Source of the DNA: Bacteroidota bacterium
Lineage (GTDB): Bacteria > Bacteroidota > Bacteroidia > AKYH767-A > 2013-40CM-41-45
Assembly: GCA_026391975.1 (NCBI GenBank)
Contig: JAPLDB010000082.1
Coordinates: forward strand, 1-36,836
Length of the DNA: 36,836 nucleotides
Direction of reading: 5' to 3'
Shown in pieces: positions 1 to 36,836 of the stretch (its first letter is position 1; each line of letters begins with the position of its first letter). The position numbers were made by a program, and so were the translations under genes. The notes under the pieces are model-generated. The model was not told the origin of the DNA, did no database searches, and worked only from the letters and a program-made list of their open reading frames with translations.

Positions 1-2
1 AA

Positions 3-1784
3 ATGATAGTTAACGATCCCCACTCATTTGCACGGCCAAACGAAGCCGTTGTAAAACACCTTGACCTCAACCTCAATGTTGATTTCGAAAAGAAAACCCT
101 TTCCGGATCGGCAACACTTGACATTGAACTTAAAAATAATGCCACAAGAATAATTCTTGATACGCGTGATCTGAATATTGAAAAAGTTATTCTGGATGAT
201 GCTACTGAAGCAAAGTTTGAACTTGGTGATGAAGTAAAATACCTCGGCCGTTCATTAACCATAAACCTCAAACCCAAAACCGGAAAACTGACTGTTTACT
301 ATTCTACTTCTCCTGATGCGGCAGCCGTACAGTGGCTTTCGCCTGCCCAGACGGCCGGCAAAAAATCACCGTTTCTATTTACGCAGTCACAGGCGATCCT
401 AGCGCGGACCTGGGTTCCTATTCAGGACAGTCCGGGCATCAGGTTCACTTATTCAGCAACGATCAAAGTACCAAAAGAACTCATGGCTTTAATGAGTGCA
501 GAAAACCCTCAACAGAAAAGCACAGATGGTGTTTATCATTTTAAAATGCCGCAACCAATTCCTGCATACCTGCTTGCACTTGCTGTCGGGGATCTTGTTT
601 TCAAAGCATTTGATAAACGTACAGGCGTTTATGCAGAGTCCGTAACAATAGAAAAAGCAGCATATGAATTTGTTGACCTTCCCAAAATGGTTGATGCAGC
701 AGAAAAGTTATACGGCCCATATGCATGGGGACAATACGACCTGATCATTCTTCCTCCGAGCTTTCCTTTTGGCGGAATGGAAAACCCAAGACTCACTTTT
801 GCAACCCCGACCATTCTGGCCGGCGATCGTTCTCTCACATCTCTTGTTGCACATGAACTCGCGCATTCATGGAGTGGAAACCTTGTTACCAATGCCACCT
901 GGAACGACTTCTGGATGAATGAAGGTTTTACTGTTTATTTTGAGAACAGGATCATGGAAGCCTTGTACGGAAAGGACTTTGCAGACATGCAGCGCATACT
1001 TGGACAGGAAGGGGTTAAGGAAACCATCAAAGACTTTGGTGATACAAGTGCAGATACAAGACTAAAACTTGAACTCACAGGCCGTGATCCTGATGATGGA
1101 GTGAGCGATATCGCTTATGAGAAAGGGAATAATCTATTATTGGTGATTGAAAGAGAAGTCGGGCGGGAAAAGTTTGATGCTTTCCTGAAAAAATATTTTG
1201 CGGAACACGCTTTCAAAACCATTACAACAGAACAATTCCTTGAATATTATAAAACCAATCTGATCAAAGACGACTCAGCTGAAGCAAAAAGTATAAACAT
1301 TGAAAAATGGATCTATGAACCGGGATTGCCTGATAATTATGTGCGCATAACTTCATCGCGCTTTGCAGAGGTGGACAAACAGGTTGAAGCGTGGAAGAAT
1401 GGTACATCGCCGGCAGCGTTGAACACAAAAAATTTTACAACAAATGAGTGGTTGCGTTTTCTCAATACCCTTCCCGATTCTCTGAGTAGTTCTCAAATGA
1501 AAGCGCTTGATGAAACATATAATTTCACAAGTGCAGGTAATTCCGAAATCTTATTTGCCTGGCTGGAGCATGTGATTCCATCCCGCTATGAAGCATCTTA
1601 TAACGCGTTGGAAAATTTTCTCACAAATGTTGGCAGAAGAAAATTTGTTAAGCCGTTATTTTCAGCACTTGTCAAAACGGAAGAGGGAAAGGCAATGGCA
1701 ATGAAAATATATTCCAAAGCAAGACCCAACTACCACTCTGTAACAGCCAATACGGTCGATGAAATTTTAGACTGGAAAAATTGA
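3..1784 (+). CDS. M1 family metallo-aminopeptidase, leukotriene A4 hydrolase-like, probably 5'-partial
   Basis: Zinc aminopeptidase that removes N-terminal residues from peptides. The visible 593 residues hold the M1 exopeptidase motif GGMEN (257-261) and the zinc site HELAH-x18-E (H284, H288, E307). A tyrosine in AYEKG (Y372) sits where the family has its transition-state Tyr. The C-terminal part resembles the leukotriene A4 hydrolase C-terminal helical domain; GRRKF (544-548) matches the segment whose Arg and Lys bind the substrate carboxylate in the human enzyme. No signal peptide is visible. The protein begins directly with DPHSFARPNE, which in relatives follows an export signal, so the true start is probably upstream of the window and the ATG at 3 internal. 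It converges on the M16 operon with a 17-bp gap and no obvious terminator. Family assignment is firm; the start is not. Confidence 0.93.
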   Translation: MIVNDPHSFARPNEAVVKHLDLNLNVDFEKKTLSGSATLDIELKNNATRIILDTRDLNIEKVILDDATEAKFELGDEVKYLGRSLTINLKPKTGKLTVYYSTSPDAAAVQWLSPAQTAGKKSPFLFTQSQAILARTWVPIQDSPGIRFTYSATIKVPKELMALMSAENPQQKSTDGVYHFKMPQPIPAYLLALAVGDLVFKAFDKRTGVYAESVTIEKAAYEFVDLPKMVDAAEKLYGPYAWGQYDLIILPPSFPFGGMENPRLTFATPTILAGDRSLTSLVAHELAHSWSGNLVTNATWNDFWMNEGFTVYFENRIMEALYGKDFADMQRILGQEGVKETIKDFGDTSADTRLKLELTGRDPDDGVSDIAYEKGNNLLLVIEREVGREKFDAFLKKYFAEHAFKTITTEQFLEYYKTNLIKDDSAEAKSINIEKWIYEPGLPDNYVRITSSRFAEVDKQVEAWKNGTSPAALNTKNFTTNEWLRFLNTLPDSLSSSQMKALDETYNFTSAGNSEILFAWLEHVIPSRYEASYNALENFLTNVGRRKFVKPLFSALVKTEEGKAMAMKIYSKARPNYHSVTANTVDEILDWKN

Positions 1785-1801
1785 TCCGGCCTGTTTACTT
1801 T

Positions 1802-3436
1802 TCACTTGACCATTTTCATTTCAGGAACCACATTCTCCATTTGAACAGGTTTGCCGTTGGGGTCAGAATTAGTGTTTCTGAATGTGTCTGCCGATTTCAC
1901 GATAGTAACTGATTTTACATTAAGCGGATAGTTTTCAACTTCCTTGTCTTCTTTAAGTATTTCAGGTGTCATTGAACCTTTTAATACGTTTGAATAACTC
2001 ATCGGTGAAGGCGCATTTGATTCAAGACTCTTTTTTAATGGCTCAGCTTCTGTTGCATCTGTGACAATGGTGACATAAAGATTCTTTGTCTGCCAGAATT
2101 TTTTCATTGTTTCATTTACTTCGTCCAATGAGACTGATTCAAGTAAGTCACCCATTTCGCTGATGTAGTTTTTCCGTCCATAAAACCTGGAATCCATTAG
2201 ATATCCCAATTGTTTTTCTGTTGACTGGATATATAGCTTCATGTAGCTTTGTAAAAAAGTTTTGGTTGAAGTAAAATCCTCGTCAGTCATTCCATTGTTA
2301 ATGAGTTTTTGCATTTCATGCAATGCCATTCTGATGGCGAAATGCGCATGACCGATGTTGATGTCGCTTAATTCAGAATATTGCTTTTTCAACCCAACTG
2401 CTGTTTGTACAGGGCGGATCCAGATGGAAAAATAATTTGAACTCCTTGGAACTCCCGGTGGTGGCAACATATTGCTGCCTCCATTGTCGTACCATTCAAT
2501 ATAAGAGTAGTCCCCGTAATTCATTGATCGTTCTTCGCGGATCTTTTTGTAAAGATGTGAATATGATTTACGGTGTTCTCCCAGCCATGAATTGGCAATC
2601 ATCAGCGCTGCGAAGCTATTGCTGCTGCGGGTGATTTCGAGGGGAAAGCCCATGCAGATGGCTGATCCTAATGCATTCTCTTTTGAAACAATTTCGATCT
2701 CAAGACCTTTAGGTGGTCGTGGCAATGCACGCCTTAGTTGAGAGGCTTTTTCGCTGGCGCCAAGTTTTTGAAGATCTGTTTTTAATCTGGCAGCTAAGTC
2801 TGCAGGGTAATTTCCGCCCAATCCGATAAGTACATTTTTGGATGAATAATAGCTTTTGTAATGAGCAAGGATATCATCGGGTAATATATTCTTCACTCCG
2901 ATTGACGTTCCTGAAATCATATGCTGATAAGGCGTGTTTCTGAAAAGGAAATCTTCAAGGGCTTTCTTACTGTATTCTTCATCACTAGAGGAACGTATCA
3001 CCTCATCCACATAGTTTTGTTGATTTGATTGAATGCGTAAATAATCTTCTTTGGAAAAGGCGGGAGAAGTCAACACATCCATCATGATCGGATAAAATTT
3101 ATCAAGATAAGCAGACGGGCACTCAAAGGTGAATATTGAAACCTCTTTATCAACACTGGCAGAGATGGATGCCGCCCATGGATAGAGTGCATCGTCGATC
3201 TGTGATTTCGTCATCGTCTTCGTTCCTCCATCAGCGATCATGGAAGTTGTAAACTGTGTCAGTCCTTCTTTACCTGCCGGGTCGCTGATGGAACCATTGT
3301 TAAACATGAATTTAATTACTGCCTTGGCAGCTTCAGGTTGCCTGAGCTCAACTACTTCCTGAGCTGTGGCATTGATTGTGAACGTAATAAATAGCACAAT
3401 TGTGGCTATCGTTTCGGAGAGAAATATTTTTTTCAT
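1802..3436 (-). CDS. M16 family peptidase, non-catalytic partner subunit
   Basis: A 544-residue secreted protein with the two-domain M16 (pitrilysin/insulinase) fold. It has no HxxEH zinc motif at its N-terminus, as expected for the inactive partner of a heterodimeric M16 protease; the catalytic subunit is encoded immediately upstream. A signal peptide covers about residues 1-25 (MKKIFLSETIATIVLF..., ending near TAQ). The ATG at 3436 places this signal at the N-terminus and leaves a 28-bp gap. An in-frame ATG at 3481 would add 15 polar residues in front of the signal and overlap the upstream gene, so it is less likely. Probably co-transcribed with the 3465-4847 gene. That the two form a complex is inferred from family precedent and adjacency. 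Confidence 0.88.
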   Translation of the reverse strand: MKKIFLSETIATIVLFITFTINATAQEVVELRQPEAAKAVIKFMFNNGSISDPAGKEGLTQFTTSMIADGGTKTMTKSQIDDALYPWAASISASVDKEVSIFTFECPSAYLDKFYPIMMDVLTSPAFSKEDYLRIQSNQQNYVDEVIRSSSDEEYSKKALEDFLFRNTPYQHMISGTSIGVKNILPDDILAHYKSYYSSKNVLIGLGGNYPADLAARLKTDLQKLGASEKASQLRRALPRPPKGLEIEIVSKENALGSAICMGFPLEITRSSNSFAALMIANSWLGEHRKSYSHLYKKIREERSMNYGDYSYIEWYDNGGSNMLPPPGVPRSSNYFSIWIRPVQTAVGLKKQYSELSDINIGHAHFAIRMALHEMQKLINNGMTDEDFTSTKTFLQSYMKLYIQSTEKQLGYLMDSRFYGRKNYISEMGDLLESVSLDEVNETMKKFWQTKNLYVTIVTDATEAEPLKKSLESNAPSPMSYSNVLKGSMTPEILKEDKEVENYPLNVKSVTIVKSADTFRNTNSDPNGKPVQMENVVPEMKMVK

Positions 3437-3464
3437 ATGATGTCTAATGATTTTGCTAATGGAA

Positions 3465-4847
3465 TTATTTCTGCTTGTCAATTTGAGGAGTAGCAGAAGG
3501 ACTTTTTTCGAAATTGAATGATTCAGAAGGAGTAATTGTTCCGATTGTCAATGTGTTTGACATAAAATACTTCTGTGCTACACGCATCATGTCTTCAGCC
3601 GTTACTTTTTCATAGAGGGCATATGTCCGGTTAATGGACTCCGGATCACCTGTAAGCCACGTGTAAGCTGACAATGCTTCGGCAATGCTGGTAGGATTGT
3701 CAATGCCCATGGCAAAACTGTTGCGCAGGTTCATTTTTGTTTCGGCTATTACGTTCGCTGCAAAGGGTTTGCTTTTCGCACTTTCAAGCGCATTCATAAT
3801 GGTTGTTTTTACATACATCATGTCTTGTTCTTTCGCAACAGATGCTCCGATACTGATCAGGTATGGATCTCGGGAATTTTGAGCACCTCCATTGATGAAA
3901 CGGCATTTCTGTTCCTGAAGAACAAGTTGCTTATAGAGGTCAGATTTCTCTGAAAACAAAATTGAACATAAAACATCGAGCGAAGGCATATCCATATTCT
4001 GATCACTGAAAGCAGGACCTTTAAAGTTAATATCCATGTAGGGAGGAAAACCTTCCTTCTTGATGTGGGTGTATCTAGGTTCAGTTTGTGGGGTTTCCTG
4101 TTGGACTTTTGACACATAAGTGCCGGGCTTCCAGTCACCGAAATATTTTTGTGACAACTCATTCACCCTTTCCTGGGTTACATCGCCTACCACAATGATG
4201 GTGCAATATTCCGGTCTGTAAAAGCGCTTAAAAAATTCACGTGAATAGTCATATTGATTGGGCATGTCAACGATGTCTTTAAAATAGCCCATCGTTGTAT
4301 GACCGTATGTATGTGTCTTAAATGCCGTTTCGGAAATTTTTTCATTCAGTTGAACATATGGGCTCGCCGAATTTTTCGTGTACTCACCTTTTACAGCGCC
4401 GGCTTCTGTCTTAAACCCGTCAACGGAGTAATTCAGGTTTTGAAACCTGTCCGCTTCAAGGTCAAACATGACATCCAGTTTATCGGCACTGCCTGTCATG
4501 TGGTAAAGCGTCCGGTCTAGACTGGTATTTGCGTTGGCTGAGGCACCTGTGCTTTTCAGTATTTCACTGTATTGCTCTTTAGGGTATTTATCTGTTCCCC
4601 TGAACATCATGTGTTCGAAGAAATGCGCAAAACCGGTACGACCGGCTTCAATTTCATCACGTGATCCGGCACGAACCACAATATAGAAGGCAGCAAGTCC
4701 AGGGCTCGGATAGGGGACAGTGACTACATTTAAACCGTTCTCCAGTTTTTTTTGCAGAATAGGGTATGGCAAAATCTTTTTTGCCTGGTCAGGCGTGCCA
4801 CTGATGAATGCAGCTCCAAGCAGGAGCATGAGCAATGTTCTTTTCAT
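3465..4847 (-). CDS. M16 family zinc metallopeptidase, catalytic subunit
   Basis: A 460-residue exported peptidase of the insulinase/pitrilysin family. The inverted zinc motif HFFEH lies at residues 75-79, and the third ligand is probably E155 in GAVKGEYTKN, at the 76-residue distance typical of M16. A signal peptide occupies roughly residues 1-18 (MKRTLLMLLLGAAFISG). The second M16 domain spans about residues 200-440. It is the first gene of a two-gene operon with the HxxEH-less subunit. A TACATTCGC box at 4873-4881 on the minus strand is a plausible -7 element just upstream of the start. Confidence 0.93.
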   Translation of the reverse strand: MKRTLLMLLLGAAFISGTPDQAKKILPYPILQKKLENGLNVVTVPYPSPGLAAFYIVVRAGSRDEIEAGRTGFAHFFEHMMFRGTDKYPKEQYSEILKSTGASANANTSLDRTLYHMTGSADKLDVMFDLEADRFQNLNYSVDGFKTEAGAVKGEYTKNSASPYVQLNEKISETAFKTHTYGHTTMGYFKDIVDMPNQYDYSREFFKRFYRPEYCTIIVVGDVTQERVNELSQKYFGDWKPGTYVSKVQQETPQTEPRYTHIKKEGFPPYMDINFKGPAFSDQNMDMPSLDVLCSILFSEKSDLYKQLVLQEQKCRFINGGAQNSRDPYLISIGASVAKEQDMMYVKTTIMNALESAKSKPFAANVIAETKMNLRNSFAMGIDNPTSIAEALSAYTWLTGDPESINRTYALYEKVTAEDMMRVAQKYFMSNTLTIGTITPSESFNFEKSPSATPQIDKQK

Positions 4848-4872
4848 AAACGTTTATTTGTTTTAAGGGGAA

Positions 4873-4881
4873 GCGAATGTA
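4873..4881 (-). promoter_or_regulatory. Bacteroidota -7 promoter box for the M16 operon
   Basis: On the minus strand this reads TACATTCGC, matching the TAnnTTTG-type -7 consensus in the TTCGC variant seen before other genes here. It lies 25 bp upstream of the M16 start codon. No TTG-type -33 element is visible at normal spacing, so support is the -7 box alone. Confidence 0.5.
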
Positions 4882-4954
4882 TTAAATTTTGATGGCAGAT
4901 AAGCGTTAATGAAAACCTACGATAATGTTAATCCTGTTTTGATTGGAAAAAATG

Positions 4955-4963
4955 TATGTTCGC
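4955..4963 (+). promoter_or_regulatory. Bacteroidota -7 promoter box for the EEP-family gene
   Basis: TATGTTCGC followed by GCC, a close match to TAnnTTYGC, 19 bp before the ATG at 4983. The box overlaps an upstream in-frame ATG at 4956, which argues against using that ATG as the start. No clear -33 element was found. Confidence 0.5.
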
Positions 4964-4982
4964 GCCACCAAATAAATTTAAC

Positions 4983-6044
4983 ATGCTCAAACACCTGGGG
5001 TTTCTACTGCTTTTTTCGCTTCTATTCAATACACTAACCGGTGCTCAGGATAATAAAAAATCCGAAAAAAAATTCCAGGTCGCACTCATCGGTTTCTACA
5101 ACCTGGAAAACTTTTACGATACGATCAATGACCCCGGAAAGAATGATGAGGAATTTCTTCCTGAAGGCGCTAATCATTATACAGGTTCGGTTTACCTGGA
5201 TAAGATCGGTAAACTTTCAGATGTTATTTCACAAATAGGTACAGACATCACACCCGACGGGCTTGCCATAATGGGCTGTGCTGAAATAGAGAATGATACT
5301 GTGCTCAATGACCTGGTCCATTCTTCAAAGCTGGATAAGAGAGGATATAAAATTGTGCATTATAATTCCCCGGACATTCGCGGTGTGGATGTAGGACTGT
5401 TATACAGCCCAAAGTATTTTACGCCAAAATTTTCAGAACCACTTTTTGTTCCTTTGTTCGAAGCCGATGGAGCTCCGCGTTTTACGCGCGACGTATTGTA
5501 TGTGGAAGGATTGCTACTTGGAGAGCCCGTTTATATTTTTGTGAATCACTGGCCATCCCGCCGGGGAGGCGAAGAAGCAAGCGCGCCGGCACGGGCTATT
5601 GCAGCCGGCGTTTCCAAACATAAAATTGATTCCATCACTAAAATTAACCCTGATGCTAAAATTGTATTGATGGGCGATTTGAATGATGATCCCGTGAGTC
5701 CGAGTGTTGCCAAAGTGATCGGCGCTACCGGTGCCAAGGAATCTGTGAAGAAAGGTGGAATGTTCAATCCCTGGACGACATACTTTAAGCAGGGAATTGG
5801 CACGCTGGCATACCAGGATTCATGGAATCTTTTTGACCAGATAATAATCTCATCAGGATGGCTCGATAAAAACCAATCTGGATTATTTTTCAAAGACGCC
5901 CGTATTTTCTCAAAACCCTGGATGATGCAGCAGGAAGGGCGTTACAAAGGATACCCGAAACGCACCTATGATTTCAATAGATACATGGGCGGTTACAGCG
6001 ATCATTTTCCGACCTATACGATCTTTTACAAACAAATGAAATAA
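4983..6044 (+). CDS. Exported endonuclease/exonuclease/phosphatase-fold protein
   Basis: A 353-residue protein of the EEP (DNase I-like) superfamily, metal-dependent phosphoesterases that cut nucleic acids or phospho-ester lipids. Core motifs are visible in order: IGFYNLENFYD near the N-terminus of the mature protein, a middle NHWPSRRGG, LMGDLNDDP, and a C-terminal YSDHFPT carrying the catalytic Asp-His pair. The ATG at 4983 gives a clean signal peptide (MLKHLGFLLLFSLLFNTLTGAQ), so the product is probably periplasmic or outer-membrane associated. The ATG at 4956 would add nine polar residues and lies inside the likely -7 box. Divergent from the M16 operon. The substrate cannot be told from sequence. 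Confidence 0.88.
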   Translation: MLKHLGFLLLFSLLFNTLTGAQDNKKSEKKFQVALIGFYNLENFYDTINDPGKNDEEFLPEGANHYTGSVYLDKIGKLSDVISQIGTDITPDGLAIMGCAEIENDTVLNDLVHSSKLDKRGYKIVHYNSPDIRGVDVGLLYSPKYFTPKFSEPLFVPLFEADGAPRFTRDVLYVEGLLLGEPVYIFVNHWPSRRGGEEASAPARAIAAGVSKHKIDSITKINPDAKIVLMGDLNDDPVSPSVAKVIGATGAKESVKKGGMFNPWTTYFKQGIGTLAYQDSWNLFDQIIISSGWLDKNQSGLFFKDARIFSKPWMMQQEGRYKGYPKRTYDFNRYMGGYSDHFPTYTIFYKQMK

Positions 6045-6096
6045 ACCGGCGTGCCCCGGCTAACCGGAGATACTTGATGGTTCACTTTTCTTATTT

Positions 6097-6126
6097 TTTG
6101 ATTTTGTAAAAAATCATGTAGGTTTG
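6097..6126 (+). promoter_or_regulatory. Promoter of rnc (TTTG-N18-TAGGTTTG)
   Basis: TTTG at 6097-6100, an 18-bp spacer, then TAGGTTTG at 6119-6126, matching the Bacteroidota -33/-7 arrangement. The -7 box ends 26 bp before the proposed TTG start of rnc, so the leader would be short. Confidence 0.6.
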
Positions 6127-6152
6127 TAATCAACAATTAAGAACACTTTCTT

Positions 6153-6875
6153 TTGGGTATTTCTACAGCAGTAAGGATTTTATTTTCATCTGACCGCAGG
6201 TTGTATCATTCACTACGCAACCTGCTTGGGTTTTATCCGAACAACCTCTCTGTATACAAACTTGCTTTTTTGCATCGCAGTAGTGCAGAAGAACATCCAA
6301 GCGGCATTAAACTGAGCAATGAACGCCTTGAATACCTTGGGGATGCTGTACTTGGAGCTGTGGTCGCAGAATTGCTTTTCAAAAAATTTCCATTCAAGGA
6401 GGAAGGTTTTCTTACTGAGATGCGCAGCAAGATCGTGAACCGCGAACACCTGAACCGGCTTGCACTTAAACTTGGCATGGACCATTTCATGAATGGTTCC
6501 ATTGATCCCGCTGCAAAAAGCCGTTCAGTTTATGGTGATGCTTTTGAAGCGTTGATCGGAGCGATCTATATTGACAAGGGTTATGCTTGTGTAAGGAAAG
6601 TATTACTGGAGCGGTTTATCAAACATCATGTTGACATGGAGGTGCTCGAAGAATTGGATGCCAACTTCAAAAGCAAGCTCATTAATTGGGGACAGCGCGA
6701 ACGCAAAAAAGTGGAGTTTGAGTTGATTGAAGAACTAGATAACGGGGGCAAGCGTTTGCTTCGTGTGCGTGTGATGGTAGATGGTGCGGAAATGGCAACC
6801 GGTGAAGATTTTTCTAAGAAGCGTGCTGAGCAAATTGCTGCAGGTAAAGCTTGTGCGGCACTACAACTCACCTAA
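6153..6875 (+). CDS. rnc: Ribonuclease III
   Basis: Double-stranded RNA endonuclease for rRNA maturation and mRNA turnover. The 240 residues have the usual order: an RNase III domain with NERLEYLGDAVLG (56-68), including E57, E60 and D64 of the active site; EEG with E84; GDAFEALIGAIYID with D129 and E132; then a C-terminal dsRNA-binding domain (about 167-239) ending in the lysine/alanine helix KKRAEQIAAGKACAAL. An in-frame stop lies at 6138-6140 and there is no ATG or GTG before the conserved region, so the TTG at 6153 is the best start. The last 15 bp overlap the 3' end of the convergent methyltransferase gene. Confidence 0.95.
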   Translation: MGISTAVRILFSSDRRLYHSLRNLLGFYPNNLSVYKLAFLHRSSAEEHPSGIKLSNERLEYLGDAVLGAVVAELLFKKFPFKEEGFLTEMRSKIVNREHLNRLALKLGMDHFMNGSIDPAAKSRSVYGDAFEALIGAIYIDKGYACVRKVLLERFIKHHVDMEVLEELDANFKSKLINWGQRERKKVEFELIEELDNGGKRLLRVRVMVDGAEMATGEDFSKKRAEQIAAGKACAALQLT

Positions 6876-7682
6876 AGGTTTCAATCTCATCGTCAGAATA
6901 AAATGATCTGCCCACCTGTTGAACGGAAAGGTATGGCAAACTTTTTCATCCAGATGTTTAAGCTTTTTAAAAAGCCCCGGATGCTTTTGCGGAAATGATT
7001 CGAGATAGGGTGGAGGAACCAAACTTCCAAGTCCCTGTAGTTCCACTGTTTCATATTCCATTCCGAAATCAGAAATAATTTTTGAAGGAGCGAAGTAATA
7101 ACTCATGAAATGTTCTCCCTCAAGATGAGATACTGCACCACTTTTTTTCAACCTTCGGAATGCAGTTTTAAAATTCCCTTTCAGTGCCAGCAGCAATTCC
7201 CACGGACAAACAGGTGGCATGATCACAAGTGTTGCCGTTCCCCCGGGCTTCAGAAGTGCTTTGAATGAGGTAATCACTTTGTCAATCTCCTTTTCACAAT
7301 TCATTCCACCGAAATCTGAAAATATGCGGTCGAAATTTTTCTTCTCTATTTTTTCAAGCTTAGTAAAGGAACATTGCTGAACGGATATTTTATCAGCAAG
7401 GTTTTTCTTTTCGATCTTCTTCTTCAGTTCAAGCAGCATGCCTTCAGATAAATCAGTCGCATGCACTTTCATTCCCTGCCCTGCAAAGTATGTAGCATCG
7501 ATCCCTGTGCCGCAATTCAGTTCAAGAATTGTTTCTCCGGGCTTGAAATGGCGCATGCAGTGCGCGTGGATTTGCTTCCTCATCCACTGGAGGATTTCGT
7601 TGTGATCTTCTATATTGTCGAAGGATGCAGATTGCCTGGAAAAGGCTTCACTTGCATTGTTGAATGGAGAAAGATTCGTCAT
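6861..7682 (-). CDS. Class I SAM-dependent methyltransferase
   Basis: A 273-residue Rossmann-fold methyltransferase. Motif I is ILELNCGTGID (52-62), the acidic ribose-binding residue is in HATDLS (about 75-79), and a post-motif LLKPGGTATLVIM follows at mid-protein. The second half (FKTAFRRLKKSG, HFMSYYF) looks like a substrate-binding cap but points to no specific substrate. It is the last gene of the minus-strand run 12804 to 6861, with 36 bp separating it from the small exported protein upstream, so co-transcription is likely. Substrate unknown. Confidence 0.85.
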   Translation of the reverse strand: MTNLSPFNNASEAFSRQSASFDNIEDHNEILQWMRKQIHAHCMRHFKPGETILELNCGTGIDATYFAGQGMKVHATDLSEGMLLELKKKIEKKNLADKISVQQCSFTKLEKIEKKNFDRIFSDFGGMNCEKEIDKVITSFKALLKPGGTATLVIMPPVCPWELLLALKGNFKTAFRRLKKSGAVSHLEGEHFMSYYFAPSKIISDFGMEYETVELQGLGSLVPPPYLESFPQKHPGLFKKLKHLDEKVCHTFPFNRWADHFILTMRLKPLGEL

Positions 7683-7718
7683 TGAAAAAGCGGAATAATG
7701 TCCGACTTACTTGTGATA

Positions 7719-8363
7719 TTAATTTGCTGCGGAAAAAAAGACAATGACTAATGCCAGATTGATGATCATTCCACCCAGGTAGCCACGCCAGACTTTTTTA
7801 GTTTTCTTTTCTTTCGCGTAAGTCGTATATCCGTTTTTATAGTCCGGATTATTCATCAGTATTGTATCAGTGTAACAAAGATTTTTTTCCGTAGGCCCAA
7901 TGGATGTGGTGATGAATGCAGGAATCAGTGCCGGTCCTGGCCCTACTATAACTGCTGCCCAGAAGGTTCCCATTGCAGCAGTGCGGTAATTCCCATAATG
8001 TATTTCAGCGTCATGAACACCTTTCATGTACATGGGTGATTTTATTGTTTTAGTTTCAGGAAAATAATCGGGAGTTGCAGCTGTAGAATCACCCGGCAAC
8101 GCCATGTATTTAAACGCACTTACATCAGATCTTGGAATTGAATATAGTATACTGTCATTTTTATTTCTGTATTTGATTTCGGAAAGCGTCACTTCTGAAA
8201 TGCGCACGTTTAAAATTCTGCCGTCATTGGTTTTCAGATAATCCTGTGCCTGTGCAGAATGGAAAAATATCCAGAATAGCAAAACCGTAAAAATTGTCCA
8301 GCGTGCATTTGATGAAATGCATAAAATATTAATTCTGCTGCGATTGGTTGAATGACTTTTCAT
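7719..8363 (-). CDS. Hypothetical exported or membrane protein
   Basis: A 214-residue protein. A long basic n-region precedes a hydrophobic stretch (about 22-36) ending in SAQAQ, a typical Bacteroidota signal peptidase site. Next comes a small beta-rich segment, DYLKTNDGRILNVRISEVTLSEIKYRN...SIPRSDVSAFKY (about 41-88), a pattern common in exported Bacteroidota proteins of unknown role. Two hydrophobic segments follow, AAMGTFWAAVIVGPGPALIPAFI (about 128-150) and a C-terminal GGMIINLALVIVFFSAA. It lies 14 bp downstream of the 430-residue amidohydrolase-like gene and 36 bp upstream of the methyltransferase. No function is assigned. Confidence 0.75.
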   Translation of the reverse strand: MKSHSTNRSRINILCISSNARWTIFTVLLFWIFFHSAQAQDYLKTNDGRILNVRISEVTLSEIKYRNKNDSILYSIPRSDVSAFKYMALPGDSTAATPDYFPETKTIKSPMYMKGVHDAEIHYGNYRTAAMGTFWAAVIVGPGPALIPAFITTSIGPTEKNLCYTDTILMNNPDYKNGYTTYAKEKKTKKVWRGYLGGMIINLALVIVFFSAAN

Positions 8364-8377
8364 TTCCTCAGAACGAA

Positions 8378-9670
8378 TTATTTTAATCCATACTTCTCTT
8401 TGTACTTGGCATTTAACTGCTTCTGTACATTGTCAAGGTTAATTTCCCTCCCGTTGATGAAAGCGGCATCCACATTGTTCGTTCGCATGTCAAGCGCATC
8501 ACCTGAGGAAATAAAAAGTGTTGCATCCTTGCCGGTTTCCAGTGTGCCAACAGTGTTGTCAATTCCGAGAATTTTAGCGGGAGCAGAGGTAATGCTCATC
8601 AATGCTTCTTCTTTCGTCAGGCCATATCCTGCAGAAGTGCCGGCCATGAAAGCAAGATTGCGATTTTGCCATGAGCCATCAATGCTCAAAGCATAAGTTA
8701 CTCCTGCCTGTTTGAGCATATAAGGGAGTTTGTATGGAAGATCAACGTCATCATCTTCACGTGGAGGTAAAGAATGCACGCGCCCGAGAATGACAGGAAT
8801 GTTATTTTCTTTCAGCAATGAAGATACTCGCCATGCATCCTGTCCGTCAACCAATACCATTTTAACTCCGAATTTTTTACTGAATAATACAGCGGATTCA
8901 ATTTCTTTCACATACCCGCAATGCACATAAAGTTTTTTGCTTCCGTTAAACAAACCTTTCATGGATTCCAGGCGAAGATTTTTTTCTATCGGAGCTGACA
9001 TCGCATACGCTTTCGCTTCACTAAAAAACTGTTCGATGTTATTCATCTCTTTGTTCATTCTTTCCCGTTGTTTGTCCTCAGGGTCGGAACCGGGATATTT
9101 TGCAACATACATCTGCGGCCAGTTGAGGTGAATGCCTTCGTCAGTTTTGTAAGAAGCATCTTCCCAGTTCCATGCATCAAGCTCAACAACAGACGACTGT
9201 CCGCTGATAGTCCCGCCGGAAGGAACGATTTGCTCCATCAAGACACCGTTAGAACGCACGGTCGGAGTGATCTTAGAATCAGTATTGTAAGCGATGATGC
9301 TTCTGACATTCGGATTGAGGTCCCCAACTTCATAGTTGTCACGCGTAGACCGCACCAGGTCGATCTCAGTCAATCCCAACGATGAATTGCAATTGATGAA
9401 CCCCGGATAAACATGTTTTCCAAATGCACTGATCTTCTTCTTATACTTTCCTTCCTGCAATTTAATTACCGTTGCATCACCGATCAGCGTGATTTTTCCG
9501 TTCTCAAATCCAATCACCGAATTTTCAATGACCTTCCCGTTTCCGATGTGTGCGGTTCCATTCATGATAATAATGGACTCGCTTTGCACCGGCGCCGGAG
9601 CTGGATTCTGAGCCAATGCTGATACAAATGCTACGGCGGATAAAGTGACTGTACTTATGATATTTTTCAT
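8378..9670 (-). CDS. Amidohydrolase-family protein lacking the HxH metal motif
   Basis: A 430-residue exported protein (signal peptide about 1-20, MKNIISTVTLSAVAFVSALA) with an imidazolonepropionase/amidohydrolase fold: an N-terminal beta-sandwich strand (IIIMNGTAHIGNGKVIENS), the barrel, and a C-terminal signature APAKILGIDNTVGTLETGKDATLFISSGD. Where active members have GFIDxHxH, this protein reads GFINCNSSLGL (91-100). Both first-strand histidines and the Asp are therefore replaced, and binuclear metal chemistry of the usual kind is unlikely. It follows the 1004-residue amidohydrolase after a 119-bp heptad-repeat spacer, and the two probably act together. A structural or partner role is inferred. 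Confidence 0.85.
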   Translation of the reverse strand: MKNIISTVTLSAVAFVSALAQNPAPAPVQSESIIIMNGTAHIGNGKVIENSVIGFENGKITLIGDATVIKLQEGKYKKKISAFGKHVYPGFINCNSSLGLTEIDLVRSTRDNYEVGDLNPNVRSIIAYNTDSKITPTVRSNGVLMEQIVPSGGTISGQSSVVELDAWNWEDASYKTDEGIHLNWPQMYVAKYPGSDPEDKQRERMNKEMNNIEQFFSEAKAYAMSAPIEKNLRLESMKGLFNGSKKLYVHCGYVKEIESAVLFSKKFGVKMVLVDGQDAWRVSSLLKENNIPVILGRVHSLPPREDDDVDLPYKLPYMLKQAGVTYALSIDGSWQNRNLAFMAGTSAGYGLTKEEALMSITSAPAKILGIDNTVGTLETGKDATLFISSGDALDMRTNNVDAAFINGREINLDNVQKQLNAKYKEKYGLK

Positions 9671-9789
9671 ATATTTTCGAATTACTATTTTTCCTTTTGT
9701 CTTTTGTCTATTGATTTTTTCTTCTTTCTTCTTTACTCTTTACTCTTCCTTCTTCTAACTTTTTCCTTTTGACTTCTCACTTAGTACTT
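9671..9789 (-). repeat. Heptad-repeat spacer, 17 units, between the amidohydrolase genes
   Basis: The spacer runs exactly from the TAG stop of the upstream gene to the ATG of the downstream one and is 119 bp, or 17 x 7. Cut into heptads on the plus strand from 9671, 16 of 17 units end in TT, and ten consecutive units ending at 9789 end in CTT (TCTTCTT, TACTCTT, CTAACTT, TTGACTT and so on). On the coding strand this is an AAG at every seventh base. The spacer has no ORF and no -33/-7 promoter. Confidence 0.85.
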
Positions 9790-12700
9790 CTACTTTATCA
9801 ACACATACTCGTCTTCCAAACAATGATGCAGCGTCTGCGCTTTCAATGACGGCTTCTGCGTCCCTTCTCCTTTATTTTTTGAATCGGTCATTTTCTGAAT
9901 GAGCCTTGCGCGTTCTTTGAGTATTTCAGCGCGCATCTGTTTGTCTGTTTCAACGTCAAAATATTTAATTCCATCAACATACGTTTGCAGCGGCTTTGCA
10001 TAAATACAGAGGGGATTGTCGTTCCATAAAACTACGTCAGCGTCCTTGCCGGGTTTAATCGAGCCAACCTTGTCATCTACACGCAGCAACTTTGCCGGAT
10101 TGAGGGTGACAAATTTCCAGGCTTCCTCTTCACTTACGCCACCATACTTCACTGCCTTTGCTGCTTCCTGATTCAGTCGTCTTGCCATTTCTGCGTCATC
10201 GCTGTTGAATGCAACCGTCAACCCGACATCATGCATGATCGCGCCGTTATATGGAATTGCTTCATATACTTCATACTTGTATGCCCACCAGTCGGCGAAT
10301 GAAGATGCTCCACGCACACCATGCGCTTTCATTTTGTCGGCAACTTTATATCCTTCAAGAATGTGAGTGAATGTATTTACCTTGAATCCGAATGAATCGG
10401 CAACATGCATAAGCATATTGATCTCGCTCTGTACATAACTGTGACAGGTGATGAAACGTTTGCTATCAAGAATTTCCTTCAACGCTTCCAGCTCCAGATC
10501 CCGTCGAACAGGTATGGCTGCTATTCCCCCTTTAGGAGGTAGGGGGGAGGGGCCGGGGTTGTATTCTTTTGCTCTTGTAAAATAATCCGCATACACTTGT
10601 TCAACACCCATGCGGGTCTGTGGAAAACGAGTCACCTGCCTGTCGCCCCAGTTGCTCTGTTTTACATTTTCTCCAAGCGCAAACTTGATAAATCTCGGCC
10701 ATCCAGCGAATTTCATTTTTTCAGGTGAAGCACCCCAGCGCTCTTTGATGAGTTGTGTTTGTCCGCCAATCGCATTTGCACTTCCATGCAAAATATGAGA
10801 GGAAGTAACACCTCCTGCCAGCTGGCGATACAGGTTGATATCTTCTGCATCGATGATATCAGCGACACGCACTTCAGCTGATGAGGATTGAGTTCCTTCG
10901 TTCAAATCGCCGCTTGCACAGATGTGTGAGTGTTCGTCAATAATTCCTGAAGTAAGATTTTTTCCTGTGGCATCAATGACTTCAGCTGCAGGATCAGAAA
11001 GTCCTTTTCCAACCTTCTGAATTTTTCCATTGGCGATCAGTACATCTGTATTTTGTAAAATGCCTTCCTTTTCATTCGTCCATACAGTTGCATTCTTAAA
11101 GAGCACAGTTTTTTGTTTCGGCATTTCTTTCCATCCATAAGCCATGAAAGGATAGGTAACAGCACCCAGTTTCAAAGAGTCCTTTTTTGTAGTATCTCTT
11201 TTAGCCTGCGGAATAAAAGCAGAATCCAGTTTTACATTCCACGTGATCCAGTCACCGTTTGGAAGTTGCCCTGTGCCATTCCAGTCATTGGGATTTTCAT
11301 CTTTCACATAACCACTCAGGTGGAAAGTTCCTTTCGGCGCACTTTTTTTCTTTTCAAATTGCAGGGTGATCAATCCGCCCTGACGGCTATAGCTCACCTT
11401 TGCCAGCGAAGTGTCATCTGCTACATTCATATCCGGTGAACCCTGATCTCCATTGACTCTAAGTTTAACGGCAGGAAGCGATCCAATGGACAATGAGTAA
11501 GTTCCCCTGATATCTTTGGTGTCGTAGTCCAGGTATTTATATCGCACACCTTTCACCCAGTTGTCGTACATCACTGCATCTTTATCAAAAATGTTTTTTG
11601 AAGTGATCACGAAGTTGGCAAGCATTCCCTTTTTCAGACTGCCGACCTGGTCGTTCACTTTTAAAAGTTCGGCCGGTGTTTGCGTCAGTGCTCTCAATGC
11701 TGACTGTTCGCTTAATCCGTATTCAATTGCTTTGCGTAAATTTTTCCAGAAAATATTTTTATCCTTGAGGTCTGCTGTAGTAAGCGCGAATGGAATTCCT
11801 GCTTTCTCCAGCGCTGCCGGATTAGTTGGAGCTAACTCCCAGTGTTTCATTTGCCCAAGGGAAATATTCATTGCATCATAAGGGTCGTTCATATCATAAG
11901 CATCAGGAAAATTGAGTGCAACAATGAGTGCATCATTCATTTCTTTTATTTCAGTAATGCGTTGGTATTCATCGCCTGTTCCTTTGATAATATAGTTCAC
12001 GCCAAACTCGTCTCCGACTTTATCGGCACGGAGTTCATTCTGCTTGTCGCCGGCATCGAAAACTTGAGGGAGGTTCTGATTCTTGTTCCATGAATCCAGG
12101 GAGATGTTGTATTCTTTTTTGTATCCGCCATTCGTATACCATTGTGCATCTAAATAAGTCTGCCTCAGCAATGCAATAGTTCCCATTAAGGAACTTGGGT
12201 AATCCTGCGGTGATGAACCTTTGTCGAATGAGTAGTTAGCCGCCACTTTGTCTTTGATAACAATATCATTGTCCCTTCCGTCACCAAGTGTTACAAACGA
12301 TGAAGTCCCTCGCGCAATACCGTCCTTGTTAACAGTCATCACTGATCCAAAACACAACTTGCGATACTCATCTGCTTTTTTAGAATCAGCAGAAAAGATT
12401 TTATTGGCATCATAATCTGACCGTATTGCCTGGTTCCAGCCATAGGCGCCTTTTGTATTGGAAAGGAACTGCGGGTTCTCATTATCTTTCCTTTTTGCAA
12501 CTTCCGGCAAACCGTAATCTGTGAAAATATCAATGAGCGACGGGTAGATGAATTTTCCCTTCAGGTCAAACAAGACAGCATCTTCTGGAATGGCTAAGTT
12601 TTTACCTGCATCAACTACCAATCCGTCGCGGACAATGAGGATTGCTGAATCAATGCTTGTTTTATAGTCGGTGAAAATTTTCGCATTCTTAAAAGCATAA

Positions 12701-12804
12701 GTGAGGTGTTTGGGATCTGTGGTGCCGTTAACAGGAAAGGTGATTTGTGCTTTGGTTTGAAAACAAAATGCAAGTACGGCAACAATGGTGCAGCGTTTAT
12801 TCAT
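9790..12804 (-). CDS. Large exported amidohydrolase with duplicated domains, C-terminal copy catalytic
   Basis: A 1004-residue protein with a signal peptide (about 1-19, MNKRCTIVAVLAFCFQTKA). It contains two amidohydrolase units. The N-terminal unit (about 20-425) ends in the family signature PAELLKVNDQVGSLKKGMLANFVI but has IDIFTDYGL where HxH should be. The C-terminal unit (about 565-985) keeps GIIDEHSH with D623, H625 and H627, a later CHSY, NSDDAEMARR, and the closing signature NPAKLLRVDDKVGSIKPGKDADVVLWNDNP. A linker of about 130 residues joins them. Residues 749-764 are a proline/glycine stretch encoded by a GC-rich repeat. First gene of a four-gene minus-strand run. Substrate unknown; peptidase-like or imidazolonepropionase-like activities are possible. 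Confidence 0.88.
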   Translation of the reverse strand: MNKRCTIVAVLAFCFQTKAQITFPVNGTTDPKHLTYAFKNAKIFTDYKTSIDSAILIVRDGLVVDAGKNLAIPEDAVLFDLKGKFIYPSLIDIFTDYGLPEVAKRKDNENPQFLSNTKGAYGWNQAIRSDYDANKIFSADSKKADEYRKLCFGSVMTVNKDGIARGTSSFVTLGDGRDNDIVIKDKVAANYSFDKGSSPQDYPSSLMGTIALLRQTYLDAQWYTNGGYKKEYNISLDSWNKNQNLPQVFDAGDKQNELRADKVGDEFGVNYIIKGTGDEYQRITEIKEMNDALIVALNFPDAYDMNDPYDAMNISLGQMKHWELAPTNPAALEKAGIPFALTTADLKDKNIFWKNLRKAIEYGLSEQSALRALTQTPAELLKVNDQVGSLKKGMLANFVITSKNIFDKDAVMYDNWVKGVRYKYLDYDTKDIRGTYSLSIGSLPAVKLRVNGDQGSPDMNVADDTSLAKVSYSRQGGLITLQFEKKKSAPKGTFHLSGYVKDENPNDWNGTGQLPNGDWITWNVKLDSAFIPQAKRDTTKKDSLKLGAVTYPFMAYGWKEMPKQKTVLFKNATVWTNEKEGILQNTDVLIANGKIQKVGKGLSDPAAEVIDATGKNLTSGIIDEHSHICASGDLNEGTQSSSAEVRVADIIDAEDINLYRQLAGGVTSSHILHGSANAIGGQTQLIKERWGASPEKMKFAGWPRFIKFALGENVKQSNWGDRQVTRFPQTRMGVEQVYADYFTRAKEYNPGPSPLPPKGGIAAIPVRRDLELEALKEILDSKRFITCHSYVQSEINMLMHVADSFGFKVNTFTHILEGYKVADKMKAHGVRGASSFADWWAYKYEVYEAIPYNGAIMHDVGLTVAFNSDDAEMARRLNQEAAKAVKYGGVSEEEAWKFVTLNPAKLLRVDDKVGSIKPGKDADVVLWNDNPLCIYAKPLQTYVDGIKYFDVETDKQMRAEILKERARLIQKMTDSKNKGEGTQKPSLKAQTLHHCLEDEYVLIK
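10522..10559 (-). repeat. GC-rich hairpin repeat inserted in frame in the amidohydrolase
   Basis: The plus strand has GGCTGCTATTCCCCC, then TTTAGGAGGT, then AGGGGGGAGGGGCCGGGG. It resembles the two elements at 32005-32034 and 32071-32100, including the GGCTGCT-ATTCCCCC lead-in of the second. On the coding strand it is read as NPGPSPLPPKGGIAA (residues 749-763), between the conserved blocks FTRAKEY and RRDLELEALKEIL. Confidence 0.75.
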
Positions 12805-12830
12805 GTGGGAGTTTGATTTAAAACGAATGA

Positions 12831-12838
12831 CGAATGTA
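12831..12838 (-). promoter_or_regulatory. Possible -7 box for the amidohydrolase operon
   Basis: On the minus strand TACATTCG, 26 bp upstream of the ATG at 12804, matches TAnnTTCG. No clear -33 TTG is seen. The intergenic region (12805-12933) also has to serve the divergent gene at 12934. Confidence 0.4.
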
Positions 12839-12933
12839 GAAAAAAGATTTACCTTATATGACTTAAAGTGGCAGATTCAGAATTTTTTCTTCCTTCCTGA
12901 TTTTCTTCATACTATTTTTTCACATCTGATAGC

Positions 12934-14964
12934 ATGCTTAAGAAGATTTTATCGGCTCCATTTCTGTTTTGTGTCATCTTTTTTATTGGATTTCCTATCT
13001 GTATTTCCTATCAGTTGCAGGATCCGTTCGTATCTCCACGATTAATTCTTATTTCAGCGACTGTATTTGCTTTCTCCATTTTCTTCTTATTTCGTCCGCA
13101 TCAAGAGTCTCATTCATTTCCCGTCACCCCGATCTTCTCTTTCCTGGCTTTCATTTTGCTGTATGCGATCAGCATTTCAAAATCCCTGAACCCCGGAGAT
13201 GCAGGGTATGAATGGATGAAATCATTTTTGGCATTTCCTGTGATGCTTGTTACAGTGGGTCTTTTCCGAAAGGACGAAAGCAGATTGATGCTGTTAAAGT
13301 TTTCTCAAATATGTTTACTGATCCTTTCTGCAGTATACGTTTATCAGTGGTTGGATTTTCTTGCGCACAAAGAACTGGAATTTGTGTTTGATTACCGATT
13401 GCATCTTGCTTCTACACTGGGGAATAAGAATTTTTATGCCGAAGCATTGATGTTGCTGCTGCCTTTATCGGTGATTTCATTTTTTTCTATGACAAAATTC
13501 TGGAAATGGCTCAGCCTTTTCAACTGTTTCATAATTGTTGTGTCGGTTTTATTAACCCAGTCCTTTGCTGCACTGGGAGCATCGATTGTATCCGCTTCAC
13601 TTGTTTTCACAGTTTATTATTCAAGCCGGTCAGAACGAAAACTCAGAGGGCTAAAACTGGCAGCAGTAGCCACTGGTGTTATTGTTCTTGCAGGATGGAT
13701 CGTTTTCAAATCCGGCGCATTCAAAACTTTCAATCAGCGGTTTGAAACCATACAGCAGTACATGCAGCATCCGGAGCTGATGGATTCAACGGCGAAAGCG
13801 AACAGCAACAGCACATTTGAAAGAATGCTGCTTTGGAGAAATTCAGTTGAACTTATCAAAGAGAATCCGCTCACCGGTTGCGGAGCCAATAACTGGAAAC
13901 TGTTTTATCCTAAATTCGGAATTGGCGGAACGCGGTTCATTGAAGCCGGATATGTTCACTATGAGCATCCCCACAACGATTATTTGCTCGTGGCCTCAGA
14001 AGCAGGCATTCCGGCACTGATTGCATACCTCTTGTTTTTCATTTCATTGGCATGGGTTGCAATGAAAAGAATAAGATCAAAAGACAAAGAATGCATACTG
14101 GCTTGTGGATTCTTATTTGCGGTTACTGCATTTATGCTGGTCAGCATATTTTCTTTCCCGCGGATGCGATTCTATGGATGGATCCTGATGGGGATTTATG
14201 CCGGATTGCTTTTCGCACAGGATCAGAAAGAAGGAGAAAGGAGATTAATTATTTCTCGGGAAAAATGGAAAATACTACTGATGGTATCCATCGGAATTTC
14301 TGCATGGTCTTTATACGCCGGAATTATCCGTTATTCAGGTGAGGCGCATTCGCTGGTTATGCAGATCGCAAAAAAGCAACTCAACATGGCAAGGGTTGTC
14401 AGGGAATCAGAAAAAGCAACTTCATGGTTTTTCCCTATCGACGAAACAGCTACACCATTCACATGGTACAAAGGAATGGCAATGTTTTACAGCGGAGATG
14501 TTTCAGGTGCAAGGATTGAATTTGAAGATGCACTGAGAAAAAATCCTTACCACATCCAATTGCTCAACGACCTGGCAACTACCTATGAGCAAACAAATGA
14601 AAGGGAAAAGGCAATATTATTCTATCAGCGTGCGCTTTCCATAACACCTTATTTCCCGCAATCCCTGCTCAACATTAGTGCATGTTATTTTAATATTGGA
14701 AGGAAGGACTCAGCTTTTATATTTATAGACAAACTCTACGGGATTAAACTCGCTTTTCACGAGAAGACAAGTTATGACATTTATTTACCCGCCATTCTGA
14801 GGGAAAAGATTTACATGGAGGCGAATATGTTACCGGATGACGTCAGGGAAAAAGCCGTCAGTGAGGCAGGCGATTCTGCTTTGGTAAATGCTACTTACCG
14901 TTTTGCAAAAGGGAAGAAAACCCTGTTCCTGTCGGAGTTAACCGCATACCTCAGAGGGAGATAA
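12934..14964 (+). CDS. O-antigen ligase/polymerase (Wzy_C-type) membrane protein with C-terminal TPRs
   Basis: A 676-residue protein. The first 465 residues are polytopic, with about a dozen hydrophobic segments. A large periplasmic loop contains ENPLTGCGANNWKLFYPKFG and the family motif H345-P-H-N-D-Y-L, typical of the O-antigen ligase/Wzy family that joins or polymerises lipid-linked glycans at the periplasmic face. After the last membrane helix (about 445-465) come TPR-like helices: GAMFYSGDVSGARIEFEDALRKNPY-type units and NDLATTYEQTNEREKAILFYQRALSITPYF (about 515-600). Fusion of this membrane domain to TPRs is common in Bacteroidota. Ligase and polymerase cannot be told apart from sequence, and no glycan biosynthesis genes lie next to it. 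Confidence 0.85.
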   Translation: MLKKILSAPFLFCVIFFIGFPICISYQLQDPFVSPRLILISATVFAFSIFFLFRPHQESHSFPVTPIFSFLAFILLYAISISKSLNPGDAGYEWMKSFLAFPVMLVTVGLFRKDESRLMLLKFSQICLLILSAVYVYQWLDFLAHKELEFVFDYRLHLASTLGNKNFYAEALMLLLPLSVISFFSMTKFWKWLSLFNCFIIVVSVLLTQSFAALGASIVSASLVFTVYYSSRSERKLRGLKLAAVATGVIVLAGWIVFKSGAFKTFNQRFETIQQYMQHPELMDSTAKANSNSTFERMLLWRNSVELIKENPLTGCGANNWKLFYPKFGIGGTRFIEAGYVHYEHPHNDYLLVASEAGIPALIAYLLFFISLAWVAMKRIRSKDKECILACGFLFAVTAFMLVSIFSFPRMRFYGWILMGIYAGLLFAQDQKEGERRLIISREKWKILLMVSIGISAWSLYAGIIRYSGEAHSLVMQIAKKQLNMARVVRESEKATSWFFPIDETATPFTWYKGMAMFYSGDVSGARIEFEDALRKNPYHIQLLNDLATTYEQTNEREKAILFYQRALSITPYFPQSLLNISACYFNIGRKDSAFIFIDKLYGIKLAFHEKTSYDIYLPAILREKIYMEANMLPDDVREKAVSEAGDSALVNATYRFAKGKKTLFLSELTAYLRGR

Positions 14965-15049
14965 TGACCTGAATGCCGCCATGAATGCCGATTTTATTGG
15001 AGGAATGGAATATTTTTTTCATCTTCACAACCCCAAACTCAAAATTAGT

Positions 15050-16597
15050 ATGAAGAAAATAGTACTTGTCCTCATTTGTTTTCCTTGTCTTATTCTCGCT
15101 CAATCTCAGCGACAAACTGCTTACCTGGCAGCCCCTGATTGTTATGTGCAGAGTTTTATCCCGCTTCCGGGAGGTGGAAATTTACTTTCCGGATATTCCC
15201 AGTACGGCACGGACTCAACGCTTATCAACATGGTTTTCCTGAACGACAGCGATGTGATTACTTCAAAGAAAATATTTAATACTGCAACCCATTTTGATTT
15301 TGTCAGTAATGTTGTTCCTTTCAACAATGGATTCCTCGTCGGAGGTAAAAGTTCTGATCCTTCTTTTTTTCATCCCCAAATTATAAAGACGGATGCCTCA
15401 GGAAATGTTTCCTGGGCAAAATATTTTAACAATACAAGCTACTGGCAGGGACAGATCATCCGCATCCTGCCTCACGGGAGCACATATAGTATGTACACTT
15501 TTGCTGAAACGCCTTTCAATGATTTCTACAGGATTGAAGGAGATGCAAGCGGAAGTACTTTCACCGGACAGCAATTTACGCCTGATACGGCTATGTCCTT
15601 CCGGGTTTTTGACGCAGAGCAAATGAATAATTCACCGTCGCATATTCTCTGTGGTCATGCCAACTTTAACTCTACGGCAACACGTGCAGGAATGCTGATG
15701 AAGACGACCCCTTCAGGAGTTCAATGGTGTAAACACATTACGGCAGGAGGAAATTTCAAGAATGACATCATCGATGTTGCTGCCGGATCTGATGGAAATT
15801 CCTACAGTCTTTACGTCTGCGAAAACATGCCGGGAAACCAGTATTCTACCATTGTATTAAAATTTGATTCTCTTGGGAATAAAGTCTGGGCGAAACAATT
15901 GTCGCGCACCGGCGGAACATTAAACGGTTGTTCCATCATTGAAAGTGCTTCACATGATTTTTATGTGGCAACATACGACAACCTCCTTGTTGCTTACCTG
16001 AACAAAATTGATGCATCGGGAAACCTTGTATGGACGCGCAAGTGGACGCCTTCACAGTCTGGGGGAGCTTCTGCGCTTAAACTATTTAAAGATGCAAGCG
16101 GGAACATTGTGCTTGCCGGACTTCTCAATACAGATTACTTTGTAGCACGCCTCGATGCCAATGCAGGAGGATGCGGGTTTGCGAACAGCACCGTGATTTC
16201 TGCAACCAATGCAACCACCGTTATCACGAATATCACTTTTACAACAACTGCATTTTCACCAACTACTGTGAATGAGACCCCTGTTTATTCAGCACTTGCA
16301 ATCGGCGAAGTGATGCTTTGCGGTGGAGTCGGCATTGAGGAGGAAGTACAAAATCAGGCATTGGTTATTTATCCGAATCCGGTGAATAATAAGTTGGCAA
16401 TAAATTTTGGGCAGAATGAAATAAGGTCCATCGAGATTTACAATTCTTTTGGCGAAAGAGCTCAGACAATTCAATTTCCTGATAGCAAAACTTTACAGTC
16501 AGCAGAATTGAATGTTCAGGCACTTTCTCCGGGTGTATATTTCATCACCGCAACAGGTGGTGAAAAAATTTACAGAAGTAAATTTATAAAGCAGTAA
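15050..16597 (+). CDS. T9SS type A sorting domain protein, beta-propeller-like
   Basis: A 515-residue secreted protein. Starting at the ATG at 15050 puts the signal peptide MKKIVLVLICFPCLILAQS at the N-terminus; an in-frame ATG at 14981 would place 23 unrelated residues before it. The body has recurring segments of the type D-A-S-G-N-x-x-W-x-K (KTDASGNVSWAKYF, KFDSLGNKVWAKQL, KIDASGNLVWTRKW), pointing to a bladed repeat fold of about 45-60 residues per unit. The last 75 residues are a type A sorting domain: VIYPNPVNNKLAINF, IEIYNSFGERA, LSPGVYFITATGGEKIYRSKFIKQ. The protein is therefore expected at the cell surface or outside. Converges on the Asp-box gene with a 5-bp gap. Function unknown. 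Confidence 0.85.
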   Translation: MKKIVLVLICFPCLILAQSQRQTAYLAAPDCYVQSFIPLPGGGNLLSGYSQYGTDSTLINMVFLNDSDVITSKKIFNTATHFDFVSNVVPFNNGFLVGGKSSDPSFFHPQIIKTDASGNVSWAKYFNNTSYWQGQIIRILPHGSTYSMYTFAETPFNDFYRIEGDASGSTFTGQQFTPDTAMSFRVFDAEQMNNSPSHILCGHANFNSTATRAGMLMKTTPSGVQWCKHITAGGNFKNDIIDVAAGSDGNSYSLYVCENMPGNQYSTIVLKFDSLGNKVWAKQLSRTGGTLNGCSIIESASHDFYVATYDNLLVAYLNKIDASGNLVWTRKWTPSQSGGASALKLFKDASGNIVLAGLLNTDYFVARLDANAGGCGFANSTVISATNATTVITNITFTTTAFSPTTVNETPVYSALAIGEVMLCGGVGIEEEVQNQALVIYPNPVNNKLAINFGQNEIRSIEIYNSFGERAQTIQFPDSKTLQSAELNVQALSPGVYFITATGGEKIYRSKFIKQ

Positions 16598-16602
16598 CCG
16601 GA

Positions 16603-19098
16603 TTAGCTTTTCTCCAAACAAATTTTCCGGACGATAGATTTTTCACCGCAGCTGATTTTTACGAAATAGGATCCGGCTGAAATATTACCCATCAATAAAT
16701 TCAGTTGGGTGAAATTATTTCCTGCATGGAGATTTAATTCCTCATCCGATAAAATCTTTTTTCCTTCCATATTAAAAAAGGCTACTGAAGCGGATGCTGA
16801 TTTTTCTGAATAGATTTTTAGCGACAGCACATCATGTATAGGATTCTGTAGAACGAAAACAGAGAAAGACGATTGAGTTTTAGGAGATGCCGCGGCCGTT
16901 AAAATATTCAGGTCATAAGTGTACATCGAACGACCATAAGTTGCTGCCAGTAATTTGTGGGTAGGGTAGTGGAGGCGCAGGTCACAAACAGGAACAAGAG
17001 GCAAATCTGTTCCCATCGGCTGCCATGCATTGCTTCCGAGATAGGAATAGAAAACGCCGATGTCCGTGGCGATGTATAAAGTTGAATAAGTAGTGTCAAT
17101 AACGATGTCATTGCATGGAACATCCGGCAGGTTGCCGCCAATGTCTGTCCAGTTGTTTCCTCCATCTGAAGAATGATAGACATGGCTCATATTTTCATGG
17201 TAGCGATAACCTGAAAGTGTGGCATATACACTCATGGCATCTCTGGGATCTACTTCAAGATGTGTGATCCAGCGAACAGGCAAGGAAGAAGAAATCAAAT
17301 TCCAGTTTGCGCCTTCATCAGTAGTCACCTGAATATTTCCGTCATCCGTACCTATATAAATGATGTTTGTATCCGATGGAGCAACTGCAATGGTAGTAAT
17401 GGTCGCAAACACGATCGGATAAGCGGCTGCAAGACTTCCATTGGTGAGGTCACTGCTGAGTGGATACCAGTTCATTCCCTGGTCAGTAGATTTATAAAGC
17501 GCTTCAGTTCCAAGGTACACAGTTTGTGAATTATTCGGGTTGAACATAAACGGTGCATTCCAGTTGATGCGATCTGTTGGATCAACACCATTTAATCCTG
17601 TACTGATGCCTGCATACTGACTTTCAGCAATCACAAAGGATGAATTTGTTGGATCAACCAGAACCCCGAAGCCGTCGCCGCCCCAGATAGAATACCAGTC
17701 GTTGGTTGCGCCTGTTGCTGTAGTGTTCACTCCATTGTCCTGTGCACCTCCATAAATCACTGAAGGATTTTGCTCATCGATCTCACACGTGTAAAATTGC
17801 ATGATGGGAAGTTTATCATTGTGGGTCCATGATGCACCCTGATCATACGAAACGTGAAATCCTCCATCGTTGGCAAGCAGGAGAAGATTTGGATTTTGAG
17901 GATGAATATAGATTTCGTGCATGTCAACGTGAACTCCGTTAGATATCGGGATCCAATTTTGCCCGCCATCCAGTGTCTGCCAGATATCAAAGTCAATAGC
18001 ATAAACTACGTCTGAGTTAGTAGGATCAATTTTAATCCGTCCGTACCAGTAGCTGTATGCCGAAGGAGAAAAACCATTTGTAACATCATTCCATGTATCT
18101 CCGAAGTCTGTAGTTTTTAAAATGCGTGTATTGCCGCCCGAAGAATCTTCAACTGCAGCATAAAGGATATTGGGAGATGATTGAGAAATGTCTATTCCGA
18201 TTCTGCCAAGAGAATAGGATGGCAAGCCATTCGAAAGTTTCGTCCAGGTATTTCCTCCATCGTAGCTTCGATAAATTCCTGATGCCGCGCCTCCATACTG
18301 CCTGCGGTCGGGCCTGCGCACGCGCGTCCACAGCGTTGCATAAACAGTATCAGTGTGCTGCGGATGAATCACCACATCTATAGCTCCTGTAGAATCATCA
18401 CTCGATAAAACATTTTGCCAGTTCAGTCCGCCGTCGGTAGTACGATATAAGCCGCGATCGGGGGTGTTTCCAAAAAGATCACCCATGGTTGCTGCAAATA
18501 CGCGATCAGGATTTTTAGGATCAACGGCAATGCGGCCGGTATTGCGGGTTACATCAAGGCCGACATAATTCCAGTTGGCTCCGGCATCAATCGATTTGAA
18601 AATTCCTGCACCGTCATAGCAAAGCGAACCACCGCCTGCATTGGCTTCACCGGTTCCACAATAAAGGATGTCAGGATTGGAAGGAGCGATGGCAAGATCA
18701 CCAATGGAAAGTGAAGGATTGCTGTCAAATATCGGAAACCAGGAATTACCTCCGGTGTTGCTTTTAAAAATTCCTCCTGAAGCCGCACAGGCATACATGG
18801 TGAAAAAATCATTCGGAATCATTTCTACATCTACTACTCTTCCGCCGAGGTTTTCCGGACCGGCATACTGCCAGGGTTGCTGCGATGAAGTGCGCATGGC
18901 AGACCGTTGATTGTTCATCCATTGCAATGAATTTTTATAAGCAGCGTAATCAGGTTTTGTGTAAGGAAAGATTCGCTGGTTGCTGAACCAGTCGCTGTGG
19001 CTGGTTTGTTCGGTTTCGATTTGTTGCTCATGCTGTTGACTATTCTTACATGAGAAAAGAATTAATGAGAAAATAAAAAGGTAGAAATGGTTTTTCAA
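16603..19098 (-). CDS. VPS10/sortilin-like Asp-box beta-propeller lipoprotein with T9SS sorting domain
   Basis: An 831-residue protein beginning with a lipoprotein-type signal (MKNHFYLFIFSLILFSCKNS, candidate lipid-bearing Cys17). At least ten Asp-box motifs (S/T-x-D-x-G-x-x-W) follow along the chain, including SNTGGNSW, SIDAGANW, TTDGGLNW, SYDGGNTW, TLDGGQNW, SYDQGASW, STDQGMNW and SSDGGNNW. Such motifs mark beta-propellers of the BNR/VPS10/exo-alpha-sialidase type. The C-terminal 75 residues (FVLQNPIHDVLSLKIYSEKS... ISAGSYFVKISCGEKSIVRKICLEKS) form a type A sorting domain. The start is a TTG at 19098, supported by the signal sequence and the lack of ATG/GTG. No catalytic residues of a sialidase could be assigned. 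Confidence 0.87.
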   Translation of the reverse strand: MKNHFYLFIFSLILFSCKNSQQHEQQIETEQTSHSDWFSNQRIFPYTKPDYAAYKNSLQWMNNQRSAMRTSSQQPWQYAGPENLGGRVVDVEMIPNDFFTMYACAASGGIFKSNTGGNSWFPIFDSNPSLSIGDLAIAPSNPDILYCGTGEANAGGGSLCYDGAGIFKSIDAGANWNYVGLDVTRNTGRIAVDPKNPDRVFAATMGDLFGNTPDRGLYRTTDGGLNWQNVLSSDDSTGAIDVVIHPQHTDTVYATLWTRVRRPDRRQYGGAASGIYRSYDGGNTWTKLSNGLPSYSLGRIGIDISQSSPNILYAAVEDSSGGNTRILKTTDFGDTWNDVTNGFSPSAYSYWYGRIKIDPTNSDVVYAIDFDIWQTLDGGQNWIPISNGVHVDMHEIYIHPQNPNLLLLANDGGFHVSYDQGASWTHNDKLPIMQFYTCEIDEQNPSVIYGGAQDNGVNTTATGATNDWYSIWGGDGFGVLVDPTNSSFVIAESQYAGISTGLNGVDPTDRINWNAPFMFNPNNSQTVYLGTEALYKSTDQGMNWYPLSSDLTNGSLAAAYPIVFATITTIAVAPSDTNIIYIGTDDGNIQVTTDEGANWNLISSSLPVRWITHLEVDPRDAMSVYATLSGYRYHENMSHVYHSSDGGNNWTDIGGNLPDVPCNDIVIDTTYSTLYIATDIGVFYSYLGSNAWQPMGTDLPLVPVCDLRLHYPTHKLLAATYGRSMYTYDLNILTAAASPKTQSSFSVFVLQNPIHDVLSLKIYSEKSASASVAFFNMEGKKILSDEELNLHAGNNFTQLNLLMGNISAGSYFVKISCGEKSIVRKICLEKS

Positions 19099-19116
19099 GG
19101 GAATGTATTTTATATG

Positions 19117-19125
19117 CTAAGATAG
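19117..19125 (-). promoter_or_regulatory. Possible -7 box for the Asp-box lipoprotein gene
   Basis: Minus strand TATCTTAGC, one mismatch from TAnnTTTGC, 18 bp upstream of the TTG start at 19098. No -33 element is evident. Confidence 0.35.
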
Positions 19126-19137
19126 GAAAAAAATCAT

Positions 19138-19617
19138 TCAGCACCTCTCCAACCCCTTCATCTCCCTTTTAAAGTCATATTGCAAATCCTCATGCAATGT
19201 ACCAACCGCAAGTTCAATTTTCTTCAACTGGTTATTATAGAGATTGCACAGCACAGGACTCTTGCGAAAAGGAATGCCTGATTTAATTAATGTATTGCAA
19301 TAATGAATACGAAGTTCCGCTTCCGTTTGTTTTAACCCCGAGTAACGGATGAACTTATTGATGGTGCGTAGTATTTTCCTGATGCTTTTTTTTGCGAGGT
19401 AGATATTGCTGCTGTTCATCTCGCGGAACTGTGCTTCCGTTTCTTCTTTGATTTGCTTGATAAATGATTCTTCATCGTTGGCTTCAAACAACATGTAGGT
19501 GATCAGCTCTTTATTTTCTTTTTTATGCTTGGCAAGGCGCATGCAGATGTCAAGAACTTGTTTGGGTGTGAGCGTGGCTATCTCCTGTTTGAGTTCGCTG
19601 AGTGTTGCGGCTTTCAT
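19138..19617 (-). CDS. Hypothetical protein, mostly helical
   Basis: A 159-residue soluble protein, lysine- and glutamate-rich, with no signal peptide or membrane segment. It begins MKAATLSELKQEIATLTPKQVLDICMRLAKHKKENKELITYML, followed by a long charged helix region (about 45-95) and a C-terminal helical part with LRIHYCNTLIKSGIPFRKSPVLCNLYNNQLKKIELAVGTLHEDLQYDFKREM. I recognise no domain. It stands alone between the Asp-box gene (40 bp downstream of its stop) and the repeat-bearing spacer at 19618-19816. Coding is supported by length, a sensible ATG and normal composition. Confidence 0.7.
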   Translation of the reverse strand: MKAATLSELKQEIATLTPKQVLDICMRLAKHKKENKELITYMLFEANDEESFIKQIKEETEAQFREMNSSNIYLAKKSIRKILRTINKFIRYSGLKQTEAELRIHYCNTLIKSGIPFRKSPVLCNLYNNQLKKIELAVGTLHEDLQYDFKREMKGLERC

Positions 19618-19694
19618 TGAATGTTAATTAACAATTTTATTTTTACCAAAGAGCATGGGAAAAACCAAAGAAGGCTAATAAACAGCCAAAACAA

Positions 19695-19772
19695 TTAACC
19701 ACGGAGGCACGGATCCCGATAGCTATCGGGAGCACAGAGCAAAACCTCCGTGGCTCTCCGTATCTCCGTGGT
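19695..19772. repeat. Inverted CCACGGAG-type repeat interrupted by a palindrome
   Basis: The left arm AACCACGGAGGCACGGA (19695-19711) pairs with the right arm TCTCCGTATCTCCGTGGTT (about 19753-19771), with about 15 of 17 positions complementary. CACGGA recurs 8 bp apart at 19698 and 19706, and CTCCGT recurs at 19744, 19754 and 19762. It could act as a bidirectional hairpin terminator for the DUF3820 gene, but there is no clean T-run. Confidence 0.7.
19712..19729. repeat. Perfect 18-bp palindrome nested in the CCACGGAG repeat
   Basis: TCCCGATAGCTATCGGGA is a perfect palindrome. Removing it leaves GGCACGGA joined to GCACAGAG, which restores a continuous repeat of the surrounding type, so it looks like a precise insertion into an older element. 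Confidence 0.75.
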
Positions 19773-19816
19773 TTCAGTCTTTTTTGTTTCTTCAATCGTA
19801 TCGGTGGTAAACGGAT

Positions 19817-20059
19817 CTATTTCTTCTTCTTCAAAGGCTCAAGCAAATATTCCAGCCCATTCAATTTGATTTCGTAAATCGTTTGCAACAACACACCCAA
19901 TTTACCTGTCGGAAAACCTTTTCGTTGAAACCATTCAAGATAAGATACCGGAAGATTGCACAGCAAGGTGTCTTTGTATCTTCCAAAGGGCATCTTCATG
20001 CTTACAATCTGCAATAGCATTGTTGAATCAACTCCGTTGCCTGTTTCGTTTTCATTCAT
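19817..20059 (-). CDS. DUF3820 family protein
   Basis: A small 80-residue protein with the DUF3820 (QSregVF_b) signature: MKMPFGRYKDTLLCNLPVSYLEWFQRKGFPTGKLG (about 22-56). That is the M-P-F-G-x-Y-K core followed by L-P-x-x-Y-L-x-W-F. No catalytic role is known for the family. Its ATG lies 3 bp after the rluF stop codon, so it is almost certainly translated from the same message. Confidence 0.85.
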   Translation of the reverse strand: MNENETGNGVDSTMLLQIVSMKMPFGRYKDTLLCNLPVSYLEWFQRKGFPTGKLGVLLQTIYEIKLNGLEYLLEPLKKKK

Positions 20060-20062
20060 AAT

Positions 20063-20965
20063 TTATCTTCCCCTTTTCCTTCCACCGGATTTGTTTTTTG
20101 TCCGTCCGCCTTGTGAAGAACCGCTTTTCTTCGGACCGGATGCTCCATGCTTTTTAAACCTGTTTCTGTTATCGGGATTGGAATTGGCTGGCTTCGGCTT
20201 TTTGACCGGTGCTCCGCTTTTATTCTTTTGAATTCTTTCATGAAACATTTTCCTGTCATCGGAATCAGAATCTTCAATCTTGGTGAGAATGCTTTCTACT
20301 TCTTCAGAGGAAAGTTCACGCCAGTCACCAACGGGGATTCCTTTTATTCCTATGTTCATGATGCGAACGCGTTCCAGTTTTGTGACATCATACCCGAAGT
20401 GTTCGCACATCTTCCGGATCTGTCTGTTCAATCCCTGGATAAGAATGATGCGAAAAATAAAAGGAGACTCCTGGATTACAACGCATTTTTTCGTGGTGCG
20501 TCCATCAATTGGAACGCCGCGTCCCATAGACTGAATGAAATTATCAGTGATGGGCTTGTTGACTGTAACTACATATTCTTTTTCATGCTCATTTCCTGCA
20601 CGCAGAATTTTGTTGACGATGTCCCCGTCATTGGTAAGGAGGATAAGACCCTGTGAATCTTTGTCCAGCCGGCCAATTGGGAAAATTCGTTGACTGTGAT
20701 TTACATAGTCAACGATATTGCCTTCCACATTCGATTCAGTTGTCGAAGTCACTCCGGCAGGTTTATTCAGGGCAATGATTATTGTGTTCTTCGCTTCCCT
20801 TGGTTCAAGCATGTGCCCGTTTACCATCACCTTGCTGCCGGGAAAAACACGGTCGCCGATGGTTGCGCGTTTGCCATTTATAAAAACGTTTCCCTTTTCG
20901 ATATAACGGTCGGCTTCGCGCCTTGAACACAGGCCGCTTTCACTGATAAATTTATTTAGACGCAT
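20063..20965 (-). CDS. rluF: 23S rRNA pseudouridine synthase RluF-like
   Basis: A 300-residue RsuA/RluB/E/F-family pseudouridine synthase, which isomerises uridine in 23S rRNA (position 2604 in E. coli RluF). An S4 RNA-binding domain is at 1-60 ([22 protein letters not shown]). The catalytic motif is [17 protein letters not shown] with D101, and the later signature [28 protein letters not shown] is strongly RluF-like. The last 55 or so residues are a basic, low-complexity tail rich in K, G, S, P and R, as often seen in Bacteroidota members. It follows the SPFH gene by 13 bp and precedes DUF3820 by 3 bp. Confidence 0.9.
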
Positions 20966-20978
20966 GCATCATTCTTCT

Positions 20979-21881
20979 TTATTTATCGCTGATCAGCACT
21001 TGTCCGTTTCCTTTGCCCATGATAATTACTTTTGCATTAGGTGAAAGGGCAATTTCTTTTTGTGCTTTGATGCTTTCATATTGCAGCAACTTATCGGAAA
21101 GTTCGCTGTTGATGATGCGCTGGTAATCAGCAATACCTTGTGCTTCTACTCTTTTGCGATCTGCCTCCTGCCGTTCTTTTTGTAAAACGAATTGCATTTT
21201 TTGTGATTCCTGCTCGGCATTTATTTTTGATTCAATGGCGGCCTTTACTGATTGTGGTAAGGCAATGTTGCGAATGAGCAGTTGCTCCAGGATGAGCCCT
21301 CTGGATTTGAAATCTTTTTCAAGGCTTTCAGAAATTTTTATCTGAAACTCATCCCGTTTACCTGAATACAATGCCACTGCATCATAGTAAACAGCGTTGT
21401 CTCTGATTTTTGTGCGCGTTATCGGACGCACAATTACATTCTTGAAATCAAGACCCACTTCACGAAAAAGCCTTGGCGCTTCAGCTGGAATTACCCGAAA
21501 CAAAATGGTAAGATCGATCACCACTTCCAATCCGTCGGCGCTAAGAACACGTATAGCATCATCGCCGCTTTTATCGCCTTCGGAAGAAACTGCAGACATG
21601 GTATAGTTCTGTGTTTTCACATCCATTGTTCTTACTTCCAGCAATGGATTAATAAAATGCAATCCGCCTTCAAGTATTCCCGGCTGAACCTGACCGAACA
21701 ATGTTTGAACACCCACCTGGCCTGCATCAATCTGTTTGAAACATGCATTGCTGATGCCAATGATGGCAAGAGCAAGTCCGCCAACTTTAATAAGCCGGGG
21801 CAGCCATTGGTGAAAAGGAAATAGCGTGGCAACCCGGGTTGAGAACGTAAAAAGCAAAATTCCGATTAGAAAGAGGATCAT
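20979..21881 (-). CDS. SPFH/prohibitin-family membrane protein
   Basis: A 300-residue prohibitin-like protein. Two N-terminal hydrophobic segments (MILFLIGILLFTFSTRVATLF and a second near LIKVGGLALAIIGI) are followed by an SPFH domain starting at FKQIDAGQVGVQTLFGQVQPGILEGGLHFINPLLEV. A coiled region rich in E, K, Q and R follows (INAEQESQKMQFVLQKERQEADRKRVEAQGIADYQRIINSEL). Such proteins form membrane-bound ring scaffolds and often modulate FtsH. The ATG at 21881 is preferred over an in-frame ATG at 21953, because a TACCTTCG box lies between them and the shorter form starts with the membrane segment. Confidence 0.85.
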   Translation of the reverse strand: MILFLIGILLFTFSTRVATLFPFHQWLPRLIKVGGLALAIIGISNACFKQIDAGQVGVQTLFGQVQPGILEGGLHFINPLLEVRTMDVKTQNYTMSAVSSEGDKSGDDAIRVLSADGLEVVIDLTILFRVIPAEAPRLFREVGLDFKNVIVRPITRTKIRDNAVYYDAVALYSGKRDEFQIKISESLEKDFKSRGLILEQLLIRNIALPQSVKAAIESKINAEQESQKMQFVLQKERQEADRKRVEAQGIADYQRIINSELSDKLLQYESIKAQKEIALSPNAKVIIMGKGNGQVLISDK

Positions 21882-21897
21882 AGTTTTTATTTTTCTT

Positions 21898-21905
21898 CGA
21901 AGGTA
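21898..21905 (-). promoter_or_regulatory. Possible -7 box for SPFH-rluF-DUF3820
   Basis: Minus strand TACCTTCG, 16 bp upstream of the ATG at 21881, fits TAnnTTCG. The 98-bp spacer it lies in is the largest gap in this minus-strand run apart from the promoter of serS, so an internal promoter is plausible. No -33 element is visible. Confidence 0.4.
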
Positions 21906-21979
21906 AAAATGTTTTCTGAACGGGGAGTTGTAAATATCTGCAGCGCAAATCAATGCTGTTAGTTTCCCTGCAATGAAAG

Positions 21980-22492
21980 TTATTTCGTTTGAGATTTCCT
22001 AAAAACTTCCGGCGATGAACCTGCGTCTCTCTTATTGCTGTATTCCTTTAACAGAGCTTTTGTCTGCTGTTGGATCTTTTTTTTCATAAACGATGTCCAG
22101 CCAAATAGATATCCTTTCCATCCCAATGCTTGTCTTGACCACATCCAAAGATCAAAATGATCTGTGTGCGTGATAATTTTCCCTTCCTGAAATTCAAATT
22201 GAGCTGTAATTTTATTTACCACCTTTCTTCCTGTCCTGCTGAAAACGTATTTGGCTGTCCAGCTCGCTGAACCGGTTTTCTCGTTTGCTTCAACATCAGC
22301 GAAAATAATCCTTATTTCTCCTTTTCCGTTGCGGATCAGCATGCGCCACATATTCTTAGCATCCTCTCCTTGAAGTTCGCCGAACGCCGGATCTTTAAAC
22401 TTAATATCGTTGCTATAGTGATTAACCATGCCTTCAGCATCTCCTTCTGCAAAAGCCAGATAGAATTGGTTGATGATGTCTTTGTTGGACAT
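21980..22492 (-). CDS. NTF2-like (SnoaL-type) family protein
   Basis: A 170-residue protein with the NTF2-like cone fold. MSNKDIINQFYLAFAEGDAEGMVNHYSNDIKFKDPAFGELQGEDAKNMWRML is the classic N-terminal helix-plus-strand pattern. FEFQEGKIITHTDHFDLWMWSRQALGWKGYLFGW is the closing strand with the conserved D-H-F-D. Members bind small hydrophobic ligands or act as isomerases or cyclases; no specific reaction can be named. The last 30 residues form a lysine-rich tail. It lies 25 bp downstream of the TPR gene. Confidence 0.82.
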   Translation of the reverse strand: MSNKDIINQFYLAFAEGDAEGMVNHYSNDIKFKDPAFGELQGEDAKNMWRMLIRNGKGEIRIIFADVEANEKTGSASWTAKYVFSRTGRKVVNKITAQFEFQEGKIITHTDHFDLWMWSRQALGWKGYLFGWTSFMKKKIQQQTKALLKEYSNKRDAGSSPEVFRKSQTK

Positions 22493-22517
22493 TGCTAAGT
22501 CAAAAAAAATTATTTCA

Positions 22518-24398
22518 TCAGTTCAAAGCATCACCTCTTAAGGCACGGAATTTTTTTCTTGCATCGACAACATACAGGCTTCCGGGGAATTTCGTAAGCA
22601 GATCCTGGTAAAGCTCCATGGCTTTTGATTTGTCTTTGAATCGCTTCTCATAGAGTTCCGCCCGGTGAAACAGTGCATCATCAGCAAGTACGCCATCGTC
22701 ATACTGTTCTCCCAGTTTTCTCAGCAAGGAATCTTCTTCAGCATAATTTCTTTTTCCATCCATGATCATTGCTTTCTTATATAGAGAATATTGAATCAGA
22801 GAATGATCAGGAAAAGTCTGAATCAGTGAATCAATTGTATGCAATGCTTCATCTTTTCTGTTTCTGTATGCAAGCAGGTCGGCCTTCGAGTAAACAGTCA
22901 ATGCATCAAATGAAGAATCGGGTCCGGGGTTATCGGAAATAAGCAAGGCAAGTGCCAGCGCATCATTGGCGATCAATTGTGAGGTGGCAGTTTTCAGCAC
23001 ACCCAGCTGCGCTTCAGCCCATTGGAAATCTCCCCTGAAATAATCAAGACGTGCCCCGCGGAATTTAGCTTCCTGCCCAAGTGGATCATTCTTAAATGTT
23101 TTATCAACTTGTGCGTAGAGCAGGTCGCTGTCCCAAACATTGCCCGTAAATAAATAAATATCACCAAGCTCCAGCTTGCATTTGGCCTGTACTGCTTTAC
23201 TGATTCCAGGGTAATCAATGGCTGTCTCAAGATTGACAATCGCTGAATCAGTATTATCAAGATAAAATGCTTCAAGATGAGCAAGGCCACTGATCAAAGG
23301 AGCTGTTGTTGCGTCTCTTCCCAGTTCGTCCAGGGTTATCTTATATTCACTCTCCAGTTTTAGTAAATCGTCTTGTGTATAGCTGCCTTCACCTGTCAGG
23401 CTCTTATTTCTGACTTCAAGCAACTGCATTCTTGCAGTTATATAGTTTGAAGTGTTTTTTCCTTTATCAACAACATACTTGTAGCAATTGATCGCCGCAG
23501 GATAATCCAGGTTGGCTTCACTCATGCTTCCGATGTTCATGACACGGGAGCCGTCTTCGCGCAAACGCTTGTCCAGCGCTTTCGCCTGTATAAATGCACT
23601 TTCAAAATCTTTCTGCTGAACGAAAAGCCAGATCAGCATTTCAGAAAAAATACTCTGATCCGGATCACGTTGCGTTCTCCTCAATAGTGCTTGCCTTAGC
23701 AAGGTTGATCTTGAATTGTCAGGGTCATTCCCAATACGTGACTGTAATATATTCTGAACACTCTGAAGGTAAGCCTGATTTTCGGCAACTGCATTCAGGT
23801 ATTCGTCGATCATCTTTTCATATTCCTGTTTTTGGAAATATACTTCAGCGGTTTCAAAATTGAAGGAGTAGATGTTCCGCATCAGTTTTTTGCCTTCGGT
23901 GTAAGTGGCAAGGGCATAGTCCCAGTTCTGGTGACTGAAAAAAGCATTCGCCAGATTCATGATCTGTCCCTGGTCGGGTTGCAAACCCTTTATTGACTTA
24001 TCATATGTTTGTTTTGCCTTATTGATATCTCCTTTGGATTCAAAAACAAAACCAAGGTCAACAGCATAGGCAGTGTTCTCAGGATTTTTTTTCGAAATAT
24101 TTTTTACCAGTTTTTCCGCTGCATCGTAATTTCTCAGTGCAAGAAGACACTTCAGGTAATTGGGATACGTACCAAATGGGTCCTTGTCGTAGATCTTATC
24201 GTAGATCGTTGCCGCTTTGTCGTATTCAAAATTACTCATGTACTGATCTGCAAGCTGCCTGTTGCTAGTCGGCGGCTGTGCAATCAATGCTGTCGAAAGG
24301 AAAAACAGCAATAGTCCTAATGTAAAACAGGACTTATAAATAGAGCATGATAAATTAGAGAATGACAACAAATTGTTTTTTTGATTTAACAATAACAC
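22518..24398 (-). CDS. TPR-repeat exported protein
   Basis: A 626-residue protein with an N-terminal hydrophobic segment (FTLGLLLFFLSTALIAQ, about 26-42) acting as signal peptide, then tetratricopeptide repeats through most of the chain. Examples are RQLADQYMSNFEYDKAATIYDKIYDKDP, VDLGFVFESKGDINKAKQTYDKSIKGL and, near the end, HRAELYEKRFKDKSKAMELYQDLLTKFPGSLYVVDARKKFRAL. The role is probably protein-protein interaction in the periplasm. The start is a GTG directly after an in-frame TAG, and both lie inside the last unit of the octad array; TTG codons at residues 3, 10 or 11 are alternatives. It follows serS at a 64-bp distance. Confidence 0.85.
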   Translation of the reverse strand: MLLLNQKNNLLSFSNLSCSIYKSCFTLGLLLFFLSTALIAQPPTSNRQLADQYMSNFEYDKAATIYDKIYDKDPFGTYPNYLKCLLALRNYDAAEKLVKNISKKNPENTAYAVDLGFVFESKGDINKAKQTYDKSIKGLQPDQGQIMNLANAFFSHQNWDYALATYTEGKKLMRNIYSFNFETAEVYFQKQEYEKMIDEYLNAVAENQAYLQSVQNILQSRIGNDPDNSRSTLLRQALLRRTQRDPDQSIFSEMLIWLFVQQKDFESAFIQAKALDKRLREDGSRVMNIGSMSEANLDYPAAINCYKYVVDKGKNTSNYITARMQLLEVRNKSLTGEGSYTQDDLLKLESEYKITLDELGRDATTAPLISGLAHLEAFYLDNTDSAIVNLETAIDYPGISKAVQAKCKLELGDIYLFTGNVWDSDLLYAQVDKTFKNDPLGQEAKFRGARLDYFRGDFQWAEAQLGVLKTATSQLIANDALALALLISDNPGPDSSFDALTVYSKADLLAYRNRKDEALHTIDSLIQTFPDHSLIQYSLYKKAMIMDGKRNYAEEDSLLRKLGEQYDDGVLADDALFHRAELYEKRFKDKSKAMELYQDLLTKFPGSLYVVDARKKFRALRGDALN

Positions 24399-24458
24399 CT
24401 AACTACCTAACCACCTAACCACTTAATCACTTATTCACTTATTCACCTAATCACTTCT
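24395..24458 (-). repeat. Octad-repeat array, 8 units, between serS and the TPR gene
   Basis: Eight contiguous 8-bp units fill the gap. On the plus strand these are ACACCTAA, CTACCTAA, CCACCTAA, CCACTTAA, TCACTTAT, TCACTTAT, TCACCTAA, TCACTTCT. The pattern is NNACYTAW; on the coding strand it is WTARGTNN. The first unit contains the GTG start of the TPR gene and its upstream TAG. Confidence 0.85.
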
Positions 24459-24462
24459 TCTC

Positions 24463-25734
24463 TCAACCAATAATATCAAACCCCGTATACGAACGAAGCA
24501 CCTCAGGAATAATAATTCCCTCTTCTGTTTGAAAATTTTCCAGCAATGCCGCAACAATTCTCGGCAATGCAAGTGCACTTCCGTTCAAGGTATGCGCAAG
24601 CTGGTTTTTCCCGGCTGCATCTTTATAACGCAGTTTCATCCGGTTGCTTTGAAAGGATTCAAAATTGGAAACAGAACTGACTTCCAGCCATTTTTTTTGT
24701 GCTGCACTGTAAACTTCAAAGTCATAGGTGAGGGCAGAAGCAAAACTCATATCACCGCCGCACAATCTTAATATCCTGAATTGCAATCCGAGTGAACGCA
24801 GCAGGGAAGCCACGTATTCCTTCATGCCTTCCAGTGTTTCATATGATTTATCCGGATGCTGCAATTGCACGATCTCTACTTTGTCGAACTGGTGTAAGCG
24901 ATTAAGGCCCCGCACATCTTTTCCATAGCTTCCCGCTTCGCGTCTGAAGCAGGGTGTGTAAGCACACATTTTTATCGGGAAGTCACTTTCTTTAACAATC
25001 ACATCCCTGTAAATATTGGTAACAGGAACTTCTGCTGTAGGAATTAAAAATAAATTATCCAACCCCACATGATACATCTGTCCTTCTTTATCCGGCAATT
25101 GTCCGGTGCCGAATCCGCTGTCTTCATTGATCAGGATGGGCGGCTGAATTTCTTTGTATCCGTGTGCCGTTGCCTTGTCGAGAAAATAATTGATAAGTGA
25201 GCGCTGCAGTTTTGCTCCCTTGCCTTTGTAAACAGGAAATCCGGCGCCTGTAAGTTTAACTCCAAGTTCGAAATCTATGATGTCGTATTTTGAAGTGAGC
25301 TCCCAGTGCGGTTTTGCATCAGCGTAAAGAACAGGTGTAGTTCCCTCTTCATGAATGTTTTCATTTTCCTCAGGCGTTTTTCCCCTTGGAACTTTTTCAT
25401 AAGGAATATTCGGTAAGCGCACAATTAAATCCTGCTGCTGTTTTTCTGCCTCTGCTAGTCTTTCACCAAGATGCTTGGAGGTTTCCTTGAGCGCTGAACT
25501 TTTATTTTTCAGGTCTTCTGCTTCTGCCTTCTTCCCGCCTTTCATCAGCTCACCAACCTGCTTGGCAATCTGGTTGGCCTCATTTAATAGCGCATCCAGT
25601 TCTTTTTGTGTGGCACGTCTTGCTTCATCAATTTCCAATACCTGGTTTACAATTGCCGTGGCATCAAAATTCTTCACTGCCAGCCGCTCAATTACAAAAT
25701 CCTTCTGTTCTCGTATTTTCTGTATGGATATCAT
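24463..25734 (-). CDS. serS: Seryl-tRNA synthetase
   Basis: Charges tRNA-Ser with serine, and also tRNA-Sec where present. The 423 residues show the class II layout: an N-terminal long coiled-coil arm (about 27-105, rich in E, K, A and Q), the TAE serine-binding loop (233-235), motif 2 FRREAGSYGKD (263-273) and motif 3 with R392 in NGSALALPRIVAALLENFQ. Length is normal for the family. An ATG at 25734 follows a TACTTTTGC promoter box. Stop at 24463, followed directly by the octad array and the TPR gene. Confidence 0.97.
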   Translation of the reverse strand: MISIQKIREQKDFVIERLAVKNFDATAIVNQVLEIDEARRATQKELDALLNEANQIAKQVGELMKGGKKAEAEDLKNKSSALKETSKHLGERLAEAEKQQQDLIVRLPNIPYEKVPRGKTPEENENIHEEGTTPVLYADAKPHWELTSKYDIIDFELGVKLTGAGFPVYKGKGAKLQRSLINYFLDKATAHGYKEIQPPILINEDSGFGTGQLPDKEGQMYHVGLDNLFLIPTAEVPVTNIYRDVIVKESDFPIKMCAYTPCFRREAGSYGKDVRGLNRLHQFDKVEIVQLQHPDKSYETLEGMKEYVASLLRSLGLQFRILRLCGGDMSFASALTYDFEVYSAAQKKWLEVSSVSNFESFQSNRMKLRYKDAAGKNQLAHTLNGSALALPRIVAALLENFQTEEGIIIPEVLRSYTGFDIIG

Positions 25735-25750
25735 CCTATAAAAAGTTTTT

Positions 25751-25759
25751 GCAAAAGTA
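25751..25759 (-). promoter_or_regulatory. -7 promoter box of serS
   Basis: Minus strand TACTTTTGC, an exact TAnnTTTGC, 16 bp upstream of the serS ATG. The nearest TTG upstream is about 24 bp away, longer than the usual 18-21, so the -33 is unassigned. Confidence 0.55.
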
Positions 25760-25793
25760 GGGTTTCCTCCATTTGAAAAAACGCAACGAAAAG

Positions 25794-27713
25794 TTATTGC
25801 TTAACGAATTTTGTGCGAAAAGACGTGGATCCTGAAGCCATTTCAAGATAATACATTCCTGAAGGCAACCCCCTGACATCAATACTGAATTCCTGATTCT
25901 TCTCTGCATATTCCCGCCCGATTTTCATCACCATTTCTCCAATCACATCATATACCGATATCTCAACCGCTGCTTCCCTTGTGATCCGGGGAGCAATCGG
26001 GAGTGCATTCTGAATTATTAATTTATCGCTAACCGGATTAGGGTACAAATTTATCCCCTCTCCTTTAGAGAAGGTAGGGGTGAGGCCTGCAACGACATTG
26101 TAAATCGCCGCCTCCAGCTCGCATCCATTGCTGTCGTTGCAAATCAAATTGTAATCACCGCTTGATTGTGCAACATAAAAATAATCTGTAGCCCCATTGA
26201 TGACGCTCCCATTCAGATACCACTGATAATTTACAAAACCCGTATTGGAGAACAATGTATCTCCACTCTGCTGAATAGCCTGTGGCGGACTTTGCGGAAA
26301 TACAGTGATGTAATTATTCAACGTGATGAGATCGGTTCCGTTTGTATTTGTCGCGATCAGCGTTACGTAATAGTTGCCGGGCGTATTGTAGCAAATGTTT
26401 TGCGGATCTGCTGCAGTACTTGATGATGGACTTCCGCCCGAAAAGATCCATTGATAAGAACTTGCATTGATAGAAAGATTTGTAAAATTTATACAGGATC
26501 TCGGACAAATTGTTTGATCTGAAGTTGTAAAAGCGGAAACCGGCAATGCACAACTTACTGTAGTGTTGGGATAGGCGAAATCGTCAAGAAATTCCGGAAG
26601 ACCATAGGAGACAGTTGCTCCGTTTAGATTAATTGCATTGGCAGTATAGTTAACCAAAGGCCCCGTTGAATCAGGGGTATTGATAACGCTTAGGTTATAG
26701 GGTGCTGCAGACATCACACAATATATTTTTCCATCAGGGCCAAGTTGCATACCCATGCAACCGGAGGCAGGAATGAAATACAATTGCTGCGTCTGAAAAT
26801 CATATTGCATAACCCCCTGAATGAAACCGGAACATCCGAAATAGACATACCTGCTGTTCGGTGAAAACGAAACACCGTAGTACCATTCTGCTGGACCGGG
26901 ATAAGTAACGGTTAAGAATGTATCTGCGTTCGAAATGTTTCCGTTTGAATTATCGAAGTCAAGAACCTCTGCATAGGGATGCTGTCCTTGTCCGTCAACG
27001 AGTGCAATCTTAGAATGATTAGGAGAAATTTTCATCTGGCCAAGGGAAGAAGCAGCCGTACCATCACCATGAACAATGCCGGTAGCGCTTGCAACGGTAT
27101 TGATGATTCCGCCGGCAGAGAGCTGAAAGGCATAGAAAATATCGGTGTAGTGTTTTTGCGTGACCACCCAATAGTCTGAGCCGTTGCTGTGTCTGCAAAC
27201 AGCAAGCTTTTCAGAAGCAGTATCCAGGAGATGAATGTTTTTAAATGCCGGCATCACATCACCATTGCCGCCATCAAGGCACATGTCCACGATAGAATAA
27301 TTCAGTCCATTCTGGAGCTGGTTGAGAAAATCATCTGTCGTAAAAACGTAGTACTTGCTCGGATCACCCGGCTTTGGAAGAATCACCGCAGACTGTGATG
27401 AAGATTGTCCGCCACCAATTGCCGTTCCGTCCGGCATTACATTGTGGAAACGATTGTACACCGTTTCACCATCAGTATAAAATAAAAGTTGCCCTGTACT
27501 ATCGCTGATCGCTGCACATCCTTCAATGTTGGTCGTATTGTTTTGAGTTTGTCCGTTGTTTACTACAACAGGCGCACCTAAACTGAAATCCAAACCGGCA
27601 TGAACACCAAAGTACCAATGGTTGGCTTGCTTTTGTGCTAATGCCGGCTTAACGCTTATCATGCAATAAAAACTGAGAAGCAAACCAATGATCCGTTGAA
27701 GAGTATTTTTCAT
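25794..27713 (-). CDS. Secreted PKD-domain protein with T9SS type A sorting domain
   Basis: A 639-residue exported protein (signal peptide about 1-26). Residues about 30-390 form a beta-propeller-like region starting NHWYFGVHAGLDFSLGAPVVVNNG. It contains NIEGCAAISDSTGQLLFYTDGETVYNR, a repeated pattern of the type common in Bacteroidota gliding/adhesion-related proteins. A PKD domain follows (about 395-475: SAFTTSDQTICPRSCINFTNLS...), then an Ig-like segment (QAIQQSGDTLFSNTGFVNYQWYLNGSVINGATDYFYVA). The T9SS domain begins at NLYPNPVSDKLIIQ and ends SFRTKFVKQ. Residues about 545-553 (TPTFSKGEG) come from a GC-rich repeat. Last of three tandem related genes, 11 bp after the kelch gene. Confidence 0.87.
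   Translation of the reverse strand: MKNTLQRIIGLLLSFYCMISVKPALAQKQANHWYFGVHAGLDFSLGAPVVVNNGQTQNNTTNIEGCAAISDSTGQLLFYTDGETVYNRFHNVMPDGTAIGGGQSSSQSAVILPKPGDPSKYYVFTTDDFLNQLQNGLNYSIVDMCLDGGNGDVMPAFKNIHLLDTASEKLAVCRHSNGSDYWVVTQKHYTDIFYAFQLSAGGIINTVASATGIVHGDGTAASSLGQMKISPNHSKIALVDGQGQHPYAEVLDFDNSNGNISNADTFLTVTYPGPAEWYYGVSFSPNSRYVYFGCSGFIQGVMQYDFQTQQLYFIPASGCMGMQLGPDGKIYCVMSAAPYNLSVINTPDSTGPLVNYTANAINLNGATVSYGLPEFLDDFAYPNTTVSCALPVSAFTTSDQTICPRSCINFTNLSINASSYQWIFSGGSPSSSTAADPQNICYNTPGNYYVTLIATNTNGTDLITLNNYITVFPQSPPQAIQQSGDTLFSNTGFVNYQWYLNGSVINGATDYFYVAQSSGDYNLICNDSNGCELEAAIYNVVAGLTPTFSKGEGINLYPNPVSDKLIIQNALPIAPRITREAAVEISVYDVIGEMVMKIGREYAEKNQEFSIDVRGLPSGMYYLEMASGSTSFRTKFVKQ
26050..26085 (-). repeat. 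Repeat-derived linker inside the PKD/T9SS gene
   Basis: The plus strand reads TCCCCTCTCC, TTTAGAGAAGG and TAGGGGTGAGG in succession, with the same overall shape (C-run, TTTAG, G-run, TAGGGG) as the GC-rich elements elsewhere in the window. It encodes LTPTFSKGEG between the Ig-like region and the sorting domain. The two neighbouring paralogues have unrelated linkers there. Confidence 0.6.
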
Positions 27714-27724
27714 CGGGAGTAAAA

Positions 27725-29788
27725 TTATTCTTTGATAAATTTAGCACGAAAAGTTTTTTCTCCCGACATTATTTCAATCCAATACATTCCCGATTGCAAG
27801 ATGCTTACATCAATAATTTCTTCATCATTTTCATTTAATGGCGGCAAAACTGTTAAAACTCTTTCACCTATCACATTGTAAACCGCAATTTTTAAGGCTG
27901 TTTCACTTTTAACTTCTAACTTTTGAATTTTGACTTTGTCACTTACTGGATTCGGATACACCACGATACCATTATTGCCAGTTACAACCTCTGCGTTGGC
28001 AACTACGTTAAACACCACCGCTTCCACCTCACACCCATTCCCATCCGTTGCCACCACATTGTAATCTCCACCGGAAGGTGCGACGTAAAAATAATCTGTT
28101 GCTCCTGAAATTAAGTTGCCATTGAAATACCATTGGTAAGATGTTGCTCCTGTATTTGCAAAAAGCGTATCGCCGCTCTGCGTAATTCCTTGTGGCGCCG
28201 GATATGGATAAACAATAATATAATTGGCAATGGTCAACGTGTCACTTCCGTTTGCATTGGTAACAATGAGTGTTACATCATAATTGCCGGGAGTAGTATA
28301 ACAAATGTTTAATGGATTTGCATCGGTACTTGTATTTGGTGTAGCACCGGGGAAACTCCATTCATAAGTAACAGCATTCAGCGATACACTTGTAAAGTCT
28401 GTACACGTTCCCGGACAAATATGATGCGGTGCAGTGAAAAGTGCCACAGGCATTTGCGGCTGGCAATATCCGGAGCAGCTGCTGTCTGGCGTAAATACCC
28501 AAAGATCACAAAGATAATTTGACCATGGCGCACGCGATCCACCGAACATATAAAACCTGTTGTCGATTCCCCACCATGCATCAGCACCGATGCGGGAGGA
28601 AGGCATATTTGCAGGAGATGAAACACCAAGTGTGCCGTAACTTCCTGCCTGATCAACAACATTTGTTCCACTCACCCAATTCCATTTTACCGTTGCAGGG
28701 TCAAATACCCAGAGGTCATTTAAAAATCCTCCAGCATTAAAAATCGCTCCGCCGAATAACCAGAACCTTCCGCAATTATCTGTAACTGATGAACGGTGTT
28801 CAAACCTTGAACGCGGCATATTGATACTGTCAAATACGCAATTGCTTTGATAGACTCCCGGATCATTATTGAAATTAGAACCATTCATCCATGTCCATTC
28901 ATTAATACCTGTATCGAATTTCCATACATCATTCTTACTCACGCCATCATAACTACCCAGTATCCAGAAATTGCCCTGCAGGTCTTTCCACTTTGCATGC
29001 GACCACCTACCTCCCGGAACATTGGTTGCATTTGAAACGCCTTTTACACCATAGCTGCTTGCCGCATTTGTAAATGCAGAGCCGCTCATCCATGTCCATT
29101 CATTAGTGCTGATTTCGTATTTCATCAGGTCATTCAAAAGTCCATTTGAACCCAGGTCGCCAAAACCATTTCCACCGAAAAGCCAAAGGTTATTTAATGA
29201 ATCTGTCCATGCAGAACACGTTTCAACTCTTCCTCCCGGATCATTCAAAGGACTTGGAACTCCCTGTACACCATGCACACCCGGAGGATTGTTAACAGTG
29301 GCCCCTCTCATCCACGTCCATTCATTGGTTGCAATTTCATAGCGCCAGAGATCATTCATAAACGTTCCACCGCACAACCATAAATTTCCGGTAGTATCAA
29401 CCCACGTTGGAATTCCTGAGATTCTGCTGCCAGGAGAATTTGTCAATGCAGGAACTCCCTGTATTCCGTAAACAGGCGCCTGACCGGCAATGCCGTTTCC
29501 TTTCACCCATGTCCATTCAAGGGTCGTAGGATTAAACTTCCACAAGTCATGGTAGCCCGTCCAGCCACTGTACACCCAGAAATTTCCCTGCTTGTCTTTC
29601 CATTCTATGTTTTCATACTCTGCAGGCGGATGATTATTGACTGACGGAATCCCCTGTGTTCCATAAACTCCAAGTGATCCGGATAGAGTGTCGCCACTGA
29701 TCCATGTCCATTCTCCCGCCTGACCAAATGAACTTTGAAGATTGAATATCAGAAATTGAAAAAGAAAAAATGATAGAATTTTTTTCAT
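27725..29788 (-). CDS. Secreted kelch-like propeller / PKD protein with T9SS type A sorting domain
   Basis: A 687-residue protein with signal peptide (MKKILSFFLFQFLIFNLQSSFGQ). About six kelch-like blades (25-420) repeat the pattern YGxxGVxxxxNxPGxR...WxDxxGNxWxFGG...NDLWKYxxxTNEWTWMxG. A PKD domain (about 430-510, PVALFTAPHHICPGTCTDFTSVSLNAVTYEWSF) and an Ig-like unit (GITQSGDTLFANTGATSYQWYFNGNLISGATDYFYVA) follow. The type A sorting domain IVVYPNPVSDKVKIQ...ETFRAKFIKE closes the chain. It lies 23 bp after its paralogue at 29812-31905. Probably a surface adhesin or glycan-binding protein; this is inference from fold and T9SS signal. Confidence 0.88.
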   Translation of the reverse strand: MKKILSFFLFQFLIFNLQSSFGQAGEWTWISGDTLSGSLGVYGTQGIPSVNNHPPAEYENIEWKDKQGNFWVYSGWTGYHDLWKFNPTTLEWTWVKGNGIAGQAPVYGIQGVPALTNSPGSRISGIPTWVDTTGNLWLCGGTFMNDLWRYEIATNEWTWMRGATVNNPPGVHGVQGVPSPLNDPGGRVETCSAWTDSLNNLWLFGGNGFGDLGSNGLLNDLMKYEISTNEWTWMSGSAFTNAASSYGVKGVSNATNVPGGRWSHAKWKDLQGNFWILGSYDGVSKNDVWKFDTGINEWTWMNGSNFNNDPGVYQSNCVFDSINMPRSRFEHRSSVTDNCGRFWLFGGAIFNAGGFLNDLWVFDPATVKWNWVSGTNVVDQAGSYGTLGVSSPANMPSSRIGADAWWGIDNRFYMFGGSRAPWSNYLCDLWVFTPDSSCSGYCQPQMPVALFTAPHHICPGTCTDFTSVSLNAVTYEWSFPGATPNTSTDANPLNICYTTPGNYDVTLIVTNANGSDTLTIANYIIVYPYPAPQGITQSGDTLFANTGATSYQWYFNGNLISGATDYFYVAPSGGDYNVVATDGNGCEVEAVVFNVVANAEVVTGNNGIVVYPNPVSDKVKIQKLEVKSETALKIAVYNVIGERVLTVLPPLNENDEEIIDVSILQSGMYWIEIMSGEKTFRAKFIKE
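27903..27937 (-). repeat. Five in-frame heptads within the T9SS domain of the middle paralogue
   Basis: The coding strand reads AAAGTCA, AAATTCA, AAAGTTA, GAAGTTA, AAAGTGA in exact register, giving the KVKIQKLEVKSE peptide in the first strands of the sorting domain. The unit resembles the intergenic heptads of this window (AAG every seventh base). Confidence 0.7.
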
Positions 29789-29811
29789 GTCAGTTAACTT
29801 ATCTCTGCTGT

Positions 29812-31905
29812 TTATCGATTACCGGCCTTTATAAATTTACTCCTGAATATTTTCTCCCCTGATTTTATTTCCAGCCAGTACATGCCTGAGTGCAATTCAC
29901 CAACATCAATAATTTGTTGTTCATCTTCATTTATTTGTGTTAAAACATTCAAAACTCTTTCTCCGATCATATTGTAAATCGCAATTTCTAAGGCTGTTTC
30001 ACTTTTGACTTTTAACTTCTGAATTTTGACTTTGTCCTCAACCGGATTCGGAAACACTTGCATACTGCTGCTGCCTACTGCCGCTTGGGCGCTCGCCAGC
30101 ACGTTGAACACCGCCGCCTCCACCTCACACCCATTCCCGTCCGTTGCCACCACATTATAATCTCCACCGGATAGTGCTACATAAAAATAATCTGTTGCTC
30201 CGTTAATAATGTTTGTGTTGAAGTACCATTGATAAGTTGACGCTCCAGCAATTGCAAAAAGTGTATCGCCGTCTTGCGTGATGGATTGCGGAGGTGGAGT
30301 TGGATAAACAGTAATATAATTATTGAGGGTGAGTGTGTCACTTCCGCCTGCATTGGTTGCTATCAGCGTTACAGTGTAACTGCCCGGTGTGTTGTAGCAA
30401 ATATTTGTCGGACTGACGTCTGTGCTCGTCGATGGATTTGCGCCTGTAAATGTCCATTGGTAGGATGTTGCATTCACGGTAAGATTGCTGAAACTCGTAC
30501 ATGTGCCCGGACATAATACTGTATCAGCAGAAAAATAATTTACTGTGATCGCAGTTGGATTGCATTTGGTGCAAGTGCTGTCAGGAACGTATTTCCATAG
30601 ATCACTATAAAAGTTGGTTGAAAGGTTATCAAGTCCTCCGTAAAACCAAAAGTTTCCTTGTGTATCGGTCCATGTACAGCCACCACACCTGCCCCCTGGT
30701 TCGTTCGCAGCGCTTGAAACTCCCATGGTTCCCCACACCGGCGATAGGTATGCTGATGTCCCACGGAGCAATTTCCAGGTGTTTGTTGGGATATTATATT
30801 GCCATAGATCAGTAAGAAAATTGTTCCCGATTCCACTGAAGATGTAAAAGTTACTACATGCATCTTTCCAGCAATATGAACCTTCAAATCGGTACTGAGG
30901 AACAAATGCAGAATTTGTATCACATAATGGACCATAGAAACCGGCATTGCCACCTGAACTGGAACCACTCACCCAAGTCCATTCATTTATAGACGGATTA
31001 TATTTCCACATATCATTAAAACTTCCTGAGAAACCTGACCTTCCGCCGAACATCCAGAGATTGCCAGTATCATCAGTCCAGTTAGAATAAATCCAATGTG
31101 GAGGTGGTTCATTTAATGGAGAAGACACGCCTTTTACACCGTACGTACCCACCGTTGTGTTTACGTTTGAGCCACGCAACCAAACCCATTCATTTGTGGA
31201 TGGATCGTATTTCCAAAGATCGTTTCTATTGGAAGCGTCATAAAGATAACCTCCATCAAGGTAAAAATTTCCATTCAGGTCAACCCATGTACACCTTGTT
31301 TCTCCTCTGGAAGGTGGATTATTTGTTGGGGATGGAACGCCCATAATCCCGTAGTTGCCTGTATCAATTGCAACAGGACTCCCTTTCATCCATGCCCATT
31401 CATTACTTGCAATATTGTATTTCCAGAGATCATCAAGGTGACCATAATTACCGGAACTGTCTCTGCCCTGACTCCCAAAAACCCAAAGGTCTCCGTTCAG
31501 ATCTTTCCAGAATGCACTACCCCAGGAACGGCTTCCGGGATGATTCGCCGCTGCCGGGATTCCTTGAGTCCCATAAACTCCTTTGCTATTCGGAGTATTG
31601 GGTCCGTTCATCCATGTCCACTCATTGGTGGCTGGGTCATAACACCACATCGCGCAGTATCCGTTAAGTCCTGATTTCGATCCGCCGAATAACCAGAATT
31701 TTCCTGTTGCGTCTATCCATGAACAGGCTTCGTAAAGGGGCGGTGGATGATTCAGCGGATCAGGAACGCCTTGAACTCCGAAATATCCTGACTGATTCAG
31801 AATAGAATCACCTTTCATCCATGTCCATTCCCCTGCCTGACCAAATGAATATTGAAGATTAAATAGGAGAAATTGAAAAAAGAGAAGTGTTATTGTTTTT
31901 TTCAT
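29812..31905 (-). CDS. Secreted kelch-like propeller / PKD protein with T9SS type A sorting domain (paralogue)
   Basis: A 697-residue paralogue of the 27725-29788 product, with the same order: signal peptide (MKKTITLLFFQFLLFNLQYSFGQ), six or so kelch-like blades with TNEWTWMxG and GNxWxFGG repeats, PKD domain (NYFSADTVLCPGTCTSFSNLTVNATSYQWTF), Ig-like unit with QSITQDGDTLF...GATDYFYVA, and a sorting domain VFPNPVEDKVKIQ. The C-terminus extends four residues past the usual end (KFIKAGNR). First gene of the three-gene T9SS cargo operon; a strong TTG-N19-TACTTTTG promoter lies just upstream. Confidence 0.88.
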   Translation of the reverse strand: MKKTITLLFFQFLLFNLQYSFGQAGEWTWMKGDSILNQSGYFGVQGVPDPLNHPPPLYEACSWIDATGKFWLFGGSKSGLNGYCAMWCYDPATNEWTWMNGPNTPNSKGVYGTQGIPAAANHPGSRSWGSAFWKDLNGDLWVFGSQGRDSSGNYGHLDDLWKYNIASNEWAWMKGSPVAIDTGNYGIMGVPSPTNNPPSRGETRCTWVDLNGNFYLDGGYLYDASNRNDLWKYDPSTNEWVWLRGSNVNTTVGTYGVKGVSSPLNEPPPHWIYSNWTDDTGNLWMFGGRSGFSGSFNDMWKYNPSINEWTWVSGSSSGGNAGFYGPLCDTNSAFVPQYRFEGSYCWKDACSNFYIFSGIGNNFLTDLWQYNIPTNTWKLLRGTSAYLSPVWGTMGVSSAANEPGGRCGGCTWTDTQGNFWFYGGLDNLSTNFYSDLWKYVPDSTCTKCNPTAITVNYFSADTVLCPGTCTSFSNLTVNATSYQWTFTGANPSTSTDVSPTNICYNTPGSYTVTLIATNAGGSDTLTLNNYITVYPTPPPQSITQDGDTLFAIAGASTYQWYFNTNIINGATDYFYVALSGGDYNVVATDGNGCEVEAAVFNVLASAQAAVGSSSMQVFPNPVEDKVKIQKLKVKSETALEIAIYNMIGERVLNVLTQINEDEQQIIDVGELHSGMYWLEIKSGEKIFRSKFIKAGNR
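29999..30033 (-). repeat. Five in-frame heptads within the T9SS domain of the first paralogue
   Basis: Coding strand AAAGTCA, AAATTCA, GAAGTTA, AAAGTCA, AAAGTGA, at the same position in the protein as in the paralogue at 27903-27937, with two units changed. It encodes KVKIQKLKVKSE. Confidence 0.7.
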
Positions 31906-31927
31906 TCAGAAATTCAAAAAGTGCTTC

Positions 31928-31957
31928 CAAAAGTAACCCTTCCTCCCTGATTTCCAA
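31928..31957 (-). promoter_or_regulatory. Promoter of the three-gene T9SS cargo operon
   Basis: On the minus strand TTG (31955-31957), a 19-bp spacer, then TACTTTTG (31928-31935), 22 bp upstream of the ATG at 31905. Both boxes and the spacing match the Bacteroidota sigma factor consensus. Confidence 0.7.
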
Positions 31958-32004
31958 GGCCTTTTTTGGCCAAAATAGTTTGCTTCTCTTCGCATCCGGA
32001 TTTG

Positions 32005-32034
32005 TTCCCCCTTCGGGGGTAAGGGGGCCGGCTG
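32005..32034. repeat. GC-rich hairpin repeat, copy 1 upstream of atpD
   Basis: It begins TTCCCCCTTCGGGGG (a 5-bp stem with a TTC loop), continues TAAGGGGGCC and ends GGCTG. It matches the copy at 32071-32100 at 29 of 30 positions, 66 bp away in the same orientation. Confidence 0.85.
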
Positions 32035-32059
32035 CTCCCAATGACTAATGACTTAATGA

Positions 32060-33808
<1,749 letters not shown>

Positions 33809-33817
33809 ATTATAAAA

Positions 33818-33913
33818 AGTTCAATAGTTTGGAAGTTCAAAAGTTCAATGGCTGTAGACATCTCTTATAACCCTTGAACTTTTAAACTCTTAAACTTTTG
33901 AACTCTCTGCAAC
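33818..33913 (+). repeat. Octad array forming a long inverted repeat between atpD and atpC
   Basis: 96 bp, or 12 octads. The left four units are AGTTCAAT, AGTTTGGA, AGTTCAAA, AGTTCAAT (33818-33849). A 24-bp centre follows, then TTGAACTT, TTAAACTC, TTAAACTT, TTGAACTC (33874-33905) and TCTGCAAC up against the ATG. The left and right groups are reverse complements in most positions, so the transcript can fold into a stem of roughly 32-36 bp just before atpC. Confidence 0.85.
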
Positions 33914-34147
33914 ATGCATCTCGACATAATCACCCCCGATAAAAAAATCTACTCAGGCGAGGTAACCTCCGTCTCTGTTCCCGGAACAGGCGGTCGTTTT
34001 CAGATTTTAAAAAACCACGCCCCAATCATTTCTTCTTTAATGGGAGGAAAAATAAAAGTGGAGGACAGCGAAGGCTCAAAAGAATTTGATGTCAAGGGTG
34101 GAGTAGTGGAGAACCTCAAAAATAATGTGATCATCCTGGCAGAGTAA
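33914..34147 (+). CDS. atpC: F1Fo ATP synthase subunit epsilon, short form
   Basis: A 77-residue protein equal to the N-terminal beta-sandwich of the epsilon subunit (MHLDIITPDKKIYSGEVTSVSVPGTGGRFQILKNHAPIISSLMGGKIKV...). It contacts gamma and the c-ring in the central stalk. The C-terminal two-helix domain of the usual 130-140-residue form, which can inhibit ATP hydrolysis, is absent; the stop is followed directly by a terminator, so it is not a frameshift. It lies 105 bp after atpD and is the last gene of the operon. Short epsilon subunits are usual in Bacteroidota. Confidence 0.93.
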   Translation: MHLDIITPDKKIYSGEVTSVSVPGTGGRFQILKNHAPIISSLMGGKIKVEDSEGSKEFDVKGGVVENLKNNVIILAE

Positions 34148-34173
34148 ATTAGAGTCAGGAAAAAAGAATCAAG

Positions 34174-34201
34174 AAGGACGTTCATTTGAGCGTCCTTTTT
34201 T
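34174..34201 (+). terminator. Rho-independent terminator of atpD-atpC
   Basis: AAGGACG (34174-34180), a 10-nt loop TTCATTTGAG, then CGTCCTT (34191-34197) running into TTTTTT (34196-34201). The 7-bp stem followed by a T-run, 27 bp after the atpC stop, is a textbook terminator. Confidence 0.88.
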
Positions 34202-34228
34202 CTATTTAGATTTTAATCGTGCTGCGTG

Positions 34229-34279
34229 GATTTTATCATAACAAATCATAACCATCACCCCGAAACTTCGGGGTCAACG
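34229..34279 (+). repeat. ATCATAA-type intergenic repeat, copy A, with a small palindrome inside
   Basis: It begins GATTTTATCATAACAAATC and ends CAACGTCCCATTTCT. It is the same element as copy B at 35457-35508, in the same orientation. Its middle is replaced by ACCCCGAAACTTCGGGGT (34256-34273), two 8-bp arms around a 2-bp loop. Confidence 0.65.
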
Positions 34280-34322
34280 TCCCATTTCTTTAGAATTATT
34301 TGCGTGCTCGTAAGCCTTTTTT

Positions 34323-35348
34323 TTATTTGATCAGCTTGCCCCTGATAAATTTCATCGCTGGCCGCTCCACCGTCATTGTAACAATTGTAGCCATCGCAAT
34401 TATTATCAAGGCCGTAATCCCAATCTTCAAAAAACCACTTTCAATTCCTGAGTCTGAAAGAAAGTTGATCACTTCGTATCCGATATACTGATGCAGGAGG
34501 TACAATGGATAACAGATATAACCCAGGAAAAACAGGATTCTGCCCCTCAGGAGTTTCAACTTGTCGATCACAAAAAGATATAGCAAAAAGAAAATAATGC
34601 TGATGGCAATGGCCTCCTCAATTGGATTGATGATAAAGTGAACAACAAGGCAAATAATTAAAAGCAAATATTTCCTTTTATCATCAGGATTCTTTTTCAA
34701 TTGATAGAAAAATATTCCTCCCAGGAAAAGATTCCCGTTTTTCAATAGTGGAACGAAATAATAATAATTAGCAGTCGGTAGTACATTGTACTTTTGCATG
34801 GCAAACACGGCCACCATTAAGACCAGCCAAACAATGCCGATCCGTTCAATCTTTTCCTGCTTTTTGAAAATGAATACCAGAAAGATTAAAATATAAAAAC
34901 ACATTTCAACGGCCAGCGTCCAGTAGGCCCCATCCATGTCTTCAATGAACATCCAGTGCTGAAACATAGTGAGGTTCGCAATGTATTGTATTGCGGTAAC
35001 AGGATGGTAGTTGTAGTATGGTGATAGGGTGATGACAAGTGCAGTCAATGACATGCAAACCCAGTATGCAGGATAGAGTCTGGCAAATCGTGAAACAATA
35101 AAATATTTCGGCTGGCTTGACCTGTCAAGAGTCATAAAAATAAGAAGCCCACTGAGGACAAAGAAAAACTGAACCGTGTACTTTCCGAATTCAATTACCT
35201 CGAGAAATAAATTGTCTCCGGGATTAGCGCCATAAATATATTTCGAGTAATGAATAACGAGAATGATCAGGGCACTGATGCCACGGATAGAATCAATTTC
35301 TACGAAACGGTTTCCGACTGAATAATTTTTAGAAAAAAAACCAAAAAT
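34323..35348 (-). CDS. Acyltransferase 3 family membrane protein (OafA/YrhL-like), no normal start codon
   Basis: An integral membrane O-acyltransferase. Reading from the first ATG (35135) gives only 270 residues and loses the catalytic end. The same frame continues upstream to 35348 with EIDSIRGISALIILVIHYSKY (the R-G-I-x-A-L motif and the family His) and FFFVLSGLLI, so the gene is about 341 residues. Then come RLYPAYW, several transmembrane helices and a C-terminal YPLYLLHQYIGY. No ATG, GTG or TTG exists in this frame between the TGA at 35364-35366 and 35135. An ATT at 35348 is a possible start, or a frameshift occurred in the T8 tract (35333-35340), since an ATG at 35382 lies in the frame one base off. 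The acceptor is probably a surface glycan. It could also be a pseudogene. Confidence 0.75.
   Translation of the reverse strand: MFGFFSKNYSVGNRFVEIDSIRGISALIILVIHYSKYIYGANPGDNLFLEVIEFGKYTVQFFFVLSGLLIFMTLDRSSQPKYFIVSRFARLYPAYWVCMSLTALVITLSPYYNYHPVTAIQYIANLTMFQHWMFIEDMDGAYWTLAVEMCFYILIFLVFIFKKQEKIERIGIVWLVLMVAVFAMQKYNVLPTANYYYFVPLLKNGNLFLGGIFFYQLKKNPDDKRKYLLLIICLVVHFIINPIEEAIAISIIFFLLYLFVIDKLKLLRGRILFFLGYICYPLYLLHQYIGYEVINFLSDSGIESGFLKIGITALIIIAMATIVTMTVERPAMKFIRGKLIK
35333..35340 (-). other. T8 homopolymer at the 5' end of the acyltransferase gene
   Basis: Eight A on the plus strand (T on the coding strand). With seven T the frame opened by the ATG at 35380-35382 would join the acyltransferase frame. 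With eight it ends at a TAA at 35329-35331. This is either a slippage site or a base-count error. Confidence 0.5.
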
Positions 35349-35456
35349 GGCAACTACATAAAATCACTTTCAGAAAAACCATCTATTTTTTGCAAATGGC
35401 AATTCAAGTTTTCCCATTCCTGCAGATTTCTTTATTAAAATCTAAAGTATTTATTA

Positions 35457-35508
35457 GATTCTATCATAACGATTCATAATGATCATGAAAATCAGCGTTC
35501 CATTTTCT
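35457..35508 (+). repeat. ATCATAA-type intergenic repeat, copy B
   Basis: It starts GATTCTATCATAACGATTC, continues with ATCATGAAAATCAGCG at roughly 9-bp periodicity, and ends TTCCATTTTCT. It matches copy A at 34229 in both flanks, 1228 bp apart in direct orientation around the acyltransferase gene, and overlaps the TAG stop of the M42 gene by two bases. Confidence 0.65.
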
Positions 35509-36553
35509 AGGTAAAACTCCAGTCATGCTTATCCAGATCCTGCAGGCAATTCGCAAGAAGATTGATTGAACCTTCAATATCTTTCTTGTGCGCCATTTCA
35601 ATCACCTGATGAATGTGTCGTGTGGGTATCGAAATCGCCCCGGCAATAGATCCGTTTTTTCCCATCCGCTGTAGCCCGGCTGTATCAGTACCTCCGGCTT
35701 TTAAAATTTCCGGTTGCCATTTTATCTTGTGTTTGGCAGCAGTCTTTTTCATGAATTCAATCATCCGCGGATCGCAAATAGTAGAGGCATCCATTATTTT
35801 GATCGCTGTTCCCCCGCCTAGTTCGGTCACTTGTTCGTGTGCCATAGCTCCAGGAACATCAAAAGCGATCGTTGTATCGAGCCCGAAACCGAAATCAGGA
35901 TTGATGGTATGTGATGCCACATTTGCACCACGTATTCCAACTTCCTCCTGGACAGTGAATACACCATAAACATCATAAGGTGTCTTCTTTAGTTTGCGCA
36001 GTGTTTCAATGAGAATAAAAACGGATACACGGTTATCAATAGACTTGCAGTTTACACATTCTCCCATTTCGATCAGTTCCCGCTGCCGGGTAATCGGATT
36101 GCCGATGGTTATATATTTATCTACTTCTTTTTTCGGAATGCCGAGGTCAATGAAAAAGTCGGTGATCTTTACAGCCTTATTGCGCTCTTCATCTGTCATG
36201 ATATGAATCGGCTTGGAGCCCATCACACCAATGAGGTCTTTTTTGCCATGAACGATAACGCGTTGCGCTGTCAAAGTCTTTGGGTCAAATCCTCCAAGTG
36301 TATGAAAGCGTAAGAATCCTCTTTCGTCAATGTGGGTAACAATGAACCCGATCTCATCCATATGTGCAGCAACCATGGCGCGTTTCGGCTTCCTGCCTTT
36401 TTTGATCGTGGTTACATTTCCCATATTGTCAACGCTCACTTCGTCAACAAGCGGCTTCACCTCACGCAATACAATTTCCCGTATGCGGTTTTCATAACCC
36501 GGTGCCCCGGCAGTTTCACAAATTTCTTTCAGTAGCTGAACATTAATTGACAT
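35507..36553 (-). CDS. M42 family metallo-aminopeptidase (glutamyl aminopeptidase/TET type)
   Basis: A cytoplasmic co-catalytic dinuclear aminopeptidase, usually a dodecameric tetrahedral particle. The 348 residues carry all metal-site positions: H64 in AAHMDEIGF with D66 beside it; the bridging Asp173 in KSIDNRV; the catalytic/ligand pair E203-E204 in QEEVGIRGA; Asp226 in LDTTIAFD; and H315 in PTRHIHQ. Length and order are normal. The ATG at 36553 gives the usual N-terminus (MSINVQLLKEICETAGAPGYE). The first 38 bp of the gene and the upstream region are duplicated at the end of the window. Confidence 0.94.
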   Translation of the reverse strand: MSINVQLLKEICETAGAPGYENRIREIVLREVKPLVDEVSVDNMGNVTTIKKGRKPKRAMVAAHMDEIGFIVTHIDERGFLRFHTLGGFDPKTLTAQRVIVHGKKDLIGVMGSKPIHIMTDEERNKAVKITDFFIDLGIPKKEVDKYITIGNPITRQRELIEMGECVNCKSIDNRVSVFILIETLRKLKKTPYDVYGVFTVQEEVGIRGANVASHTINPDFGFGLDTTIAFDVPGAMAHEQVTELGGGTAIKIMDASTICDPRMIEFMKKTAAKHKIKWQPEILKAGGTDTAGLQRMGKNGSIAGAISIPTRHIHQVIEMAHKKDIEGSINLLANCLQDLDKHDWSFT

Positions 36554-36632
36554 ATGTAATAGTGTTTAAATTTATAGTACAGTAATTTAAGAGAATGAAC
36601 ATTGATGAAAATTGAGTTGTTGAATCATTGCC
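36514..36632 (+). repeat. 119-bp direct repeat, copy 1 (5' end of the M42 gene)
   Basis: Identical over 119 bp to 36718-36836. It starts TTTCACAAATTTC and ends TTGAATCATTGCC, and covers the first 13 codons of the M42 gene plus 79 bp upstream. The bases flanking its left edge differ between copies (G versus C), so the repeat starts exactly here. Confidence 0.95.
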
Positions 36633-36680
36633 AAATAAAATATTAATTCTAAAGATTATTTAAAATCGCTTGTGCGTGGG

Positions 36681-36700
36681 TCTCCCTTTAGGGCAGGGGT
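36681..36700 (+). repeat. Degenerate GC-rich repeat
   Basis: TCTCCCTTTAGGGCAGGGGT has the C-run, TTTAGGG, AGGGG shape of the GC-rich hairpin family, but is shorter and imperfect. It lies in the 85 bp between the two 119-bp copies. Confidence 0.4.
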
Positions 36701-36717
36701 GCGCGTGGCTTCCGTCC

Positions 36718-36836
36718 TTTCACAAATTTCTTTCAGTAGCTGAACATTAATTGACATATGTAATAGTGTTTAAATTTATAGTACAGTAATTTAAGAGAAT
36801 GAACATTGATGAAAATTGAGTTGTTGAATCATTGCC
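36718..36836 (+). repeat. 119-bp direct repeat, copy 2, ending flush with the window
   Basis: Exact copy of 36514-36632, 204 bp downstream, stopping at the last base of the window. It contains the first 13 codons of the M42 gene with its ATG, but no continuing reading frame. Confidence 0.95.

Follow-up and report, generated by a model that had tools for sequence, protein, structure and literature searches.

The spacer between two amidohydrolase genes

The window, i.e., the whole stretch of 36,836 nucleotides of Bacteroidota DNA that was analysed, carries on its minus strand two adjacent genes separated by a spacer of 119 bp. The features of this locus, with the means by which each was delimited, are the following:

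8378-9670, minus strand: downstream gene, an Amidohydro_1 protein of 430 residues (ORF and Pfam)
9671-9789, minus strand: the whole spacer, 119 bp (ORF calls and sequence)
9671-9687, minus strand: A/T-rich tail ahead of the ATG, 17 bp, out of pattern (lag-7 segment and sequence)
9688-9789, minus strand: heptad array proper, the maximum-scoring lag-7 segment (lag-7 scan)
9720-9789, minus strand: ten successive units made of AAG and four further bases on the sense strand (unit reading)
9790-12804, minus strand: upstream gene, an Amidohydro_1 protein of 1004 residues with two matched stretches (ORF and Pfam)

The spacer is bounded by the start codon of the 430-residue ORF and the stop codon of the 1004-residue ORF, and Pfam analysis bears out the sequence-only reading that both genes encode amidohydrolases. 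The same reading had described the 119 bp as periodic at 7, with nearly all units ending in TT and a run of ten CTT endings, and this description is confirmed. On the plus strand, 16 of the 17 units end in TT, the sole exception being CGAATTA at 9678, and ten consecutive units (9720-9789) end in CTT; on the sense strand, these ten units read AAG and then four free bases. The lag-7 identity of the spacer is 0.67 versus a mean of 0.42 for dinucleotide shuffles (z 6.7; 0 of 2000 shuffles as high), identity is also elevated at lags 14 and 21 (z 4.5 and 3.4), and at no lag up to 13 other than 7. Neither the TT fraction nor the CTT run is matched in any of 5000 dinucleotide shuffles, and the CTT run is not matched at any period from 4 to 15 in 5000 shuffles either. 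The column variability test on the whole 9688-9789 array returns a p of 0.003.

The purine strand of the array is the sense strand of both genes, and its 5' end touches the stop codon of the upstream gene. The suggestion that a periodic process made the entire spacer is supported for most of it (9688-9789) and fails for the 17 bp next to the ATG, which are out of pattern and presumably serve as the translation initiation region. Analysis of the array reports no RNA structure (z 1.2) and no terminator-like site, which rules out both at this locus. The weaker G2 quadruplex motif is absent from the array, and the unit TAACTGA is found neither among its units nor among the commonest units of the genome. 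It is likely that the array has no specific function at this locus.

The same adjacent gene pair could be compared in 81 relatives, a set that leaves out 11 further relative loci devoid of a measurable pair. The two genes overlap in 13 of them, and in the other 68 the spacers span 0-163 bp (median 20). The longest 7-phased AAG run is one unit in 21 relatives and zero in 60, versus ten here, ruling out that the array is conserved. Spacer length is 7-66 bp in the eleven loci of highest similarity (L010-L020). Of the closest relatives, G002 has a spacer of 39 bp, and G006 (locus L011) has one of 66 bp that contains a long, G+C-rich palindrome in place of the heptad array. The same-pair spacer of G003 (L017) is 42 bp long and octad-like, with a best lag of 8 (identity 0.68). 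Since the same-pair spacers of the relatives lack the array, it is particular to its lineage, and the sequence comparison points to a recent or lineage-specific insertion at 9688-9789. In G002 and G006, as far as they were sampled, conserved adjacent pairs with orthologous spacers number only six each, too few to give a rate of turnover.

The count of exactly 17 heptads from stop to start had been taken as meaningful, and a check of whether the spacers of relatives differ in length by multiples of seven had been suggested. Length modulo 7 is flat across 821 spacers of the genome (remainder 0 in 111), remainder 0 occurs in 8 of the 43 spacers with best period 7, and the relatives mostly have other lengths, just 8 of 68 being divisible by 7. 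Divisibility by 7, expected in one spacer out of seven by chance, is thus no signal. The 81 relatives, with spacer lengths unrelated to 7 and no phased AAG run, refute a 7-step spacer as a conserved feature; that the array exists is not called into question.

A genome-wide class of 7- and 8-base arrays

The array at 9688-9789 is one of dozens of 7- or 8-base arrays at gene edges of this genome. The contig-order sample (spacers of at least 50 bp from 60 stretches in number order and the window) contains period-7 arrays in 30 of 329 spacers and period-8 arrays in 27, where shuffles give about one, as counted with a detection window of 42 comparisons that loses short arrays. Lags other than 7, 8, and their multiples reach 1-3 spacers in this sample, a count in which a masked run of N in L150 scores at every lag; this run is excluded from the 600-spacer count. 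The latter comes from a larger sample of 101 stretches (1.31 Mb), and reports period 7 in 45 and period 8 in 40 of the 600 spacers, both somewhat enriched as the stretches were partly picked for heptad-bearing contigs, and 0-4 spacers at other lags, bar multiples of 7 and 8. Coding ORFs of the sampled stretches also harbour arrays, 16 at lag 7 and 4 at lag 8. Outside this genome, 63 Bacteroidota loci around homologous genes have period 7 in 13 and period 8 in 4 of 424 spacers, and lag 12 reaches 5 spacers there, so that the restriction to 7 and 8 is less clean.

The window itself holds three further members of the class:

24399-24462, minus strand: octad array between two minus-strand genes
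32202-32305, minus strand: heptad array of 104 bp (CTCAATA and relatives), directly upstream of a start codon
33815-33913, no strand assigned: two-armed octad array, its counterpart being inverted

Owing to uncertain start codons, the 32202-32305 array escaped the gene-calling script. Its purine strand is antisense to the gene, the pyrimidine strand reading as sense, and it obeys the polarity rule described below. The downstream gene, which we take to encode ATP synthase beta, is a core gene that tolerates a heptad array ahead of its start codon. A further heptad array, with the same vocabulary, is located within a coding region (29997-30033), near the C-terminus of a 697-residue ORF, where it is read as ...DKVKIQKLKVKSE...; the ensuing segment is presumably a secretion sorting domain. 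Near-perfect long arrays of 16-20 units, with the words TTTGAAG and TTAGAAG, occur at L204:8433-8576 and L247:10046-10161.

The arrays draw on a small vocabulary. Among 43 period-7 arrays, AAAAGTT is present in 21, AGAAGTT in 16, and AAAAGTC in 15, while the octads GATTGGTT and GATTAGTT are each present in 13 of 39 arrays. A common unit is found in 220 of 903 pairs of heptad arrays, versus a mean of 41 (maximum 61) after permutation within units, and in 84 of 741 pairs of octad arrays, versus a mean of 8 (maximum 17). Other families of the host's taxonomic class have these words too: three successive ARAAGTY heptads are found in 26 of 198 genomes of this class (reversed control, 10 of 198), with 96 matches in the own genome and none for the reversed control, and three GTTGADTR octads in 10 of 198 genomes (control in 3, own genome included), with 36 matches in the own genome versus 6 for the control.

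Similarity between units declines with growing unit distance, from 0.81 to 0.58 for heptads and from 0.82 to 0.70 for octads; off-phase similarity is far below these values (0.26-0.35). Variable positions are concentrated in certain unit columns (53 arrays, combined p 2e-8, a value that duplication of multi-unit blocks can inflate). The array edges are sharp, the flanking sequence being out of phase: the pattern does not extend into the flanks, and no gradient of regularity is found along the arrays. Comparison of array-masked flanks between arrays returned only weak matches of 12-32 nt, which rules out a common flanking or mobile element. An apparent common CAGCC end, an impression gained by eye and tested only through this masked-flank comparison, did not yield a common element.

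Two-armed arrays occur in the own genome (L103, L202, and L137) and elsewhere, in spacers of G006 and at L079 and L080. A significant inverted counterpart is reported for 10 of the 81 arrays with testable flanks, nine of the ten being octads. The hairpins at L103 (4878-4939) and L202 (19384-19443) carry a T tract, and those at L079 (11303-11389) and L080 (7641-7705) are devoid of it. The latter two, from two other Bacteroidota, lie in convergent-gene spacers, with arms made of heptad arrays that use different words.

Outward polarity and related repeats

The arrays were oriented by their purine-rich strand, and an array end was assigned to a gene edge when within 14 nt of the gene boundary, a cut-off chosen after viewing the array listing; genes were called with a simple longest-ORF script, whose uncertain start codons affect distances to starts. 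The purine strand starts at the gene edge and runs outward. For sense arrays between tandem genes, the 5' end lies at the edge in 27 of 35 (null 7.9) and the 3' end in 2; the corresponding figures are 14 of 18 (null 3.5) and 1 for antisense tandem arrays, and 10 of 20 (null 4.4) and 4 for arrays between convergent genes. Sense arrays are thus found after stop codons, and antisense arrays ahead of start codons. The edge effect is absent from divergent spacers, with 1 of 9 for the 5' end (null 0.6) and 1 of 9 for the 3' end. The purine strand is ambiguous (purine under 0.6) in 21 of the 82 arrays, and their removal leaves 5' ends at the edge in 22 of 26 sense tandem, 9 of 11 antisense, 10 of 16 convergent, and 1 of 8 divergent arrays, with 3' ends in 1, 0, 3, and 1, respectively. 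Further data, made up of 20 fresh stretches of the own genome, two sister genera, and 63 other Bacteroidota loci, report the 5' end at the edge in 18 of 40 versus the 3' end in 6 of 40, a test that is partly non-independent as the G002 and G006 arrays and the 63 loci had already been viewed. G006 is partly contrary, as three of its four sense arrays abut the start codon instead. Between tandem genes, sense arrays outnumber antisense ones (35 versus 18, p 0.027), also when purine is at least 0.65 (20 versus 6, p 0.009), and arrays are scarce between divergent genes (9 divergent versus 20 convergent, against a background of 126 versus 98; Fisher p 0.0045).

The G3 quadruplex motif is found in 0 of the 82 arrays and the weaker G2 motif in 9. 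Dropping these nine leaves the polarity in place: among the 73 arrays devoid of the G2 motif, the 5' end is at the gene edge, by the 14-nt cut-off, in 24 of 31 sense tandem, 12 of 16 antisense, 8 of 18 convergent, and 1 of 8 divergent arrays.

This placement has precedents. According to Rehm et al. (2015, PMC4692102), the heptameric repeats GGGNATC and GGGGA(C/T)T of Xanthomonas and Nostoc are G-quadruplex heptads that prefer four units, lie near the 5' neighbouring ORF in either orientation, and are under-represented between divergent ORFs; the authors stress quadruplex formation and report finding no role in gene regulation. These repeats share with the present arrays a heterogeneous composition of conserved and free positions, a mostly intergenic and genome-dispersed location, the 5'-ORF placement, inverted pairs between convergent genes, and scarcity between divergent ones. 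Unlike them, the present arrays have no G3 motif, use several words per genome, and exist in 7- and 8-base versions. In a giant sulfur bacterium, TAACTGA direct repeats are intergenic heptads located beside genes, mostly just upstream of start codons, and the report on them (MacGregor 2015, PMC4679880) mentions them in five Bacteroidetes too, some regions having other heptamer repeats. The present arrays resemble these repeats in being intergenic heptads adjoining genes, and differ in consisting of degenerate words of other sequence instead of a single fixed word. Both papers, citing Mrazek 2007, state that heptads are the commonest long repeat unit in most genomes, and that slippage together with the polymerase footprint has been proposed for such long simple sequence repeats (PMC4679880, PMC4692102). 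The heptad unit is common to these long repeats and the present arrays. Surveys of the Mrazek et al. 2007 type reportedly count exact repeats, and most of the present arrays, being degenerate, would escape such a count. Literature searches found no description of degenerate 7- or 8-base arrays of such vocabulary in Bacteroidota. The arrays belong to the broad intergenic class of heptameric simple sequence repeats, not to the quadruplex family.

Origin of the arrays

On balance, the arrays probably arose by slipped-strand multiplication with a step of 7-8 nt set by the enzyme, followed by drift in a tolerated place. A short purine-rich seed beside a gene edge would be multiplied by slipped-strand synthesis, the step being set by the enzyme and not by the sequence; units would then drift by point change while local re-duplication would hold the phase. 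Such an array would survive because neither length nor sequence is of much consequence in its location, past a stop codon and ahead of the next start region. Local duplication predicts that similarity decays with unit distance, and this decay supports slippage together with the limitation to steps of 7 and 8. Slippage does not explain the common vocabulary and the outward polarity: on random seeds it would yield unrelated words, and the arrays instead have units in common far above composition, with words that are also found in other families. The non-random variable columns also count against slippage, with the reservation that block duplication may inflate their p value.

It is improbable that the arrays are platforms for a DNA- or RNA-binding protein reading a core of 4-5 bases per unit, which would exert trans-acting control at gene edges. 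The conserved core columns, the common vocabulary, and the placement at edges would suit such putative platforms, and a post-transcriptional regulator is proposed for the TAACTGA repeats (MacGregor 2015, PMC4679880). However, no such array exists in the same spacer of the 81 relatives, spacings of 7 and 8 would put units on different helical phases, and the vocabulary of one genome spans several unrelated-looking words.

Directional end-addition, which ranks next and is unlikely, would account for both vocabulary and polarity. A hypothetical relaxed-template enzyme would extend exposed 3' ends of spacer DNA outward from the gene edge, adding 7 or 8 nt per step with telomere-like polarity, and the ends would then be rejoined; one extended end would give a one-armed array and two would give inverted two-armed arrays. 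The excess of 5' over 3' purine ends at gene edges, in the first as in the further data, fits this scheme, as do the small common vocabulary, the sharp edges, the two-armed cases, and the equal placement in Xanthomonas and Nostoc. By contrast, divergent spacers have no edge effect at either end, the G006 sense arrays mostly touch start codons, and the decay of similarity with distance is better explained by local copying. It is also doubtful that a directional, outward extension of DNA at gene edges, with a fixed step of 7 or 8 bases and a small vocabulary, works in Bacteroidota and that the placement shared with Xanthomonas and Nostoc reflects a general rule unrelated to G-quadruplexes.

That several arrays are hairpins with two arms, a T tract being present in some, and that 10 of 81 arrays have an inverted counterpart suggests that the arrays could be arms of long stem-loops, acting as terminators or mRNA 3' ends. 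This is quite unlikely as a general account: the 9688-9789 array lacks both structure and a terminator-like site, and array spacers (n=68) are no more structured than others (n=160; median z -0.84 versus -0.79, Mann-Whitney p 0.81), which rules them out as a structured class. Lastly, a cassette in which units coprime with 3 would give a stop codon in every frame behind the gene is refuted, as all three sense frames are stopped in 27 of 35 sense tandem arrays but composition explains this, permutation of letters inside units giving 25.7 of 35.

The placement rule is obeyed by arrays devoid of the G3 motif, and therefore quadruplex formation cannot be its general cause. Any process put forward as the maker of such arrays can be tested against two constraints, the strict limit to 7 and 8 bases and the outward polarity. 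Arrays of this kind are known from other bacteria, and the present set is a quadruplex-free variant, probably born of slippage.

Follow-up and report, generated by a model that had tools for sequence, protein, structure and literature searches.

The spacer between atpD and atpC, which encode the F1 beta and epsilon subunits, is occupied in a Bacteroidota genome by a long hairpin built from two inverted arrays of one short repeat unit. Hairpins of this structure recur with unrelated sequences, lie shortly after the upstream stop codon, share an arm composition and have slowly evolving arms; at atpD-atpC, comparison of genomes indicates that place and structure are kept while sequence is replaced. 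We tentatively favor, at somewhat below an even chance, the interpretation that the hairpin is a stop-anchored mRNA segment boundary protecting the upstream message. The window, that is, the whole stretch of DNA analyzed here (36,836 nt), is contig JAPLDB010000082.1 of Bacteroidota bacterium GCA_026391975.1, a draft genome of 3.6 Mb in 239 contigs.

All features of the junction lie on the plus strand. The upstream cistron, atpD (32306-33808), is an ORF that ends with a TAA stop at 33806-33808, and its C-terminal part is 86-95% identical among relatives in sequence comparison. The 5' array (33818-33848), a tandem repeat of period 8 (AGTTCAAt AGTTTGGa AGTTCAAa AGTTCAA), forms the G-type, C-poor arm. 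An earlier sequence-only reading had counted four AGTTCAAN units in it; read directly, three are exact (AGTTCAA at 33818, 33834, and 33842) and one is degenerate (AGTTTGG at 33826). A center with a partly paired inner stem and a loop (33849-33873) is followed by the inverted 3' array (33874-33904; TTGAACTt TTAAACTc TTAAACTt TTGAACT), the C-type, G-poor arm. The four right-hand units of that reading are two TTGAACT (33874 and 33898) and two TTAAACT (33882 and 33890), and the arrays stand 25 nt apart rather than 24.

Folding the region, as had been proposed with the earlier reading, gave 36 nested pairs between 33818 and 33904, with a minimum free energy of -37.5 kcal/mol and a z-score of -4.94 that none of 200 shuffles equaled. 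This bears out the predicted stem of more than 30 bp ending near the atpC start. The repeat search returned 39-nt arms with 79% complementarity, and a strand-symmetric Watson-Crick score of 16 on the 105-nt spacer was reached by 0 of 2000 dinucleotide shuffles. By the same score, this is the highest-ranking 120-nt hairpin of the whole 36.8-kb contig. These results confirm that the hairpin is real and far beyond chance.

Nine nucleotides separate the hairpin from the atpD stop on one side and from the atpC ATG (33914) on the other, the latter forming a 9-nt leader outside the fold (33905-33913). The downstream cistron, atpC (33914-34147, 77 aa), was identified by its ORF and conserved start context, and the terminator search placed a probable intrinsic terminator of atpDC, a 13-pair stem followed by a T-run, at 34171-34200. 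Because the terminator of the transcript comes after atpC, the hairpin lies inside an apparent two-gene operon; gene order, spacing, and the terminator's position only after atpC suggest that the two genes are cotranscribed. The hairpin has no U-tract 3' of its stem and is absent from the terminator-like sites, its tail being CTCTGCAAC. It is stable and sits close after the upstream stop within a probably cotranscribed pair, as a 3'-protective hairpin would.

Several other identities were considered and rejected. The G+C-rich stem and T-run of an intrinsic terminator are lacking at the hairpin and present after atpC. No internal Bacteroidota promoter (TTTG/TAnnTTTG) was found in the spacer. 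The octad has too few copies for a single-sequence element dispersed genome-wide. REP and BIME elements are intergenic palindromes able to stabilize upstream mRNA, and REPs form one high-copy, GC-rich family. The present element is likewise an intergenic palindrome, but each locus here has its own AT-rich unit; the doubled octad occurs at only four exact places in 3.6 Mb, and other loci use other units. TAACTGA heptamers of Beggiatoaceae, Cyanobacteria, and some Bacteroidetes (PMC4679880) also form intergenic heptad arrays near gene boundaries. However, they are direct repeats of one fixed unit, mostly just 5' of starts and reportedly structureless, whereas the units described here are private to their lineages and inverted, and the window's unit is a different one.

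Across relatives, the junction was examined in a family sample of 11 genomes, in which the window genome is the sole representative of its genus. Seven of the 11 junctions are long and carry hairpins whose units all differ, for example GTTGAAC/GTTCAAC heptads (G006), GTTTAAGG (G005), and ACGAATGTT (G001). The other four are 26-39 nt long and hairpin-free, as is every further junction read within the order. The same two states were seen among 75 named Bacteroidota genomes, with spacers either of at most 39 nt and no hairpin or of 60-188 nt and mostly a head-to-head array. In Pedobacter, 58 of 70 junctions are at least 50 nt long, and z is below -3 in 44 of those 58; all 30 Mucilaginibacter junctions are long, and z falls below -3 in 29. 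Pooled over the named Bacteroidota, 104 of 116 long junctions score 12 or more, compared with about 10% of shuffles. Clustering at 65% identity separates at least 28 unrelated arm families at this one junction, and no atpD-atpC spacer shorter than 46 nt in the family, the named Bacteroidota, or Pedobacter holds a hairpin. The inverted arrangement has not been lost in relatives; it is rebuilt there from other repeat units.

Further inverted arrays with other units occur in sampled stretches of the window genome and of G006. Within at most about 20 kb around atpD in the named genomes, array hairpins, by thresholds fixed after the first examples had been seen, occupy 16 of 32 atpDC spacers of 50-200 nt versus 16 of 283 other codirectional spacers, 1 of 54 convergent, and 2 of 73 divergent ones. 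A strand-symmetric criterion, applied with Pedobacter atpDC left out, gave 65/825 codirectional, 3/98 convergent, and 1/129 divergent spacers. These counts come from genes called with our own codon model, which sets some spacer ends wrongly, and from genomes that are samples of non-independent species. A control on two E. coli stretches (90 kb) yielded no array hairpin in 22 codirectional spacers.

In the S10-spc ribosomal-protein operons of 31 genomes, array hairpins are found repeatedly at a shared set of junctions across lineages, with gene names assigned from the encoded ends rather than by family search. The rpsN-rpsH junction carries one in 11 genomes, including a weaker one in the window genome (L196:9938), and rpoA-rplQ, rpsM-rpsK, rplP-rpmC, rpmJ-rpsM, and rpsD-rpoA are also recurrent. 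With more reserve than for the window's own hairpin, we suggest that these elements might represent an undescribed, phylum-wide Bacteroidota class of stop-anchored hairpins, made from lineage-private repeats of about 7 nt, that would set mRNA boundaries in multi-subunit operons such as those of ATP synthase and the ribosome.

The hairpins share a common anatomy. A repeat period of 7 fits best in 233 of 266 arms, which makes the window's period of 8 a minority form. Of 131 cases that could be decided, 126 have a 5' arm poor in C and a 3' arm poor in G, a polarity on which the remaining hairpins of these spacers divide evenly (87:87). The seven family atpDC hairpins taken alone split 4:3, which is not significant, and the window's own element conforms. 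Segregating G and C to opposite arms prevents local folding inside one arm. This polarity does not prove that the hairpins depend on transcription, since a G-rich left arm and a C-rich right arm look identical from either strand. Hairpins start a median of 7 nt past the upstream stop, and their distance to the next start ranges broadly from 2 to more than 100 nt. At Pedobacter rpsN-rpsH, hairpin and start are separated by a conserved leader of about 70 nt, which is preceded by arms from more than one family. Since the stop distance is steady, the start distance broad, and a conserved leader can intervene, the upstream gene appears to be the anchor.

Conserved leader-like sequences were also observed 5' of both rpsH and rplQ in Pedobacter and Mucilaginibacter (L200:9560-9628, L208:2113-2272, and equivalents); they are possibly autoregulatory sites of ribosomal proteins. 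Rfam 15 gave no match at the gathering score in the window, in L200 including its leader, in L211, or in L195.

To what extent the arms are constrained was assessed in five Pedobacter clades that differ in their unit. Divergence of arms, loops, and fourfold sites of atpC was 0.086/0.342/0.345, 0.184/0.286/0.354, 0.020/0.201/0.421, 0.071/0.372/0.436, and 0.072/0.260/0.291, respectively. The ranges are 2-18% for arms, 20-37% for loops, and 29-44% for fourfold sites, where apparent arm divergence may be lowered by the difficulty of aligning arrays and arm columns were picked on each clade's consensus. This pattern indicates that arms are constrained and loops close to neutral.

Pairing in the sense RNA left little trace. 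Single-sided mismatches over all array stems comprise 44 G-U and 49 A-C, and recent changes 18 G-U and 15 A-C, as against 21 G-U and 0 A-C in a terminator control that is partly helped by its U-tract. Only 1 pair-keeping double change was found versus 66 single-sided ones, the paired register is barely above off-register (21/34), and compensatory covariation is weak, two Pedobacter alignments yielding 0 and 3 such pairs. The wobble-strand test was negative and gives no proof that selection acts on the RNA. Single mismatches of any kind may be tolerated in a stem of 25-39 pairs, which would weaken such a test. As judged from these comparisons, the constraint on the arms is not visibly on sense-RNA pairing and may have a DNA-level or sequence-specific cause.

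In the segment-boundary model, the two inverted arrays would fill the untranslated spacer from just past the atpD stop codon up to some 10 nt short of atpC and, as a hairpin that is no terminator, would render this ribosome-free spacer double-stranded in the mRNA. After a downstream cleavage, the hairpin would block 3'-to-5' exonucleases, and the atpD segment would outlast atpC, leading to unequal expression of the two genes and possibly to a changed beta:epsilon ratio. We favor this model because of the position after the stop, the missing U-tract, the near-absence from divergent spacers, and precedents at malE-malF, in puf, and in E. coli, where mRNA segments end just after stable hairpins without a U-tract (PMC5927463). 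Against it stand the lack of a G-U over A-C preference, the rarity of double changes, the slight register effect, and the many hairpin-free relatives. Between the two functions offered by the sequence-only reading, stabilization of the upstream message fits the stop-anchored position (median 7 nt) better.

Its other proposal, lowered atpC translation to match a 3:1 ratio of beta to epsilon, found no specific support: the element also lies at junctions of ribosomal-protein genes, and in many relatives the atpD-atpC spacer is short and has no hairpin. An atpC-specific reading is too narrow. The underlying mechanism, in which the hairpin buries the region 5' of atpC and yields less epsilon than beta, seems improbable. 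The stem does end 9 nt from the ATG, Bacteroidota translation initiation is reported to be tuned by mRNA structure (PMC6847099), and mRNA structure in E. coli uncDC reportedly governs uncC expression (Dallmann and Dunn 1994, cited in PMC11124002). However, the final 10 nt or so before atpC are left out of the stem, relatives whose spacers are short and open manage without such control, and the ribosomal cases, whose elements often end 50-90 nt short of the start, would go unexplained. The latter also bear on the idea that the hairpin loops out the spacer and keeps stop and next start close for reinitiation or coupling. At atpDC the unpaired flanks together measure about 10-30 nt, comparable to the short spacers seen in relatives, yet 50-140 nt are left between hairpin and start in rpsN-rpsH and rpoA-rplQ, and we consider this idea very improbable.

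The main rival is a functionless DNA-level process, in which heptad or octad slippage and fold-back template switching generate the arrays in spacers that hold no promoter or other needed sequence. Private units in each lineage, the lack of wobble asymmetry, arrays without a partner arm, and arrays in convergent spacers (3/98) are all consistent with such an origin, and heptanucleotide repeats have been tied to polymerase slippage (Mrazek 2007, cited in PMC4679880). We nevertheless judge it unlikely: arms diverge less than loops and fourfold sites, the paired double changes expected from template-switch correction are nearly absent, and the same orthologous junctions are affected repeatedly, atpDC far above other codirectional spacers. 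Arm conservation without compensation or wobble bias, together with a unit of about 7 nt in most arms, could also mean that the arms are sequence-specific RNA or DNA sites for a repeat-binding protein, with pairing secondary; for TAACTGA heptads close to start codons, a post-transcriptional binding protein has been proposed (PMC4679880). Here, a separate specificity would be required for each of the 28 or more unrelated arm families at a single junction, and only the C-poor/G-poor polarity is common to the arms, which leaves this reading with a small probability, slightly below that of translational control.

Compared with the segment-boundary model, known 3'-protective hairpins (malE-malF, puf, and genome-wide in E. 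coli; PMC5927463) likewise follow the upstream cistron in an operon, lack a U-tract, and are proposed to protect against 3'-5' decay. The present hairpins differ in being inverted arrays of a private unit of about 7-8 nt, with G and C in opposite arms and turnover among species at one junction, and their effect on decay is inferred; moreover, most E. coli protective structures lie inside the downstream gene, unlike here. In the parts covered of work on Clostridium cellulolyticum (PMC4423207), selective RNA processing and stabilization involves stem-loops at gene 3' ends in operons for protein complexes, F-type ATPase included. Processing sites and transcript ratios were measured in that work, and the parts covered report no inverted heptad arrays. 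E. coli uncDC (Dallmann and Dunn 1994, cited in PMC11124002) concerns the same gene pair, with mRNA structure reportedly governing the downstream gene. Its atpD-atpC spacer is only 20 nt, which cannot hold a spacer-filling array hairpin, and the two are not homologous. Searches of the open-access literature turned up no account of inverted heptad arrays in Bacteroidota.

If the segment-boundary model is true, these hairpins would be a simple, evolvable module that separates genes in the operons of a major phylum that lacks Shine-Dalgarno signals, and would explain unequal subunit amounts from one message. Sequence-based RNA searches would miss the module because each lineage writes a different repeat. 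Convergent evolution could then be followed as a natural experiment at one junction, which unrelated arrays have occupied many times over. If functionless, the hairpins would still reveal a strong mutational process building inverted heptads at gene boundaries.

Additional repeats were observed in the window. A G-free direct heptad array of about 100 nt (CTCAATA and relatives) in the divergent spacer at 32202-32305 adjoins the atpD ATG (32306); it has the polarity of 3' arms of the hairpin class, and no partner arm was found. On the minus-strand transcript, a C-free octad array (AAGTGATTAGGTGAAT...) at 24395-24462 follows right after the stop of a serS-like gene, again without a partner arm, and a purine-rich array at 9671-9789 resembles it. 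The spacer 19618-20062 contains an inverted repeat of period-8 appearance, AACCACGGAGGCACGGA (19697-19713) and TCCGTATCTCCGTGGTT (19757-19773).

A second AtpD-like beta subunit, 48-49% identical, is encoded in Pedobacter and Mucilaginibacter genomes G069, G180, G210, G220, and G229, which suggests a second rotary ATPase in some species. Finally, the minus strand of the window at 25794-31905 encodes consecutive large, secreted-looking proteins with GEWTWM-type repeated motifs and similar C-terminal ends, which are probably recent paralogues.
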